DNA from: Halobaculum gomorrense
GTDB taxonomy: Archaea > Halobacteriota > Halobacteria > Halobacteriales > Haloferacaceae
DNA: 64,000 nt
Reading direction: 5' to 3'
NCBI RefSeq assembly: GCF_900129775.1
Contig: NZ_FQWV01000007.1
Location: 124,001-188,000, forward strand
The notes under the pieces: model-generated
What the model saw: the letters and a program-made list of their open reading frames with translations, nothing else
Told to the model about the DNA's origin: nothing
Databases searched by the model: none
Shown here: positions 1 to 64,000 of the stretch, one piece after another
Position numbering within the stretch: position 1 is the stretch's first letter
How the letters are laid out: each line of letters opens with the position of its first letter
Program-made: the position numbers and the translations under genes

Positions 1-2240
<2,240 letters not shown>

Positions 2241-2244
<4 letters not shown>

Positions 2245-2921
2245 GTGTCACCACCGCCGGTGTGATCGGCGTCGGTCGTCGGGCCGCCGCAGCAGTTCTC
2301 CGCACCGCAGGTGAACTCGCCGTCGTCGATGTCGTAGCCGGTGAACTCGCCGCCGCCGCCGGCGTCCGCCCCGCCGTCGGTCTGGGCGTCGGCCAACTCC
2401 TCGGCGATGATCCGCCCGCCGTCGGCCGCCGGCTGGGCGGCGAGTTTCTCCGCGGCGTACTCGATCGACTTCACGATGTTTTGGTAGCCGGTGCACCGAC
2501 AGAGGTTGCCGCTGATGGCCTCGCGGATCTCCTCCTCGCTGGGGTCGGGGTTCTCGTCCAGCAGCGCCTTGCCCGACATGATCATCCCGGGCGTGCAGTA
2601 GCCGCACTGGAGGCCGTGTTCCTCGTGGAACCCCTCCTGCAGCGGGTGGAGGTCGCCGTCGGACTCGGGGAGGTCCTCCATCCCCTCGACGGTCATCACC
2701 TCGCTCCCGTCGGCCTGCGCGGTGAACATGAGACACGACTTCAGCGGCTCGCCGTCGACGAGCACCGTACACGCGCCGCAGTTGCCGGTGTCGCAGCCGA
2801 TGTGCGTGCCGGTCATGTCGAGGTCCTCGCGGATCGCGTGGACCAGCAGCTTGCGCGGCTCGACGTCGATGGTGTGGTCGGTTCCGTTGACCGTCAGTGT
2901 GATCTCGCGTGTCTCGCTCAT
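2241..2921 (-). CDS. coxS: Aerobic CO dehydrogenase, small iron-sulfur subunit
   Basis: Electron-transfer subunit carrying two [2Fe-2S] clusters between the Mo site of CoxL and the FAD of CoxM. The plant-ferredoxin-type cluster uses C43, C48, C51 and C63 (motif [10 protein letters not shown]). The second cluster uses C106, C109, C141 and C143 (CGYCTPG and CRCTGYQ). At 226 aa it is about 60 residues longer than usual CoxS proteins (about 160-170 aa). The extra tail, from about residue 165, is Gly/Asp-rich and ends in a cluster CGAENCC (C205, C210, C211) that is not part of the known fold. Overlaps coxM upstream and coxL downstream by 4 bp. Confidence 0.95.
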
Positions 2922-3808
2922 CGGGAAACCCTCCGCTGTTTCACGACGCCGGCGCGCTCGGCGGCGTCGCCGAGGGCGCGCTGGGTCAGTACCTTCACCA
3001 TCCGCTCTTTGTACGCGGCGTCGCCGTGTTCGTCCGACTCGGGGTGGGACTCCTCGGCGGCCGACTCGCCCGCCGCCTCGAACAGGTCGGGGGTCGGGCG
3101 CTCGCCCTCCAGGTGGTCCTCGGCGTCGCTCGCGCGGGCGTTGGTGATGTCGACGGCCGTCATCCCGATGCCGGCCGCCTCGATGACGCCGTCGTCGTCG
3201 AACCGGAGCCGGACGCCGACGCCCGCCATGGCGTAGTCGCCGGTCTTGCGCTTCAGCTTGTGGTAGGCGCTCCCCTCGCGGTCGCTGGGCGTGGGGACGC
3301 GCACCTCCGTGATCAGTTCGTCCTCGTCCAGCGCCGTGTCGTACGGCAGCAAAAAGAACTCGTCGGCGGGGATGACGCGCTCGCCGTCGGGGCCGCGCGC
3401 GACGACCTCGCCGTCGTGGGCGATGAGGAGGCTCCCCCAGTCCCCCTTCGGGTCCGCCTGCGCGACGGAGCCGACGACCGTGCCGCGGTTGCGGATCTGC
3501 GGGTCCGCGACCAGCGGCGCCGCGTCGGCGAAGCTGCCGTACTTCTCGGCGATCAACTCGGAGCCCTCCACGTCGGCGTGGCGCGCGAGCGCCCCCAGTT
3601 TCAGGAAGCCGTCCTCCTCGCGGAGGTAGCCCAGTTCCTCGATGCCGTTGATGTCGACGACGACGTCCGGGTTCGCCAGCCGAAAGCGCAGCATCGGGAC
3701 GAGGCTCTGCCCGCCCGAGAGGACGGTCGGCCCGTCAAGGCTCTCCAGCAGGCTGACTGCCTCGTCGACGCTGGTCGGCTCGTGGTGTTCGAACGGCGCG
3801 GCCTTCAT
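2918..3808 (-). CDS. coxM: Aerobic CO dehydrogenase, medium FAD subunit
   Basis: FAD-binding subunit that passes electrons from the iron-sulfur clusters to the respiratory chain. Two flavin motifs are visible: [10 protein letters not shown] starting at residue 31 (family AGGQS/AGGHS) and [10 protein letters not shown] at 105-114 followed by AQADPKGDW (family TIGGSLAHADP). The length of 296 aa is normal for CoxM. An acidic, Glu/Asp-rich stretch at about 250-262 inside the C-terminal CO_deh_flav_C domain fits halophilic adaptation. The start overlaps the coxG stop by 4 bp and the stop overlaps the coxS start, so the operon is translated as a coupled unit. Confidence 0.95.
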
Positions 3809-4401
3809 CCGAACATCCCCCGGATGCGGTCGGTGACGCCCGAGTCGGTGTCCTCGATGTCGGTCATCTGCGCCTCGATGTCGCTGAAGAAGTTGTTCAC
3901 GATCTTGTTGGCGACCGGGTTAATGACGCGGCCGCCCAGCTGTGCGATCCGGCCCGAGATGTCGGCCTCGGTCCACCACTCGATGCGGGAGCCGTCGCCG
4001 TCCTCCTGCGGGTGGATGTGCATCCCCGACTCCATGCTGAAGCTGCTCCCGCTGGCCGACCCGGAGCCGGTGGCGGTCATGACGAACTCCTCCTCGTCGC
4101 GCTCGTCGATGGTCACCGTCGTCTCGAACTTCGGCTTCACGCTGCCGACGCCGACCTGCATCAGCGCCGCGTACTCCTGTCTCTCCCTGAACGCTCGGGC
4201 GGCGACGACCTCGGCGTCGGCCTCCGGGAGCGTCTCGACGTCCTCCTCGAGCTCGTAGGTGTCCCACCCGAACTCGTCGTCCATCGGGGTGATGTACTGA
4301 CACCCCTTCAGGGAGTTCCGGACGGCGATGGGGTCTGAGAGGACCACCCACGCCTTCTCCGGCGGTACCTCGTCGAGTTCGAACTCCCCCTCGAAGTTCA
4401 T
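3805..4401 (-). CDS. coxG: CoxG-type SRPBCC-fold protein
   Basis: CoxG family (START/SRPBCC fold), 198 aa. It opens with the characteristic MNFEGEFELDEVPPEKAWVV pattern. The family accompanies CO dehydrogenase genes and is thought to help membrane attachment or maturation of the enzyme; which of these applies here is not visible. First gene of the operon. A Shine-Dalgarno-like GGAGGGAG (complement of 4405-4412) lies 3 nt upstream of the ATG, and a TATA box lies further upstream. C-terminal to the fold is an amphipathic segment rich in Val/Ile and Asn, ending in RIRGMFG. Confidence 0.88.
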   Translation of the reverse strand: MNFEGEFELDEVPPEKAWVVLSDPIAVRNSLKGCQYITPMDDEFGWDTYELEEDVETLPEADAEVVAARAFRERQEYAALMQVGVGSVKPKFETTVTIDERDEEEFVMTATGSGSASGSSFSMESGMHIHPQEDGDGSRIEWWTEADISGRIAQLGGRVINPVANKIVNNFFSDIEAQMTDIEDTDSGVTDRIRGMFG

Positions 4402-4584
4402 CGGCTCCCTCCGATCGCGACCGACCGTGTTCCCCGCGCAACCGATGTCATCTTTTATAGTACCTCACTATGTGCATACTATTACCTCGGGATGTGAGAT
4501 GTGGTAGCACCTAAATAAAAGTATTGACGATGAAGGTTGCCGTCGGGGCAGGTATCACGTCCTCACGGTCCCGAACTCGACACG
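4402..4584. promoter_or_regulatory. Divergent promoter region between cox operon and moeA
   Basis: This spacer is clearly AT-richer than its surroundings (4450-4530). On the minus strand, TATAAAAG (complement of 4452-4459) is placed to start transcription near 4430, giving coxG a short leader that includes an SD site at 4405-4412. On the plus strand, TAAATAAAA (4512-4520) could drive moeA with a leader of about 40 nt from its ATG at 4585. The two promoters are about 60 bp apart, so one regulator bound between them could control CO dehydrogenase and its cofactor genes together. No operator was identified. Confidence 0.6.
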
Positions 4585-5913
4585 ATGACCGACACAACCC
4601 GCTCGGACCACGACGACGAATCGACCTCCGTCGACGACCGTCACGACGGTCGCGACCGCGACGACGGCGGCGGATCCGCCCGCCGGGCCGACGGCGGCGA
4701 CCACGGTCACGCCGCCCCGATCGACCGGCGCGAGGGCGCCGACACGGTGGCGGCGCTGCGCGAGCGCGTCCTCGACCGCGTCGGGACCGAATCGGTCGCC
4801 CTCGACGGGATCGCCGGCCGGACGCTCGCCGGCGCGGTCGACGCGCCGACGGCGGTCCCAAACCGGAGCCACGCGACGATGGACGGGTTCGCGTTCGACG
4901 CGACCGACGACTACCCGCTGGAGGTGGTCGACGCGGACGTCTTCCCGGAGGACGACCCGGGGGATATCGATCCCGGACAGGCGGTCCGCATCGCCACCGG
5001 CGCCCCGCTGCCGGCGTCGGCGAACGCGGTGCTCAAGCGCGAGGAGGCGACCGTCGAGGCGAGCCACCTCACCGGCACGGCGATCGATCCCGGCACATAC
5101 GTGTACGAGCGCGGCAGCAACGTCGCCGAGGGCGAGCGCCTGTTCGCCGCCGGCGAGCGCCTCGCCCCGCGAGACGCGATCCTGCTGGGCGATCTGGGCG
5201 TCGACGAGGTGCCCGTCCGCGAGCGCCTGTCCGTCGGCCTGCTGGCGACGGGGACCGAGATCCACGAGGGCCGCCACGCCGACCTCGACTCCCCGATGCT
5301 GGCGAACCTCGTCTCGGCGTGGGGCCACGAGCCGACGTACGAGGGGACCGTCCCCGACGAGTACGACCGCGTGGAGTCGCGGATCGCCGCCCTCGCCGAC
5401 GACCACGACGTGGTCGTCACCACCGGCGGCACCAGCGTCGGCGACAAGGACCACGTCGTCCGCGCGCTCGACGCCCTCGGCGACGTGCTGTTCCACCGCG
5501 TCGCCCTCCGTCCGGGCAAGCCCATCGCCGTCGCCGACCTCCCCGATCACGACGCCGTCGCGGTCGCGGTGCCGGGTAAGCCGGTCGGCGCCCACGCGGT
5601 GACGACGCTCGTGGCCCGGCCGCTGTTCACCGGCGAGACCGCCCTGCCGACCGTGCCGGCGACGCTCGCGGTCGACGTGGGGATCGGGGTCCCCGGCTTC
5701 GACTACGCCGTTCCGGTCGTCCTCGACGACGGGACGGCGATGCCGCTGGGCCACGCCGACTCGGATCTGGCGGTGTACGACGAGACGTTCGACCCGAGCG
5801 TGCTCTCGTCGAGCACGCGGGCGACCCGCGCGGACGGCTTCGTGCTCACGGACGCGGCGCTCGCGGCGGGCGACGATGTCCGGGTCGTCCCGTACGCGGC
5901 GGTCGAGCGATGA
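4585..5913 (+). CDS. moeA: Molybdopterin molybdenumtransferase MoeA
   Basis: MoeA inserts molybdate into adenylylated molybdopterin. The N-terminal 60 residues are acidic and His-rich, followed by the MoeA domains: NRSHATMDGFAFD, RIATGAPLP, then the MoaB/Mog-like domain with TTGGTSVGDKDHVV and RPGKPIAVA, and a C-terminal beta domain. Usual family length (442 aa). The ATG at 4585 is preferred over a TTG at 4537 that would extend the protein by 16 residues. It overlaps the next gene by 4 bp. Position next to coxGMSL and the cytidylyltransferase suggests a MoeA paralogue serving CO dehydrogenase; this is inference. Confidence 0.9.
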   Translation: MTDTTRSDHDDESTSVDDRHDGRDRDDGGGSARRADGGDHGHAAPIDRREGADTVAALRERVLDRVGTESVALDGIAGRTLAGAVDAPTAVPNRSHATMDGFAFDATDDYPLEVVDADVFPEDDPGDIDPGQAVRIATGAPLPASANAVLKREEATVEASHLTGTAIDPGTYVYERGSNVAEGERLFAAGERLAPRDAILLGDLGVDEVPVRERLSVGLLATGTEIHEGRHADLDSPMLANLVSAWGHEPTYEGTVPDEYDRVESRIAALADDHDVVVTTGGTSVGDKDHVVRALDALGDVLFHRVALRPGKPIAVADLPDHDAVAVAVPGKPVGAHAVTTLVARPLFTGETALPTVPATLAVDVGIGVPGFDYAVPVVLDDGTAMPLGHADSDLAVYDETFDPSVLSSSTRATRADGFVLTDAALAAGDDVRVVPYAAVER

Positions 5914-6569
5914 GCGGCGAGCCCCCGCCGATCCGGTCGGTCCCGCCGGGGGAGTCCACCGCCCGCGACGGCGCCACCCCCGAGGACGCCCCGCGCGTCG
6001 CTGGCGTCGTGCTCGCGGCGGGGACCAGTTCTCGGTACGGCGACCGGAACAAGCTCCTCGAACCGGACCCGGACGGTGACCCGCTGGTCCGGGCGGCGGC
6101 GCGGACGCCGGTCGAGGCGGGTCTCGACCCGGTCGTCGTCGTCGTGGGCCACGAGGCGGACCGGGTCGCGGACGCCGTGGACGGACTCGGGGTTGAGACC
6201 GTAACGAACGAGGCGTTCGCTGCGGGGCAGTCGACCTCCGTCGCGGCCGGCGTCCGGGCGGTCGCCGACCGCGACCCGCCGGTCGACGCGGCGGTCGTGG
6301 CGCTCGGCGACATGCCGTTCGTCGACCCCGCGCCCGTGCGGGCGCTCGTGGACGCGTACGCCGCCGGCGTCGGGGACGCCCTCGCGCCGGCGTACGAGGG
6401 ACGACGCGGCAACCCGGTGCTGTTCGACCGGCGGTTCTTCGCGGCCCTCGACGACGTGGAGGGCGACGTGGGCGGCCGGGCGGTCCTGCTCGGGAGCAAC
6501 GACGCCGCGCTCGTCGCCGTCGACGACCCCGGCGTCCGCCGCGATGTCGACGAACCCGGCGACCTGTAG
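5910..6569 (+). CDS. mocA: MocA-like molybdenum cofactor cytidylyltransferase
   Basis: Nucleotidyltransferase of the MobA/MocA family, 219 aa. N-terminal nucleotide-binding signature GVVLAAGTSSRYGDRNKL at about residues 32-49, then the metal-site motif VVALGDMPFV at about 130-139 and the MocA-typical YEGRRGNPVLF at about 162-172. CO dehydrogenase requires molybdopterin cytosine dinucleotide, which MocA makes from CTP and Mo-molybdopterin, so genomic context favours MocA over MobA. The start ATG overlaps the moeA stop (ATGA). The first ~30 residues are a Pro/Gly-rich extension before the Rossmann strand. Confidence 0.85.
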   Translation: MSGEPPPIRSVPPGESTARDGATPEDAPRVAGVVLAAGTSSRYGDRNKLLEPDPDGDPLVRAAARTPVEAGLDPVVVVVGHEADRVADAVDGLGVETVTNEAFAAGQSTSVAAGVRAVADRDPPVDAAVVALGDMPFVDPAPVRALVDAYAAGVGDALAPAYEGRRGNPVLFDRRFFAALDDVEGDVGGRAVLLGSNDAALVAVDDPGVRRDVDEPGDL

Positions 6570-6641
6570 CGACGGTTCCCCGCGGTCACGTCCGCGCCAC
6601 GGTCGCCGACGGCGGTGCGGTCGTCCGCGCCGTCGCGGGCG

Positions 6642-6803
6642 TCACTCCCCGTCGTCGCGGACGAGTTTCTCGACGACAATCTGGCCGTCGCGGACGTGCC
6701 ACTCGACGCGGTCGCCGGCGCCGACGTCGAGGAAGTTCCGGACCGGCTTCGGGATGGTGGTGAGGTTCTTCTCGGAGACCTTCGTGTCGGTCAGCGTTCC
6801 CAT
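6642..6803 (-). CDS. AbrB/SpoVT-family DNA-binding protein (53 aa)
   Basis: Short protein beginning MGTLTDTKVSEKNLTTIPKP and continuing VRNFLDVGAGDRVEWHV. This is the swapped-hairpin AbrB domain (TIPKPVRxxLxVxxGDxVEW) filling nearly the whole length. The family binds DNA as dimers and includes antitoxins and transcription regulators. No toxin gene is adjacent, so a free-standing regulator is more likely. A TATA-like TAAACTA lies about 30 nt upstream on the minus strand, consistent with a leaderless transcript starting at the ATG (6803). The target is unknown; the nearest genes are the molybdenum cofactor pair, convergent from the other side. Confidence 0.85.
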   Translation of the reverse strand: MGTLTDTKVSEKNLTTIPKPVRNFLDVGAGDRVEWHVRDGQIVVEKLVRDDGE

Positions 6804-6872
6804 TGCGCGACGGTATGTCCCTAGGAAAGACGTAGTTTACGCTATGACTGCACCGTGCGCCGCCGGTCGAGG

Positions 6873-7175
6873 CTACTCCGCGCCGGCGCGGCCGTGGGCG
6901 CTCGTCTCCCAGCGGTGGGCGCCGCCGTCGGAGGCGCGCGAGAAGTCGAGGTCGAAGCGGTCGGACTCCAGCAGCGTGGGGCCGGGCACGTACACGTGGT
7001 CCGCGCCGTCGCGCTCCACCAGCAGGTCGCGTTCGGCCATCGTCGAGAGCACGTCGCGGACGGTTCGCTCGCGCCCGGGAATGAGGTTCGCCTCCTCGAT
7101 CACCGACTCAACGTCGACGCGTCCACGCAACAGCGCGAGCCGGATGGCCGCCACCCACGCCGGCTCACGTTTCAT
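6873..7175 (-). CDS. Small winged-helix-like protein, unknown function
   Basis: A 100-aa protein from ATG 7175; a GTG at 7187 would add four residues. It begins MKREPAWVAAIRLALLRGRV and has the alternation of a winged helix: a helix around residues 5-18, the recognition-type segment RTVRDVLSTMAERDLL at about 41-56, then a wing VERDGADHVYVPG. The C-terminal 30 residues are hydrophilic. It resembles small haloarchaeal HTH proteins but no specific family was recognised. Same strand as the AbrB gene, 69 bp upstream of it. Confidence 0.7.
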   Translation of the reverse strand: MKREPAWVAAIRLALLRGRVDVESVIEEANLIPGRERTVRDVLSTMAERDLLVERDGADHVYVPGPTLLESDRFDLDFSRASDGGAHRWETSAHGRAGAE

Positions 7176-7303
7176 CTCGCGGCACACGCTCCCCCTGTGA
7201 GTGTGACGGTATTAACATCTTCTTTCCCGCGGACGACTCGGTCCCGTCCCGCGCGTCGGTGAGAGCGTTTATCCGGGGGCACGCGCGACCACAGATCAAC
7301 ACG

Positions 7304-8173
7304 ATGGCAGCGCCGATCCTCAAGTGGGCCGGCGGGAAGCGCCAACTCCTTTCGGAGATCACGGGCCGGTTCCCCGCCGAGTTCGAGCGCTATCACGAAC
7401 CGTTCGTCGGGGGCGGCGCCGTCTACTTCCACCTCGAACCCGAGAACGGCTCGATCAACGACCTCAACGATCGCCTGGTGACGCTGTATGAGGTGATCCG
7501 CGACCGCGACCCCGAAGCCCTGATCGCGGAGAACCGCACCCACGAGCACTCCGAGGAGTACTACTACGACGCCCGCGACGAGTTCAACGAACTGCACGAA
7601 CTCGACGAGAAGACCGCGGACGAACGACTCCGTGAGGCGTCGCTGTTCGTCTACCTCAACCGGACCTGTTTCAACGGCCTGTACCGCGAGAACAGCAGCG
7701 GCGAGTTCAACGTCCCCGTCGGCCGCTACGCCAACCCCGACTGGGTGCAGGCCGACCGGGTCCGCGCGCTCCACGACGCGTTGCAGGACACGACGATCCA
7801 CAACGAGGACTTCGAGTACGTCCGCGGAGTGGCGACCGAGGGCGACCTCGTCTACTTCGACCCGCCGTACGAGCCCGTCTCGACGACCGCGGACTTCACC
7901 GACTACCACGCTGAGGGGTTCGACCGGGACGACCAGCGACGCCTCCGCGATCTGGCCGTCGACCTCGACGAGATGGGCGTCTCGGTCGTCCTCTCGAACT
8001 CGCCGCCGGTCGCGGAGTTGTACGAGGGGGTCGACCAGTTCACCGTCCACGTCGTCGAGGCGACGCGGGCGATCAACAGCGACGCGGACAACCGCGGGGA
8101 GGTCGCCGAGGTGCTGATCACGAACGTTCGGCCCGAGCGCCAGCGACGGACGACGCTCTCGACGTTCGAGTGA
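7304..8173 (+). CDS. Dam-family DNA adenine N6-methyltransferase
   Basis: Class D12/Dam-type methylase, 289 aa. The S-adenosylmethionine site is at the N-terminus ([10 protein letters not shown], then [12 protein letters not shown]). The catalytic motif IV DPPY is in [12 protein letters not shown] at about residues 182-193, after the typical [12 protein letters not shown] segment at 118-129. Transfers a methyl group to adenine N6; the recognition sequence cannot be read from the protein. No restriction endonuclease is adjacent, so it looks like an orphan methylase. The ATG at 7304 is chosen because homology to the fold starts there. The sliding clamp gene follows 79 bp downstream. Confidence 0.9.
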
Positions 8174-8219
8174 GACGCCGACCGGCGCGGTCGAGCGCGT
8201 CGGCGACCCGAACCGCGGG

Positions 8220-8229
8220 TATTTTTATG
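8220..8229 (+). promoter_or_regulatory. TATA box of pcn
   Basis: AT-rich TATTTTTATG in an otherwise GC-rich spacer. Its centre is about 28 nt from the pcn ATG at 8253, so the transcript probably starts at or within a few bases of the start codon (leaderless). No SD-like sequence precedes the ATG. Confidence 0.7.
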
Positions 8230-8252
8230 GGCACACCCGTAGCCCGCGATAT

Positions 8253-8996
8253 ATGTTCAAGGCCATCGTGAGCGCCTCCACCCTCCGGGACGCGCTCGAT
8301 TCGGTGAGCGTGCTGGTCGACGAGTGCAAGATCCGCCTCAACGAGGACGAACTCGCGATCCGCGCTGTCGACCCGGCCAACGTCGGCATGGTCGACCTCA
8401 CGCTGGAGGCCGCCGCGTTCGAGTCCTACGAGGCCGACGGAGGGGTCATCGGGGTCAACCTCAACCGCCTGGAGGACATCGCCGGGATGGCCAACTCCGG
8501 CGACCTCGTCCAACTCGAACTCGACGAGGAGACCCGCAAGCTCCACATCCAAATCGACGGCCTGAGCTACACGCTCGCGCTCATCGACCCCGACTCCATC
8601 CGCCAGGAGCCCGACATCCCGGACCTCGACCTCCCCGCGGAGATCGTCGTCGAGGGCGCCCAGATCGGCCGCGGGATCACGGCCGCCGACATGGTGTCGG
8701 ACCACATCCGCCTCCGCGTCGACGAGGCCGAGGAGGCGTTCTTCATCGAGGCCGAGGGCGACACCGACGACGTGGACCTCCGGCTCGACCGGGAGGACCT
8801 CATCGACCTGCAGGCCGGCCCGGCCGAGTCGCTGTTCAGCCTCGACTACCTCAAGGACATGAACAAGGCGATCCCCAAGGACGCCGAAGTCCGGGTCGAA
8901 CTCGGCGAGGAGTTCCCGGTGAAGCTCCACTACGAGTTCGGCGAGGGGATGGGGCAGGTAACGTATATGTTAGCTCCTCGTATTCAGAGCGACTGA
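8253..8996 (+). CDS. pcn: DNA polymerase sliding clamp (PCNA)
   Basis: Archaeal PCNA, 247 aa, the usual length. It forms the ring that tethers replicative polymerases, FEN1, ligase and other PIP-box proteins to DNA. Family signatures: N-terminal [20 protein letters not shown], the central [17 protein letters not shown], the interdomain connector near residues 117-130 and the C-terminal tail [12 protein letters not shown], which forms part of the client-binding surface. Acidic surface composition fits salt-in adaptation. Single-gene transcript by promoter position; preceded by an orphan Dam methylase. Confidence 0.98.
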
Positions 8997-9146
8997 CGAC
9001 GCTCCACCGGCCGACTCTTCGCTGTTTTCACGCTCGCCAGCGGCGCTCTCTTTCGACCCATCGAGCGCGCGGTCACTCTTTCGCTCCGTGTGAACATGGC
9101 TCCCGCACCCGGTGCCTTCTCGGGAGCCCCAGCCGCACCGACGCGT

Positions 9147-9761
9147 ATGCCCACTGCCATCTGGTTCGACCTCGATGGGACGCTCCTCCCGTTTCCCGAG
9201 TACGACTCCGTCATCTCACGCGCCTGTGAGACGGCCGGTGTCGACGCAGTCGACGCGTTCACCGCCGAGTACAACGATGCCTTCTTCGAGCGACTGGACG
9301 CGCTTGACCCCGAGCCGTACCGCCGGGCGGCCGCCACAGCGCTCGCGTCCATCGATGCCGACACCACCCCGGACACGTTCGTGACGGCTCTCAGAGCAGC
9401 CGAGTACGACGCGATGCCCGCGCCCGACGCCGTTCGAGAGACGCTCGCGGAGCTCTCAGACACAGCCGGTTACCGGGTCGGCGTCTGTACCAACGGCGTC
9501 GGCGACTGGCAACGCGAGAAACTCGAACACGCCGGACTCGCCGATCTGATCGACGCGACCGTCGTGAGTTACGAGGCGGGCGCGCACAAGCCCGACCCCG
9601 CGCCGTTCGAGCGCGCGGAGTCGGCGCTCTCGGGGGACCGTCGGGTGATGATCGGCGACAGCGAGGACGCCGATGTCGCGGGTGCCCGCGACTGCGGCTG
9701 GGAGGCGGTCCACGTCACGGGGCCGGCGGCCGTACCCGACGCGGTGGCGTCCGTTCGGTAG
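9147..9761 (+). CDS. HAD-superfamily hydrolase
   Basis: 204-aa HAD-like phosphatase. Motif I is DLDGTLLP at residues 7-14 (nucleophile D7, acid/base D9), motif II is GVCTNGV at about 112-118, the motif III Lys is in AGAHKPDP at about 145-152, and motif IV is MIGDSEDADVAGA at about 168-180. The helical cap between motifs I and II suggests a C1-cap phosphoglycolate-phosphatase-like subfamily; substrate unknown. The start at 9147 places the Rossmann strand at the N-terminus; an upstream start at 9090 would add 19 residues of low-complexity sequence. Confidence 0.85.
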   Translation: MPTAIWFDLDGTLLPFPEYDSVISRACETAGVDAVDAFTAEYNDAFFERLDALDPEPYRRAAATALASIDADTTPDTFVTALRAAEYDAMPAPDAVRETLAELSDTAGYRVGVCTNGVGDWQREKLEHAGLADLIDATVVSYEAGAHKPDPAPFERAESALSGDRRVMIGDSEDADVAGARDCGWEAVHVTGPAAVPDAVASVR

Positions 9762-9838
9762 CCGGACCAGCGGGCCAGTCGACGGTCGCACTCACACCCG
9801 GCTCTCACCGCGATCGGTCGTCGTCGCTCCACGGCCGG

Positions 9839-10339
9839 CTACGTCGCCATCGACGCTCGAACGAGCGCCAGTGCGCCGCCCCCGCCGCGCAGGATGGACC
9901 GCGCGCCGGCCGCGATGGCGACCAGCCCCGCAAGCGTCGCGGCGACGGCGGGCCAGTTCGTCGTCGCCGCCACGCAGGCGGGTGTCTCGCTGGCGCACGA
10001 GCCGAACAGGTCGCGGTCGAACACGGCGACCTCGACCAGCCACGCGCCGAGACCGACCGCGAGCGCGCCGACCAGCGCGTGCCAAGCGGTGGACCGAAGC
10101 GTCGGCGGTGTCGACGAGTCGGCGACGAGCGGTCCCGCCCACCCGGACAGCACCGCCGCACAGAGCAGACAGACCGCGGCCGGGGCGAACAATAGCCCGA
10201 TGGACATCGCACCGGCGACGACGAGCGCCGACAGGAACAGCGCCGCGAGCCACAGGGTCCCCCGCCGTCCGGTCCACGCGGCGACGCCTCCGACGACCCC
10301 GGCGAGTCCGCCGTCGGCGCCCCACGCCGCGACGAACAC
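9839..10339 (-). CDS. Polytopic membrane protein with CxxC motif; start uncertain
   Basis: Hydrophobic protein with about four predicted membrane spans after the GTG at 10339. The reading frame stays open and hydrophobic for about 50 further codons upstream (to a stop near 10497), including another probable span LLGVLAAIAATVAAVGLL, but that stretch has no ATG, GTG or TTG in frame. An ATG at 10479 lies in another frame. Either the short GTG form is real or there is a frameshift or sequence error near the start. Cysteines: CLLC in a membrane span and a loop pair SCASETPAC. No family was assigned. Confidence 0.55.
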   Translation of the reverse strand: MFVAAWGADGGLAGVVGGVAAWTGRRGTLWLAALFLSALVVAGAMSIGLLFAPAAVCLLCAAVLSGWAGPLVADSSTPPTLRSTAWHALVGALAVGLGAWLVEVAVFDRDLFGSCASETPACVAATTNWPAVAATLAGLVAIAAGARSILRGGGGALALVRASMAT

Positions 10340-10586
10340 GTCGACGGGGAGGAACCGGGCCAGGAGGCCGACGGCGGCGACGGTGGCCGCGATCGCGGCG
10401 AGAACGCCGAGAAGGCGGCTGGCAGCGCGTCGCGGGCGGTCGGGGAGCGCGAGTGGCGCGGGGAGGGGTCGGAGACCATACGGAGCCGTTGCACGTCAGC
10501 CGAATAATGGCTTCTGGCGAACGCGGCGTGCGCCCGGAGTCGTTTTTCCGGGCCGCTGTCGGGGGTTCCGGAGGCGTCAGCGAGGG

Positions 10587-11999
10587 TCAGTCGTCCGCGG
10601 CCGTCGCGTCGCCGCCCGAGGCGATCCCCCGACCGAGCACGTACACGACCGGCACCAGCAGGACCGCGCCGGCGACGAACGGCGACCAGTACGCCAGCAC
10701 GTACGCCGCGGCGGCGGCGGGCGGCCCGACGGTGCGGCCGAGGCTGCCGGCGCCCTGCGTGACGCCGAACGCCGCTCCCTGCGTCTCGTCGCCGGCGCGG
10801 TCGGACACCAGCGTCGACAGTGAGACGTTCAGCGAGCCGTTGCCGAACGACAGCAGCGCGCCGACGGCGAACAGCGCGACGGTCGGGCCGGTGAGGATCG
10901 GGCCGCCGAGGGGACTCCCGTCGGCGCCGGCCGGGAGGGGGAGGAGCGCGCCGATCTGCGGCGTGAACGGGAGGAGCGCGAGCGCCGTCGCCAGCGCGGT
11001 GCCGCCGACCACGGCCAGCCGGGTCGCGCCGAGGCGGCGTTCCAGCGGACCGACGAGGATCCCCTGGTTGATCGTCCCGAGGACGCCGATGTAGGTGAGG
11101 AAGACGGCGGCGGCCGTCGCGTCGTAGCCGTAGAAGTCGGCGGCGAAGGGGATGAACATCACCTGGATGCCCGCGAACGCGACGCTCGTGACGAAGTAGG
11201 AGGCCACCAGCGGCCGGAGCGCGTCGTTCGACAGCGCGGCGCGGAACTGGTCGATCAGCGAGCCCCGGGCGTCGGCGCCGGTCGAGCGAGTCCGGTCCGG
11301 CTCCTGCAACACGAGGACCGCGGCGGCGGCCGCGAGGAACGACAGCCCGGCCGCGAGGAAGCTCGGGAGCGTGAACCGCGTCGTCGGGACGAACGCGGGC
11401 AAGAGCGCGGCGGCCGCCGAGACGACCCGCTCGCTGGCGGCGACGCCGCCCAGCGCCGGCCCGAACACGAACCCCAGCGAGAACGCGGCTCCGACGAGCC
11501 CCAGGGCGCCGGCCCGCCGCTCGCGAGGGGTCACGTCGGCGATGTACGCCTGGGCGGCGGAGATGTTGCCGCCGGCGGCACCCGAGAGCGTCCGCGAGAG
11601 GAGGAGGGTCGCGACGGCGGCGGCGGTGCCGGCGAGTTCGCCGATCTCGGTCGCGAAGCCGAACACCAGCCACGCGACGCCGGCCACCGCGACCGAGAAG
11701 GCGATGACGGGTCGCCGCCCCCGCTCGTCGGAGATCCGCCCGAGCGTCGGCGCGGCGAGGAACTGCGCCAGCGAGTAGGAGGCGGCGATCAGCCCGATGA
11801 ACACGTCCGAGACGCCGAACGAGCGGACGTAAAAGGGGAGGATCGGGATGACCACGCCGAAGCCGAGGAGGTCGAGGAAGACGACGCCGACCACGACGGC
11901 GACGGCGCGCCGGGAGCCTCGCGGAGCGTCGCCGGCGGGGTCATCGGACGCCGGGGGCACCTCGGCGTCGGCGGCGGTTCCGGAGCGGGGAGTCGTCAC
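10587..11999 (-). CDS. Major facilitator superfamily transporter (TetA/DHA1-like)
   Basis: 470-aa MFS permease with 12 probable spans. After a hydrophilic N-terminus of about 30 residues, span 1 carries FLDLLGFGVVIPILPFY, typical of drug:H+ antiporters of the DHA1 class. The loop 2-3 motif A appears as LGRISDERGRRPVI, and span 5 has motif C-like GAAFSLGFVFGPALGG. Substrate unknown; multidrug or sugar efflux are both possible. The C-terminus ends with the short acidic tail SGGDATAADD. Transcribed toward the neighbouring membrane-protein gene with about 90 bp or more between them. Confidence 0.9.
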   Translation of the reverse strand: MTTPRSGTAADAEVPPASDDPAGDAPRGSRRAVAVVVGVVFLDLLGFGVVIPILPFYVRSFGVSDVFIGLIAASYSLAQFLAAPTLGRISDERGRRPVIAFSVAVAGVAWLVFGFATEIGELAGTAAAVATLLLSRTLSGAAGGNISAAQAYIADVTPRERRAGALGLVGAAFSLGFVFGPALGGVAASERVVSAAAALLPAFVPTTRFTLPSFLAAGLSFLAAAAAVLVLQEPDRTRSTGADARGSLIDQFRAALSNDALRPLVASYFVTSVAFAGIQVMFIPFAADFYGYDATAAAVFLTYIGVLGTINQGILVGPLERRLGATRLAVVGGTALATALALLPFTPQIGALLPLPAGADGSPLGGPILTGPTVALFAVGALLSFGNGSLNVSLSTLVSDRAGDETQGAAFGVTQGAGSLGRTVGPPAAAAAYVLAYWSPFVAGAVLLVPVVYVLGRGIASGGDATAADD

Positions 12000-12144
12000 G
12001 GCGGGAACTCGTCGCGTGCGGACTTAGCGGGTACGGTGGCGTCAGGGTGGGCCGGCAGCAGGATCCGGCACTTGCGGGCGACTCCCGGAGCAGCAGCCAC
12101 GCGTACGCCGCGAGAAAGCCGAGCGCCACCGCGCCGCCGCCGGC

Positions 12145-12732
12145 TCACCCGTGTCGGTCGATCACGCGCTTTGCGGCCTGGGCCTTCTCCTTCCAGCCGT
12201 AGCCGGCCTCGTACACGTGGCGCTTCTTGTCGACGAGCTGTTCGGGACTGGACTCCTCGAAGCCGCCGCGCTCCCACGTCCCCGAGCGGTGGAGCCACTC
12301 GATGACGTTCTGGCGCGTCTCCGCCCACGAGAGCCCGACCATCTCGTACCAGGCCACGAGCGCGAAGACGGCGTTGTCGTGGCAGCCGGGGTAGCTCCCC
12401 TCGCGGTAGATGGTCGCCATCGGCTCGCGCGTCGGCTCGGACACCTCCTCGCGGTAGCGCTCGGCGGTGAGCAGGTCGAGGCCGGCGTCGGTCTCCTCGA
12501 CGCGGCCCTCGCGTCGAAGCAGGTCGAGCGCGGCGCGGTGCAGTCCCGACCACTCTCCGTGGACGGCGTGCTGAAGGGCGGACTCGGTGACCGGGCCGTC
12601 GAGGAGGACGGTGAGCACGTCCGTGTACGCCTGCTCGACGTGGTGCCACTCGGTCCCCTCGAAGTCGCAGTCGGCGTCGTGCAGGCTGTTCGTGGTGCGA
12701 CAGCCGGGGCAGGGGTACGCGAACCGGGGCAC
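12145..12732 (-). CDS. Zinc-ribbon/HTH-like haloarchaeal protein, unknown function
   Basis: 195 aa. The N-terminus has a probable metal site: CPGC at residues 8-11 and a further Cys within HDADCDFEG. This is followed by helical segments resembling a winged helix (LLDGPVTESALQHAVHGEWS and LHRAALDLLRREGRVEETD). The C-terminal half is Trp/Tyr-rich, with YPGCHDNAVFALVAWYEM and SWAETRQNVIEWLHRSGTW, and ends KRVIDRHG. It looks like a conserved haloarchaeal family, but no function can be assigned. The start ATG at 12732 is the only good one. Confidence 0.75.
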   Translation of the reverse strand: MPRFAYPCPGCRTTNSLHDADCDFEGTEWHHVEQAYTDVLTVLLDGPVTESALQHAVHGEWSGLHRAALDLLRREGRVEETDAGLDLLTAERYREEVSEPTREPMATIYREGSYPGCHDNAVFALVAWYEMVGLSWAETRQNVIEWLHRSGTWERGGFEESSPEQLVDKKRHVYEAGYGWKEKAQAAKRVIDRHG

Positions 12733-12847
12733 GAGTATCGTGTGTTGTGTGGGTCGACGGCTTAGGTGTCGTGGTTGCGGGTCGGCGATCGGTCCCCGGG
12801 AGGCCCCCCGAACACGCCCGGCACTCCCCCTCGGCAGGGGCCCGGCG

Positions 12848-14233
12848 CTACTCGTCGGCAGGGGCCACGTTGGTCACCTCAAACCGGGCGCCGCCGTCGC
12901 GACTCTCCGTGACGCGGATCTCCCAGCCGTGGGCCTCGACCACCTGCTTGACGATCCGGAGGCCGAAGCCGGTCCCCTCCCTGCTCGTCGAGTAGCCCGC
13001 CTCGAACACCGACTCGCGGCGGTCGGCGGGGATCCCGACGCCGTCGTCCTCGAGGAAGAACCCGCCGTCCAGCTCCCCGATGGTGACGGTCACCCCGTCG
13101 CCGCCGTGTTCGACCGCGTTGCGGACGAGGTTCTCGAACAGCTGTCTGAGCCGCCGTTCGTCGGCCAGGATCGCCCCGTCGAACTCGACGGCGAGCGACG
13201 CATCGACCGTCTCGACGTTCGTCCAGCACTCGCGCACCATCGCCGCGGGGTCGACGGCGTCGAGATCGGTCGCCGCCTCGCCCTCTCGCGCGAGCGCGAG
13301 GAGGTCCTCGATCAGCGCCTCCATTCGGTCGTGCGCGTGCTTGACCGCGTCAAGCTGCTCGCTGTCGCAGTCGTCGCGGGCGAGGTCCAGCCGGCCGGTC
13401 GCGACGTTCAGCGGGTTCCGGAGATCGTGGCTGACGACCGAGACGAACTCCTCCAGTCGCTCGTTTTGCCGTCGTAGCTCGTCGTGGCTCTCGCGGAGGC
13501 GACGAGCGCGGTCGTGCTCGTCGAGCTCCCACACCCACTTCGTGTCCCCGTCGCGCGTCCGGATCCGGTAGGTGACCTCGAACGCGCTGTCCGTCGCGAG
13601 CCCGTTCTGGACGGCGTCCCACACGGCCTCGCGCTCGTCGGGATGGACGATATCGTTCCCCCAGCTGATTCGGTCAGCCTCCAGTTCCGCAGCGGTGTAC
13701 CCCGTCAGCGGCTCGACTTCCCCGTCGACGGTCTTCATCGGCCACCCCGGGTCGTTGCGACAGCGGTAGACGATCCCCGGGAGGTTTCCGATGAGCGTCT
13801 CCAGCCGTCGCGTTCGCTCGGTCAGCATCCGGCGCGACTGAACCGCCTCGACGGCGTTCACGACCCGGTTGGCCAGCAGCGCGTACTGATCGGTGCCGCC
13901 GCCCTTCTGGATGTAGTCGGTCACCCCCGCGGAGATCGCGTCGCTCGCGATCTCCTCGCTCCCCTTCCCCGTGAACAACAGGAACGGGAGGTCCGGATAC
14001 TCCTCGCGGACCGCCCGGAGGAACTCGATCCCGTCCCTGCCCGGCATGTCGTGATCGGACACGATGCAGTCCACGTCGCGTTCGGCAAGCACATCGAGTC
14101 CTGCCTCGGCGTCGGTCGCACTACGTACCTCGATACGGTCGTGTTCGCGCTCGAGGAACGTCGCGACCAGTTCGGCGAACTCCGGGTCGTCGTCGATGTG
14201 GAACACCCGTATCGCGTCGAGAGCGTCGGCCAT
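12848..14233 (-). CDS. Hybrid sensor: REC-PAS-histidine kinase
   Basis: 461 aa with three modules. REC receiver at about 8-125: acidic pocket HIDDD, phospho-acceptor D60 in IVSDHDMPG, Thr in LLFTGKGSEE and K110 in DYIQKG. PAS at about 143-245, with the signature LIGNLPGIVYR and HPDERE. HisKA at about 258-320 with the phosphorylated His269 in VVSHDLRNPL, and HATPase_c with N box FENLVRNAVEHG, G1 EDDGVGIPADR and G2 GTGFGL. No membrane span, so it is cytoplasmic. The REC domain closely resembles that of the protein at 16480-17610. Confidence 0.93.
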   Translation of the reverse strand: MADALDAIRVFHIDDDPEFAELVATFLEREHDRIEVRSATDAEAGLDVLAERDVDCIVSDHDMPGRDGIEFLRAVREEYPDLPFLLFTGKGSEEIASDAISAGVTDYIQKGGGTDQYALLANRVVNAVEAVQSRRMLTERTRRLETLIGNLPGIVYRCRNDPGWPMKTVDGEVEPLTGYTAAELEADRISWGNDIVHPDEREAVWDAVQNGLATDSAFEVTYRIRTRDGDTKWVWELDEHDRARRLRESHDELRRQNERLEEFVSVVSHDLRNPLNVATGRLDLARDDCDSEQLDAVKHAHDRMEALIEDLLALAREGEAATDLDAVDPAAMVRECWTNVETVDASLAVEFDGAILADERRLRQLFENLVRNAVEHGGDGVTVTIGELDGGFFLEDDGVGIPADRRESVFEAGYSTSREGTGFGLRIVKQVVEAHGWEIRVTESRDGGARFEVTNVAPADE

Positions 14234-14368
14234 GATGGTGGGCTGTCTCTGTCGGCAGAGACGCCGGAGGATATTAAACAGTGGTCGTCGGCCGACCGCG
14301 GCGACCGTCGCCGTCGACCCGTCGGGGAGCGCAGCGTTTTAAGAACGCGCCCGGGTAATAACCGGGTA

Positions 14369-14836
14369 ATGCCCGGGTTCGACACCATCGTCGTCGCCAC
14401 CGACGGCTCCGACAGCGTCTCGCGCGCCGTCGCGGTCGCGCTCGATCTGGCCGAGCGGTTCGACGCGGCGGTCCACGCGCTGTACGTGGTCGACAGCGGC
14501 GAGGTCGACTCCTCGCCGGAGGCGGTGCGCGAGCAGATGCGCAACGCCCTCCAGGAGCGCGGCGGCGAGGCCATCGTCGACGTGCAAAAGCGCGCCGGCC
14601 GCGACGTGACCGCCGTCGTCCGCGAGGGGCGCCCCGCCAACGAGATCACCGACTACGCCCGCGAGATCGACGCCGACCTGGTCGCCACCGGCACCCGCGG
14701 CCGCCACGGCGAGAACCGCTTCCTCATCGGCTCGGTCGCCGAGCGCGTCGTCCGCACCTGCCCGGTCCCTGTGCTCACGGTTCGGCAACTGGCCGGCGAG
14801 AGCGGCGAGGGCGGCTACGGCGGCGCGCCGGTCTGA
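14369..14836 (+). CDS. Universal stress protein, UspA family
   Basis: 155 aa single UspA domain. It starts MPGFDTIVVATDGSDSVSRA and has the ATP-binding signature GTRGRHGENRFLIGSVAERV followed by VVRTCPVPVLTVR (G-2x-G-9x-G-S/T). Such proteins bind ATP and respond to stress; the specific role is unknown. TTTTAAG at 14337-14343 lies about 28 bp before the ATG, suggesting a leaderless transcript. Two direct copies of CCGGGTAAT (14351-14359 and 14362-14370) sit exactly at the start site and could be an operator. Confidence 0.92.
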   Translation: MPGFDTIVVATDGSDSVSRAVAVALDLAERFDAAVHALYVVDSGEVDSSPEAVREQMRNALQERGGEAIVDVQKRAGRDVTAVVREGRPANEITDYAREIDADLVATGTRGRHGENRFLIGSVAERVVRTCPVPVLTVRQLAGESGEGGYGGAPV

Positions 14837-14898
14837 CCGCCGCTCCGGTCGAGCGACCACACCACCGCCGTTTTTACGTCTCGTCGCAACCCCCGGGT

Positions 14899-16113
14899 AT
14901 GGACGACGAACTCCTCGAGAGCGACACCCTCCCGCTGGACCGCAAGTCGCGACTCCCCGGGACGGGCTTCTTCTACCCGGACTCGCTGGACGAGGACCGA
15001 TCCGAGAAGCGGGCGAAGGAGGCCGTCGAGGGCGCCGAGGCGGTCGTGATCACCGACTCCGACGCCGACGGCCTCGGCTGTATCGCGCTCATCCGCGAGG
15101 CGTACGACGCCGCCCTCGACCCGGCGCCGTTCGAAGAGCGCCGCCGCGCGAAGCTCGACGGCACCTATAAAGAGCAGTTCGGCGAGGAAGCGGACGAAGA
15201 GGAGGGGGAAGAGGACGACCGTGCGGAGTCGTCGGTCGCGCTGCTGCCCTCCGGCCCCCACTCTTTCGAGGAGGACCTGGAGTACGTCGCCGAGTTTCTG
15301 GAGGAGGGAACCGACGTGTTCGTCTGCGACATCTGTCCCGACGCGTTCGAATACATCGCCGAGGACCTCCGCGCGGTCGCCCGCCGCGCTGGTGCGGTCC
15401 GCTGGTTCGACCACCACCAGTGGGACGAAGAGCTGGCGGCGTCGGTGCGCGAGCTGGGCATCGATCTGGTCGTCGGCGAGAGCGACGAGGAGTGCTCGAC
15501 GGACGTGACGCTGCGCTCGCTGGCGTACGACTTCGACGAGCGCTTCCGCGAACTCGCGGCCGTCACCCGCGACCACGACCTCTGGCTGAAGGAGGACGAG
15601 CGCTCCGACGACCTCGCCGACTTCGCCTACTGGACCGGCGGCGAGGAGTACGCCGCGATCGTCGGCGCCTACGGCGTCGACCTGCCGCCGGTCGCCGTGG
15701 AGTACGTGGAGCAGCGTCGCGTCGAGAAGGGGCTGCTCATCGAGAAGGCAGTCGACCGCGCCGTCGAACACGAGGTCGGCGAGTGGTCGGTCGGCGTCAC
15801 CTACGGGCGGTGTTCACAGAACGAGGTCGCCGACGCCCTGCGCGAGCAGGGGATGGACGCCGCGGTGATCGTCAAGCCCTCCGGCTCGGCGTCGATCCGC
15901 GGCTCCGACGACTTCGAACGCTGCCACGAGGTGGCCGGGCAGGTGAACGGCGGGGGGCATCCGAAGGCCGCCGGCTGTAAGCCCGACATCTACGACGACA
16001 TGCTCGATTACGGTCACCACTGGACGACCGAGGGCGCGACGACGAAGCGCGTCATCCTCCGCGCGTTCGAATCGCTCGCCGAGGAAGACGCGTCGGCGGA
16101 CGCGGCCGAGTAG
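14899..16113 (+). CDS. DHH-family phosphoesterase
   Basis: 404 aa. DHH superfamily motifs in order: I, VVITDSDADGLGC at about 49-61; II, VFVCDICPD at about 140-148; III, WFDHHQWDE at about 168-176, which names the family; IV, VTRDHDLW at about 222-229. The C-terminal DHHA1 domain has GGGHPKAAGCKP near residue 352. The family includes RecJ-like nucleases and nanoRNases/c-di-nucleotide phosphodiesterases. The acidic insert at about 88-110 (Glu/Asp run) is unusual. Substrate not deducible. Confidence 0.9.
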   Translation: MDDELLESDTLPLDRKSRLPGTGFFYPDSLDEDRSEKRAKEAVEGAEAVVITDSDADGLGCIALIREAYDAALDPAPFEERRRAKLDGTYKEQFGEEADEEEGEEDDRAESSVALLPSGPHSFEEDLEYVAEFLEEGTDVFVCDICPDAFEYIAEDLRAVARRAGAVRWFDHHQWDEELAASVRELGIDLVVGESDEECSTDVTLRSLAYDFDERFRELAAVTRDHDLWLKEDERSDDLADFAYWTGGEEYAAIVGAYGVDLPPVAVEYVEQRRVEKGLLIEKAVDRAVEHEVGEWSVGVTYGRCSQNEVADALREQGMDAAVIVKPSGSASIRGSDDFERCHEVAGQVNGGGHPKAAGCKPDIYDDMLDYGHHWTTEGATTKRVILRAFESLAEEDASADAAE

Positions 16114-16479
16114 GTCGAGGCCGACGGGGGACTCGACCGGAGCCCCTTTGTACGCGCGGCCGCTCCGATAGGAGGACGGCACGGTCAGGCGGCACCTTTC
16201 AGCCGCGTGGGTTTCCCGCGCGGTGATCGCCGACTGACCTACCCCGTCGCTCTACACTCGCGAGCGACGGCGCTCGCCACGCCCTCGATCGACTCGGCTC
16301 TGTTGCATCTCGTCTTTCAAAACACAGTTGTGTCTGTCGAACTCGATTTATTTCACTATATTGGTAGAAAACCGTTGTTAGGAAGGTGCTGCCTATCTAG
16401 TAGAGGCACAAGTCTGTCGAATATTCTTCCTAAAAACGAGAGGCACACTCTTATTGAGACTCATGAGTCTGACTCACAT
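16114..16479. other. Intergenic region, GC-rich then AT-rich; no gene seen
   Basis: The first part (to about 16290) is GC-rich like the chromosome. From about 16300 the composition shifts abruptly to AT-rich. An open frame runs from 16207 into the next gene, but its translation shows no domain and it ignores the better ATG at 16480, so it is treated as leader. The junction falls near GGCTCTGTTGCA (16296-16307), which recalls insertion-sequence ends, but no partner end was found. Confidence 0.4.
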
Positions 16480-17610
16480 ATGGGTGATATTGATGATGTC
16501 CACATTCTCCACGTCGATGATGAACCCGATTTCGCCGAGATGACTGCTGAGTTTCTTGAACGCGAGGATGATGGATTCAGCGTCGAAACCGTAACAAGCG
16601 CCAGTGAGGGACTGGAGCGGTTCTCTCACGACGACTTCGACTGTGTTATTTCTGACTACGATATGCCTGGTCGGAACGGGCTCGAGTTTCTCAATACCGT
16701 CCGAGAGGAGGCCCCAGATCTACCGTTCATATTATTCACTGGCAAAGGTTCTGAAGAAGTCGCCAGTGAGGCCATCTCCGTGGGCGTCACTGACTACCTC
16801 CAGAAAGGAGATGGGACTGACCAATATGCTGTCTTGGCGAACCGGGTGCGAAACGCTGTCGAACGGGATCGCGCTGAACAAGCCCGTAAACGGCAGCGAA
16901 AAGCCATCGAAACTGCCAAAGAGGGGATTAGTATCCTCAGTCAGGATGGCGAGTTCATCTACGTCAACCAGGCATACGCAGATCTCTACGGCTACGACCC
17001 CGACGAGATGAGAGGCCAACACTGGGAACTGATCTACCCTGATGAGGAGATCACCGTCGTATGGGCTGAAATCATACCAACTGTTACTAGCGAGGGCTAC
17101 TGGACCGGTGAAACAACTGGACTTCGGGCTGACGGCACTATCTTTCCCGAAGATCACACTCTTGCACAGACGGACTCCGGTGAGCTGATTTGCACGGTTC
17201 GAGATCGCTCTGAAGAACAAGAACGCCAGACCGAACTGATCCGGTTTCGGACGCTCGTAGAGACGATCAACGACCCAGTCTACGTTCTCGATAAGACGGG
17301 AGAGTTCGAATACGTGAACGACGCGTTTCTCGAGATGGTCGGATACGATCGTGAGACGGTTCTCGGAGCCACGCCATTACTGATCAAATCACAGGAAGCA
17401 GTTGAACGAGCAGAAGTTAATCTCGCCCGGATTCTCTCATCGGATGGACCCGACAGCGTACAGTTCGAAGTCGAAATCCAGCCAAAGGAGGGGAGGCCAA
17501 TTCCTTGTGAGGACCACATGGGTGTCTTGCCGTACGAAGGGGAGTGCTTTGAGGGTTCAGCCGGAATCCTACGCGACATCAGTTGCTGCAAAGAGGCAGA
17601 GTCTCGTTGA
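16480..17610 (+). CDS. REC-PAS-PAS signalling protein lacking a kinase domain
   Basis: 376 aa from ATG 16480. REC at about 7-125 with VDDE pocket, phospho-acceptor D59 in VISDYDMPG, FTGKGSEE and DYLQKGDG. First PAS at about 142-250 (EGISILSQDGEFIYVNQAY, LYGYDPDEM). Second PAS at about 260-375 (DPVYVLDKTGEFEYVNDAF, VGYDRETV). It stops directly after ILRDISCCKEAESR, where related proteins continue into HisKA and HATPase domains; neither is found downstream. It could be a truncated kinase or a stand-alone sensor feeding another kinase. Composition and codon use are clearly AT-richer than neighbours, suggesting transfer. Confidence 0.85.
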   Translation: MGDIDDVHILHVDDEPDFAEMTAEFLEREDDGFSVETVTSASEGLERFSHDDFDCVISDYDMPGRNGLEFLNTVREEAPDLPFILFTGKGSEEVASEAISVGVTDYLQKGDGTDQYAVLANRVRNAVERDRAEQARKRQRKAIETAKEGISILSQDGEFIYVNQAYADLYGYDPDEMRGQHWELIYPDEEITVVWAEIIPTVTSEGYWTGETTGLRADGTIFPEDHTLAQTDSGELICTVRDRSEEQERQTELIRFRTLVETINDPVYVLDKTGEFEYVNDAFLEMVGYDRETVLGATPLLIKSQEAVERAEVNLARILSSDGPDSVQFEVEIQPKEGRPIPCEDHMGVLPYEGECFEGSAGILRDISCCKEAESR

Positions 17611-17854
17611 AGCGCTCTCAACAGTACTCGGAGACTATTGCTCCCCGAACTCACATTGCTGGAGCTAGGTCGATCTTCTCTCGATACATACTGAATATCT
17701 CGCCTGCGTTCGTCGTGTCGGCGGCTATTGAAGGGGTCGATTCAACACTTCATGCCCCTATTCACACCGAATTTTTCATATGATAACCGGTGGATAATTG
17801 GACGTGAGGAGCCGTCTGTTTTATATATGATCTCAAAATGTCACGCTTCATCGT

Positions 17855-18157
17855 TCATCCGGGACGAACAGTGATCCCTTCACCTGCGTCCACGGTGACG
17901 TTACACTCCTCATATCGAAACATTATACAGCCTTTTTGCAGTTGGTGGGGAGATTCAAAAAGTTGATCAAGCGCATCGGGATCGATCGCTTCATAAAGTG
18001 GCTGCAACTCCTTCGGATCTGTTTCGAGAGCCTCTGCAACTGCACAGATCGAGAGAGGTGTCTCATCTTCACGGGCGAACTTCGAAGCGTCCGGTTGTGA
18101 CTCCGTCTCGGGTCATCGATTTTCATCTTCCGTAGTGGTGAAGTTGCGTTTGGTCAT
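17855..18157 (-). pseudogene. HalOD1 output-domain protein, interrupted by in-frame stop
   Basis: Reading from ATG 18157 on the minus strand gives MTKRNFTTTEDENR, then TGA at 18113-18115, and then in the same frame 85 codons to the stop at 17855. The second part contains a HalOD1 output domain: PLSICAVAEALETDPKEL, QPLYEAIDPDALDQLFE and CNVTVDAGEGITVRP, matching the family pattern (S.AV.EA.A...G.DP.EL.PLYE.IDPDALD.LF). No alternative start codon lies between the TGA and the domain, so it is probably a recent pseudogene; a sequencing error at one base is the alternative. HalOD1 domains are haloarchaeal signalling outputs, which fits the adjacent REC-PAS-PAS gene. Confidence 0.8.
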
Positions 18158-18422
18158 CGAATCACTGTGTTTGACTGCTGTCTGGTCGAAGAGAGTGGGC
18201 AAGACCCTTATTTTATGTCCCTATCCCTGAAGGGTCGTGATGATTATTTCTTTTGCCTGAACCGATATGTGACGTAGCTATATTTACCAACTCCCGGACT
18301 AGTCTCGTCCGTAGCTGCGGATTTCGACAGGGAGGTTGATTCCGTCCGCCGAACCGGTCGTGGGATTCGAGCCCGGACTCGGATCCGGACGCGATCTCGA
18401 ACCCGCGCCCGTGACGCGAGAG

Positions 18423-18923
18423 CTACTCCTCGACCGCCGGCTCCTCGCTGTACTCGCCCATGAGCCACTTGTGCGAGTAGTCGGTGCCGCACGCGCAGTG
18501 GGCGTACGCGTGCATCACGTCGCCCTCGGCGTACAGGCCACCGACGCCCTCGTTCTGCTCCTCGGCGAACGCGAAGACGAACTCCGCGCGGTGGTCCGAT
18601 TCGGCTTCCGCCGCAGCGTCGGGGCACTCCCCGCCGCCGAGGTCGGGGTAGATAACCCCGTCGCGGTCCATCGCGCCCTTCGCGAACTGCATCGGGTCCA
18701 TGCCGGTGCCGGCGGCGAACGCCTGGCGTCCGTCCTCGCCGGGGAGCACGAGGACGACCCCCTCGTCGACGGCCTGTCCCATGTTGGCGATCTTTCCCTG
18801 TTCGTCGAGGTGGTCGTGCGTGAGGTAGATCGCCACGTCCTCGAGGCGCTCGCCCGCGAGGAACTCCGCGAGCTTCCCGTCGTCGGCGTCGGCGGCGATG
18901 TCGTCGTCGGCGTCGTCGGTCAT
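18423..18923 (-). CDS. Conserved haloarchaeal protein (DUF5807-like)
   Basis: 166 aa from ATG 18923. A disordered acidic start (TDDADDDIAADADDGK) is followed by LAEFLAGERLEDVAIYLT, a GVVLVLPGEDGRQAFAAGTG core and a C-terminal segment YAHCACGTDYSHKWLMGEY with a possible metal-binding Cys/His set. From memory of the family this resembles DUF5807, known in haloarchaea with no function. An upstream start at 18989 is possible but adds only low-complexity residues. Confidence 0.72.
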   Translation of the reverse strand: MTDDADDDIAADADDGKLAEFLAGERLEDVAIYLTHDHLDEQGKIANMGQAVDEGVVLVLPGEDGRQAFAAGTGMDPMQFAKGAMDRDGVIYPDLGGGECPDAAAEAESDHRAEFVFAFAEEQNEGVGGLYAEGDVMHAYAHCACGTDYSHKWLMGEYSEEPAVEE

Positions 18924-19016
18924 ACCCCGGAATCGGCGCGCGAGTCGGATAAGGTCGTCCGTCGCGGACCGCCCGTCGTTGACCCGCAACCAGTCCTGTT
19001 CTACGACCGTCCCGAC

Positions 19017-19460
19017 TCAGCTATCGTACAGCGAGTTGGCGATGTCCTGCAGGCCCTTATCGGGACGCTTTGTCACGGTGTAGACGGCGCGCTCGCCGGG
19101 GACGCACAGACCGTAGAGGTAGCCCGGATCGACCTCGTCCAACTCGACCGCATCGCCGGGTTCGCGGTCGTGCTCGCGCGCCCACTCGACGAGCCGATTC
19201 TCGGCGTCGCCGCCGGCGGTGCCGGCCTCGCGCATCCGCTTGCGGTCGTCGTACGCGCCGCGCACGAGCAGTCCCTTCGAGTCGCTCGTCACCGTCGCGT
19301 GGCGCTGGTCGCCGTCGAGGACGAGACGGATCTCGTCGCCCGCCGAGAGGTCGGCCTCCTCTGGGATCCGCAGACAGGGGAGCCTGGTGCCGCCCGAGCG
19401 CGCGAGGCGCGCGCGGTGACTGGTGACCTCGGCGGCGTCGCTGGCGAGTCTGTCGCTCAT
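19017..19460 (-). CDS. Conserved haloarchaeal protein, unknown function
   Basis: 147 aa. N-terminal part reads MSDRLASDAAEVTSHRARLA and includes a beta-rich core, LRIPEEADLSAGDEIRLVLD and HATVTSDSKGLLVRGAYD, reminiscent of small barrel folds. It then has a helical linker and ends with LYGLCVPGERAVYTVTKRPD. No catalytic motif is visible. It lies 24 bp downstream of rps6e on the same strand, so the two may be cotranscribed; a translation-related role is only a guess from position. Confidence 0.72.
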   Translation of the reverse strand: MSDRLASDAAEVTSHRARLARSGGTRLPCLRIPEEADLSAGDEIRLVLDGDQRHATVTSDSKGLLVRGAYDDRKRMREAGTAGGDAENRLVEWAREHDREPGDAVELDEVDPGYLYGLCVPGERAVYTVTKRPDKGLQDIANSLYDS

Positions 19461-19484
19461 GAGCGTTGGAAAGAGGGGACTGCG

Positions 19485-19910
19485 TTACTCCTCGTCGTCG
19501 TCCGCGTCGGCCTCGGCTTTCTCAGACTCCTCGTCGTCGGCCTCTTGCTCGCCGAGCGCCTCGGCGATGGAGCCCTCGACGCGGGCGTTGATCTGGACGG
19601 TCTCCTCGGAGACCTGGCGACCGCGGACGGTGACGCGCTTGCGCTCGCCGTCGCGCGAGGGCTTGTAGCCGACGCCGCCCTCCAGCAGGAGTTCCTTCAG
19701 CTCGCCGCCGGGGACCTCCTCGCGCATCGGGCGCCCGGCCTTGTCGGAGCCGCCGGTCAGCGTCAGGTCGACGCCGTCGACGCCGACGGCCGCGCCGTCG
19801 ACCTCGTCGCCGATTTCCCGACCGAGGAACCGGTTGGCGTCCTGTCCGTCCACGTCGAACTGCCGCGTGTCGCCGGCGTCGTCGCCCACGACGATCTTGA
19901 ATTCGGCCAT
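19485..19910 (-). CDS. rps6e: 30S ribosomal protein S6e
   Basis: 141 aa archaeal S6e, a structural protein of the small ribosomal subunit. Recognised by [32 protein letters not shown], the core [18 protein letters not shown] and the basic [16 protein letters not shown]. In eukaryotes the family carries a phosphorylated basic tail; here the C-terminus ([19 protein letters not shown]) is extremely acidic, as usual in halophiles. The ATG at 19910 begins exactly at the conserved N-terminus. First gene of a probable two-gene unit. Confidence 0.95.
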
Positions 19911-20278
19911 TACGGATGGATGCTCGGCGGTGAGAGAAAAGACCGTCGAAAGCGTGGCCGAGGAGTGCGAGGACGAGCGTAGCGAGTCCTCGAAGCGAAC
20001 GGGGAGCGAAGCGACCTGTGAGCGAGCGCAGCGAGCGAGGCCACGGCCGTGTGCGGCGAGGTCCTCGTGCCGAGCCGCCCACAGAGAACGCGTGGTCCGA
20101 GGCCTGCGAGGACGAGCGCTGCGTGGCCGAACGTAATGAGGTCACGAGACGAGCGGCGAACGTAGTGAGCCGCGAGTAGTGAGTCCTCGATACGAGCGGG
20201 GAGCGGAGCGACCCGCGAGCACTGGGCCGAGGACCACGGGTAGCGGCGACGCGTCGATGGCCGTTGCCGGCCCGGTCG
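19911..20278. repeat. Intergenic region packed with short imperfect palindromes
   Basis: 368 bp without a gene, made of repeated GAGCGNAGCGA-type cores. Clearest example: 19968-19992, outer arms CGAGGAC and GTCCTCG (7 bp perfect) around GAGCGTAGCGA. Others include GCGAGCGCAGCGAGCG near 20024, GAGGACGAGCGCTGCG near 20109 and GAGCGGAGCGACCCGCGAGC near 20203. Many units share GAGGAC or GTCCTC boxes. They would form hairpins in RNA or DNA between the rps6e leader and the 3' end of the next gene on the same strand. Confidence 0.75.
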
Positions 20279-21238
20279 TCACCCGAGCCGCATGGGGTCG
20301 TCACTCTCGACGATCCGCACCTCGACCTCGTCGCCGACGGCGAACGTCGGGTCGCCCGCCTCCGGCCGCATCACCAACTTCGCGCCCGCGGCGGCGTCGG
20401 CGCGGGCGGCGAACAGCGACAGCCCCGTGATCCGCTCGTCGTTCGCGAGCACGGCCACGTCCGCCCAGTCGACGTGGCGGCCGACGCGGGCGCCGACGGT
20501 CGTTCCAAGCAGCGAGACGGGATCGCCGTCGCCGCGCTCGGTGTCGACGCCGGGCGCGCCGCCGGGAACGCCGCCGCCCGCGTAGTGCGCGAGCCCCCCG
20601 TCGAGCGGGCGGCCGTCGTCGTCTGCGACCGCGGTGAACCGCGCGGCGTCGGTGTCGGTCGCACCGCCGGCACCGGGTGCGGCGTCCCCGCGCGTCGGCG
20701 CGTCCAGCACCGCGTGGCTCGGCCCCGTCTCGACGACGGTTCCGGTGCCGTCCCACGACAGCGGCGCCACGTCGACGCCGGCAACGAGCGGGAGCGACCC
20801 GGACGCCCGGTAGGGGTTCCGCTCGAGCTCGCGGAACTCCAGGTGGACGTGGTTGTCGACCCAGCGGCCGAAGAAGCCCGAGCGAACCATCTCCCCGAGG
20901 GAGTCGCCGACGGCCACCTCGTCGCCAGCCTCGACGGCCGGGTCGACGTGGAGCACGCGCGCGACGCGGTCGCCGGCGTCGATCACGATCAGGTGGTCGT
21001 GGTCGACGGCGTACTCGCGGTCGGGGCAGCCGACCGTTCGGGCGTCGAGCACCTCGCCCGCGACGGGCGAGATCCCGACGTTCGACTCGGGGTACAGGTC
21101 GACGGCGCACGCCCGGTCGTGCGCGGGGTACGGCGAGTTGTACAGCGAGAACTTCCGGTAGCGAGCGAGCAACGATTCGGGGAGGGCGACGGGATCGGCC
21201 GCCTCGGTCCGGGACCCGGTCCCCGTCGACTCGTCCAT
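20279..21238 (-). CDS. LytM/M23-like metallopeptidase-fold protein
   Basis: 319 aa. The N-terminal half carries M23 signatures: H40 and D47 in AHDRACAVDLYP, the strand SPVAGEVLDA, then the VLHVDPAVEAGDEVAVGDSL segment and HxH at 130-132 in DNHVHLEFRE. All three zinc ligands (H, D, HxH) are present. The C-terminal 150 residues have another beta-rich domain. No signal peptide or membrane span is seen, so it appears cytoplasmic, although haloarchaea lack peptidoglycan. Substrate unknown. Confidence 0.8.
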   Translation of the reverse strand: MDESTGTGSRTEAADPVALPESLLARYRKFSLYNSPYPAHDRACAVDLYPESNVGISPVAGEVLDARTVGCPDREYAVDHDHLIVIDAGDRVARVLHVDPAVEAGDEVAVGDSLGEMVRSGFFGRWVDNHVHLEFRELERNPYRASGSLPLVAGVDVAPLSWDGTGTVVETGPSHAVLDAPTRGDAAPGAGGATDTDAARFTAVADDDGRPLDGGLAHYAGGGVPGGAPGVDTERGDGDPVSLLGTTVGARVGRHVDWADVAVLANDERITGLSLFAARADAAAGAKLVMRPEAGDPTFAVGDEVEVRIVESDDPMRLG

Positions 21239-21290
21239 ACCCGCCGCAGGCGACGCAAGCGCTTAGGCGCCCCGACTCCCACCGCCGGTC

Positions 21291-22034
21291 GTGACCGACG
21301 AGCGACGAGGCGGCGAGGGTCGCGTCCGCGTGTATCGCGGCCGCCGATCGGACCGCGAGGCCGACCGCGCCGCGACCGCCGCGATGCTCGTCGAGGCTGG
21401 GGACTCGGGCGTGTCCGCGGTGCGCGTGTGGGCGCCGGGCCGCTCGCTCGCCTTCGGGCGCCGCGACGCCCGCGCGGACGGCTACGAGCGCGCGACGGCG
21501 GCCGCCCGCGAGCACGGCTTCCCACCCGTCGAGCGCTCCGTCGGAGGACGGGCGGTCGCGTACGCCGAGTCGACGCTGGCGTTCGCGCACGCGGTCCCGC
21601 TCGACGACGCCCGAACCGGGCTGAACGACCGCTACGAGACTGCCGTAGGGACGCTCGTGGACGCGCTCCGCGGTGTCGGCGCCGGCGTGGAGCGCGGCGA
21701 ACCGCCCGCCTCGTACTGCCCCGGCGACTACTCGGTCCGCGTCGCCGGCGGCGGCAAGGTCGCCGGCATCGCCCAGCGCGTCCGGCAGGACGCCGCGCTC
21801 GTCTCCGGCTGCGTCACGGTCGCCGAGCGCGGCCCGATCCGCGCGGTGCTGCGCCCCGTCTACGACGCGCTCGGCGTTCCATTCGACCCCGACACGGTCG
21901 GATCTGTGACTCAGGCTGGCGGTCCCGACGACGCCGAGGCCGTCCGGGAGGCGCTGGAAGCCGAGTTCGTCGGCGAGGGCGCGGTCGAGACCCGCGACGT
22001 GGCGGATCGCCCCGCCGACGCGGGCGACGACTGA
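21291..22034 (+). CDS. lplA: Lipoate-protein ligase A family protein
   Basis: 247 aa biotin/lipoate A/B ligase fold. Attaches lipoate (or octanoate) to lipoyl domains of 2-oxoacid dehydrogenase or glycine cleavage complexes. Signatures: VRVWAPGRSLAFGRRDA, the lipoate-binding SVGGRAVAYAESTLAFAH (family RRxxGGGAVYH) and the catalytic Lys in GGGKVAGIAQRVRQDA. GTG start at 21291, directly after a short spacer from the divergent gene; 55 bp separate it from dihydroorotase. A dihydrolipoamide dehydrogenase lies 13 kb away in the same window. Confidence 0.85.
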   Translation: MTDERRGGEGRVRVYRGRRSDREADRAATAAMLVEAGDSGVSAVRVWAPGRSLAFGRRDARADGYERATAAAREHGFPPVERSVGGRAVAYAESTLAFAHAVPLDDARTGLNDRYETAVGTLVDALRGVGAGVERGEPPASYCPGDYSVRVAGGGKVAGIAQRVRQDAALVSGCVTVAERGPIRAVLRPVYDALGVPFDPDTVGSVTQAGGPDDAEAVREALEAEFVGEGAVETRDVADRPADAGDD

Positions 22035-22089
22035 TCCGCGGAACGGACGATCCGCCGAACTTACGCCGTGCGCCCGCGCACCTCCGGCA

Positions 22090-23412
22090 ATGAGCACGCT
22101 GTTCACCACCGCCACGCTCGCGGACGGCCGCGTCCGCGACGTGCTGGTCGAGGGGGAGACGATCGCGCGGGTCGCCGACGCCGGCACGCTCGACCCCGCG
22201 GACGCCGCCGTCGACGAGGTCGTCGACTGCGACGGCAAGCACCTCCTTCCCGGTGCCATCGACGCGCACGTCCACTTCCGCGAACCCGGCTTCACCCACA
22301 AGGAGGACTGGCACACCGGGTCGCGGTCGGCCGCCGCTGGCGGCGTCACCACCGTCGTCGACCAGCCGAACACCGACCCCCCGACGGTCACGGGCGAGGC
22401 CGTCGACGGGAAGGTCGCCCTCGCTGCGGAGTCGCTCGTCGATTTCGGGGTCAACGGCGGCGTCACCGGCGACTGGGATCCCGACTCGCTGTTCGAACAC
22501 CCGATCTTCGCGCTCGGGGAGGTGTTCCTCGCCGACTCCACCGGCGACATGGGCATCGAGGCGGACCTGTTCGCCGACGCCGTCGCCCGCGCGGCCGCCG
22601 AGGACACGGTCGTCACGGTCCACGCCGAGGACGCCGCCCTGTTCGACCGGGCGGCCCTGGAGCGCGCCGACGACGGAACCGGCCGCGACGCCGATGCAGA
22701 CGCGTGGAGCGCCTACCGAACCGCCGAGGCCGAGGCCGCCGCCGTCGAGCGCGCGCTCGCGGTCGGCGCCGACTCCGACGCCGCGATTCACATCGCCCAC
22801 ACCTCGACGCCGGAGGGCGTCGACGCCGCCAGCGACGCGGGTGCGACCTGCGAGGTGACGCCCCACCACCTGCTGCTCTCTCGTGAGGACCTCGACAACC
22901 TCGGCACCTTCGGCCGGATGAACCCCCCGCTGCGAAGCGAGCAGCGCCGCGAGGCGGTGCTCGAGCGCGTCGCAGACGGCGCCGTCGACATCGTCGCCAC
23001 CGACCACGCGCCCCACACCCGCGCGGAGAAAGACGCGAGCGTCCGGGACGCACCCTCGGGCGTCCCCGGCGTCGAGACGATGCTCCCGCTGCTCCTGCAG
23101 GAGGTTCGCGAGGGCAGGCTCACGCTGGAGCGCGTGCGCGACCTCGTCGCCGCGAACCCGGCCGACGTCTTCGGCGTCGACGGGAAAGGCCGAGTCGCCG
23201 AGGGCGCCGACGCCGATCTCGTCCTCGTCGACCTCGACGCCACTCGCGAGATCCGCGGCGACGACCTCCACTCGAAGTGCGGGTGGACGCCGTTCGAGGG
23301 CCGCCAGGGCGTCTTCCCGGAACTGACGCTCGTGCGCGGCAGCATCGCCTACGACGCCCGCGGCGACGGCGAGCGGTTCGGCGACGCGGTCGGCCGGAAC
23401 GTTCGGGCGTAA
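22090..23412 (+). CDS. pyrC: Dihydroorotase
   Basis: 440 aa amidohydrolase that cyclises carbamoyl aspartate to dihydroorotate in pyrimidine synthesis. Zinc ligands H60 and H62 in GAIDAHVHFREPGFTHKE; other signatures are VTVHAED near residue 178, IHIAHTSTPEG near 234, CEVTPHHLLL near 257, and the catalytic Asp in ATDHAPHTRAEKD near 304. C-terminal KCGWTPFEG and TLVRGSIAYDA are typical of class I dihydroorotases. Allantoinase is the main alternative, but the REPG and KE features favour PyrC. Confidence 0.92.
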   Translation: MSTLFTTATLADGRVRDVLVEGETIARVADAGTLDPADAAVDEVVDCDGKHLLPGAIDAHVHFREPGFTHKEDWHTGSRSAAAGGVTTVVDQPNTDPPTVTGEAVDGKVALAAESLVDFGVNGGVTGDWDPDSLFEHPIFALGEVFLADSTGDMGIEADLFADAVARAAAEDTVVTVHAEDAALFDRAALERADDGTGRDADADAWSAYRTAEAEAAAVERALAVGADSDAAIHIAHTSTPEGVDAASDAGATCEVTPHHLLLSREDLDNLGTFGRMNPPLRSEQRREAVLERVADGAVDIVATDHAPHTRAEKDASVRDAPSGVPGVETMLPLLLQEVREGRLTLERVRDLVAANPADVFGVDGKGRVAEGADADLVLVDLDATREIRGDDLHSKCGWTPFEGRQGVFPELTLVRGSIAYDARGDGERFGDAVGRNVRA

Positions 23413-23542
23413 TCTCCGGGCGGGTTCGGTGACGCTCGCCGCCGAAGCGTGCTCGGGGGTCGTCGCCGCACCGGTCTCGGAGCGCTCCGCCCCGCGAGCC
23501 GACACGACAACCGTTTTCCCCTCGGGCCGCCGCCGGTGAAGT

Positions 23543-24085
23543 ATGGCTGGCAGCCACCCGCTCGCTGGATACACCGAGTTCTGGGACGACGTAATGGCCG
23601 ACATGGAGGCCACCGCCGAGGAGTACCGCGAGGCGGGCTGGGACGTGCTCGAACTCCACCCGGGCGACGTGACGCCCCTGCCCAACGTCTCCACCGACGG
23701 CACCGGGATCGAGGTGGATCGGACCGGGTTCGACGTGCTCCTTCCGGGCGACGAGTTCGCTGAGGCCCAAGACCTCGTCGCGGAGACGGATGCGGCCGAC
23801 GGCGACGGCGACGTGTTCGACGAGTACGACGCCTACCGCGCCCAGCAGTCGGACGTGGTGTTTCTCGTTGTCGTGATGAAAGCCGAGGCCGCCGGGCGGG
23901 CGGTCGCGTTCCCGCTGTACTACGACGAACAGCAGGCGCGACCGATGCTGGACCGCGCCGACGACGCGGGTGAACTGTGCGCGTACCTCCGTCCGCTCGA
24001 CGACTCCGAGCGCGTCGTGTTCTCGCTGGCTGACCCCGCGCCGCTGTCTCCCGAAGACGGGGACGAACCGCCGGCAGCGGAGTAA
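23543..24085 (+). CDS. Conserved haloarchaeal protein, unknown function
   Basis: 180 aa, soluble and acidic. N-terminal helix HPLAGYTEFWDDVMADMEAT is followed by EEYREAGWDVLELHPGDVTP and a beta-rich core with VVFLVVVMKAEAAGRAVAFP. The pattern looks like a haloarchaeal DUF family without known role. A TATA-like element is not obvious; the ATG at 23543 follows about 130 bp of spacer after pyrC. Confidence 0.7.
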   Translation: MAGSHPLAGYTEFWDDVMADMEATAEEYREAGWDVLELHPGDVTPLPNVSTDGTGIEVDRTGFDVLLPGDEFAEAQDLVAETDAADGDGDVFDEYDAYRAQQSDVVFLVVVMKAEAAGRAVAFPLYYDEQQARPMLDRADDAGELCAYLRPLDDSERVVFSLADPAPLSPEDGDEPPAAE

Positions 24086-24171
24086 CGGAGTGACACGAAC
24101 CGCTCGTTCTCGTGGCTGACGGGACCGGTCCGTAGCCGCCGGACCCGGTCCGTAGCCGACAGCGTCGACCG

Positions 24172-24759
24172 CTACGCGAACTCGATCTCCGCCAGCGTCG
24201 CGGTCTCGCCGAACAGCCAGTCGGCGTGTTCGACGGCGTACTCGCGGTGCTCCTCGGTGATGTAGCCGAGCGCATCCTCGACGACGACCGGCCGGTAGTC
24301 GCGCAGCCCCGCCGACCCCGCCGTGTGGAGCACGCAGACGTTCGCGAGCGTCCCGCAGACGAGCAGGTCGTCGACGCCACGGGCGTCGAGCCACCCCTCC
24401 AACTCGGTGTCGTGGAACGCGTCGTAGGTGTGTTTCTCGACGACGTGGTCGGCCTCCGCGGTCGGGAGGTTGTCGACCAGCTCGGCGTCCCAGCTCCCCT
24501 CGACGACGTGCTCGCCCCAGCGGTCGAACTCGTCGTAGTAGTGGGCGCCGTCGAACTGCTCGGGCGGGTGCACGTCCCGCGTGTACACGACGCGCGCGCC
24601 GGCATCGCCCGCGCGCTCGGCGAGCGTCCGAACGGGGTCGATCGCCGCCTCGCTTGGCTCGGCGTAGAGGCTCCCGTCAGGGTGACAGAACCCATTCTGC
24701 ATGTCGACCACGACGACAGCGGTGCGGTCGGGGTCGAACTCGGTCGCGTCCGTGTCCAT
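24172..24759 (-). CDS. pncA: Nicotinamidase / isochorismatase-family hydrolase
   Basis: 195 aa cysteine hydrolase. The catalytic triad is visible: D19 in VVVVDMQNGFC, K109 in VVEKHTYDAF and C142 in LVCGTLANVCVLHT; the metal-site DVHPP is at 62-66. Nicotinamidase converts nicotinamide to nicotinate. This is supported by the nicotinate phosphoribosyltransferase gene about 1.9 kb away, which uses nicotinate to make NaMN. Strict isochorismatase activity is unlikely but other amides are possible substrates. Confidence 0.85.
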   Translation of the reverse strand: MDTDATEFDPDRTAVVVVDMQNGFCHPDGSLYAEPSEAAIDPVRTLAERAGDAGARVVYTRDVHPPEQFDGAHYYDEFDRWGEHVVEGSWDAELVDNLPTAEADHVVEKHTYDAFHDTELEGWLDARGVDDLLVCGTLANVCVLHTAGSAGLRDYRPVVVEDALGYITEEHREYAVEHADWLFGETATLAEIEFA

Positions 24760-24865
24760 GGGTATCGCTTCGGGCCGGAGTCACAAAATTGCTCGCCGGG
24801 ACACCCCGGTTCGCCCGCCGCTGATCGCGGACAAGGTACTTCTACCCCCGGGACGATGCGGGGAT

Positions 24866-26524
24866 ATGCGACGATCGGCCCCGCGCTCGCGCGTACGCCT
24901 CACCGCCCTCGTGTTCGCGGTCGTGCTGGTGACCACCGCCGCGGCGCCGGCGTTCGCCGCGACGCCGGCGTCACCCGGCGCGGTCGCGACAGCCGGTTCA
25001 CCCGCGATGCAACAGGAGGCGCCGCCCGACCCGGCCGCCGACCGGATCGGCTGGGAGGGCGGCTACTGGCATAACGAGAGCATCGCAGTCGACCAGTCCG
25101 ACGGGCTCAGCGACGAGGAACTGGACGCGTACGTGGCTCGCGGGATGGCCCGCGTCGAGTACATCCGCGAGGCCGAATTCGAGTCGACGGTGCCGGTGTC
25201 GATCATCACCCGCGAGGAGTACCGCAACCGGAGCGCCGGCGGCGGCGCGAACCGCACCGCGTACAACCGGTGGAACGACCAGGTGTGGGAGGGGCTGTTC
25301 ATCGTCGGCGAGTCGACCGGTTCGAGCGACGCGATCGGTCAGACGACCGGCTCGTCGGTTGCGGGGTTCTACTCGCCCACGAACGACGCGATCACGATCG
25401 TCACCGACTCCACTGACGCACCGACGATCAACAACGCCACGCTGATCCACGAGCTGGTCCACGCGCTGCAGGACCAGCGGTACGACCTGACCAACGCGAC
25501 GTACCGGGCGCCCACCCAGGACGGGACGCTCGCGGTCGACGGCGTCGTCGAGGGCGAGGCGAACTACGTCGAGACGAACTACTCCATGCGCTGCGGGACG
25601 GAGTGGGAGTGTGTCGACACGCCGCAGGCCGGCGGGAGCGGCGGCGGCGGCGGCGGTCCGAACCTCGGCATCCTGCTCACGCTGCTCAATCCGTACTCGG
25701 ACGGTCCGGTGTACGTGCACGAGATCGTTCAGGAGGGCGGCTGGGACGCCTTCGAGGATCGGTTCCGGAACCCGCCCGTCTCCTCCGAGCAGGTGATCCA
25801 CCGGACCGACGAGACGCCCCGTCCCATCGAGTTCACCGACAGGGAGACGAACGGCTGGAGCACCTTCTCGCGCGACAACCCGCGGCTCGGCCAGAACGGC
25901 TCCGATACGGTCGGCGAGGCGTCGATCTACGCGATGTTCTGGTATCAGGCTCGCGAGTACCGCGCCGACACGATCAACCCCAACGGGCTGTTCGACACGA
26001 GCAGTCCGTACGACATGTACAACTACGACGCCGAACCGTCGAACGGCTGGGCGAACGACCGACTGTTCCCGTACCGTAACGGCGAGGGCGACGACGCCAC
26101 GTACGGCTACGTGTGGATCACCGAGTGGGACACCGAAGCCGACGCGCACGAGTTCCGCGACACGTACCTCCGGATGCTGGAGGCCCACGACGTGCGCCAG
26201 ACCGACGAGGGGTACTACGTCGTCCCCGACGGGCCGTTCGCCGACGCATTCCTCGTCCGCCTCGACGGCGACCGCGTCACGATCGTCAACGGCCCCACCG
26301 TCGACGACGTGAAGAACATCCGTCCGGGTCTCGAACCGGTCGACGCGGAGACGACGACCGACGGCGGGGCCAGCCCAACCGAGCCCCCTGCGGGCGACGA
26401 CACCGCCGGCGACACGGCGGGCACCCCCGCGGTGACGACGGAGACGACCGGCGCTGGCTTCGGGTTCGGCGTCGCCGTCGCCGCCGTCGTGGTCGCCGGG
26501 CTGCTCGCCCGACGCCGCCGCTGA
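24866..26524 (+). CDS. Hvo_1808-family surface protein with HExxH-type motif
   Basis: 552 aa exported protein. Signal peptide at 1-31 (RLTALVFAVVLVTTAAAPAF, then Ala-rich site). The mature part has multiple Asn-X-Ser/Thr sites and a possible zinc motif HELVHALQDQRYD near residue 198, with Glu in EGEANYVETNY about 30 residues later, an arrangement like gluzincin proteases. Low-complexity Thr/Gly linker near 500-530, then a C-terminal hydrophobic segment followed by ARRRR, resembling haloarchaeal PGF-CTERM anchors but with GAGFGFG in place of PGF. Probably attached to the cell surface. Confidence 0.85.
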   Translation: MRRSAPRSRVRLTALVFAVVLVTTAAAPAFAATPASPGAVATAGSPAMQQEAPPDPAADRIGWEGGYWHNESIAVDQSDGLSDEELDAYVARGMARVEYIREAEFESTVPVSIITREEYRNRSAGGGANRTAYNRWNDQVWEGLFIVGESTGSSDAIGQTTGSSVAGFYSPTNDAITIVTDSTDAPTINNATLIHELVHALQDQRYDLTNATYRAPTQDGTLAVDGVVEGEANYVETNYSMRCGTEWECVDTPQAGGSGGGGGGPNLGILLTLLNPYSDGPVYVHEIVQEGGWDAFEDRFRNPPVSSEQVIHRTDETPRPIEFTDRETNGWSTFSRDNPRLGQNGSDTVGEASIYAMFWYQAREYRADTINPNGLFDTSSPYDMYNYDAEPSNGWANDRLFPYRNGEGDDATYGYVWITEWDTEADAHEFRDTYLRMLEAHDVRQTDEGYYVVPDGPFADAFLVRLDGDRVTIVNGPTVDDVKNIRPGLEPVDAETTTDGGASPTEPPAGDDTAGDTAGTPAVTTETTGAGFGFGVAVAAVVVAGLLARRRR

Positions 26525-26627
26525 CGCCTCGCCCCCGTCTCCGCGCTCTGCGGATCGCTCGGCCGTCTCATGCGATCGCGTCCCGCGATAGCGTGACTTT
26601 TTGCGTCGCCGCGGTGAATCCGCACGC

Positions 26628-27791
26628 ATGAGTTCTCCGCCCCTCGAGTTCGACATCGTCGGGGCCGACGCCGTCCGCGACGGAACGGCGACGGACGCGT
26701 ACTTCGACCGGACCGTCGAGACGCTTCGCCACGCGGACCGGAACCCGCGCGTCGTCGCGGAAGTGACCGCGGATCAGTTCCCCGACGGGGACTTCGAGCT
26801 GCTTGCGGGCGTGAAGGACGCCGCCGCGCTGCTGGCCGGCCACGGGATCGACGTGGACGCGCTCCCGGAGGGGACGCTATTCGACGGCGGGCCGGTCATG
26901 CGCATCGAGGGGACGTACCTCGAGTTTGCGGCCTTAGAGACATCCCTGTTGGGCTTCCTCTCGCACGCGTCCGGCGTCGCTACCGCCGCGCTTGAGTGCC
27001 GCCGCGCCGCGCTCGAGTCGAACATCCTCTCGTTCGGCGCGCGCCACGTCCATCCCTCGATCGCCGCGATGGTCGAGCGCAGCGCGCTCGTGGGCGGGCT
27101 CGACGGCTTCTCGCACGTTGCCGCCGGCGAGGTGCTCGGCCGCGAGCCCTCGGGGACGATGCCCCACGCGCTGCTCATCTGCTTCGGTCGCGGCAATCAG
27201 GAGGACGCCTGGCGCGCCTTCGACGAGGCCGTCCCCGAGTCTGTCCCCCGGATCGCGCTGTGTGACACCTACTCCGACGAGAAAGAGGAGGTGATTCGGG
27301 CCGTCGAGACGCTCGGCGACCGCCTCGACGGCGTCCGCCTCGACACCACCGGCTCCCGGCGCGGCGACTTCCGCCACATCGTCCGCGAGGTACAGTGGGA
27401 GCTCGACGCCCGCGGCCACGCCGACGTGGACGTGTTCCTCTCGGGCGGTCTCGGCCCCGCGGAGCTCCGCCGCCTCCGGGATGTCGCCGACGGCTTCGGC
27501 GTCGGCGGCTACGTCTCCAACGCCGACCCGGTGGACTTCGCGCTCGACATCGTCGAGGTCGATGGCGAGCCCGCGGCAAAGCGGGGGAAGCTCTCGGGCA
27601 TCAAGGCGGTGTACCGCACCCCCGACGGCGGCCACCACGTCGGGCTGCGCGGGCGCGAGGGGCCCGAGGGCGGCGAGTCGCTCATGGAGCCGCTGATCCG
27701 CGACGGCGAGGTCGTCCGGCCGTTCGACATCGACGACGCCGCCGGACGGGCGCTCGCGGACGCGACGCGAGTCGAGTTCGGCGAAGAATAG
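26628..27791 (+). CDS. pncB: Nicotinate phosphoribosyltransferase
   Basis: 387 aa. Makes nicotinate mononucleotide from nicotinate and PRPP in NAD salvage. Signatures: TDAYFDRTVETLR (family TDxYF), FGARHVHPSIA, VLGREPSGTMPHAL (the conserved GT-PHA core) and LDTTGSRRGDFRH, with VFLSGGLGPAELRRL for phosphate binding. Matches the short archaeal type of about 390 aa. ATG at 26628 is chosen; a possible upstream start adds only nine residues. With the nicotinamidase nearby, it completes the nicotinamide-to-NaMN route. Confidence 0.92.
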   Translation: MSSPPLEFDIVGADAVRDGTATDAYFDRTVETLRHADRNPRVVAEVTADQFPDGDFELLAGVKDAAALLAGHGIDVDALPEGTLFDGGPVMRIEGTYLEFAALETSLLGFLSHASGVATAALECRRAALESNILSFGARHVHPSIAAMVERSALVGGLDGFSHVAAGEVLGREPSGTMPHALLICFGRGNQEDAWRAFDEAVPESVPRIALCDTYSDEKEEVIRAVETLGDRLDGVRLDTTGSRRGDFRHIVREVQWELDARGHADVDVFLSGGLGPAELRRLRDVADGFGVGGYVSNADPVDFALDIVEVDGEPAAKRGKLSGIKAVYRTPDGGHHVGLRGREGPEGGESLMEPLIRDGEVVRPFDIDDAAGRALADATRVEFGEE

Positions 27792-27880
27792 CGCGACTCG
27801 TCGAGGCGCGGCGGCGCGACGAGACGCAAGCGCTCGGCTCTTCGAGGGAGCTGCTGAGAACCGCCACGGCCGCCCGTCGC

Positions 27881-28483
27881 CTACAGCTGTTCGACGCTGC
27901 CGCCGTCGGGGCGCTCGCGGAACACCTGGCCGTCGATAAGCGTCACCATCGTGTCGTCGTCCTGCCAGGCCATCGGGGAGAGGCCGGCCTTCCGGCAGGC
28001 GCGCGAGAGGAACTTGCCCTTGCTCCAGTCGTTTTCGACCGGGATCGTCGGGTACAGCCAGCCGTGCTTACCGTTGTGGTCGATGGCGACGCCGTGTCGC
28101 CCGAGCTCCAGATCTTCGACAGGGTCGTTGGTGAGCGTGACGCCGGAGACGACACACGCCGAGACGAGCACGGAGTCCAGTTCCTTGGGCTCCAGTTCGG
28201 AGCCGCCCGAGTTGACCGAGGCCGCCTTGATCGCCGCGTCGACGATCGCGTGACCGAGCTGGTCTTTCCCTCGGTACGATCCGGCACAGCCTCGCATCCG
28301 CCCGCGGCCGCGGGTGGACTGGAGTCGGACGAACGCGCCCGTCCGGGCATAGAAGGCGTCGCGCATACTCCCCGGCTGCTCGCGCTGGCCTTGGAGTACG
28401 AACGCCTCGACCGACTCCCGAGCGAGTTCGACCGCGCGTGCACCGTCGTCGTAGGTGAGCCGCACGGTTTTCGCTTCGGACAT
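27881..28483 (-). CDS. AMMECR1-domain protein (TIGR00296 family)
   Basis: 200 aa single AMMECR1 domain. The hallmark is the LRGCIG-type motif, here RMRGCAGSYRG at about 62-72. Other conserved stretches are SGVTLTNDPVEDLELGRHGV, the HGWLYPTIPVEN segment and KFLSRACRKAGL. The family is universal in archaea and eukaryotes; function is unsettled. The start at 28483 places the fold 10 residues from the N-terminus. Divergent from rnpB. Confidence 0.9.
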   Translation of the reverse strand: MSEAKTVRLTYDDGARAVELARESVEAFVLQGQREQPGSMRDAFYARTGAFVRLQSTRGRGRMRGCAGSYRGKDQLGHAIVDAAIKAASVNSGGSELEPKELDSVLVSACVVSGVTLTNDPVEDLELGRHGVAIDHNGKHGWLYPTIPVENDWSKGKFLSRACRKAGLSPMAWQDDDTMVTLIDGQVFRERPDGGSVEQL

Positions 28484-28622
28484 ACTCCTGCTGGGGTCCG
28501 TGCTAACTTGAAGTCTTCCCTCTTCATGCGAGTTATTCTCAGGCTAGCGTCCGAGGGGCGACGAGCCGTCCGATCGCGGTTTCCTCACGTCCGTCGCGCT
28601 TCGATCGACCCGTTCCTCGAAC

Positions 28623-28630
28623 GTTTTATC
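28623..28630 (+). promoter_or_regulatory. TATA box of rnpB
   Basis: GTTTTATC in a GC-rich context, centred about 27 bp before the inferred 5' end of RNase P RNA at 28654. The distance matches archaeal TATA-to-start spacing. Confidence 0.65.
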
Positions 28631-28653
28631 CCGGACAGCGACGTAGCTCGGAC

Positions 28654-29116
28654 CGGCAGAGGGAGCCCGACCCCCGTGCGCTCGACCCTCGCGGCGACGG
28701 CGCATGAGGAAAGTCCCCCCACCCCCGGACGGGCGACCGGGCGCAAGCCCGGAGTCGGAGACGGCTGGCTCTGGAACAGCAACGAGACCCCCCGCCCCGA
28801 CCCATGAGGTGCGACGGCGACCTTCCGGTCGCCGCCGGCGTCTGCGGTCCGCCGCGGACGCGCGAACCGACCCGAGAGGGAAGGGAGTGAACCCACCGAG
28901 GGCCGCGGCTTCGCCGCGAGACGGGCGGGAACGGATGGAACGGCGAATCCTCGCCGGTGCAAGCCCGCGTCGACGGGCGGCCACCACGCGGCGGTCGCCC
29001 CGATGGTAGTCCGGGTGCTCGCCTCGCGCGAGCGACCGGGGCATGCGCCCCGCGACCGACGCGGACGCTCAGCCGAATGTCGGGCCGAACAGAAGGGGGC
29101 TTACTCCCCTCAGCCG
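28654..29116 (+). ncRNA. rnpB: RNase P RNA
   Basis: Catalytic RNA that removes 5' leaders from pre-tRNA. No protein gene covers this stretch. Canonical conserved regions are in order: GAGGAAAGTCC at about 28708-28718 (CR-I), CTGGAACAGCAACGAGAC at about 28771-28788, GGATGGAACGGCGAATCC at about 28933-28950, GATGGTAGTCCGGG at about 29001-29014 and ACAGAAGGGGGCTTACT near 29089 (CR-V). Ends were set by helix P1: CGGCAGAGGG (28654-28663) pairs with CCCTCAGCCG (29107-29116), with one mismatch. Length of about 463 nt is normal for archaeal type A. Confidence 0.95.
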
Positions 29117-29262
29117 ATCGCACCCCAGCCAGCGACGGCGTCACGCCGCCCGGCAGAACGCCTGCCGGCGGCGGTAGGCCACCGGCTACCGTCGGACGAC
29201 GGTCGTGCGAGTGTTTGACACGCACCCGACTAACTAAAACGGATGGACACCCAACCGACTGT

Positions 29263-29556
29263 GTGGACAGCAGAGAACTCACGGCGGCCCTCGAGCGCGA
29301 GTTCGGGGGAACTGAGGCGGCACGCCGTACCGTCGCCCGCCAGGCGCGGGACCTGGCCGACTCCGGCGCGATCGAAGCCGACCGCGGCCACGAGCTCACC
29401 GTGGAGGACGTGATCGAGAACCTGGCCGACGCGCCCGAGGATCACGACCTCGTCGAGCGGTGGAACTGGTGGCTCGGATCGCTGGAAACCGCCTACGGCG
29501 GCTACGAGCGGTTCACGGTTCGGTTCGTCGACGACGGCCCCGACGTGAACGCCTGA
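29263..29556 (+). CDS. Small haloarchaeal protein, unknown function
   Basis: 97 aa from GTG 29263, VDSRELTAALEREFGGTEAA, then an HTH-like segment (TVARQARDLADSGAIEADRG) and HELTVEDVIENLADAPEDH. The C-terminus has a Trp-rich strand (WNWWLGSLETAYGGY). No stop separates it from a longer open frame upstream, but that stretch overlaps rnpB and is not coding. Function unknown; a nucleic-acid-binding role is only suggested by the helical pattern. Confidence 0.7.
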   Translation: MDSRELTAALEREFGGTEAARRTVARQARDLADSGAIEADRGHELTVEDVIENLADAPEDHDLVERWNWWLGSLETAYGGYERFTVRFVDDGPDVNA

Positions 29557-29762
29557 GGCTCGCCCGCCGCCGAACGCGCCGGCGAGTCGGCGTCGGCTCG
29601 CGCCCGCCGTCGCCTCCCGCCGCACGCGACCCCGCACGCTCCGCCCCGCCCTCCGCGTGGCACCGCCCGTCAGCCCTTGGCTCGCCCGGCGGGTGCGTGT
29701 CGCTCCGACGGCTGCTCGGCGCCTCCCGAATTCTTTTGATACCGACTGACGGGGGTTCAGGT

Positions 29763-30695
29763 ATGGACACCGACATCGGCCCCGGGGAGTACGCCCCCGT
29801 CCCCGGGTGTGCGGACCTGTACTACCTCGACACCGACATGTACGACACCGCCAACTACGGCTCGGTGTACCTCCTCGACGCCGAGCGTCCCGCGGTGATC
29901 GACACCGGCCTCGGTAACAACCGCGAGTTCCTCTTCGACGCGCTCGACGACCTCGGGATGACGCCCGAGTTCATCCTCCCCACGCACGTTCACCTCGACC
30001 ACGCCGGCGGCGCGGGGTTCCTCGCCAAGCGCTACCCGGACGCGACGGTGCTGATCCACGAGTCCGCCGTCGAGCACCTCGTCGATCCGAGCCGGCTCGT
30101 CGAGGGCACGAAGGCCGCGGTCGGCGAGCAGTGGCGCTTCTACGTTGAGCCGGAACCGATCCCAGAAGACCGGATCGAGGCGCTCTCGGGCGGCGAGACG
30201 CTCGATCTGGGCGACCGGGAGCTCGACGTGCACCACGCCCCGGGGCACGCCCCCCACCAGGTGATCTTCCACGACCGCGACGACGACGTGGTGTTCACCG
30301 CCGACGCCGCCGGCATCTACGTCCCGCAACTGGACGCCATCGAGCAGACCTCCCCGCCCTCCCAGTTCGACCTCCACGGCTGTCAGGACGACGCCGACAT
30401 GATCCGCGACATCGACCCTCGCTACCTCTGTTTCGGCCATTTCGGCCCACGGAAGTTCGACGACGACATGCTCGCCGGCTACAAGCGCACGCTCGCCGAG
30501 TGGGTCGAGGCGGTGCGCCAGCGGCGCGAGGCGCTGGAGGCCGACGAGGACGTCATCGAGCATTTCGCCGAACACGCGCCCCAGGACCTCATCGACACGT
30601 GGGGCGAGCGGAAGGCTCGGGACGAACAGCGGATGAACACCCGCGGCGTGCTCGGCTACCTCGACTACATGGAGAAACGGGACGAGACGATCTGA
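29763..30695 (+). CDS. MBL-fold metallo-hydrolase
   Basis: 310 aa. The zinc-binding motif HxHxDH is THVHLDHAGG (H75, H77, D79, H80), further ligands lie in HHAPGHAPHQ (near 160) and FTADAA (near 180), and FGHFGP near 223. The C-terminal 80 residues are helical, as in glyoxalase-II-like and ROK-type MBL proteins. Substrate not deducible. AT-rich ATTCTTTTGATA about 30 bp before the ATG suggests a leaderless transcript. Confidence 0.88.
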   Translation: MDTDIGPGEYAPVPGCADLYYLDTDMYDTANYGSVYLLDAERPAVIDTGLGNNREFLFDALDDLGMTPEFILPTHVHLDHAGGAGFLAKRYPDATVLIHESAVEHLVDPSRLVEGTKAAVGEQWRFYVEPEPIPEDRIEALSGGETLDLGDRELDVHHAPGHAPHQVIFHDRDDDVVFTADAAGIYVPQLDAIEQTSPPSQFDLHGCQDDADMIRDIDPRYLCFGHFGPRKFDDDMLAGYKRTLAEWVEAVRQRREALEADEDVIEHFAEHAPQDLIDTWGERKARDEQRMNTRGVLGYLDYMEKRDETI

Positions 30696-30818
30696 GGTGA
30701 GAACCGCGTCCGGGCCCGTCGACAGCGCGGCTGGCTGCCGCGACTGAGGCGAAGAAACGCCGAACAACGGGCGTCGCGAGGGGACCGACTTATTACGAGT
30801 GGCGCGGCAAAAAGTAGC

Positions 30819-32768
30819 ATGGATTGGCGCCAGGCGGAACGCGAGTACGACCCGGGGATCACCCGGGACTCGCTGGCGGCGACGTTCGACGCGAGCGCCC
30901 GCGACCACGCCGACCGGATCGCACAGCGGTACAAAGGCGGGGTGTACGACCGGTCGCTCGTCCGCGCGGGCGTCGTCGACGCCGCCCCAGACGGGGAGTT
31001 CGCCGACCTCACGTACGCCGAGATGCACGACCTCGTGCGCCGGCTCTCGGCCGGCTTCCGCGAGCTCGGCGTCGCTGCCGGCGACCGCGTCGGTATCTTC
31101 GCGAACACCCGCATGGAGTGGGCCCACAGCGACTTCGCCCTGCTCGGCGCGGGCGCGGTCGTCACGACAGTGTACAAATCGTCGTCGTCGGATCAGGTCC
31201 GGCACCTCCTCGACGACCCCGGCGCCTCCGGCGTCGTCGTCGAGAACCGCGACCTGCTGGAGCGCGTGTTCGCCATCGAGGACGACCTCGATCTGGAGTT
31301 CGTCATCCTCCTCGACGGCGAGGCACACGAGCGCGACGACGTGTACACGCTCGGGGAAGTCCACGACCTCGGCGCTGCGGTCGACCCCGGCGACGGCTGG
31401 GTGATCGACCGCGACCTCGACGACCTCGCGAGCCTCATCTACACCTCGGGCACCACCGGCACGCCGAAGGGTGCCGAGCTCACCCACCGGAACTTCCTCG
31501 CCAACGTCGACCAGTGCATGCGACGGTTCGGCGACCGCCCGGACAAGCCCGACGACGTGCCCGTCGTCGACGAGGAGAGCGTCACCCTGTCGTTTCTCCC
31601 CCTCGCGCACGTGTTCGAGCGCCTCGCCGGGCACTTCATGATGTACGCGGCGGGCGCGACGGTGGCATATGCCGAGTCGCCGGACACGCTCCGGGACGAC
31701 TTCGGACTCGTGTCTCCGACGACGGCGACCAGCGTCCCCCGCGTCTACGAGAAGCTGTACGCCGCGATCCGCGAGCAGGCGTCCGAATCGAGCGTGAAAG
31801 AGCGGATATTCAACTGGGCGACCGGCGTCGGCCGCGAGCACCACCGGGCCGCCGACCCCGGCGTCTCTCTGCGGGCCCGCTACGCGCTCGCCGACCGCCT
31901 CGTCTTCTCCAACGTGAAGGAGGCGCTTGGCGGCAACGTCGATTTCTTCATCTCCGGGGGCGGATCGCTGTCGGCGGACCTCTGTGAGCTGTACCACGGG
32001 ATGGACGTCCCCATCCTGGAGGGGTACGGCCTCACCGAGACGGCGCCGGTCGTCGCGGTGAATCCGCCCGAGGAACCGAAGGTCGGCACCATCGGGCCGC
32101 CCGTCCACGACGTGGACGTCCGCATCGACGACGAGGTGAGCGGCGTCAACGGCACCGCCGCCGGCGCCGGGAAGGGCGGCGAGGTGGGCGAGCTACTCGT
32201 CCGCGGACCGAACGTCTTCGGCGGCTACCGGAACCTCCCGGAGGCGACCGCGGAGGCGTTCGTCGAGATCGACGGCGATCGCTGGTTCCGCACGGGCGAC
32301 GTGGTCGAGGTCCGCGAGGACGACTACATCACGTTCCGCGAGCGGGCGAAGCAGCTCATGAAGCTCTCGACGGGCAAGTACGTCCCGCCGGGCGCCATCG
32401 AGGACTCCTTTGCCGCCTCCGAGTTGGTCGAGCAGGCGATGGTGATCGGGGACTCGAAGCGGTTCGTCTCCGCGATCATCGTCCCGAACCTCCCCGCGGT
32501 GCGCAAGTGGAGCGACGAACAGGGGCACGACCTCCCGTCGGATGACGACGCGCTGTGTCGCGACGATCGAGTTCGAGGGCTCATCCAGGCGGAAGTCGAC
32601 CGCGTGAACGAGGAGTTCGAGGCCCACGAGACGATCAAGCAGTTCCGGGTCGTCCCCGAGGAGTTCTCCGAGGAGAACGACCTGCTCACCCCCACGATGA
32701 AGAAGAAACGACGCAACATCCTCGAGCGGTACGCGGACGACATCGGGAGCATATACGCGGAGTCATGA
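30819..32768 (+). CDS. Long-chain acyl-CoA synthetase (AMP-forming)
   Basis: 649 aa ANL-superfamily enzyme. The P-loop-like motif is YTSGTTGTPKGAELTHRN near residue 207; other signatures are FLPLAHVFER, the fatty-acid tunnel/A5 region EGYGLTETAPVV near 403, WFRTGDVVEV near 488 and the catalytic Lys region LMKLSTGKYVPPGAIE near 515-530. Activates fatty acids to acyl-CoA using ATP. The FadD15/AAE-type length (600-650 aa) and the retained TETAP motif favour long-chain substrates. It may serve lipid turnover; a beta-oxidation-type thiolase occurs at the far end of the window. Confidence 0.92.
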   Translation: MDWRQAEREYDPGITRDSLAATFDASARDHADRIAQRYKGGVYDRSLVRAGVVDAAPDGEFADLTYAEMHDLVRRLSAGFRELGVAAGDRVGIFANTRMEWAHSDFALLGAGAVVTTVYKSSSSDQVRHLLDDPGASGVVVENRDLLERVFAIEDDLDLEFVILLDGEAHERDDVYTLGEVHDLGAAVDPGDGWVIDRDLDDLASLIYTSGTTGTPKGAELTHRNFLANVDQCMRRFGDRPDKPDDVPVVDEESVTLSFLPLAHVFERLAGHFMMYAAGATVAYAESPDTLRDDFGLVSPTTATSVPRVYEKLYAAIREQASESSVKERIFNWATGVGREHHRAADPGVSLRARYALADRLVFSNVKEALGGNVDFFISGGGSLSADLCELYHGMDVPILEGYGLTETAPVVAVNPPEEPKVGTIGPPVHDVDVRIDDEVSGVNGTAAGAGKGGEVGELLVRGPNVFGGYRNLPEATAEAFVEIDGDRWFRTGDVVEVREDDYITFRERAKQLMKLSTGKYVPPGAIEDSFAASELVEQAMVIGDSKRFVSAIIVPNLPAVRKWSDEQGHDLPSDDDALCRDDRVRGLIQAEVDRVNEEFEAHETIKQFRVVPEEFSEENDLLTPTMKKKRRNILERYADDIGSIYAES

Positions 32769-32902
32769 GCGGCGCCGGTGTCCGTCATGCACCGATCGGA
32801 CTGTACTGCCCCTGTCGGAACGAAGTCGCACTCCGCCTGACCGATGCAACCGACCTCGCCGCAGTAGCCGCCTTTTTATCGGTTCCCCTCGACCACAGCG
32901 CA

Positions 32903-32910
32903 TGGAGGTG
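32903..32910 (+). promoter_or_regulatory. Strong ribosome binding site and TATA of the antiporter gene
   Basis: GGAGGTGA matches the anti-SD of archaeal 16S rRNA and sits 5 nt before the ATG at 32916. It decides between this ATG and an out-of-frame ATG at 32900. A TATA-like TTTTTATC at 32873-32880 would start transcription at about 32900, giving a short leader that contains the SD. Such an SD is uncommon among the mostly leaderless genes here. Confidence 0.75.
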
Positions 32911-32915
32911 AGGGG

Positions 32916-34781
32916 ATGTCGGCAGGCGCCGGACAACTGATCGCGATCGTCGCCGTCATCATCGCCGTCGGCGTCGTCGCACAGCTGCTGTCGAACCGGT
33001 TTCAGCTCCCGAGCATCATCTTCCTCATCGCCGCCGGGATCGCGCTCGGGCCGGAGGGGCTGGGTGTCATCACCCAGCAGACGTTCGGGCTGACCGGGCT
33101 GTCGACCATCGTCGGCCTCTCGGTGGCGATCATCGTCTTCGAGGGCGCGTTCCACCTCAGGATCGACAAGCTCAGGGAGGCACCGGCGGCGACGGTACGG
33201 CTCGTCACCGTCGGGGCGGCCATCGCGTTCGTCGCGACGACCGCGGTCGTCCGGGTCGCGCTCGGCGTCGAGTGGCTCGTCGCCGGGCTGATCGGCGCGC
33301 TGCTCGTGGCGACCGGGCCGACCGTCATCGCGCCCATCCTCGAGGTGGTGCCGGTTCGCAACCGCGTCGCAACCGCCCTCGACACCGAGGGGATCGTCAA
33401 CGACGTGACCGCCGCGATCCTCGCGGTCGTCATCTTCGAGGCGATCGTCACCGAGACCACGGAAGCGTTCGCGCTCGTGACGCTGTTCGCCGAACGTCTC
33501 GGCGTGGGCGTCGTCGTCGGCGCGCTCGTTGCCGCGGTGGTCTACTACGCGCTGCGGTACGTCAACCTCTCGCCGAGCAATGCCCCACAGAACGCCCGCC
33601 TGCTCGTGCTTGCGGGTGCGCTCGTCGCGTACGGCGGCGCGAACTACGTCGCTACCGAGTCCGGGATCGCCGCCGTCGCGGTGGCGGGCGTCCTGCTCGG
33701 CAACGCCGACGTCCCCTACGAGGAGGAGATCACGAACTTCAAGGGCGACATCACGCTGCTCGTGTTGTCGTTCGTGTTCATCGCGTTGGCGGCGCTGCTC
33801 CAGTTTGAGGACCTGATCCGGCTGGGCCTCGGCGGCGTCGCCGTCGTCGTGGCGGTGATGTTCGTCATCCGTCCGGCGATCGTCATGCTGTCGACGGTCG
33901 GGGACAGCTTCCGGCGCAACGAGCGGCTGTTCATGTCGTTCGTCGGCCCACGAGGCATCATCCCGGCGTCCGTCGCCACGCTGTTCGCCGTCGAACTGGC
34001 GAACGAGGGGATGGAACCGGCGGCGAACGCGCTCGTGGGGACCGTCTTCCTCGTCATCATGGCGACGGTGGTCCTCGAGGGTGGATTCGCCAGGCAGATC
34101 GCGGAGAAGCTCGACGTGATTCCAATGAGAGTACTCATCATCGGCGGCGGGACGGTGGGCCGAACGCTCGCCGACCGCCTCGAGGACCGCGGTGAGGACG
34201 TGGTCCTCATCGAGAACAACGAGGAGGTGGTAGAGATCGCCAGAAACGAGGGCCACTCGGTCCACATCGGCGACGGGACCGACACGGACGTGCTTCGTTC
34301 GGCGGGCGCCGAGAACGCCCGCATCGTCGTCGCCGCCACCGGAGACGACGACGCGAACCTGTTGGTCGCCCAGCTGGCCGAATCGAAGTTCTCCCCCGAG
34401 ACCGTCCTCGCGCGGGTGAACCAGCCCAACAACGTCGACGCGTTCGAGGATCTGGGCGTTCGGACCGTTTCGTCGGTGTTCGCGACCGCGCAGGCGCTCG
34501 ACAACTACATCGAGCGACCCGCGCTCGCAGACTGGATGGGAGAGATCGGTCGGTCGGGCGACGTCCAGGAGATCGAGATCACGTCCGAGGAGACGGACGG
34601 CAAGACGGTCGGCACGCTCGGCTCCGAGCTTCCCGGGAACAGCCTGATCGCACTCGTCGCCCGCGACGGGGAGACACAGGTGCCCGCTCAGGAGTTCACC
34701 CTGCAGCGAGGGGATCGAGTCACCATCATCGGCGACCGCGAGGACGTGCGGACCGCGATGCGCCGGCTTCACCCGGAGTAG
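32916..34781 (+). CDS. CPA-family cation:proton antiporter with TrkA N and C domains
   Basis: 621 aa. The N-terminal 395 residues form about 12 membrane spans of a Na+(K+)/H+ exchanger, with a CPA1-like ion site ND at 162-163 (EGIVNDVTAAIL). From residue 404 a cytosolic TrkA-N (RCK) Rossmann domain follows, with VLIIGGGTVGRTLADRL and Asp/Glu in VVLIENNEE, then TrkA-C from about 540 (EIEITSEETDG onward). RCK domains bind NAD(H) or other nucleotides and gate K+ transport, so this is likely a nucleotide-regulated K+ or Na+ efflux system in pH/salt homeostasis. Confidence 0.9.
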   Translation: MSAGAGQLIAIVAVIIAVGVVAQLLSNRFQLPSIIFLIAAGIALGPEGLGVITQQTFGLTGLSTIVGLSVAIIVFEGAFHLRIDKLREAPAATVRLVTVGAAIAFVATTAVVRVALGVEWLVAGLIGALLVATGPTVIAPILEVVPVRNRVATALDTEGIVNDVTAAILAVVIFEAIVTETTEAFALVTLFAERLGVGVVVGALVAAVVYYALRYVNLSPSNAPQNARLLVLAGALVAYGGANYVATESGIAAVAVAGVLLGNADVPYEEEITNFKGDITLLVLSFVFIALAALLQFEDLIRLGLGGVAVVVAVMFVIRPAIVMLSTVGDSFRRNERLFMSFVGPRGIIPASVATLFAVELANEGMEPAANALVGTVFLVIMATVVLEGGFARQIAEKLDVIPMRVLIIGGGTVGRTLADRLEDRGEDVVLIENNEEVVEIARNEGHSVHIGDGTDTDVLRSAGAENARIVVAATGDDDANLLVAQLAESKFSPETVLARVNQPNNVDAFEDLGVRTVSSVFATAQALDNYIERPALADWMGEIGRSGDVQEIEITSEETDGKTVGTLGSELPGNSLIALVARDGETQVPAQEFTLQRGDRVTIIGDREDVRTAMRRLHPE

Positions 34782-34842
34782 CGGCGTCCTCTCGGCCGCA
34801 ATTCCTGCCAGTTTATCATCCGGGGTTCACAATCCCCGCGTA

Positions 34843-36270
34843 ATGGTCGTCGGAGACATCTCGACGGGAACGGACGTGGCCGTCATCGGGGCCGGCCCGG
34901 GGGGCTACGTCGCCGCCATCCGCGCGGCACAGCTGGGGCTCGACACGACCCTCATCGAGCGGGACGCCTACGGGGGCGCCTGCCTCAACCACGGCTGCAT
35001 CCCCTCGAAGGCGTTCATCCACGGCGCGGGGGTCGCCCACGAGGCCGCCAACGCCGAGGAGCTCGGCATCTACGCCGACCCCGCGGTCGACATGGAGCGC
35101 ATGCAGCGCTGGAAGAGCGGCGTCGTCGACCGCCTCACCGGCGGCGTCGAGAAGCTGTGTACGGCCAACGGCGTCAACCTCGTCGAGGGGACGGCGACGT
35201 TCGCCGACGAGCACAAGCTCCGCGTCGCCCACGAGGGGGCCGGCCAGGGCAGCGAGTCCATCGAGTTCGAGCACGCCATCGTCGCCACCGGGTCGCGGCC
35301 GATCCAGATCCCCGGCTTCGAGTTCGACGGCGAGCGCGTGCTCTCCTCGCGGGATCTGCTCCAGATGGAGTCGCTGCCGGACAGCCTCGTCGTCGTCGGC
35401 GCGGGCTACATCGGGATGGAGCTGTCGACGATGCTCGCGAAGCTCGGCACCGACGTAACCGTCGTGGAGATGCTCGACGACGTGCTCCCCGGCTACGAGG
35501 AGGACGTGCAGCGGATCGTCCGCTCGCGCGCCGAGGAGCTGGACGTCGAGTTCCACTTCGGCGAGGGCGCCGCCGGCTGGGAGGAGACCGCCGAGGGCGG
35601 CGTCGCCGTCGCCACCGAGACCGAGGAGGGGGAAGCGTCCGAGTACCTCGCGGACAAGGTGCTCGTCGCCGTCGGGCGCTCGCCGGTCACCGACACGCTC
35701 GAACTGGGGAGCGCCGGCCTCGAACCGACCGAGGACGGCTTCATCGAGACGGACCACCAGGCACGGACCGACGTGGATTCGATCTTCGCCGTCGGCGACG
35801 TGGCCGGCGAGCCGATGCTCGCGCACAAGGCCAGCAAGGAGGGAATCGTCGCCGCCGAGGCCGCCGCCGGCGAGCCCGCCGCGCTCGACTATCAGGCCGT
35901 GCCCGCGGCCGTCTTCACCGAGCCCGAGATCGCGACCGTCGGACTCACCGAGGCCGAGGCCGCTGAGGAGGGGTTCGATCCCGCCGTCGGACAGATGCCG
36001 TTCAACGCCTCCGGCCGCGCGCTCACGACGACCCACACCGAGGGCTTCGTCCGGGTCGTCGCCGACGAGGAGACCGGCTTCGTGCTCGGCGGCCAGATCG
36101 TCGGCCCCGACGCCTCCGAGCTGATCGCCGAGCTCGTGCTCGCCGTCGAGATGGGGGCGACCTTGGAGGACGTGGCCGCGACGATCCACACCCACCCGAC
36201 GCTCGCCGAGGCGACGATGGAGGCCGCCGAGAACGCGATGGGACGGGCGATCCACACGCTGAACCGGTAG
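34843..36270 (+). CDS. lpdA: Dihydrolipoamide dehydrogenase (E3)
   Basis: 475 aa flavin disulfide reductase. FAD site VAVIGAGPGGYVAAIRAA, redox-active Cys pair C47 and C52 in GGACLNHGCIPSK, NAD site VVVGAGYIGMELS near residue 185, second FAD motif FAVGDVAGEPMLAHKA near 315 and the catalytic His-Glu pair in IHTHPTLAEA near 448. Reoxidises dihydrolipoyl groups of 2-oxoacid dehydrogenase complexes. E1 and E2 genes are not adjacent here. A TATA-like GTTTATC (34811-34817) and an inverted repeat CGGGG...CCCCG (34821-34838) precede the ATG. Confidence 0.95.
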   Translation: MVVGDISTGTDVAVIGAGPGGYVAAIRAAQLGLDTTLIERDAYGGACLNHGCIPSKAFIHGAGVAHEAANAEELGIYADPAVDMERMQRWKSGVVDRLTGGVEKLCTANGVNLVEGTATFADEHKLRVAHEGAGQGSESIEFEHAIVATGSRPIQIPGFEFDGERVLSSRDLLQMESLPDSLVVVGAGYIGMELSTMLAKLGTDVTVVEMLDDVLPGYEEDVQRIVRSRAEELDVEFHFGEGAAGWEETAEGGVAVATETEEGEASEYLADKVLVAVGRSPVTDTLELGSAGLEPTEDGFIETDHQARTDVDSIFAVGDVAGEPMLAHKASKEGIVAAEAAAGEPAALDYQAVPAAVFTEPEIATVGLTEAEAAEEGFDPAVGQMPFNASGRALTTTHTEGFVRVVADEETGFVLGGQIVGPDASELIAELVLAVEMGATLEDVAATIHTHPTLAEATMEAAENAMGRAIHTLNR

Positions 36271-36376
36271 GGCGGGCGCCCGGCGCCGACTGCGGCTCGG
36301 ACCGTCGGCTCCGACCGCCGGACGCGACGTTCCGACTCCCGTGTGCCTTTGTACCGCCGGCGTGTTTCGATTCGTA

Positions 36377-38413
<2,037 letters not shown>

Positions 38414-38547
38414 AGCTGGGGATGCGCCCGCGCTGGGTCGAGTGACGGGGCCGTCATTCGGCCGAGTGACGAGTCCGCCGTCCGCCCTCGTCGCACGCCC
38501 GCGCACGCGCCCGAGGGTATTTCCGCCTCCCGCCCGTGTACTCTCTC

Positions 38548-39900
38548 ATGAGTACGAGACCGCCGGGCCCCCGCGGCGAACCCCTCTTCGGGAACGGCCG
38601 GCGCTACTCCCGGGATCCCTTCTCGTTCATGACCGACGTGGCGGACGCCTACGGCGACGTGATCCGCCTCGATCTGGGCCCGCGGGAGACGTACATGCTC
38701 ACGAACCCCCGCGACATCGAGCGCGTGCTGGTCTCCGACTGGGCGGCGTTCGGCAAGCCGAGCCTTGACGACGCGGTCGACGACCTGCTCGGCGACGGCC
38801 TCCTCATGAGCGAGGGCGACCGCTGGCGCCAGCAGCGTGACCTCGCCAACCCCGCGTTCCACGCCAGCCGCATCGCCGGGCTCGACGACGCCGTCGTCGG
38901 GCACACCGAGGACGCGCTGGCGACCTGGGCCGACGGCGACCGCATCGACGTGCAACTGGAGCTCGCGCGGCTCACCGTCCGGATCATCGTCACCGCGATG
39001 TTCGGGACGGACATCGACGAGGAGACGGTGAGGGCGGTGCAGGAGAACCTCGAACCGCTCGGGCAGCGCTTCGAGCCGAACCCCATGCGCGCGGTGATCC
39101 CGAACTGGGCGCCCACCCGGGAGAACCGGCGGTTCGACGACGCCGTCGCGACGCTGGAGGGAGTCATCGACGACCTGGTCGCGCGCCGCCGCGGCACCGA
39201 GGAGACGGCGCCCGACCCCGCCGGCGACGCCGTCGACTCGCCGATGCCGATGGACCTCCTGTCCATCCTCCTGCGCGCGCACGACCGGGGTGACCAGACC
39301 GAGGGGGACCTCCGCGACGAGCTGATGACGATGCTGCTGGCGGGTCACGACACGACCGCGCTCGCGCTCACGTACACGTTCTACCTCCTCTCGAAGCACC
39401 CGGAGGCGAAGGCGCGGTTCCAGCGCGAGGTCGACGCCCTCGACGGCACCCCGACGGCGGCCGACCTCCGTGATCTGTCGTTCACCGACCGCGTGCTCTC
39501 GGAGGCGATGCGGCTGTACCCGCCCGTGTACACGCTGTTCCGGGAGTCGAAGGTGGACGCTCGCGTCGCCGGCTACCGGATCCCCGAAGGCTCGCTGATC
39601 ATGCTCCCGCAGTGGGTCGTCCACCGCTCGGACCGCTGGTACGACGACCCGCTCGCGTTCGACCCGGACCGCTGGGCGCCCGGGCGCCGGGCCGACCGCC
39701 CACGGTTCGCGTACTTCCCGTTCGGCGCCGGCCCGCGCCACTGCATCGGCAAGCAGTTCTCGCTGCTGGAGGCGAAGCTCATCCTCGCCACCGTCGGCCG
39801 CGCGTTCGACTTCGAGTACGAAGGCCCCGAGCTGGACCTGCGCGGGTCGCTGACGATGCACCCCGACCACCCGATGCCGCTGCGGCTCTCCTCACGCTGA
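38548..39900 (+). CDS. Cytochrome P450
   Basis: 450 aa heme monooxygenase. I-helix oxygen-activation motif AGHDTT near residue 269, ExxR in LSEAMRLYPP near 315, and the heme-binding FPFGAGPRHCIGK with the Cys thiolate C399. N-terminal PPGPRGEPLFGNG is the proline-rich hinge; no membrane anchor, so soluble. Haloarchaeal P450s of this type (CYP174-like) occur widely; substrate unknown. The ATG at 38548 is chosen over 38536, which would add four residues. Confidence 0.93.
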   Translation: MSTRPPGPRGEPLFGNGRRYSRDPFSFMTDVADAYGDVIRLDLGPRETYMLTNPRDIERVLVSDWAAFGKPSLDDAVDDLLGDGLLMSEGDRWRQQRDLANPAFHASRIAGLDDAVVGHTEDALATWADGDRIDVQLELARLTVRIIVTAMFGTDIDEETVRAVQENLEPLGQRFEPNPMRAVIPNWAPTRENRRFDDAVATLEGVIDDLVARRRGTEETAPDPAGDAVDSPMPMDLLSILLRAHDRGDQTEGDLRDELMTMLLAGHDTTALALTYTFYLLSKHPEAKARFQREVDALDGTPTAADLRDLSFTDRVLSEAMRLYPPVYTLFRESKVDARVAGYRIPEGSLIMLPQWVVHRSDRWYDDPLAFDPDRWAPGRRADRPRFAYFPFGAGPRHCIGKQFSLLEAKLILATVGRAFDFEYEGPELDLRGSLTMHPDHPMPLRLSSR

Positions 39901-39931
39901 GGGGGCAGCAGGCCGTCGACGGCGAGGCGAC

Positions 39932-40528
39932 TCAGTCGCGCAGCGGCACCCGCGCTGCGATCTCCTTGTACTCGCGCGTCCAGACGCCGAGCTCGTCGAC
40001 CGTCCAGCGCGCGCCGTCGATGTCGCGCTCGCGCAGGCGCGCGACCGCGGTCGCCGGATCTCCCGGCCCGTCCCACCCGCGGGCGAGCGTGACGTGCGGC
40101 GCGTAGTCCGCCTCCTCCAGCCCGGACACGGCGCCGAATTCCCGGACGAGTCGGTCGTGGAGCGCGCGAAGCGGGTCCGCGGCCGTCGCGTCGTCGGTCG
40201 CGACGCCCGCGGCGCCGCTCCGGTCGCCGGCGTCGCGGTCGCCCGGGGCGACCGCCTCGACCGCGAGGTAGACGACGGGCGCATCGCCGAGGGGCGGGTC
40301 CTCGAAGGCGCCGACGCCGGTCACGCGCACCTCGAACGGCGCGACGCCCCGGAGGACGGGGCGCAGTCGCTCGCGGATCCGGTGAAGGTCGTTCAGGTCG
40401 CGACCGTCGAGGCGCTTCACCACGAGCGTGTGCCGGTCGCGGATCGACGCGAAGTCGGCGAGGTCGGGCTCCAGTGAGGCAGCGAGCCGTTGGACCGCCC
40501 AGGGAACGGGGACGTTGACGCTGTACAC
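39932..40528 (-). CDS. 2H phosphoesterase, 2'-5' RNA ligase (LigT/ThpR) family
   Basis: 198 aa. Two-His phosphoesterase fold. The second motif is canonical, HVTLARGW at about 144-151 (HxTL). The first is RHTLVVKRL (His33), which has T directly after H and does not fit HxTx exactly. The family opens or forms 2',3'-cyclic phosphate and 2'-5' RNA bonds in vitro, with unclear physiological role. N-terminal MYSVNVPVPWAVQRLA is typical of haloarchaeal members. It ends 6 bp upstream of the small membrane protein, on the same strand. Confidence 0.82.
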   Translation of the reverse strand: MYSVNVPVPWAVQRLAASLEPDLADFASIRDRHTLVVKRLDGRDLNDLHRIRERLRPVLRGVAPFEVRVTGVGAFEDPPLGDAPVVYLAVEAVAPGDRDAGDRSGAAGVATDDATAADPLRALHDRLVREFGAVSGLEEADYAPHVTLARGWDGPGDPATAVARLRERDIDGARWTVDELGVWTREYKEIAARVPLRD

Positions 40529-40533
40529 GTCGC

Positions 40534-40716
40534 TCAGAGGTTGTCAGTCAGCCACAGCACGATGAGCACGACGATGACGACCCCGATGATCCCCTTCAGC
40601 GGTCCGGCGATCAGCCCCAGCGCGAACCCGAGCACGCCGGTGATGATCTCGACGACGAGCCAGACGATCACCAACACCAACACGATCTTCAGCAGATCCT
40701 CCACGTCGAGTTCCAT
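40534..40716 (-). CDS. Small haloarchaeal membrane protein (60 aa)
   Basis: Begins MELDVEDLLKIVLVLVIVWL, followed by a second hydrophobic segment (GIIGVVIVVLIVLWLTDNL), so two spans with a short loop containing Gly/Pro (AGPLKG). It resembles small two-span haloarchaeal families known from genomes only. The stop lies five bases before the 2H phosphoesterase start, so the two genes are probably cotranscribed. Function unknown. Confidence 0.8.
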   Translation of the reverse strand: MELDVEDLLKIVLVLVIVWLVVEIITGVLGFALGLIAGPLKGIIGVVIVVLIVLWLTDNL

Positions 40717-40777
40717 ACCACGCGTAGGTTCGGCGGCGACGAAAACCGTTTTGGGCACCCCGGCGGTGTGAGTGGGT

Positions 40778-42091
40778 ATGCGACGCTCCGCCGCCGCCAT
40801 CGCGCTGGCGCTTCTCCTCGCGATCGCCGGTCTCACTCCGGCGATCGCGGCCGCGACGGCGGCCGACGGGCCGTCTCCGACCGCCGCGGCGTCTCGGTCC
40901 GCCGACATCGTCGGGCCCGGTGACGACGCCGCGACACCGGCGGATCTCGGCGATGGATTCGCACAGACGGGCGACATCGCCGCGGACACCGTCATCCTCC
41001 GTGCGGAACTCGAGCCCGACGGCGACGCGCACTGGCGCATCGCCTACCGGATCAAGTTGAGCGACGAGAACACGACGGCGGCCTTTGAGAGCCTCCAGGC
41101 CGACATCCGCGCGAACACCTCGGCGTACGCCGAGCGCTTCGAGTCGCGGATGCAAACGACGGTCGCGGCCGCCGAGAACGCCACCGGCCGCGAGATGAGC
41201 CTCTCGAACGTCTCGGTCACCGCCCAGCGAAATCCGTTTCCGACCAGCACCGACTACGGCGTCGTCGCCTACAGCTTCGACTGGGAGAACTTCGCTGAGA
41301 CGCAGGGCAGGCGCGTCGTCGCCGGCGACGCGCTCGCCGGACTGTATCTCGACTCGGGAACCATCCTCACCTTCGCGTGGCCCGAGGAGTACGACGCCCG
41401 AACGGTGTCGCCGGCAGCCGACCAGCGGTCCGAGACCGCGGTGACGTGGCGCGGCGAACGCAACTTCGGGCCCGACCAGCCGTCGGTCACCATCGCGCCG
41501 GCGTCCGCGCTGCCGGTCCGTCCGGTCTACCTCGCGGGCGCCGCGGTGCTTCTGCTCGGCATCGCCGGCGCCGCCCTCCTCCGTCGCCGCGGCGACTTCC
41601 CGATCGAGACGGGCGACGGCACCGACGCCTCGATCGCAAGCAACGACGCGGCCACGGCGCCGATGGACAGCGCCGCGTCCGCGTCGGGATCGAACGCAGA
41701 CGGGGCGGGCACCGACACCGACGCGGACGCGACCACCGAAGCGAACGCGGAATCCGGAGCCGGCGCGTCGACCGCTGACGCCGGCGGGGTCGAGAGTACC
41801 GACGGGAGGGACGGTACGGACGCGGACACCGCCCCCCCGGAGGAACTCCTCAGCCCGCACGAGCGCGTGGTCCGCCTGGTGGAGGACAACGGCGGGCGGA
41901 TGAAGCAGGCGGACGTGACCGCGGCGCTCGACTGGAGCGCCGCCCGTACCAGTCAGGTCGTCGGAGACCTCCGGGACGACGGAGACATCGAGAGCTTCCG
42001 ACTGGGCCGCGAGAACGTCCTTCGGCTCCCCGAGGCCGACGACGAACCCCACCCCGGGGACATCGATCGCGGCGACGGATCGGAGGAGTGA
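40778..42091 (+). CDS. Membrane-anchored winged-helix regulator with extracellular domain
   Basis: 437 aa. Signal-like N-terminus (AIALALLLAIAGLTPAIAAA), an exported beta-rich domain to about residue 245 (ILRAELEPDGDAHWRIAYRI, YGVVAYSFDWENF), one membrane span (VYLAGAAVLLLGIAGAALL) near 250, a long Asp/Ala/Thr-rich linker, and a cytoplasmic winged helix at about 360-420 (LLSPHERVVRLVEDNGGRMK, DWSAARTSQVVGDLRDDGDI). This is the layout of haloarchaeal one-component membrane regulators. The ATG at 40778 gives the signal peptide directly. Targets unknown. Confidence 0.85.
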   Translation: MRRSAAAIALALLLAIAGLTPAIAAATAADGPSPTAAASRSADIVGPGDDAATPADLGDGFAQTGDIAADTVILRAELEPDGDAHWRIAYRIKLSDENTTAAFESLQADIRANTSAYAERFESRMQTTVAAAENATGREMSLSNVSVTAQRNPFPTSTDYGVVAYSFDWENFAETQGRRVVAGDALAGLYLDSGTILTFAWPEEYDARTVSPAADQRSETAVTWRGERNFGPDQPSVTIAPASALPVRPVYLAGAAVLLLGIAGAALLRRRGDFPIETGDGTDASIASNDAATAPMDSAASASGSNADGAGTDTDADATTEANAESGAGASTADAGGVESTDGRDGTDADTAPPEELLSPHERVVRLVEDNGGRMKQADVTAALDWSAARTSQVVGDLRDDGDIESFRLGRENVLRLPEADDEPHPGDIDRGDGSEE

Positions 42092-42226
42092 GGCCCGCCG
42101 AATCGGCGAGAGACGGACGGACCGTTGACAGATCGAACGACAGCGGCAACTTAACGTCGCTTAACCGGACTGAATCCGACGAGAGGGAGTCGACGGTATT
42201 AGTGGGTGGGTCACCTTATTCCAGCT

Positions 42227-43363
42227 ATGAGTCGGACGACCGTGCTCCTGATGGTAGCGGTGCTCGTCGTGGCGGGGGGTCCCGCGACGGCCGCGTTCGC
42301 CCAGGAGTCGTCGGGAGAGCAACCGGGGGTGACGTTCGCCGGCGTCGTTGGAGTGCAGGGCGCGGAAGTCGAGGGCGAGGTCGCTGAGCGCGCGCTCAAC
42401 CGTCGCTTCGCCGCCGCGGAGACGAACGCTTCGAAGGCGGCGATCGTCGCTGGGCAGACCGAGGACGCCCGCGAGCAGTTGGCGGTGCTCCGCGAGCGTC
42501 GCGAGACGCTACGGGAGCGCTACGAATCGGGCGAGATCACTCGCGGCGAGTACCGCTCGAAGCTCGCGCGCTTCGCCGCACAGCTGCGGACGCTCGAACG
42601 GCGCCTCAACATCACCGCCGCGGTCGCCGAGGATCTCCCGGCTGCGGCGCTCCGCGAGCGCGGCGTCACCACCTCGGGGATAGTCGAGTTACGCCAGAAC
42701 GCCTCCAAGATGGGCGGCGGCGAGGTCGCGGAGGCTGCGCGCGAAATCGGTGGGAAGGGGACGGGTACGGGGCTCACCGGTGACCCCGGCCCGCCGGAGG
42801 ATCGCGAGAACGCGTCCGCCGGCGACCGCGGCGAGGCGGACGAGCGCGGTGAGGCCGCAGACGGCCGCAACGAGCGTGGCGAGGGAAACGCCAACTCGTC
42901 GGCGTCGGCCGGTGAGGGCGCCGCCGGCGACCGCACGGCCTCCAACCGGAGCGCCGGCGCCGGCGCGAGCGGAACGCGCGGCTCGGGGGCCACCACTGAC
43001 GACGGCGTCGAGACTGAAAATCGAACCGCGGGCGGCGGGACCGACGAGAACGGGTCGTCCGCCGCGGGAAGCGACGACAGCCGCGGCGACGACGCCGGAC
43101 GCAACGGCGGCGACCGCGGTACCGGTGCCGCCGATGGCGGTGACGGCCGCGGTACCGGTGCCGCCGATGGCGGTGACGGCCGCGGTACCGGTGCCGCCGA
43201 TGGCGGTGACGGCCGCGGTACCGGTGCCGCCGCCGGCGAGAACGGCACCGGTGACGACGCCGACGGTTCGAGCGACGACACGTCCGACGACGCCACCGCG
43301 ACCGAGTCGGACACGCCCCGACTGACGGGCGATTCGATCCGGGCACCGGCGTGGAGTCGGTAA
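42227..43363 (+). CDS. Secreted, repeat-rich protein with coiled-coil domain
   Basis: 378 aa. Signal peptide at 1-25 (TVLLMVAVLVVAGGPATAAF). The mature N-terminal 150 residues are helical (EDAREQLAVLRERRETLRER, FAAQLRTLERRLNI). From about residue 180 it is a disordered Gly/Asp/Ala/Arg/Ser-rich region with an 11-residue unit GTGAADGGDGR repeated three times and a partial fourth. No anchor is visible at the C-terminus, so it is probably released or non-covalently bound. The preceding gene is a membrane regulator with an exported domain. Function unknown. Confidence 0.78.
   Translation: MSRTTVLLMVAVLVVAGGPATAAFAQESSGEQPGVTFAGVVGVQGAEVEGEVAERALNRRFAAAETNASKAAIVAGQTEDAREQLAVLRERRETLRERYESGEITRGEYRSKLARFAAQLRTLERRLNITAAVAEDLPAAALRERGVTTSGIVELRQNASKMGGGEVAEAAREIGGKGTGTGLTGDPGPPEDRENASAGDRGEADERGEAADGRNERGEGNANSSASAGEGAAGDRTASNRSAGAGASGTRGSGATTDDGVETENRTAGGGTDENGSSAAGSDDSRGDDAGRNGGDRGTGAADGGDGRGTGAADGGDGRGTGAADGGDGRGTGAAAGENGTGDDADGSSDDTSDDATATESDTPRLTGDSIRAPAWSR
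43115..43231 (+). repeat. 33-bp tandem repeat, 3.5 copies, in the secreted protein gene
   Basis: Copies at 43115-43147, 43148-43180 and 43181-43213 are identical, and a fourth copy is partial (43214-43231). Unit length is a multiple of three, so copy-number change keeps the frame and varies the length of the disordered tail. The identity of all copies at the DNA level suggests recent expansion. Confidence 0.95.
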
Positions 43364-43507
43364 CGCATCGGCGCGCGCGACCGTGTGCCGCTCGCCGCCC
43401 CCTGTTCCCGGTCAGGCTGGTGCGTCCGCGGGGCGGTCGGGTCGTTCCCCCCGTCGTCGGCCGGTTCCCGCGAAACCTGTAAGTAGCGTGTCGTCCAATC
43501 GATCGTT

Positions 43508-44659
43508 ATGGACAACGCCGGCAGGCGGTTCTTCCGCTCGTTGGGGCGCCTGAGCGCCGGCGACTTCGGGCTGTCCGACCTCTTCCCCGACAGCGGCCGT
43601 CGCCGGTTCGCGCTGGGCGCGCTGGTGGCGCTGGCCGCGTGGGCGTTGCTCCCGATGGAGTACGCACTCGCCGGCACGCTCCTGGTGTTCGCGCTGGCGA
43701 CGCTCGTCTCCGGTGTCGAGATCGTGCAGGCGTACGAGAAGCGCGCGCTCACGGTGTTCGGTGCTAATTGGGGCCTGCTCGATCCCGGTCTCCACCTGAT
43801 CCCCCCGTTCGTCTCGCGAACCTACCCCTTCGACACCCGCGTCGAGACCATCGACGTGCCGACGCAGGAGGCGATCACCGAGGACAACTCGCCCGTCGTC
43901 GCAGACGCGGTCGTGTACGTGCGCGTCGTCGACGCCGAGCGGGCGTTCCTCCGGGTCGACGACTACCGCCGCGCGACCGCCCTGCTGGCGCAGACGACCC
44001 TCAGAGCGGCTATCGGCGACATGGAACTCGACGAGACGCTGAGCCGCCGCGATGAGATCAACCGCCGCATCCGCGAGGGGCTGCAGGGACCGACCGACGA
44101 CTGGGGCGTGAACGTCGAGCTGGTCGAGGTGCAGGAGGTGCTCCCGACCCGCGGCGTCCTCGACGCGATGGAAGAGCAGACCTCCGCCGAGCGCCGCCGG
44201 CGCGCGATGATCCTCGAAGCGCAGGGGAAGCGGCGGTCGGCCGTCGAGGCCGCCGAGGGCGACCGCGCGGCGAACGTCCTCTCGGCGCAGGGGAAGAAGG
44301 TCGCGAGCGTCCTCGAGGCGCAGGGCGACGCGGTCTCGACGGTGCTGCGGGCGCGAGCGGCCGAGTCGATGGGCGAGCGCGCCATCGTCGACAAGGGGAT
44401 GGAGACGCTCGCGGCCATCGGACAGGGAGCGTCCACCACCTTCGTGATCCCGCAGGAGCTGACGAGCCTGCTCGGTCGCTACGGCGAACGGCTCTCGGGG
44501 TCGGACGTGCGGGACTCGGCGGCGCTGGACTCCCTGTCGCTCGACGACGACGACCGGGAGCTGCTCGGGCTGGACGCCGTCGCCGAGCTGCTCGACTCGG
44601 AGGCCGAGACCGGCGCGGAGGCGGCCCCCGAGTGGGAGTCGACCTACGAGGCGGAGTGA
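43508..44659 (+). CDS. SPFH/Band 7 (prohibitin/stomatin-like) membrane protein
   Basis: 383 aa. N-terminal hydrophobic hairpin at about 33-70 (ALGALVALAAWALLPM, GTLLVFALATLVSGV), then the SPFH domain: EKRALTVFGANWGLLDPGLH, PTQEAITEDNSPVVADAVVY and FLRVDDYRRATALLAQTTLR. A long helical coiled-coil part follows (ERRRRAMILEAQGKRRSAVE, AQGKKVASVLEAQGD). Such proteins assemble ring scaffolds in membranes and associate with proteases of the NfeD/HflKC type, none of which is adjacent. The acidic C-tail starts near 345. Confidence 0.9.
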   Translation: MDNAGRRFFRSLGRLSAGDFGLSDLFPDSGRRRFALGALVALAAWALLPMEYALAGTLLVFALATLVSGVEIVQAYEKRALTVFGANWGLLDPGLHLIPPFVSRTYPFDTRVETIDVPTQEAITEDNSPVVADAVVYVRVVDAERAFLRVDDYRRATALLAQTTLRAAIGDMELDETLSRRDEINRRIREGLQGPTDDWGVNVELVEVQEVLPTRGVLDAMEEQTSAERRRRAMILEAQGKRRSAVEAAEGDRAANVLSAQGKKVASVLEAQGDAVSTVLRARAAESMGERAIVDKGMETLAAIGQGASTTFVIPQELTSLLGRYGERLSGSDVRDSAALDSLSLDDDDRELLGLDAVAELLDSEAETGAEAAPEWESTYEAE

Positions 44660-44770
44660 CGCGGGCGGGAGAGGCCCCCGGCTGCCCGCGCCCGTTCGCG
44701 CCCGCGGCGGCGACCCGATCGGCCCACCAGCCGCGCCGCTTAACCGGCTCTGTCGTGTACCGAAGCGCCA

Positions 44771-45982
44771 ATGAGCGAGACACGCGACACGCGGGAGTTC
44801 TGCCCGCGCTGCGGCGACTCGGTTCCGGAGCGCGAGGAGCCGCTCCCCGGCGAGCCGCGCGAGCGCGACCGCGTGCTCTGTGACGCCTGTTACTTCGAGG
44901 ACTTCGAGCTGGTCGATGCGCCCGAGCGCGTCGAGGTAACCGTCTGTTCGCACTGCGGCGCGGTCCACCACGGCAACCGCTGGGTCGACGTGGGCGCGCG
45001 CGACTACACCGACGTGGCCGTCGACGAGGTGTCGGAGGCGCTGGCGGTGCACCTGAAGGCCGACCAGATCCAGTGGGGCGTCGAGCCCGAGCAGGTCGAC
45101 CAGAACACGATCCGGATGCACTGCACGTTCGCGGGCGTCGTCCGCGACACCCACGTCGAGGAGACGGTTGTCGTCCCGGTGAAGATCAGCCGCGGCACCT
45201 GCGACCGCTGCGGGCGCATCTCCGGCGGGAGCTACGCCGCGGAGGTGCAGATCCGCGGCCGCGACCGCGTCCCCGAGCAGGCCGAGCAGGAACGGGCCGT
45301 CGAGATCGCCGAGTCGCTCGTCGCAGAGCGCGAGGCCGACGGCGACCGCGAGTCGTTCGTCACCGAGGTGACAGACCAGCCAGAGGGCAAGACCGTGAAG
45401 CTCTCGACCAACAAACTCGGCAAGGCTGTCGCCACCCAGATCACCGAGGAACTCGGCGGGAGCCACTCGGAGGCGCCGACGCTCGTCACCGAGGACGGCG
45501 ACGGCAACGAGGTGTACCGCGTCACCTTCGCGGTCCGCCTGCCGAAGTTCCGCCCCGGCGACGTGATCGACCCGGACGACGACGAGGGGCCGGTGCTCGT
45601 GCGCTCGGTCCGCGGGAACCTGAAGGGCGTCCGTCTCGCCACCGGCGAGCCCTACGAGGCCGGATTCGAGGAGGGCGAGACGCCAGACGCCGAGACGGTC
45701 GGACACGTCGACGACGCCGTCGAGACGACCGTCGTCACCGTCGAGGACGACAACGCGGTGCAGGTGCTCGACCCCGAGACGTACGAGGCCGTGACGGTCG
45801 CCCGGCCCTCCGGCGTCGCCGACGACGCCGCGACCGTAGACGCCGTGAAGACCGACGCTGGCCTGTTCGTGATCCCGCCGACGGAGGACGCGGACGGGGC
45901 GGACCGGGCGGACCGGGCGGACGGGGCGGACGTGGCGGACGTGGCGGACGACGAGGTCGCCGACGGCGGCGACGACGCGTAG
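44771..45982 (+). CDS. nmd3: NMD3-family protein
   Basis: 403 aa archaeal NMD3, homologue of the eukaryotic 60S export adaptor; in archaea probably a ribosome maturation factor. N-terminal zinc fingers: FCPRCGDSV and LCDACYFEDF, then VCSHCGAVHHGNRW, with a fourth CxxC at TCDRCGRISGG. The eIF5A/OB-like domain with FRPGDVIDPDDDEGPVLVRS follows. The C-terminus is an ADGADRADRA repeat of GCGGAC units (about 45894-45950), likely disordered. A TATA-like element is not obvious. Confidence 0.92.
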   Translation: MSETRDTREFCPRCGDSVPEREEPLPGEPRERDRVLCDACYFEDFELVDAPERVEVTVCSHCGAVHHGNRWVDVGARDYTDVAVDEVSEALAVHLKADQIQWGVEPEQVDQNTIRMHCTFAGVVRDTHVEETVVVPVKISRGTCDRCGRISGGSYAAEVQIRGRDRVPEQAEQERAVEIAESLVAEREADGDRESFVTEVTDQPEGKTVKLSTNKLGKAVATQITEELGGSHSEAPTLVTEDGDGNEVYRVTFAVRLPKFRPGDVIDPDDDEGPVLVRSVRGNLKGVRLATGEPYEAGFEEGETPDAETVGHVDDAVETTVVTVEDDNAVQVLDPETYEAVTVARPSGVADDAATVDAVKTDAGLFVIPPTEDADGADRADRADGADVADVADDEVADGGDDA

Positions 45983-46035
45983 GCGACGATCACCTCGCCC
46001 CGAACGTTTTCTCCCCCGACCGCGTCGCCTCCGAC

Positions 46036-46503
46036 GTGCACCGACGCGCCCTCCTCTCCGCGCTGGCGACCCTCCCGGCGGCGACGACCGCCGGTTGCGG
46101 GTTCCGTCTCTCGGGACCGATCGCACGTCGGTCGTTCGAGATCTGCGACGCCGACGGCGAGTGTGCCGAGAAGGTCCCCGACGCCGGCGGCGACCCGGTG
46201 GTCGAACGACACCCCGACGAGCGACGGATCGTGGTCTACGGGTTCATGTACGTCGGGTCGGGGTCGTGCGACCGGGCGGTCCTCGATTCGGCCCACGTCG
46301 CAAACGACACGCTCGTCGTGCGCGTCGGCGTCGAGAGTCGGGGGGCGTTCGGCTTCGGCGTCGCTCCGACCCTCGGCTGTACCGCGGACATGAGCGCCGA
46401 CCGCTACCGCGCGACCGTCCGCTTTCGGTCGTCGCTTCCGGCGGACGTGACGGTGATCGAGGACGCGGCCTACGACCCGGAATCGACACCGGGCGGGGAG
46501 TGA
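46036..46503 (+). CDS. Small predicted lipoprotein, unknown function
   Basis: 155 aa from GTG 46036. Starts VHRRALLSALATLPAATTAGCGF: basic N-terminus, hydrophobic core and a lipobox TAGC at about 18-21, so Cys21 is a probable lipid-modified residue. The mature part has further cysteines in FEICDADGEC and SGSCDRAVLD, and a beta-rich C-terminus (VGVESRGAFGFGVAPTLGC). No family recognised. Preceded by NMD3 with 53 bp between. Confidence 0.72.
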   Translation: MHRRALLSALATLPAATTAGCGFRLSGPIARRSFEICDADGECAEKVPDAGGDPVVERHPDERRIVVYGFMYVGSGSCDRAVLDSAHVANDTLVVRVGVESRGAFGFGVAPTLGCTADMSADRYRATVRFRSSLPADVTVIEDAAYDPESTPGGE

Positions 46504-46522
46504 ACGAGGCGACGGGCCGAAC

Positions 46523-46708
46523 TCAGTCGGCGTTCGCGGGCGACGGCCCCGTCGCGTCGGCCGTCGGGGTCGCCGTCTCGACGCCGCGCCGGGCACAGAT
46601 CGCGGCGAATCGGTCCTCGGCGCCGCCGGCCTTCCGGGCGGCCTGCGTTCGTGTGAGCGTTCCTGCGGCGAACAGCGTCAGCGTCGCCTCGATGCCGTGC
46701 GTGGTCAT
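46523..46708 (-). CDS. Small HTH-like haloarchaeal protein (61 aa)
   Basis: Reads MTTHGIEATLTLFAAGTLTR followed by TQAARKAGGAEDRFAAICAR and a hydrophilic tail. The alternation TLFAAGTLTRTQAARKAGG resembles an HTH (helix, turn, helix), as in small haloarchaeal DNA-binding candidates, and the AT-rich upstream spacer (46709-46835) suggests its own promoter. ATG at 46708 is chosen over a TTG-like extension. Function unknown. Confidence 0.7.
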   Translation of the reverse strand: MTTHGIEATLTLFAAGTLTRTQAARKAGGAEDRFAAICARRGVETATPTADATGPSPANAD

Positions 46709-46835
46709 ACCCGGCTTCAGTGCAAGGGAATACACAATCCTTCGTGAGATAATATGTCACGGAAGATCCGGCGACGCGGCGCTCGCGGCTCACGTGATAT
46801 ACGGTCGTACCTCGATTCCGGCCAGTCCTGAAGGA

Positions 46836-48758
46836 CTATTCCCCCCACACGTCCGACAGCGGGTGGTCCGCCATCGGGTCGTCGTCGTCGCCGTCACCCG
46901 CTCGACCGTCGCCCGAGCGCGTCCGCGACGACCGCGACGACCGCGACGATCCCGACGAACCGGAGGGCCGCGAGGCGGTCGAAGCGGTCGAGGAGGCCGA
47001 TCCGGCGCCCGGCGAGGGCGACCCCGACGACGACCCGCCCCCGGAGCGCCGCCGGCCGATGCCGTGGCCCGCGCCGGAACTGGGGCCCGGGTCGGCGGCC
47101 ATCCCGGCCATCGCCGCGTCGGGGTCGAACTCGGGCAGGTCGGGGGTCGACATCCGGTCGATCTGATCGCGGAACCACGGCGGGGTGTCGGCCTCGGCGC
47201 GGTCGAACAGGTCCAGCAGGCTCGAATCCGCGAGGTAGGTGGCGCCGTGGTCGTCGGGCGCGCGGACGACCCGACCGCACGCCTGAATGACGGTGCGGAG
47301 GGCGGCGCGGTGGTACCACGGCCACTGGCCGTCCTCCAGTCTGGCGGCGACGCGGGAGTCGCCGGTGTTGAGGTACGGCGCCTTACACAGCACCTGCCAG
47401 CGGCACAGGTCCCCGTGCAAGTCGAGCGCCTCCTCCATCTTCACGGAGACGAACACCTCGGGGTCGTCGCTGGCTTTCCACGCCTCCAGTTGGGCGTCGC
47501 GGTCGTCGCTGTCGTGGCGGCGGACGCGCGCGCCGACCCCGAACTGGTCGAACCGCTCGGCGAGCTGCCGCGCGATGGCGTAGCTGTGGGCGTGGACCAG
47601 TCCCTTCTCGTCGGGGTGGCGCGCCATCAGCCGCAGGCACAGCCGTGCGACCTTCGGGAGCGTCTCCTCGCGGTGTTCGTACGTCATTTTCCCCTGCGTC
47701 GTATCGAACAGCGGCCGGTGCTCGACGGGGAAGGTGTGCTCCACGTCGACGAGTGCGACCTCCTCGGGGTTGAGCCCGACGCCGCGGCAGAACGACTCCT
47801 TGCTCAGGATGGTCGCCGAGAGTAGGGCGAAGCGATTACCGCGGTCCCAGACGGTGTGTTTGAGGTACTTCTCGGGGTCCAGGGGCTTGATCGTCAGCGT
47901 GCCCCCCTCGCCGTCGGGCTGGTCGACGACCCACGTCGTCGCCGACTCTGTGTCGCGGTAGTCCTCGAGGAACCACTTCAGCTCCGAGATGACCTCCTGG
48001 AGCCGGTCGCGACGGGCGGCCTCCTCGGGCGTCAGATCGCCCTTCGCCAGCAGTTCGTCCTTCTCGTCCGAGCAGACGCCGAGCAGCGCCTTCGCGAAGC
48101 GCGCGGTGCGCTCCAGCGGCCCGACCTCGTCGTTGTGGATGTCCGGCACGCCCACGTCGTCCCACACGGGGACGGTCTCGGGCGACAATTCGATGGTCGC
48201 GTACATCTCCGCCCACTCCGCGAGGCCGTGCGCCTCGTCGACGACGACCACGTCCCGCTTCCGAAAAACGTCCGAGCCGGCGGTCTGCATGAAGTACGCC
48301 AGCGTCATCGCCGCGATGGGCCGGTTTGAGGCGATGGCCCGGTCGGAGTAGTACGGACAGCGGTGCTGCACCGAGCAGTCGTAGCCGCGCTGGCGGGCAC
48401 ACGGAGCGCGGTTGACCGGCGTGTCCTCCTCACCGGGGAGGATGCAGGTGTAGTTGGACTTCCCGCGGATGACGCTCAGGTCGTCGAGCAGGTCGTCCGC
48501 GGCCACGTCGTCCAGTTGGGACACCTGCGGGGTGGTGTAGTACGCGCCCGTCGCCTCCGACGGGCTCGCCTCCTCGACGCTGCGGGCCGCGCCCGCGATG
48601 GCGCGCGCGAGCAGGGACTTCCCGCTGCCGGTGGGCGCGCGCACGAGCACGACGCGGTTGCCGGCGGCGAACGCGTCCGCGATGTCCGCCAGCGCCCGCT
48701 CTTGGGCGCCGCGGAAGGAGGGGGCGGGGAACTCGGCGACGATCCGGTCGGGGTCCAC
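46836..48758 (-). CDS. Iron-sulfur DNA helicase, XPD/Rad3-DinG family
   Basis: 640 aa superfamily 2 helicase. Walker A APTGSGKS at 41-48, DEAH box at 174-177 (VVVDEAHGLAEWAE), C-terminal VKMEEALDLHGDL and Q/R motif VIQACGRVVRAPDDHG near 503. Four cysteines C105, C120, C128 and C134 between Walker A and DEAH form the [4Fe-4S] site of the XPD/Rad3 class. The last 90 residues (from about 560) are a Ser/Gly/Arg-rich disordered tail unusual for the family. GTG start at 48758. Likely in DNA repair; exact type not fixed. Confidence 0.9.
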   Translation of the reverse strand: MDPDRIVAEFPAPSFRGAQERALADIADAFAAGNRVVLVRAPTGSGKSLLARAIAGAARSVEEASPSEATGAYYTTPQVSQLDDVAADDLLDDLSVIRGKSNYTCILPGEEDTPVNRAPCARQRGYDCSVQHRCPYYSDRAIASNRPIAAMTLAYFMQTAGSDVFRKRDVVVVDEAHGLAEWAEMYATIELSPETVPVWDDVGVPDIHNDEVGPLERTARFAKALLGVCSDEKDELLAKGDLTPEEAARRDRLQEVISELKWFLEDYRDTESATTWVVDQPDGEGGTLTIKPLDPEKYLKHTVWDRGNRFALLSATILSKESFCRGVGLNPEEVALVDVEHTFPVEHRPLFDTTQGKMTYEHREETLPKVARLCLRLMARHPDEKGLVHAHSYAIARQLAERFDQFGVGARVRRHDSDDRDAQLEAWKASDDPEVFVSVKMEEALDLHGDLCRWQVLCKAPYLNTGDSRVAARLEDGQWPWYHRAALRTVIQACGRVVRAPDDHGATYLADSSLLDLFDRAEADTPPWFRDQIDRMSTPDLPEFDPDAAMAGMAADPGPSSGAGHGIGRRRSGGGSSSGSPSPGAGSASSTASTASRPSGSSGSSRSSRSSRTRSGDGRAGDGDDDDPMADHPLSDVWGE

Positions 48759-48861
48759 GGTCGTCAGACCGAATCGGCGGCCGGCGGGTAAGCGTGTCGG
48801 ATGGTGACACCGTGGCGATCCGGCGACGATCGCGACCCGAGTGGCGCGCGGGTGGAGGCGG

Positions 48862-49083
48862 TCATTCGTCGCCGTCCGCCGGAAGCGCCTCGATGTGTGC
48901 GCGGGTGACCGCCTCGTCGTCAGGGAGCGCGTCGATGCAGTCGTAACACAGGAAGTGCTTGGAGCCGTCCGCCAGCTCCAGCGTCAGGCCGTCGGTGCTC
49001 CCGGTCTCGAACGACCAGAGGTCGCCGATCCCGCCGCCGAGACGGACGCGCCGGTCGCAGCCGTCACAGCGCTGTTTGCTCAT
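48862..49083 (-). CDS. Small zinc-ribbon protein (73 aa)
   Basis: Begins MSKQRCDGCDRRVRLGGGIG with two CxxC pairs (C6/C9 and C46/C49 in HFLCYDCIDAL) that make a treble-clef or zinc-ribbon site. Between them lies a beta strand DGLTLELADGSKHF. C-terminal acidic tail. Such haloarchaeal mini-zinc-fingers are very common; function unknown. Next to the iron-sulfur helicase on the same strand, with 103 bp of spacer between. Confidence 0.82.
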   Translation of the reverse strand: MSKQRCDGCDRRVRLGGGIGDLWSFETGSTDGLTLELADGSKHFLCYDCIDALPDDEAVTRAHIEALPADGDE

Positions 49084-49227
49084 GACGACGGTCGGTCCGG
49101 CGCGGACATAAGCCCGCGGCTCCGCGGGGGCGACCCCGGGGATCGGCCCCGGACGGCAGCCACCCGCTCCACCGGCGCCACCCGGGGACAGCTTCTTGGG
49201 CCGCGGCAGCGTCACCCGTTCACAGGC

Positions 49228-50106
49228 ATGGAGGTGAACTGCGAGGGCTGCGCCGGCTGCTGCCTCGACTGGCGGCCGCTCGGCGCGCCCGACGATCGCG
49301 AGCGCGAGGGCCGCTACCGCGCGCTCGACGACGCGTACAACCTCGTCCCGCTCGCCCGCGACGAGATCCGCGGGTTCGTCGACGGGGGGCTCGGCGATGC
49401 GCTCGTCCCGCGGCTGTTTGCGGCCGACGGCGACCGCACCGCGACGGTCGGCGGGCGCGAGGTCGCGGGTGTCGACGGCCGCCCCGCGTTCCTCGTCGGC
49501 ATCCGCAAGCTCCCGAAGCCCGTCGCGCCGTTCGACGGCGAACGCGTCTGGCTCGACGCGTGCGCCTTCCTCGATCCGGACACGCTCAAGTGCCGGATCC
49601 ACGACACCGACCGCTACCCCGAGCGCTGTCGGACGTACCCCGGACACAACCTCGAACTCGACGCGGAGACGGAGTGCGAGCGCGTCGAGCGCGTCCACGG
49701 GGAGACCCGAGAGCGCCTCGTCGACGACGCGGTCTCGGCCGACCTCCCGCCGCCCCCGCTGAGCCGCGGGGCGCTCGGCTCGACGGTGTTCCTCCACCAC
49801 GACCCCGACGCGCTCGCCGATTCGGGCGCCCTCGGACGCCTCGTCGACGGGGCGGCGACGCCGGCCGACCGCGCCGCGTTCGTCGCCGCCGCGGCCGCGT
49901 CGGCGCCCGGCACCGCCGCCGTGAACGAGGGCCGCTACGAGCGGGCCCGCGAGCGCGTCCTCGCGGCCGACTCGTGGGTACGTGCCGCCGCGGCCGACTG
50001 GGAGGCCGCAGCCGGCGCCCGCGGCGACCGCGTCGGCGGCGCACCCGAGGCGGACCACGTCGAGGTCGAGCGCGGCGCACCCCGGACGACCGAGTGGGGC
50101 CGGTGA
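49228..50106 (+). CDS. YkgJ-type cysteine-cluster protein
   Basis: 292 aa. N-terminal VNCEGCAGCCLDWRPLG matches the CxxCxxCC cluster that names the CxxCxxCC (YkgJ) family, with further cysteines in WLDACAFLD, KCRIHD and RCRTYPGHN (PxRCrxyP motif); together these probably bind zinc or an iron-sulfur cluster. The C-terminal 150 residues are Ala/Arg/Asp-rich, specific to haloarchaea. The family sometimes accompanies flagellin methylation (FliB-like), but no such context is seen here. Function unknown. Confidence 0.85.
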   Translation: MEVNCEGCAGCCLDWRPLGAPDDREREGRYRALDDAYNLVPLARDEIRGFVDGGLGDALVPRLFAADGDRTATVGGREVAGVDGRPAFLVGIRKLPKPVAPFDGERVWLDACAFLDPDTLKCRIHDTDRYPERCRTYPGHNLELDAETECERVERVHGETRERLVDDAVSADLPPPPLSRGALGSTVFLHHDPDALADSGALGRLVDGAATPADRAAFVAAAAASAPGTAAVNEGRYERARERVLAADSWVRAAAADWEAAAGARGDRVGGAPEADHVEVERGAPRTTEWGR

Positions 50107-50164
50107 CCGGATCGGTGTACCGGACCGGACCAACTGTTATCGGCGCTGACCGAGAGGGGATCGT

Positions 50165-51259
50165 ATGCGCGTGCTCGTGACCGGCGCCACCGGGTTCGTC
50201 GGAAGCCGCCTCGTCCCCGCGCTCCTCGCGGCGGGACACGAGGTGATCGTCCTCGTCCGCGACGCTGAGCGATACGGGGGAGTCGACGGCTCCGCCGGCG
50301 ACGTTCGGGTCCTCGAGGGCGACCTGCTCGCCACCGACAGGGTCTGTCTCGTCACCGGTCCCGGCGAGACGACCGCCCAGCCGCTGGGGCGGTGGCTCGC
50401 TGCCCTCGACTGCGAGGCGGCGTACTACCTCGTCCACTCGATGGGCGAGAGCGACGACTTCGCGGCGACCGACCGTCGTGCGGCCGAGGCGTTCCGCGAC
50501 GCCGCCGACGAGGGCGGGCTCGACCGCGTGGTCTACCTCGGCGGCCTCGGCGACGAGCGCGAGGAACGGCTCTCCGAGCACCTCCGGTCGCGCCGCGAGG
50601 TCGGCCGGATCCTCGGGGCGGGCGACTTCGACCTCACGACGCTCCGGGCGGCGGTGATCGTCGGAGACGGCTCCGCGAGCTTCGAGATCATCCGCCAGCT
50701 CGCCGCGCGGCTCCCGGTGATGGTCACCCCCCGCTGGGTCCGGACCGAGTGTCAGCCGATCTTCGTCGACGACGTGATCGCATACCTGGTCGGCGTGCTG
50801 GACGCCCCGGCGACGGCGGGCGGCACCTACGACATCGGCGGCCCGGACGTGCTCACCTACGAGGAGCTGCTCCGGCGGACTCGGGAGGCGCTGGGGGGCC
50901 GGCTGGTCGTGATCCCGGCCCCGGTGCTCACCCCCCGACTGTCCGCGCGGTGGGTCACGCTCGTCACCGACGTGCCGCGGGGCGTCGTCGCCCCGCTCGT
51001 CGACGGCCTCCGGACGCCCGTCGTCGCGGACGATGTCGCGATCCGCGAGCTGGTCTCGGTCGAGCTGACGCCGTTCGACGAGGCGCTCGCGACCGCGCTC
51101 GCGCGCCGGGGCGACCGGACCGACTCGTCCGTGAGCCGGACGACCGGGTCTGGCGGGGACGCCGGCCGCGACGGGGGCGGCGAGGCCGCCGAGCGGCTGC
51201 GGACGGCCGTCGACGATCCGACGGACGCAGACCCGGCTGACTCGGGGGGCTCCGCGTGA
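50165..51259 (+). CDS. NAD(P)-binding SDR-type protein (NDUFA9-like)
   Basis: 364 aa atypical short-chain dehydrogenase. The Rossmann motif is VLVTGATGFVGSRLV at the N-terminus. The Tyr-Lys pair typical of classical SDRs is absent, as in the complex-I-associated NDUFA9/atypical class; the corresponding region is AYYLVHSMGESDDF and VVYLGGLGDEREERLSEHLR. The C-terminal part contains YDIGGPDVLTYEELLR and ends in a disordered tail. It overlaps the next gene by 4 bp (GTGA), so they form an operon. Confidence 0.85.
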   Translation: MRVLVTGATGFVGSRLVPALLAAGHEVIVLVRDAERYGGVDGSAGDVRVLEGDLLATDRVCLVTGPGETTAQPLGRWLAALDCEAAYYLVHSMGESDDFAATDRRAAEAFRDAADEGGLDRVVYLGGLGDEREERLSEHLRSRREVGRILGAGDFDLTTLRAAVIVGDGSASFEIIRQLAARLPVMVTPRWVRTECQPIFVDDVIAYLVGVLDAPATAGGTYDIGGPDVLTYEELLRRTREALGGRLVVIPAPVLTPRLSARWVTLVTDVPRGVVAPLVDGLRTPVVADDVAIRELVSVELTPFDEALATALARRGDRTDSSVSRTTGSGGDAGRDGGGEAAERLRTAVDDPTDADPADSGGSA

Positions 51260-52077
51260 GCGAACGGATCGCGAGCGACGAGGACACCGCGGACCGCGGC
51301 GCCGGCGTCGAGGCGGGAGACGACCGCCGCGTGCGCGCCGACTTCGGCGACGCGTGGGTGTACGAGAGCATCGTCGGCGCGGTTCCGGGGGCTGCCCTTT
51401 CGACCCCCGTCGCTATCGGGCTCCAGGTCGCCGTCTTCGAGGCCGGGATCCTCGTGCTCGCGGCGGCGTACGACCTCTGGGACGCCGTCCTGCCGGGCAC
51501 CGTCGCGGTCGGCGTCGCCGCCGTCGGGAGCCTGTTCATGCTCACCCTCGGCGACGAGAACCGGACGCTGGACGTGTCGCCGACGTACTACCGGCTGCTG
51601 TTCGGATCGAGCATCGAGGTGGTGCTCACGGTGCTGGCGTTTGCGGCGGTGGTCACGCACCTGTTCGTCGTCGATCCGGCAACCGCCGGCGGACCGGCGG
51701 TCGTCGCTCGCCTGCTCCCGGTCGCGGTGACGCCGGCTGAAGAGCCAATCGTCACGGACCTGTTCGGCGAGCGGCCGCCGGCACCGGCCGTGTTCCTCGC
51801 GCTCGTCGTCGTGTGGGACCTGTGTTACCGGATCGGTACCTCTTGGTGGACTGCGGTCGTCTCGCTGTACCGCGAGCTCTGCCTGGAGTGCGGCCCCGGG
51901 ACGCGACGGCGCTTCCGGCGACTGGACGCACTCAACGTCGGCTTCGCGCTCGTCCAACTCGCGCTGGTGCCGTTCGTCGCCGACCGGCCGGTGCTGCTGG
52001 CCGCGGTCCTCGGCCACGTCGTCGCCGTCACCGTCGTGTCCGCGGCGGCGATAGCGCTGTCGCTGGCGGCGCAGTAG
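51256..52077 (+). CDS. Integral membrane protein, unknown function
   Basis: 273 aa, GTG start overlapping the upstream stop. After a hydrophilic N-terminus of about 45 residues there are six probable spans (AIGLQVAVFEAGILVLAAAY, VEVVLTVLAF-like, VFLALVVVWDLCYRI, LNVGFALVQLALVPFV and others). A cysteine pair LCLECG sits in a cytoplasmic loop. Translational coupling to the SDR gene suggests a joint role, perhaps at the membrane. No family assigned. Confidence 0.78.
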   Translation: MSERIASDEDTADRGAGVEAGDDRRVRADFGDAWVYESIVGAVPGAALSTPVAIGLQVAVFEAGILVLAAAYDLWDAVLPGTVAVGVAAVGSLFMLTLGDENRTLDVSPTYYRLLFGSSIEVVLTVLAFAAVVTHLFVVDPATAGGPAVVARLLPVAVTPAEEPIVTDLFGERPPAPAVFLALVVVWDLCYRIGTSWWTAVVSLYRELCLECGPGTRRRFRRLDALNVGFALVQLALVPFVADRPVLLAAVLGHVVAVTVVSAAAIALSLAAQ

Positions 52078-52113
52078 CGCGCGAGACCGACAACGGTCGG
52101 CCGCAGATCGGAC

Positions 52114-52284
52114 TCAGTCGCCTTTGATCGACTCGAACTGATCGAGGAGTGCCTCCGCGGAGTCGCCGGAGTCGTAGGTGACCCTGCCTCGGTACTCGCT
52201 CCGTTCCTCGGCGAAGTTGCCGTCGACGCGGGTCTTCGATTCGCGACGCTCGTGCTCGTCCTCGTCATAGGCACCCATTGACAT
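52114..52284 (-). CDS. DUF5786-like small acidic protein (56 aa)
   Basis: Starts MSMGAYDEDEHERRESKTRV and ends EALLDQFESIKGD; this pattern (MSMGAYDEDEHERRE..., YDSGDSAEALLDQF) closely matches the haloarchaeal DUF5786 family. Very acidic and Arg-rich, with no catalytic motif. The upstream AT-rich spacer (about 52285-52330) probably holds divergent promoters for this gene and the DUF5784 gene. Function unknown. Confidence 0.85.
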   Translation of the reverse strand: MSMGAYDEDEHERRESKTRVDGNFAEERSEYRGRVTYDSGDSAEALLDQFESIKGD

Positions 52285-52410
52285 GGTACGACATCACGTA
52301 GCAAATTGTGTGTAATATATGTGTCGGTCGTTCATGGGATACCGTCGCTCGGCTGGCCGGATTCGCGTCGCGAGCGGTGGCTTCAAACCGTCAGCCCGAG
52401 CATCCTCGGT

Positions 52411-53451
52411 GTGGCTCGCCCCTTACGGTTCAGATACGCGCCTGGTTCGTGGTCCCTCTCGCGCGTCCGCGACGACCTCTATCGGTCCCTCGACTCGAAT
52501 CTCGGAGCGACCGAGCGCGACCCGTGGTTCGCGCCGCCGGCCGGCTACGAGGCCCGGCGGTTCGACATGGACGACGGGAGCCTCGCGCTGTTCTGTTGGA
52601 CGGACGACGGCGACGGTCCGGCGGGGGTCGGGGGCGGCCCCGGCGCCTACTGGATCGGGAACACGGAGACGCCGTCGACGTTGTGGCGCACCGAGAAGTA
52701 CGCCCTCGCGGACGCGCCGTTTCAGGTGACGCGATGGGGCGAGCGCGAGCTCACGGCCGTCCTCTCCGAGGAGGAGCCGTGGTTCGAGGACTTCCCGCAC
52801 CTCGCGTGGTACTTCCTCCCGGTGCTGTGCTCGAAGGACGGCGCCGAGACGACCCGCGAGTTCTTCCGCGAGCACGCGGCGGGGTTCCCCGACGCCGACC
52901 GCTTCGAGGCGCTGGGTTTCTACGAGCAGTTCCTCGCGACGGGCGTGCTCGACGACGAGCGCGAGGAGATGGCGAGCAAGCTCGGGACCAGCGAGTACCT
53001 CGACCTCACCCGCATGACCGCGACGATGGGCGAGTTCGACGTGGCGCGCCTCCTGGTGAACGCAGGCTACGACATCGAGCCGGAGATCGAGGTGTCGACC
53101 GACCACGTCATCGACTTCCGCGCGGCGCGCGCGGACGGCACCTCGACGCTCGTCGAGGTGACTCGGCCGGTCGCGCCCAACAGGCGCGCTGCGGGCACGC
53201 CCTCGGCGGCCGTACGCGACACCGTCGAGACGAAGACGAGCGGGCAGCTGGAGGCCCACGGCGGCGGTATCACGCTGTTCGTCGACTGCTCGTCGTTCCC
53301 CGACGACGACTGGTTCGCCGTCCGCGGCGAGCGACCCGAGGTGGGCCACCGACCGGCAGTCGTGTTCCGCTCGCGCCCCGATGGGTCGACGGAGGCGTAC
53401 AAGAAGGGGAGCGTCCCGCTGGAGTTGGAAGAGGCGCTGGAGTGGGTGTAG
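52411..53451 (+). CDS. DUF5784-like haloarchaeal protein
   Basis: 346 aa from GTG 52411, ARPLRFRYAPGSWSLSRVRD, which matches the remembered start of the family; an earlier ATG at 52306 would add 35 unrelated residues. The fold has Trp-rich central motifs (TPSTLWRTEKYALADAPF, EPWFEDFPHLAWYFLPVL) and a C-terminal domain with a possible nuclease-like core: VIDFRAARADGTSTLVEVTR, with Asp, Glu and conserved spacing as in PD-(D/E)XK-like folds. This last point is suggestive only. Confidence 0.78.
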   Translation: MARPLRFRYAPGSWSLSRVRDDLYRSLDSNLGATERDPWFAPPAGYEARRFDMDDGSLALFCWTDDGDGPAGVGGGPGAYWIGNTETPSTLWRTEKYALADAPFQVTRWGERELTAVLSEEEPWFEDFPHLAWYFLPVLCSKDGAETTREFFREHAAGFPDADRFEALGFYEQFLATGVLDDEREEMASKLGTSEYLDLTRMTATMGEFDVARLLVNAGYDIEPEIEVSTDHVIDFRAARADGTSTLVEVTRPVAPNRRAAGTPSAAVRDTVETKTSGQLEAHGGGITLFVDCSSFPDDDWFAVRGERPEVGHRPAVVFRSRPDGSTEAYKKGSVPLELEEALEWV

Positions 53452-53559
53452 GAACGGAGAACCCGCCCCGGGGGGTGACTGAGCCAGCTCCCGAAGGGGA
53501 CGACCGCTGTCTGCGGTGACGACGGTCAGCGCGGCGGTGGCGGGCCGCCGCGCGTCGAT

Positions 53560-53844
53560 TCAGAACGAGACCTGTTCGGGTCCGTCCTCGCCGACCGCCG
53601 GCGCGTCGCGATCGCTGTAGAAGCGGCGACCGACGGCCTCGTGGCCGACGCCGCCGCGGAGGGTCATCCACACGTCGTCCGCGGAGTGGAACGTCTCCGA
53701 GCCCAGGCGACCGAGTACCGCGCCGATCGTCTCGCTCCCGTTCTGTAGCTCGATACGGGCGTCGCCGTACGCGTCGATGAGTTCGCCGCTCGTCGCGGGG
53801 TACTCGTGGGTCGCTAACTGGTCTTCGGTGCCGTTCAGGCGCAT
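53560..53844 (-). CDS. DUF5789-like haloarchaeal protein
   Basis: 94 aa from ATG 53844: MRLNGTEDQLATHEYPATSG, then ELIDAYGDARIELQNGSETI, ending YSDRDAPAVGEDGPEQVSF. This matches the DUF5789 family (..LNGTED.L..HEYPATS.ELI.AYGD). A longer frame back to 53937 adds 31 residues without similarity and is rejected. Function unknown; acidic and soluble. Confidence 0.85.
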   Translation of the reverse strand: MRLNGTEDQLATHEYPATSGELIDAYGDARIELQNGSETIGAVLGRLGSETFHSADDVWMTLRGGVGHEAVGRRFYSDRDAPAVGEDGPEQVSF

Positions 53845-54097
53845 CAACTGTGCCGACGCGAGCCGAGTATGTAACGATTGTCCATGTACAACCTTCGTGA
53901 GGGCGGTAGAGTATAACGTATTATAATGTCCTTTCATGCGCGGTCGCCGCGCCGTTTGTCATCCCAGCATCGGTTCCCGTCGCCGCGCTGCCGCATCGCG
54001 TCCGCCGCACCGCGGCCGTCGTCGCCGCGGCCCCGCTCGGGGGTGCCGTGCGCGCCCGACCGGAACGCCCTTGCGCGCCGCGCGCCCCGATCCGGCA

Positions 54098-54895
54098 ATG
54101 GTAGTCGCGGACCTCCACGCGCACACGACCGTTTCGGACGGAACGTTCACGCTCGATTCGCTGGTCGCGACGGCGCGGGACGCCAGCCTCGACGCGGTCG
54201 CCGTCACCGACCACGACCGGATCCACCCCGACCTCGACGCGCCTGTCGTCGACCACGGCGGGCTGACCGTCCTCCGGGGGATCGAACTGCGCGTGGAGCT
54301 GCCGAGCGGCGACCGCGTCGACCTCCTCGGCTACGGCGTCGACGACGACGACGACCTGCGCGCCGAGTGCGACCGGCTCCAGGCGGACCGCCGCGAGCGC
54401 GGTCGCCGCATCATCGATCGCGTGGAGGAGCGCCTCGGCGTCGACCTCGCCGTTGAGCCGCGCGCCGGCCTCGGGCGGCCCCACATCGCCCGCGCCATCG
54501 CCGAGAGCGACGCCGACTACGACGCCGAGGGCGCCTTCCGGCACCTGATCGGCAACGACGGCCCCTGTTACGTCCCCCGCTCGGTCACGCCCGCCGACCG
54601 CGGCGTCGACCTCCTCCGGGGCGCCTGCGCCGTCGTCGGCCTCGCGCACCCGTTCCGGTACGACGACCCGGCGGCCGCCCTCGACCTCTGCGTCGAACAC
54701 GACCTCGACACGGTCGAGCGCTTCTACCCGTACGCCGACGCGGTCGACGACGACCCCGGGCGCGTGGAGTCGCTGGCCGCCGAGCACGACCTCCTGTTGA
54801 CGGGCGGGACGGACGCCCACGGCGAGGAGCTCGCCGTCGACGGGCTCGACGCCGACCGGTGGGCTGCGGTGCGCGACCGGCTGCCGGCGCCGTGA
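54098..54895 (+). CDS. PHP-domain phosphoesterase
   Basis: 265 aa. PHP metal-binding motifs: DLHAHTTVSDGTF at 5-17, VTDHDRIHP near 40, RGIELRVELP near 61, GRPHIARA near 125 and the late His motif GLAHPFRYD near 183, then GGTDAHG near 240. The family includes histidinol phosphatases, nucleases and 3'-5' RNA exonucleases (YciV/TrpH-like), which this short stand-alone form most resembles. Substrate not deducible. ATG at 54098; the longer upstream frame is low complexity. Confidence 0.9.
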   Translation: MVVADLHAHTTVSDGTFTLDSLVATARDASLDAVAVTDHDRIHPDLDAPVVDHGGLTVLRGIELRVELPSGDRVDLLGYGVDDDDDLRAECDRLQADRRERGRRIIDRVEERLGVDLAVEPRAGLGRPHIARAIAESDADYDAEGAFRHLIGNDGPCYVPRSVTPADRGVDLLRGACAVVGLAHPFRYDDPAAALDLCVEHDLDTVERFYPYADAVDDDPGRVESLAAEHDLLLTGGTDAHGEELAVDGLDADRWAAVRDRLPAP

Positions 54896-54964
54896 CCCCT
54901 ACCGGCGCCGTGACCGCCTGCCGGAGGCGCGGACTTAACTACCATCGAGGCCCTCACTCGGTGT

Positions 54965-55138
54965 ATGCAGTGTCACTACTGCGATCGGGACGCGGCGTAC
55001 GCCGCCGAGCGCGGCGGCGTCAAGGTCGGCCTGTGCGAGTCGCACTTTCGCGACCGCGTCGAGGAACTCACCGAGAGCGAGGGCCTCGAAGCCCTCCGAG
55101 AGCAGGTCGACGTGACGCAGACTGACCGGGAGTCCTGA
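54965..55138 (+). CDS. Small zinc-finger protein (57 aa)
   Basis: Reads MQCHYCDRDAAYAAERGGVK and VGLCESHFRDRVEELTES. CxxC at C3/C6 and a second pair Cys24/His27 (CESH) form a mini zinc finger; the C-terminal half is a helix with acidic residues. A haloarchaeal family of such proteins is known (small CxxC zinc fingers), with roles in stress or motility regulation shown for some members only. Confidence 0.82.
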   Translation: MQCHYCDRDAAYAAERGGVKVGLCESHFRDRVEELTESEGLEALREQVDVTQTDRES

Positions 55139-55187
55139 CCACCCGGCCGCCCGGACCGAGTATCGACTCGGCGGTCTTCGTCCGTTC

Positions 55188-55685
55188 TCACCACAGCAGG
55201 TCGACGCCGAACACGTACAGCCCCGCCAGCGCCGACTCGAACACCAGCGTGCCCAGCGCCGAGAGCACGACGAACCGCCGGCGCTCCATCTCCGCCAGTC
55301 CCGCGGGAACGGTGAGCATCCCCCGGGTGAACAGCAGCGAATTCGAGACGGGCACGACGATCGGTCCCCAGCGGTCGAACCAGCCGTCGAAGCGGTCGAG
55401 GCTCTCCTCGCTCACGCGGAACCAGCGCTTCCGGAGGAGCCACTCGCGGCCGCCGCGCTGGGCGACGGTGAACAGCGCGACCTGCCCGACGGTCGCGCCG
55501 ACCACGGCGACACCGATGACGGCGACCACGGTGTCGGGCGAGTGGCCCACGAAGATGAGCGAGCCGGGGACGATCAGCTCGCTCGGCATGAAGTACATCA
55601 GCATCGCCCCCTCCAGCACGAACACGGCAAACAGCACGATGTAGGCGTACTCCGAGGCCAGAAGCGACTCCAGCCACGGGGGCAT
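55188..55685 (-). CDS. DedA/SNARE-associated-type membrane protein
   Basis: 165 aa. About four membrane spans. Family features: FVLEGAMLMYFMPSELIVPG (the EG...PSE motif of DedA-type half-transporters), GATVGQVALFTVAQRGGREW and SNSLLFTRGMLTVPAGLAEM (the FxRxxxPxxAG motif, here TRGMLTVPAG). DedA proteins are linked to membrane lipid transport and homeostasis. ATG at 55685 is preferred; a GTG at 55715 would add ten residues. Confidence 0.85.
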   Translation of the reverse strand: MPPWLESLLASEYAYIVLFAVFVLEGAMLMYFMPSELIVPGSLIFVGHSPDTVVAVIGVAVVGATVGQVALFTVAQRGGREWLLRKRWFRVSEESLDRFDGWFDRWGPIVVPVSNSLLFTRGMLTVPAGLAEMERRRFVVLSALGTLVFESALAGLYVFGVDLLW

Positions 55686-55857
55686 CGCGCCGATTTGGAG
55701 GGGCGACAGCGTCACGCGAGCGGGTTGCCCGGCTCCGGATATAGGGTTTGTGTGATTCGGCGTTCGGCTGGAGCGGCCGTCGTATCGACCGGGAGGACTC
55801 CGGCCGACCGCGCCGCGAGCGCGGGCTTTACCTCCCGTGCGCGGCGACGTTCTACCC

Positions 55858-56838
55858 ATGTTCCCAACCGACCGTCCGCGGCGACTGCGAACGGACGGCG
55901 TCCGACCGCTCGTCTCGGAGACGGACCTCTCGGCGTCCGATCTCATCGCGCCGGTGTTCGTCGACGCGACGACCGACGAGCGCGTCGCCATCGAGTCGAT
56001 GCCCGGCCACGAGCGCGTGCCCGTGCGCGAGGCGGTCGACCGCGTCGAGGAGGTGCTCGCGACGGGCGTCGAGGCGGTGATGGTGTTCGGGATCCCGGAG
56101 TCGAAGGACGCGGTCGGCTCGCGGGCATACGCCGCCGACGGCGTCGTCCAGCGCACCGTTCGCGACATCGTCGCCGAGACAGACGCGTACGTGATCACCG
56201 ACGTGTGCCTCTGTGAGTACACCGCTCACGGCCACTGCGGCGTGCTGGAGGACCACGCCGAGGCCGACCCGCGTCTCACGGTGCGAAACGACGAGACGCT
56301 CGATCTGCTCTCGGAGACGGCCGTCTCCCACGCGCAGGCGGGTGCGGACATGGTCGCGCCCTCTTCGATGACCGACGGAATGGTCGGGGCCATCCGCGAG
56401 GGACTGGACGACGCCGGGTTCAGCGAGATGCCGATCATGAGCTACGCGGTGAAGTACGAGTCGGCCTTCTACGGCCCGTTCCGCGACGCCGCCGACGGCG
56501 CGCCCGCCTTCGGCGACCGCCGGCACTACCAGATGGACCCCGCGAACCGACGGGAGGCGCTCCGGGAGGCTCGCCTCGACGTGGAGGAGGGGGCGGACGT
56601 GTTGATGGTGAAGCCCGGTCTGCCGTACCTCGATATCGTCCGCGACGTGCGTGAGGACTTCGACGTCCCGGTCGCCGCCTACAACGTCTCCGGCGAGTAC
56701 GCGATGTTGCACGCGGCGGCCGACCGCGGCTGGCTCGACCTAGAGGAGACGGCCCACGAGTCCCTCCTCTCGATGAAGCGCGCGGGCGCGGACTTGATCC
56801 TCACCTACTTCGCCGAGGACATCGCCGGGTCGCTGTAG
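55858..56838 (+). CDS. hemB: Delta-aminolevulinic acid dehydratase (porphobilinogen synthase)
   Basis: 326 aa. Condenses two 5-aminolevulinate molecules to porphobilinogen. Conserved zinc region [15 protein letters not shown] near 120 (C-x-C...C), the two active-site lysines in [17 protein letters not shown] near 196 and [14 protein letters not shown] near 250, and [13 protein letters not shown] near 278. Typical length. ATG at 55858 starts at [17 protein letters not shown], the usual N-terminus. Supplies heme, for example to the P450 and respiratory cytochromes. Confidence 0.96.
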
Positions 56839-56900
56839 CGGGGCCGTCCCGATCGGCCGAACACGAACTCTTAACCCGGAAACCGACGCACCCACCCACA

Positions 56901-58067
56901 ATGCACCGCCCGGCGGTTCCCGACGCCTACATCGAGGAGGTCGCCGAGCGCACCGACTTCGCCGTCGACGACGTGCGCATCGGCCTTCGCGTCCTCCACG
57001 ACGCGGTCCAAGACCGGATCGTCGAGCAGTACCGCCGCGCCCGCGACGACGCGACGCCGAACCACCTGCTGACCGACGCCGCCGAGGCGGCGTGGTTCGC
57101 GTTCGCCTTCGCTGACCTGCGCTCGGAACTGGAGACCGCCGGCTACGAGATGGACGCCGACCTGCTGGCGGCGGTCGCCGCGGTGAACATGACCGTGTTC
57201 CAGGAACTCCACGACCGCACCGTCTCCTTCCCTCGCGACCTGGCGGGCGCCAGCGACACGCCGTTCTTCTACCCCGTCTACGTCGCGAAGCCCGACTGGT
57301 GGCGCGAGGCCGAGACCCGCGCGCTGCGCTCGCTGGTCGGCCTGCTGGAGGCCGGGTCGTCGCCGGCGGCCGCCCTCGACGCGTGGGCCGTCACGCTGGC
57401 CGGCGCCGACCCGGACGAGTGGGCCGCCGTCCGCGGCGTCGACCCCGACCGCGTCCGGGCGAACGCAGCGAGCGCGCCCGACCCGGCCCCGGAGGCGGCC
57501 GACGGCCTGCGCGCGGAGGCGCGCGACGGCGTCCCGGACGGCCCGTACGACCCCGAGACCGACCGGCTGTTCGTCCCGACGACCGACCAACTCGCGGCCG
57601 CGCGGGAGGCCAGCGAGGGGGCGGGTGTCGGCGGCGAGGGAACGGACCACGTTGAGGGCCGCGGCGTCGACCCCGTCGACGAGGCGGGAGCCCCCGAACG
57701 CGCCACGGACAGGGCCGACGCGAACACGGTCGACGCGGACGCGTCGGCGGAGTCGGAACGGGCGTCCGATCTGGATCCGGGTTCGGACCCGGGCCCGGAC
57801 CGGGACCCGGACAGGCTCGCGGAGATCGACCCCGCCGATCTGCGCTCCGGCGACATCGAGGCCGCCGACCTCCCGGAGTACGCGGTTCAGGGAGGCGACG
57901 ACGACACGGATCCGCCGGCGGACGACGACACGGATCCGCCGGCGGACGACGACGGCCGATACATCGACGGCGCGGCCGCGTTCGACCGCGGGGACGGCGA
58001 CTCCCGCGAGCGGACGACCGACCGCGGCTCGGGCCGCGACCCGGACGACGACGCCGACGACAGGTAG
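56901..58067 (+). CDS. Haloarchaeal protein with acidic repetitive tail, unknown function
   Basis: 388 aa. The N-terminal 200 residues are helical and well conserved in character (IEEVAERTDFAVDDVRIGLR, NMTVFQELHDRTVSFPRDLA, YVAKPDWWREAETRALRSLV). The remaining half is disordered and Asp/Glu/Arg-rich, with a DDDTDPPA duplication encoded by a 21-bp direct repeat (about 57899-57940). No catalytic motif or membrane span. Next to DUF5518 downstream by 27 bp, same strand. Confidence 0.75.
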   Translation: MHRPAVPDAYIEEVAERTDFAVDDVRIGLRVLHDAVQDRIVEQYRRARDDATPNHLLTDAAEAAWFAFAFADLRSELETAGYEMDADLLAAVAAVNMTVFQELHDRTVSFPRDLAGASDTPFFYPVYVAKPDWWREAETRALRSLVGLLEAGSSPAAALDAWAVTLAGADPDEWAAVRGVDPDRVRANAASAPDPAPEAADGLRAEARDGVPDGPYDPETDRLFVPTTDQLAAAREASEGAGVGGEGTDHVEGRGVDPVDEAGAPERATDRADANTVDADASAESERASDLDPGSDPGPDRDPDRLAEIDPADLRSGDIEAADLPEYAVQGGDDDTDPPADDDTDPPADDDGRYIDGAAAFDRGDGDSRERTTDRGSGRDPDDDADDR

Positions 58068-58094
58068 ATACGGCCGTCGCGCGTCCGTCAGGAT

Positions 58095-58460
58095 ATGACC
58101 AACTGGCGTGCGGTCGCGTGGGGCGCGCTCGTGTTCCTCGTGATCGCGGCGTTCGGCACCGCCGTTCCCGTCGTCGGCCAGCTCGGCGCCGGGCTCGTCG
58201 GCGGCGGCGTCGCGGGCTACCTCGCGGGTGGCGGCCTCGGCAACGGCGCGTACCACGGCCTGCTCGCGGGGTCGGTGACGGGCGTCGTATACACCCTGCT
58301 GTTCGCACTGCTCGGGGGAGTGCTCGGGCTCGCGGGCGGCGGCCCGCTCGGGGGACTCCTCGGTGGCGCCGGCGTGTTCGTCCTCGGGTTCGTGATCACG
58401 CTCGTGTTCGCCATCGACTCGGCGATCGCCGGCGCGATCGGCGCCGTGCTCGCGCCGTAG
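58095..58460 (+). CDS. DUF5518-like membrane protein
   Basis: 121 aa with four probable spans and many glycines: AVAWGALVFLVIAAFGTAV, GLVGGGVAGYLAGGGLGNGA, HGLLAGSVTGVVYTLLFALL and the C-terminal GFVITLVFAIDSAIAGAIGA. The order and Gly-rich spans match the haloarchaeal DUF5518 family, which is always small and integral. No ion site or signature residue. The gene may be cotranscribed with the preceding one (27 bp gap). Confidence 0.82.
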   Translation: MTNWRAVAWGALVFLVIAAFGTAVPVVGQLGAGLVGGGVAGYLAGGGLGNGAYHGLLAGSVTGVVYTLLFALLGGVLGLAGGGPLGGLLGGAGVFVLGFVITLVFAIDSAIAGAIGAVLAP

Positions 58461-58469
58461 CGTTCGCGT

Positions 58470-58970
58470 TCAGCGGTCGAGGTACTCCTGCTGGACCGCC
58501 ACGACCGCCGAGGAGTCGTCGCACTCGCTGTAGCGGCGGAGCGGTTCCTCGTTGAGTTCGAGGAACGTCTCGCCCCACGTGAACTTCGCGAGCACCGCTT
58601 CGGCCTGTTCGGGTTCGCCGAGGATGTGGAGGGCGGCGGCGAACGCCTCGACCGTGGTGAGCTGCATCGGGCGACCGAAGTTTACGGGATTGGCGGCGAC
58701 GAGGTACGGGAGCGCGCGGTGTTCGCCCGGAAGCGAGAACATCGCCTCGCCGGCCGACTCCCACGAGCAGTCGAGCGCGACGAGCGTCTCCCCGTCGGCG
58801 GCGTCGCGGTCGGCCGGCGACAGCGCCCGCTCGGCGTGGGGGTTGAGCACGACGCCGTACGGCGTCGCCGCGTCCGAGCGGTGCAGCTCGGCCAGGTCGA
58901 AGCGCGCCAGCTTGCGCGCCGTGCACTTGTCGGGGTCGTCGTCGCCCTCGTACCGAACGTGCAGGTCCAC
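58470..58970 (-). CDS. tsr3: Tsr3-like rRNA aminocarboxypropyltransferase
   Basis: 166 aa DUF367/Tsr3 family. Transfers the aminocarboxypropyl group of S-adenosylmethionine to a uridine in the small-subunit rRNA. Recognised by [42 protein letters not shown] and [20 protein letters not shown], near [16 protein letters not shown] start at 58970 ([16 protein letters not shown]). An AT-rich AAATATT about 25 bp upstream suggests a leaderless transcript. Ribosome biogenesis, like nmd3 and rps6e in this window. Confidence 0.92.
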
Positions 58971-59017
58971 GGATAGCGTTGTACGGAAGCAGCAAAATAT
59001 TGCGCGATTGGGTGCCC

Positions 59018-59977
59018 TCAGTTCAGATCGTACGTTCCGGAATCGTACAGCGTCTTGGTCGACGCGAACGTCCTGGTCTCGCGTGCCCCGCTGACGGTTC
59101 GGATTCGGTCCGTCTGTCTGTCGAGATGGTCGATCGAATCGAACACGATCTCCACTCCCAAATCGGACCACTCGTGTCCGGTCCCCGAGACGACGTACGA
59201 CGCCGACAGTGGCGGCTCCTCTCGAAGTGCCTCGACCGTCTCATCGTAGCCGCCGCGAACGGTCTTGAGCGTCAGGTACGCCCTGTGCAACCCACCGGCC
59301 TCCAGATCTGTGTTGATTGAGTACCCGAGTATCACGTTTTCTTCGAGACGTTGCACGGCGTCGACTACCGTCCCCGCAGACAGATCGAGAGATTGGGCAA
59401 TCTGTTCCGGTTTGTCGCGAAGCGCTCCGTCCCGCTGTAATTCGATCAACACGTCCCGGTCGACCGGCGAGAGGTCGACCGGATCAACCCCATATATCTG
59501 GTCGCCGGGAACGTTCTGCCCGTGCCATCTGATCCGCTCGGTCACCCGGTAGCTCGATGAATCCCGGATCGTCGGAAAGTCTCGACTGTCGATCAGGTTG
59601 TTGGCAAAGTTGTTGAACCGCTCGCCGTTCTCGCTCACTTTGCGCAACACGAGGTCGTGCTCCCCCAGTACGACCGAGGCTAATTGTGACCCGTTCCACA
59701 TATCGAACGGACCGACGCCATCCTCAAGCACCTCGTCGTAGTTCTCGGCCGTTTTGATGAAGTGGTACGATGGAACCGAGAACCCGAGTGCACCGGGTTT
59801 GATCACCGGAGTTTCGCCCTGGATCACCTGACGGTCCTCCAATTGCCGTCGAATCTCCGTCGCCTCCGATCCGTCGATCCTGCATTCGGAAGCGATCTGT
59901 TCCATCGTTTGATCCGCGTCTCGATACAATTCGTTCAGTACCTTCCATGCCGTCTGCTCCATCTTTTTGTCTCTCAT
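59018..59977 (-). CDS. Lrp/AsnC-like regulator with two HTH modules
   Basis: 319 aa from ATG 59977. It has two winged-HTH segments: [20 protein letters not shown] with [16 protein letters not shown] (1-55) and [20 protein letters not shown] with [20 protein letters not shown] (about 170-225), the second followed by [12 protein letters not shown] as in Lrp/AsnC proteins. Between them is a helical domain of about 110 residues. The C-terminal part ([20 protein letters not shown]) resembles an RAM/AsnC_trans ligand domain. Effector and targets unknown. Less GC-rich than neighbours. Confidence 0.8.
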
Positions 59978-60043
59978 ACCACGTATAATTCCAATCAAAA
60001 AAAAAAAAATTACCCCTAGTGAACATATCCACCGGTGAACCGA

Positions 60044-60517
60044 ATGGACGACGAACGACCTGCAACCCGGATACTCGATACGCCCTCCGCGGACGAGACG
60101 ACGCTCGCGTACGCCGACCGACTGGCGAGTCTCGAACGGGAACTGGCGGCGCTCGAACGACGGCTCTCCGAGATCCCGATCGGGCACACGGGAGTCGGGG
60201 GCTTGATCGAGCTCCGGAATGAGGATTCGGCCTACCGTGACCTCGCCGCGGCCGTTTCCGCCGTTCGAGCCGCACGACGGGAGCGGTCCCTCGGGATGAT
60301 CGAATCGATCGCAGACCCCATCGCTCCGGAGTCGCGTGAGTTTCGAGAGCGGGTCACCGATGGAACGTTCGACGAACAGATCGACCGTCTCACACGGTTG
60401 CTCGATCGCTCCAGCAGACAACTCGCCGCGCGCCGACAGGCCGCTGCAGCGAGGCTCGGTCTGACGATCTCGCTTGTCGCTCTCGTTGTCTCGACGGTGT
60501 CCATCCTGTTCGGGTAG
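60044..60517 (+). CDS. Coiled-coil protein with C-terminal membrane anchor
   Basis: 157 aa from ATG 60044 (a GTG at 60035 would add three residues). Helical throughout (ADRLASLERELAALERRLSE, RDLAAAVSAVRAARRERSLG, QIDRLTRLLDRSSRQLAARR) with a single C-terminal span LGLTISLVALVVSTVSILFG, so a tail-anchored protein with its bulk in the cytoplasm. Divergent from the Lrp-like gene with a 66-bp spacer that includes a run of 13 A (59997-60009). Function unknown; possibly controlled by its neighbour. Confidence 0.72.
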   Translation: MDDERPATRILDTPSADETTLAYADRLASLERELAALERRLSEIPIGHTGVGGLIELRNEDSAYRDLAAAVSAVRAARRERSLGMIESIADPIAPESREFRERVTDGTFDEQIDRLTRLLDRSSRQLAARRQAAAARLGLTISLVALVVSTVSILFG

Positions 60518-60566
60518 TGGTGTCGCAGACGATCGATTCAAATCTATCGGAGTCCCCTCTCGATCC

Positions 60567-60947
60567 GTGTCACACGAGGCGACCGCGCGGGCGTACTACC
60601 GCGCCATCGACGACGCTGCATACGACGATCTCGCGGCGTTGCTCGCGCCCGAGTTTGTTCACGAGCGACCGGACCGAACGCTCTCGGGGCGCGAGTCGTT
60701 CCTGCGGTTCATGCGCGAGGAGCGCCCGCGAACGGACACCGAACACCGGATCGACGTCGTGTACGTTGAGTCCGCCGGGGACGACGGTGGCGGGTTCGAC
60801 GCCGACGCGGCCGCCGGCGAGATCGCGGTTCGCGGGCGACTCTTCGGCGACGAGGACGGGGTACTGTTCGGCTTCGTCGACGCGTTCGAGTTCGCGTCGG
60901 CGGACCCGGACGCGGCCGTCGCGCACCTCACGACGTACACCGACTGA
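60567..60947 (+). CDS. SnoaL/NTF2-like protein
   Basis: 126 aa from GTG 60567 (VSHEATARAYYRAIDDAAYD). The fold is a cone-shaped SnoaL-like domain: N-terminal helix, LLAPEFVHERPDRTLSGRES (PxFVHxRPDRxxxGR), RFMREERPRTDTEHRIDVVY and a C-terminal strand FGFVDAFEFASADPDAAVAH. Such domains act as small ligand pockets or aldol cyclases; no specific substrate. Short spacer from the preceding gene. Confidence 0.82.
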   Translation: MSHEATARAYYRAIDDAAYDDLAALLAPEFVHERPDRTLSGRESFLRFMREERPRTDTEHRIDVVYVESAGDDGGGFDADAAAGEIAVRGRLFGDEDGVLFGFVDAFEFASADPDAAVAHLTTYTD

Positions 60948-60992
60948 GAAGTGGCGTCGCGGACGGCTCGGTACTCGACTCCTTCTCACCGG

Positions 60993-62372
60993 CTACTCCT
61001 TCTTGCCGGCACCGACGGCGCTCTCGCCGACCTTCTCGCTGCCTTCGATGACCTCGCGACCGCCCATGTACGGCCGGAGTGGTTCGGGCACGTCGACGGT
61101 GCCGTCGTCGTTCTGGTAGTACTCCAGGATCGCGACGACGACGCGCGGGACGGCGACGCCCGACCCGTTGAGCGTGTGGAGGTACTCTGCCGACTCGTGG
61201 CGCTCGGGGCGGAAGCGCAGGCCGGCGCGGCGGGCCTGGAAGTCGCGGAAGTTCGACACCGACGAGACCTCCAGCCACCGACCGCCCTGCTCGGGGCCGT
61301 CCTCCATGTCGTCGCCGGGCGCCCACACCTCGATGTCGTACTTTTTCGCCTGCGTGAAGCCCAGGTCGCCGGTGCACATCTCCAGGATGCGGTACGGCAG
61401 CCCCAGGCGCTCGAGCACCTCTTCGGCCTCCGCGACGAGGCGCTCGAAGCGCTCGTCGCTGTGCTCCGGGCGCACGAAGTTCACCAGCTCCACCTTGTTG
61501 AACTGGTGGACCCGGACGATTCCACGCGTCTCGGTGCCGTGTTCGCCCGCCTCGCGCCGGAAGTTCGGCGAGTACGCCTGGTGTTTGACCGGGAGGTCGT
61601 CGTCGAGCAGGATCTCGTCGCGGTACATGTTCGTCACCGGGACCTCCGCGGTCGGCAGCAGCCAGAGGTCGTCGTCGTGGATCTCGTCGGCGTTCTCGTC
61701 GCCGACGCGGTAGGCGTCCTCGACGAACTTCGGGAACTGGCCGGTTCCCTCCATCGATTTCGAGTTCACGGGGATCGGCGGGAACACGTCGGTGTACCCC
61801 TGCTCGCGGTGGACCTCGAGGAAGAACTGGATGAGCGCATGCTCTAACATTGCGCCCTCGCCCTTCGCGAAGTAGAAGCCGCCGCCCGACACCTTCGCGC
61901 CGCGGTCGAAGTCAAGAATATCCAAGTCCTCGCCCAGATCGTAGTGCGGGATCACCTCCTCGGGGAGGTTCCGGAGGCCGTCGAACCCCTCGCGGCGGCG
62001 CTCGACGTTCTCCGACTCGTCGGCGCCGACGGGCACGTCGTCGTCGGGGATCTGCGGGAGGTGGAGCATCGCCTCGTGCAGTTCCTCCTCCAAGTCGTCG
62101 GCGCGATCCTCGATCTCCTGCAGTTCGGTTTTCAGGTCTTGGCTCTTGTCGATGGCCTCCTGCGCCTCCTCGTCTTTGCCCTCCTGTTTGAGCCGGCCAA
62201 TTTCCGACGAGACTTCGTTGCGCTCGTGGCGGAGCGTGTCGCCCCGGCCTTTCAGGTCGCGCCACTCCTCGTCAAGTTCGAGGATCCGGTCGAGGTCCAC
62301 GTCTACCCCTTTGTTCTCGATCCCCTCGCGAACCTCCTCGGGGTGCTCGCGGAGGTACTGCCTCGAAATCAT
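60993..62372 (-). CDS. serS: Seryl-tRNA synthetase
   Basis: 459 aa class II synthetase. The N-terminal coiled-coil arm is ERNEVSSEIGRLKQEGKDEE (about 40-105), binding the tRNA variable arm. Catalytic motifs: 1, EHALIQFFLEVHREQGYTDV near 184; 2, FRREAGEHGTETRGIVRVHQ near 275 (bacterial-type); 3, LNGSGVAVPRVVVAILEYYQ near 405. The SVSNFRDFQARRAGLRFR stretch marks the serine pocket. ATG at 62372 (ISRQYLREHPEEVREG). Essential. Confidence 0.97.
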   Translation of the reverse strand: MISRQYLREHPEEVREGIENKGVDVDLDRILELDEEWRDLKGRGDTLRHERNEVSSEIGRLKQEGKDEEAQEAIDKSQDLKTELQEIEDRADDLEEELHEAMLHLPQIPDDDVPVGADESENVERRREGFDGLRNLPEEVIPHYDLGEDLDILDFDRGAKVSGGGFYFAKGEGAMLEHALIQFFLEVHREQGYTDVFPPIPVNSKSMEGTGQFPKFVEDAYRVGDENADEIHDDDLWLLPTAEVPVTNMYRDEILLDDDLPVKHQAYSPNFRREAGEHGTETRGIVRVHQFNKVELVNFVRPEHSDERFERLVAEAEEVLERLGLPYRILEMCTGDLGFTQAKKYDIEVWAPGDDMEDGPEQGGRWLEVSSVSNFRDFQARRAGLRFRPERHESAEYLHTLNGSGVAVPRVVVAILEYYQNDDGTVDVPEPLRPYMGGREVIEGSEKVGESAVGAGKKE

Positions 62373-62500
62373 TTGGTGGGGATTCCGGCGGTCCCGCCTA
62401 AACCGTGTCGGGTCTGTGTGAGTGATCAGCAGGTAGGGCTGGGGTTGAGTGCGATGGTCGGTTCGAGGGAATAAGTGTCCGAGACAGCGACCGCGCGGGT

Positions 62501-62693
62501 GCAGTTCCCGAAAGCCCCCGGGCGTCTGCGGTCGCGCGGAACGCACTGTCGTTCGAGAGAGCTCTGCTCTCTCGTGATGACGAAATGCCGGCTTGCCGGC
62601 CTTTCGAACCACGCTTCTCGGCTCGCTTCGCTCGCCTGCGGTGCTTGCGGTCCCGTGCTTCCCGCAGACGCCCGGCCTCTTTTAGTCCCACCC
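62501..62693 (+). repeat. A-box / hairpin / B-box element, copy 1
   Basis: Structure in order: A box GCAGTTCCCGAAAGCCCCCG (62501-62520); left stem CCGGGCGTCTGCGG (62518-62531); loop of 130 nt; right stem CCGCAGACGCCCGG (62662-62675), a perfect 14-bp match; B box CGGCCTCTTTTAGTCCCACC (from 62673). The gene-free spacer of about 720 bp between serS and the thiolase contains this and a second copy in the opposite orientation. It may be a folded RNA or a MITE-like remnant. Confidence 0.8.
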
Positions 62694-62897
62694 GTGGTTC
62701 GGACGGGCCGAGCGTCGACCCCGGTTGATCGGTGTGCACGCACCGCCGTCGGCGCGCGTCGGCGGGCCTCCGGTCACGCGAGCGGAGCGAGTGTGACCTC
62801 ACGGGACCGAAGGTCCCGGGTAGTGCCCGCCGACCGCGCGAGGGGCGAGCGAAGGAGCGGAGCGACTGAGTGAGGCGGCTGGGGGGGACGAGGCTGT

Positions 62898-63016
62898 GGT
62901 TGGGACTCAAATGGGCCGCTTCGCTCGGGGACGGCGCGGAGCGGTGAGCACCGGAGCGACCGCAGGGAGCGACGAGCGCGCCGCCCCCGAGCGAAGCGGG
63001 GGCTTTCGAGAACTGC
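62898..63016 (-). repeat. A-box / hairpin / B-box element, copy 2 (inverted)
   Basis: Read on the minus strand: A box GCAGTTCTCGAAAGCCCCCG (63016-62997; 19 of 20 identical to copy 1), stem CCGCTTCGCTCGGGG (from 62999) pairing perfectly over 15 bp with CCCCGAGCGAAGCGG (to 62916), and B box CGGCCCATTTGAGTCCCAAC (from 62918; 17 of 21 match to copy 1). The stem sequence differs entirely from copy 1, while A and B boxes are conserved. The loop is shorter (54 nt). This pattern indicates that the fold and the boxes are kept, not the stem. Confidence 0.8.
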
Positions 63017-63066
63017 GTGCCCTCAGCGACAGACACGACTTCGGCAGCTACTCGCTCGCCGTCTCG

Positions 63067-63074
63067 AAAAAAAA
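63067..63074 (-). terminator. T-rich terminator of the thiolase gene
   Basis: A run of eight A on the plus strand (eight T on the coding strand), 20 bp past the thiolase stop at 63094. U-rich stretches are typical archaeal termination signals. No strong hairpin is required. Confidence 0.55.
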
Positions 63075-63093
63075 TCGCAGACTGAACCGCTAC

Positions 63094-64000
63094 TTATCGA
63101 CTGAATTCGATCGCCGCGCCCTGCCCGAACCCGACACACAGCGAGGCCAGCCCGCGATCCACGTCGCGCTTGATCATTTCGTGGATGAGCGTCACGGGGA
63201 GGCGCGCGCCGGAGGCCCCGAGCGGGTGCCCCAGCGCGATGGCGCCGCCGTTGACGTTGTAGCTGTCCTCGTCGATCCCCAGTTCGCGCCGGGCGTACTC
63301 GCACTGGGAGGCGAACGCCTCGTTCACCTCGACCAGCCCGTAGTCGTCGATATCGGTACCGGCGCGCTCCAGCAGGCCGCGGGTGGCCGGGACCGGGCCG
63401 ATGCCCATGACGGTCGGGTCGACCCCGGCGACGTTGTTCGTGCCGACCTCCGCGAGCACGTCGAGCCCGTGTTCGTCGGCGAACGCCTCCGAGCACACGA
63501 GCGTGGCGGCCGCGCCGTCGGTGATCTGCGAGGAGTTGCCCGCGGTGACGCTGCCGTCGCCGGTGAACGCCGGCGGCAACTCCGCGAGCGTCTCCGGGTC
63601 CGTATCGGGGCGGATCCCCTCGTCCTCGGTGACGACGCCGTCGTCGGTCTCGATCGGGACGATCTCGTCGTCGAAGCGGCCCGACTCCGTCGCCTCGGCG
63701 GCGCGGTGGTGCGAGCGCGCGGCGAACTCGTCTTGCGCTTCGCGGGACACCTCGTACTCCTCGGCGACCTTCTCCGCGGTCATCCCCATCTGGAGCTGGA
63801 AGACGTTGTACGTCTCCGACAGTTCGGGGTGGAGGTGCTGGTAGGAGTCGCCGTCCATCGGCACGCGGCTCATGCTCTCGACGCCGCCGGCGATGATGCA
63901 CTCGCGGTTGCCGGCGGCGACGGCGTCGGACGCCGAGATGATCGCCTGCATCGACGAGGCGCACCAGCGGTTGATACTCGTCGCGGGCGTCCCCTCGCCC
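63094..64000 (-). CDS. Acetyl-CoA acetyltransferase (thiolase family), 5' part outside window
   Basis: 302 codons in frame up to the window edge. Catalytic nucleophile Cys in [13 protein letters not shown] at codon 63961-63963, the second-step His in [13 protein letters not shown] and the third Cys in [12 protein letters not shown] near the C-terminus, all as in degradative or biosynthetic thiolases. Condenses or cleaves acyl-CoA units; the family usually is about 390 aa, so about 90 N-terminal residues are missing. May act with the acyl-CoA synthetase at 30.8 kb, but linkage is only functional. Terminator-like T run follows. Confidence 0.93.

Follow-up and report, generated by a model that had tools for sequence, protein, structure and literature searches.

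We found that the two inverted copies of a boxes-plus-hairpin sequence lying between serS and a thiolase gene of Halobaculum gomorrense belong to an apparently undescribed family of folded non-coding repeats, which is carried by 162 of 194 sampled genomes of the class Halobacteria and which may act either as DNA or as RNA. In this family the outer boxes and the fold stay fixed, while the hairpin stem is exchanged or lost. The family was found in none of the genomes sampled outside the class and has no match in Rfam.

We first wanted to verify the elements in the window, by which we mean the whole 64,000-nucleotide stretch that was analyzed (contig NZ_FQWV01000007.1, positions 124,001 to 188,000). 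The preliminary description had claimed an inverted pair of A-box/hairpin/B-box elements with A boxes matching at 19/20 positions, B boxes at 17/21, and perfect stems of 14 and 15 bp of unrelated sequence, and all of this was confirmed. The A boxes at 62501-62520 (+) and 62997-63016 (-) are 95% complementary, and with up to 3 mismatches only these two occur in the 64 kb, while 0.09 would be expected. The B boxes lie at 62674-62693 (+) and 62898-62917 (-), and a B-box 19-mer finds only these two, with 0.03 expected. One correction is needed, namely that the core box is GAAAGCCC(CC), since the outer GCAGTTC part is shared by the two ends at this locus but differs at other loci. The pair lies between two minus-strand genes, upstream of serS and downstream of the thiolase, and its parts are as follows.

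62501..62693 (+), left copy of the element, A box to B box (match to the covariance model R1 at 62507-62693)
62510..62517 (+), A-box core, with the P0 5' strand GAAAG (62510-62514) and the first C-tract CCC (62515-62517)
62518..62531 (+), P1 stem 5' arm, 14 bp with 62662-62675
62549..62613 (+), extra palindromic hairpins inserted in the variable arm of the left copy
62637..62649 (+), conserved inner motif TGCGGTGCTTGCG
62662..62675 (+), P1 stem 3' arm
62676..62693 (+), B box, with CCT (decayed CCC), P0 3' strand CTTTT, AGT, and CCC-A-CCC
62694..62897 (no strand), core between the two copies, including the recurrent module CCCCAGCCGCCTCACTC...CTCGCCCCTCGCGCG (minus strand, about 62829-62894), seen at other loci
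62898..63016 (-), right copy of the element, inverted (R1 match 62898-63010)
62898..62915 (-), B box of the right copy (decayed, with P0 ATTTG and CCC-A-ACC)
62916..62930 (-), P1 stem arm of the right copy, 15 bp with 62985-62999
62985..62999 (-), partner P1 stem arm of the right copy
63000..63007 (-), A-box core of the right copy (GAAAGCCC on the minus strand)

The extra hairpins of the left copy form a second palindromic module (TTCGAGAGAGC...GCTCTCTCGTGATGACGAAA...CTTTCGAACCACG), which is also nested in the variable arm of copies in other genomes (loci L083, L089, L141, and L100 of our set). Similarly, the module of the intervening core (CCTCCCCAGCCGACTCGCTC...TCCCTCGCGCG; 62829-62894, minus strand) follows the B box at many loci, among them L024, L032, L085, and L092, as part of a larger mosaic. 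When folded as RNA, the minus strand of the left copy lies 6.07 s.d. below dinucleotide shuffles, and the folded strand of the right copy 2.73 s.d. below.

To determine how widely the element occurs, we searched for related units in the window's own genome (3.2 Mb, 16 contigs) by DNA similarity and by box pattern, and an alignment of 55 copies in other haloarchaea gave the covariance model R1. Although the two window copies were not used to build it, R1 finds exactly these two places in the window, with 56.0 bits (E 4e-11) for the left copy and 51.8 bits (E 3.5e-10) for the right one, while the next hit has E 0.098. The genome itself has 8 model hits, and R1 has matches in 56 of 65 genera of the class, with several genomes harboring at least 24 copies. 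Because only 18 or 24 candidates per genome were scored, per-genome counts at those values are lower bounds. In a phylum-wide draw, the 20 genomes with a match all belong to the window's own order. Copies were also found on 78 plasmid records, and a related, degenerate copy is present on plasmid PHS2 of Halobacterium salinarum R1, while no match was found in phage records or viral contigs.

We next analyzed the fold. It consists of P0 (GAAAG/CTTTC), an almost invariant CCC/CCC internal loop, P1 and inner helices, followed by AGT-CCC-N-CCC. In an alignment of units chosen by an exact B box, 92.9% of the cells pair, 18 of 26 pairs show double changes (252 double-changed cells against 83 in shuffles), and the covariation score is 0.430, compared to 0.117 in shuffles and at most 0.066 when the structure is slid. 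Since P0 could not vary in that alignment, we examined 86 copies from loci outside the box-selected set, using a scan that demanded P0 and P1 pairing and mostly-C tracts beside P1 but nothing of the AGT-CCC-N-CCC part. In 12 of these copies, P0 changes with compensation to GGAAG/CTTCC. Furthermore, the C-tract positions are 94 to 100% conserved (last C, 88%), while the linker centre (79%) and the N between CCC and CCC (80%) vary. Finally, of 207 units chosen by the boxes alone, 189 have at least 8 of 12 Watson-Crick pairs in P1.

The mismatches in P1 suggest which strand folds. On the A->B strand, A·C mismatches exceed G·T by 59 to 20 (p = 1e-5 against equality and 1e-4 against a composition null), and the complementary strand reads the A·C cells as G-U/G-T, so the strand complementary to A->B is probably the folded one. 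The test treats related copies as independent, and the p-values are therefore optimistic. The folded strand reads GGG-N-GGG-ACT-GAAAG-GGG-[C-P1...P1'-G]-GGG-CTTTC, with the last two G-tracts facing each other across the P0-P1 junction. We infer, with less support, that the four G-tracts form a quadruplex beside P0 with the hairpin as its last loop, which would explain a conserved 3x3 loop that no helix needs. All four runs are kept in 69 of the 86 copies, and 7 of 13 short sequences collected as hairpin-less (the hairpin-less form being exemplified by GGGTGGGACTGAAAGGGGCCGGGGGCTTTC) fit the canonical motif. ViennaRNA prefers a quadruplex for three of five hairpin-less sequences tried, although only such short sequences, and not the hairpin-loop form, could be modelled, and the linker A and T are as conserved as the G-tracts, which a quadruplex alone does not require. 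Quadruplexes have been shown in Haloferax volcanii, in potassium-rich cells, by a study that predicts them genome-wide and that, in what we consulted of it, does not describe a conserved repeat family or a hairpin-loop form (PMC12873603).

To study the behavior of the element at one orthologous site, we compared the serS-thiolase region in 11 congeners (G000 to G010). The element is present in G000, G004, G007, G009, and G010 and absent from G001, G002, G005, and G008, while G003 has at most a remnant and G006 is rearranged. The stems mostly differ: left stems differ between G000, G010, and G004, while G000 and G009 share theirs. G007 lacks the left hairpin exactly at CCCCC^GGCCCC (GAAAGCCCCC directly followed by GGCCCCTTTCAG), and G010 lacks the right one, its right A box being shortened as well. 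Among stretches with an exact B box, units with the hairpin wholly absent form a separate length class (A-to-B distance 10). Between G004 and G006, which are 95.5% identical, units or pairs are present in one genome only at three sites, and stems differ at shared sites. At one of the sites where G004 has an element (297k, within locus L265), G006 has tandem copies of the about 24-bp left flank. No target-site duplication or sharp outer boundary could be read, because the flanks at the gain/loss sites are not cleanly alignable, and gain cannot be told from loss.

Units are intergenic where annotation exists, the features under the listed plasmid matches being nearly all "none." Interestingly, ten plasmids of different genera carry a copy 423 to 556 bp upstream of a gene annotated "DNA-binding protein," and two more carry one at larger distance. 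The C-terminal part of this protein (encoded, for example, at L272 3577-4476, L271 4023-4922, and L275 3663-4523) resembles an OB-fold by eye. Elsewhere, the neighbors and orientations vary.

Taken together, we favor, with moderate confidence, a non-autonomous element maintained and spread as DNA and recognized as a folded single strand by an unknown protein acting in trans. According to this inferred mechanism, recognition needs the boxes and the fold but not the stem sequence, so stems can be swapped between copies by recombination or lost at the hairpin foot. The presence or absence of units between close species, the plasmid carriage, and the absence from the viral collections point in this direction. 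However, no transposase or other partner protein was found, only Y1 transposases having been tested; many units sit at orthologous sites in close species, as a host-selected element would; and the lack of a hairpin could reflect deletion rather than mobility. The preliminary proposal of an unnamed structured RNA or mobile element whose fold is kept while the stem changes is supported, without a decision between the two. More speculatively, a quadruplex between two helices could carry the hairpin as a loop that is gained, lost, and exchanged as a cassette by a mobility system that is none of the known ones; we consider this doubtful, but the evidence does not rule it out.

Among the alternatives, a cis-acting or small RNA survives best, although we regard it as unlikely. 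In this view, the complementary strand is transcribed and folds (P0, G-rich loop, P1, and inner helices with conserved GCACC...GGAGC), acting on neighboring transcripts or as an sRNA. The strong covariation, the wobble tolerance on one strand, and the conserved internal motifs beyond the stem are in agreement with it, and 22 conserved Halobacteria intergenic RNAs of unknown function have been reported (PMC7002113), though these were not shown to be the same. On the other hand, no TATA-like promoter was noticed upstream by eye, orientation relative to neighbors varies in the plasmid contexts read, neither the window stretch nor a canonical copy matches Rfam up to E 1, hairpin-less copies exist, and copy number differs widely between close species. 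A bacterial-type intrinsic terminator was rejected because no T-run follows the stem (by eye).

Somewhat less likely still is a host-selected DNA site, for example a protein-bound, cruciform, or quadruplex site affecting replication, supercoiling, or transcription, duplicated mainly by recombination. Its conservation at orthologous sites in congeners, the recurrent position upstream of the "DNA-binding protein" gene, and the B-B' spacing of 20 to 29 nt in 22 of 29 convergent pairs would fit. However, 32 of 194 genomes have no match and the element is missing at given sites in some congeners, so it is not essential, and single sites differ between 95%-identical genomes. Left-over ends of a known insertion sequence (IS200/IS605, PATE, or a MITE) are very unlikely, despite hairpins near the ends and no visible target duplication as in IS605 derivatives (PMC3119063); an IS200/IS605 origin was rejected because Y1 transposase is absent from the copy-rich genomes G016, G019, G021, and G025 and none of 30 Y1 loci examined carries the box, other transposase families being outside this test.

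Small dispersed palindromic repeats are already known, and we compared the element with them in turn. Like the small mobile repeats (SMR) of Haloquadratum walsbyi (PMC3119063), which are about 110 bp, it has inverted ends, no transposase, many copies, and, if it is mobile, an unknown mobilizer, but SMR copies of a type are nearly identical (commonly >95%), while here stems differ between copies. Like the RAYT-driven REP/BIME elements and REPINs of bacteria, it is an intergenic, probably non-autonomous palindromic repeat often found in inverted pairs, but it has no conserved GTAG/CGTC tag at the foot (the bases next to GAAAG vary, with GTA, CTC, CCA, and CGC), a larger fold with an interchangeable stem, and no Y1 transposase in several copy-rich genomes. 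PATEs and IS200-IS605 ends of haloarchaea share hairpins near the ends and, as inferred here, a single-strand fold, but PATEs lack inverted ends and are related to IS605 transposons (PMC3119063), a link that was not found here. The swappable hairpin, the covarying P0 with a fixed G-rich loop, and the class-wide spread are new with respect to these systems, and no description of the family was found in Rfam or in the open-access literature searched, including by the box sequences themselves. If the quadruplex part holds, this would be an unusual case of a conserved quadruplex with a structured loop. Additionally, at another locus (L010; G000, contig C8, about 33112), several partial repeats (GGGCTGGGAGGGATTCGAACC) that resemble the end of the adjacent tRNA-like sequence were seen by eye to lie in tandem.
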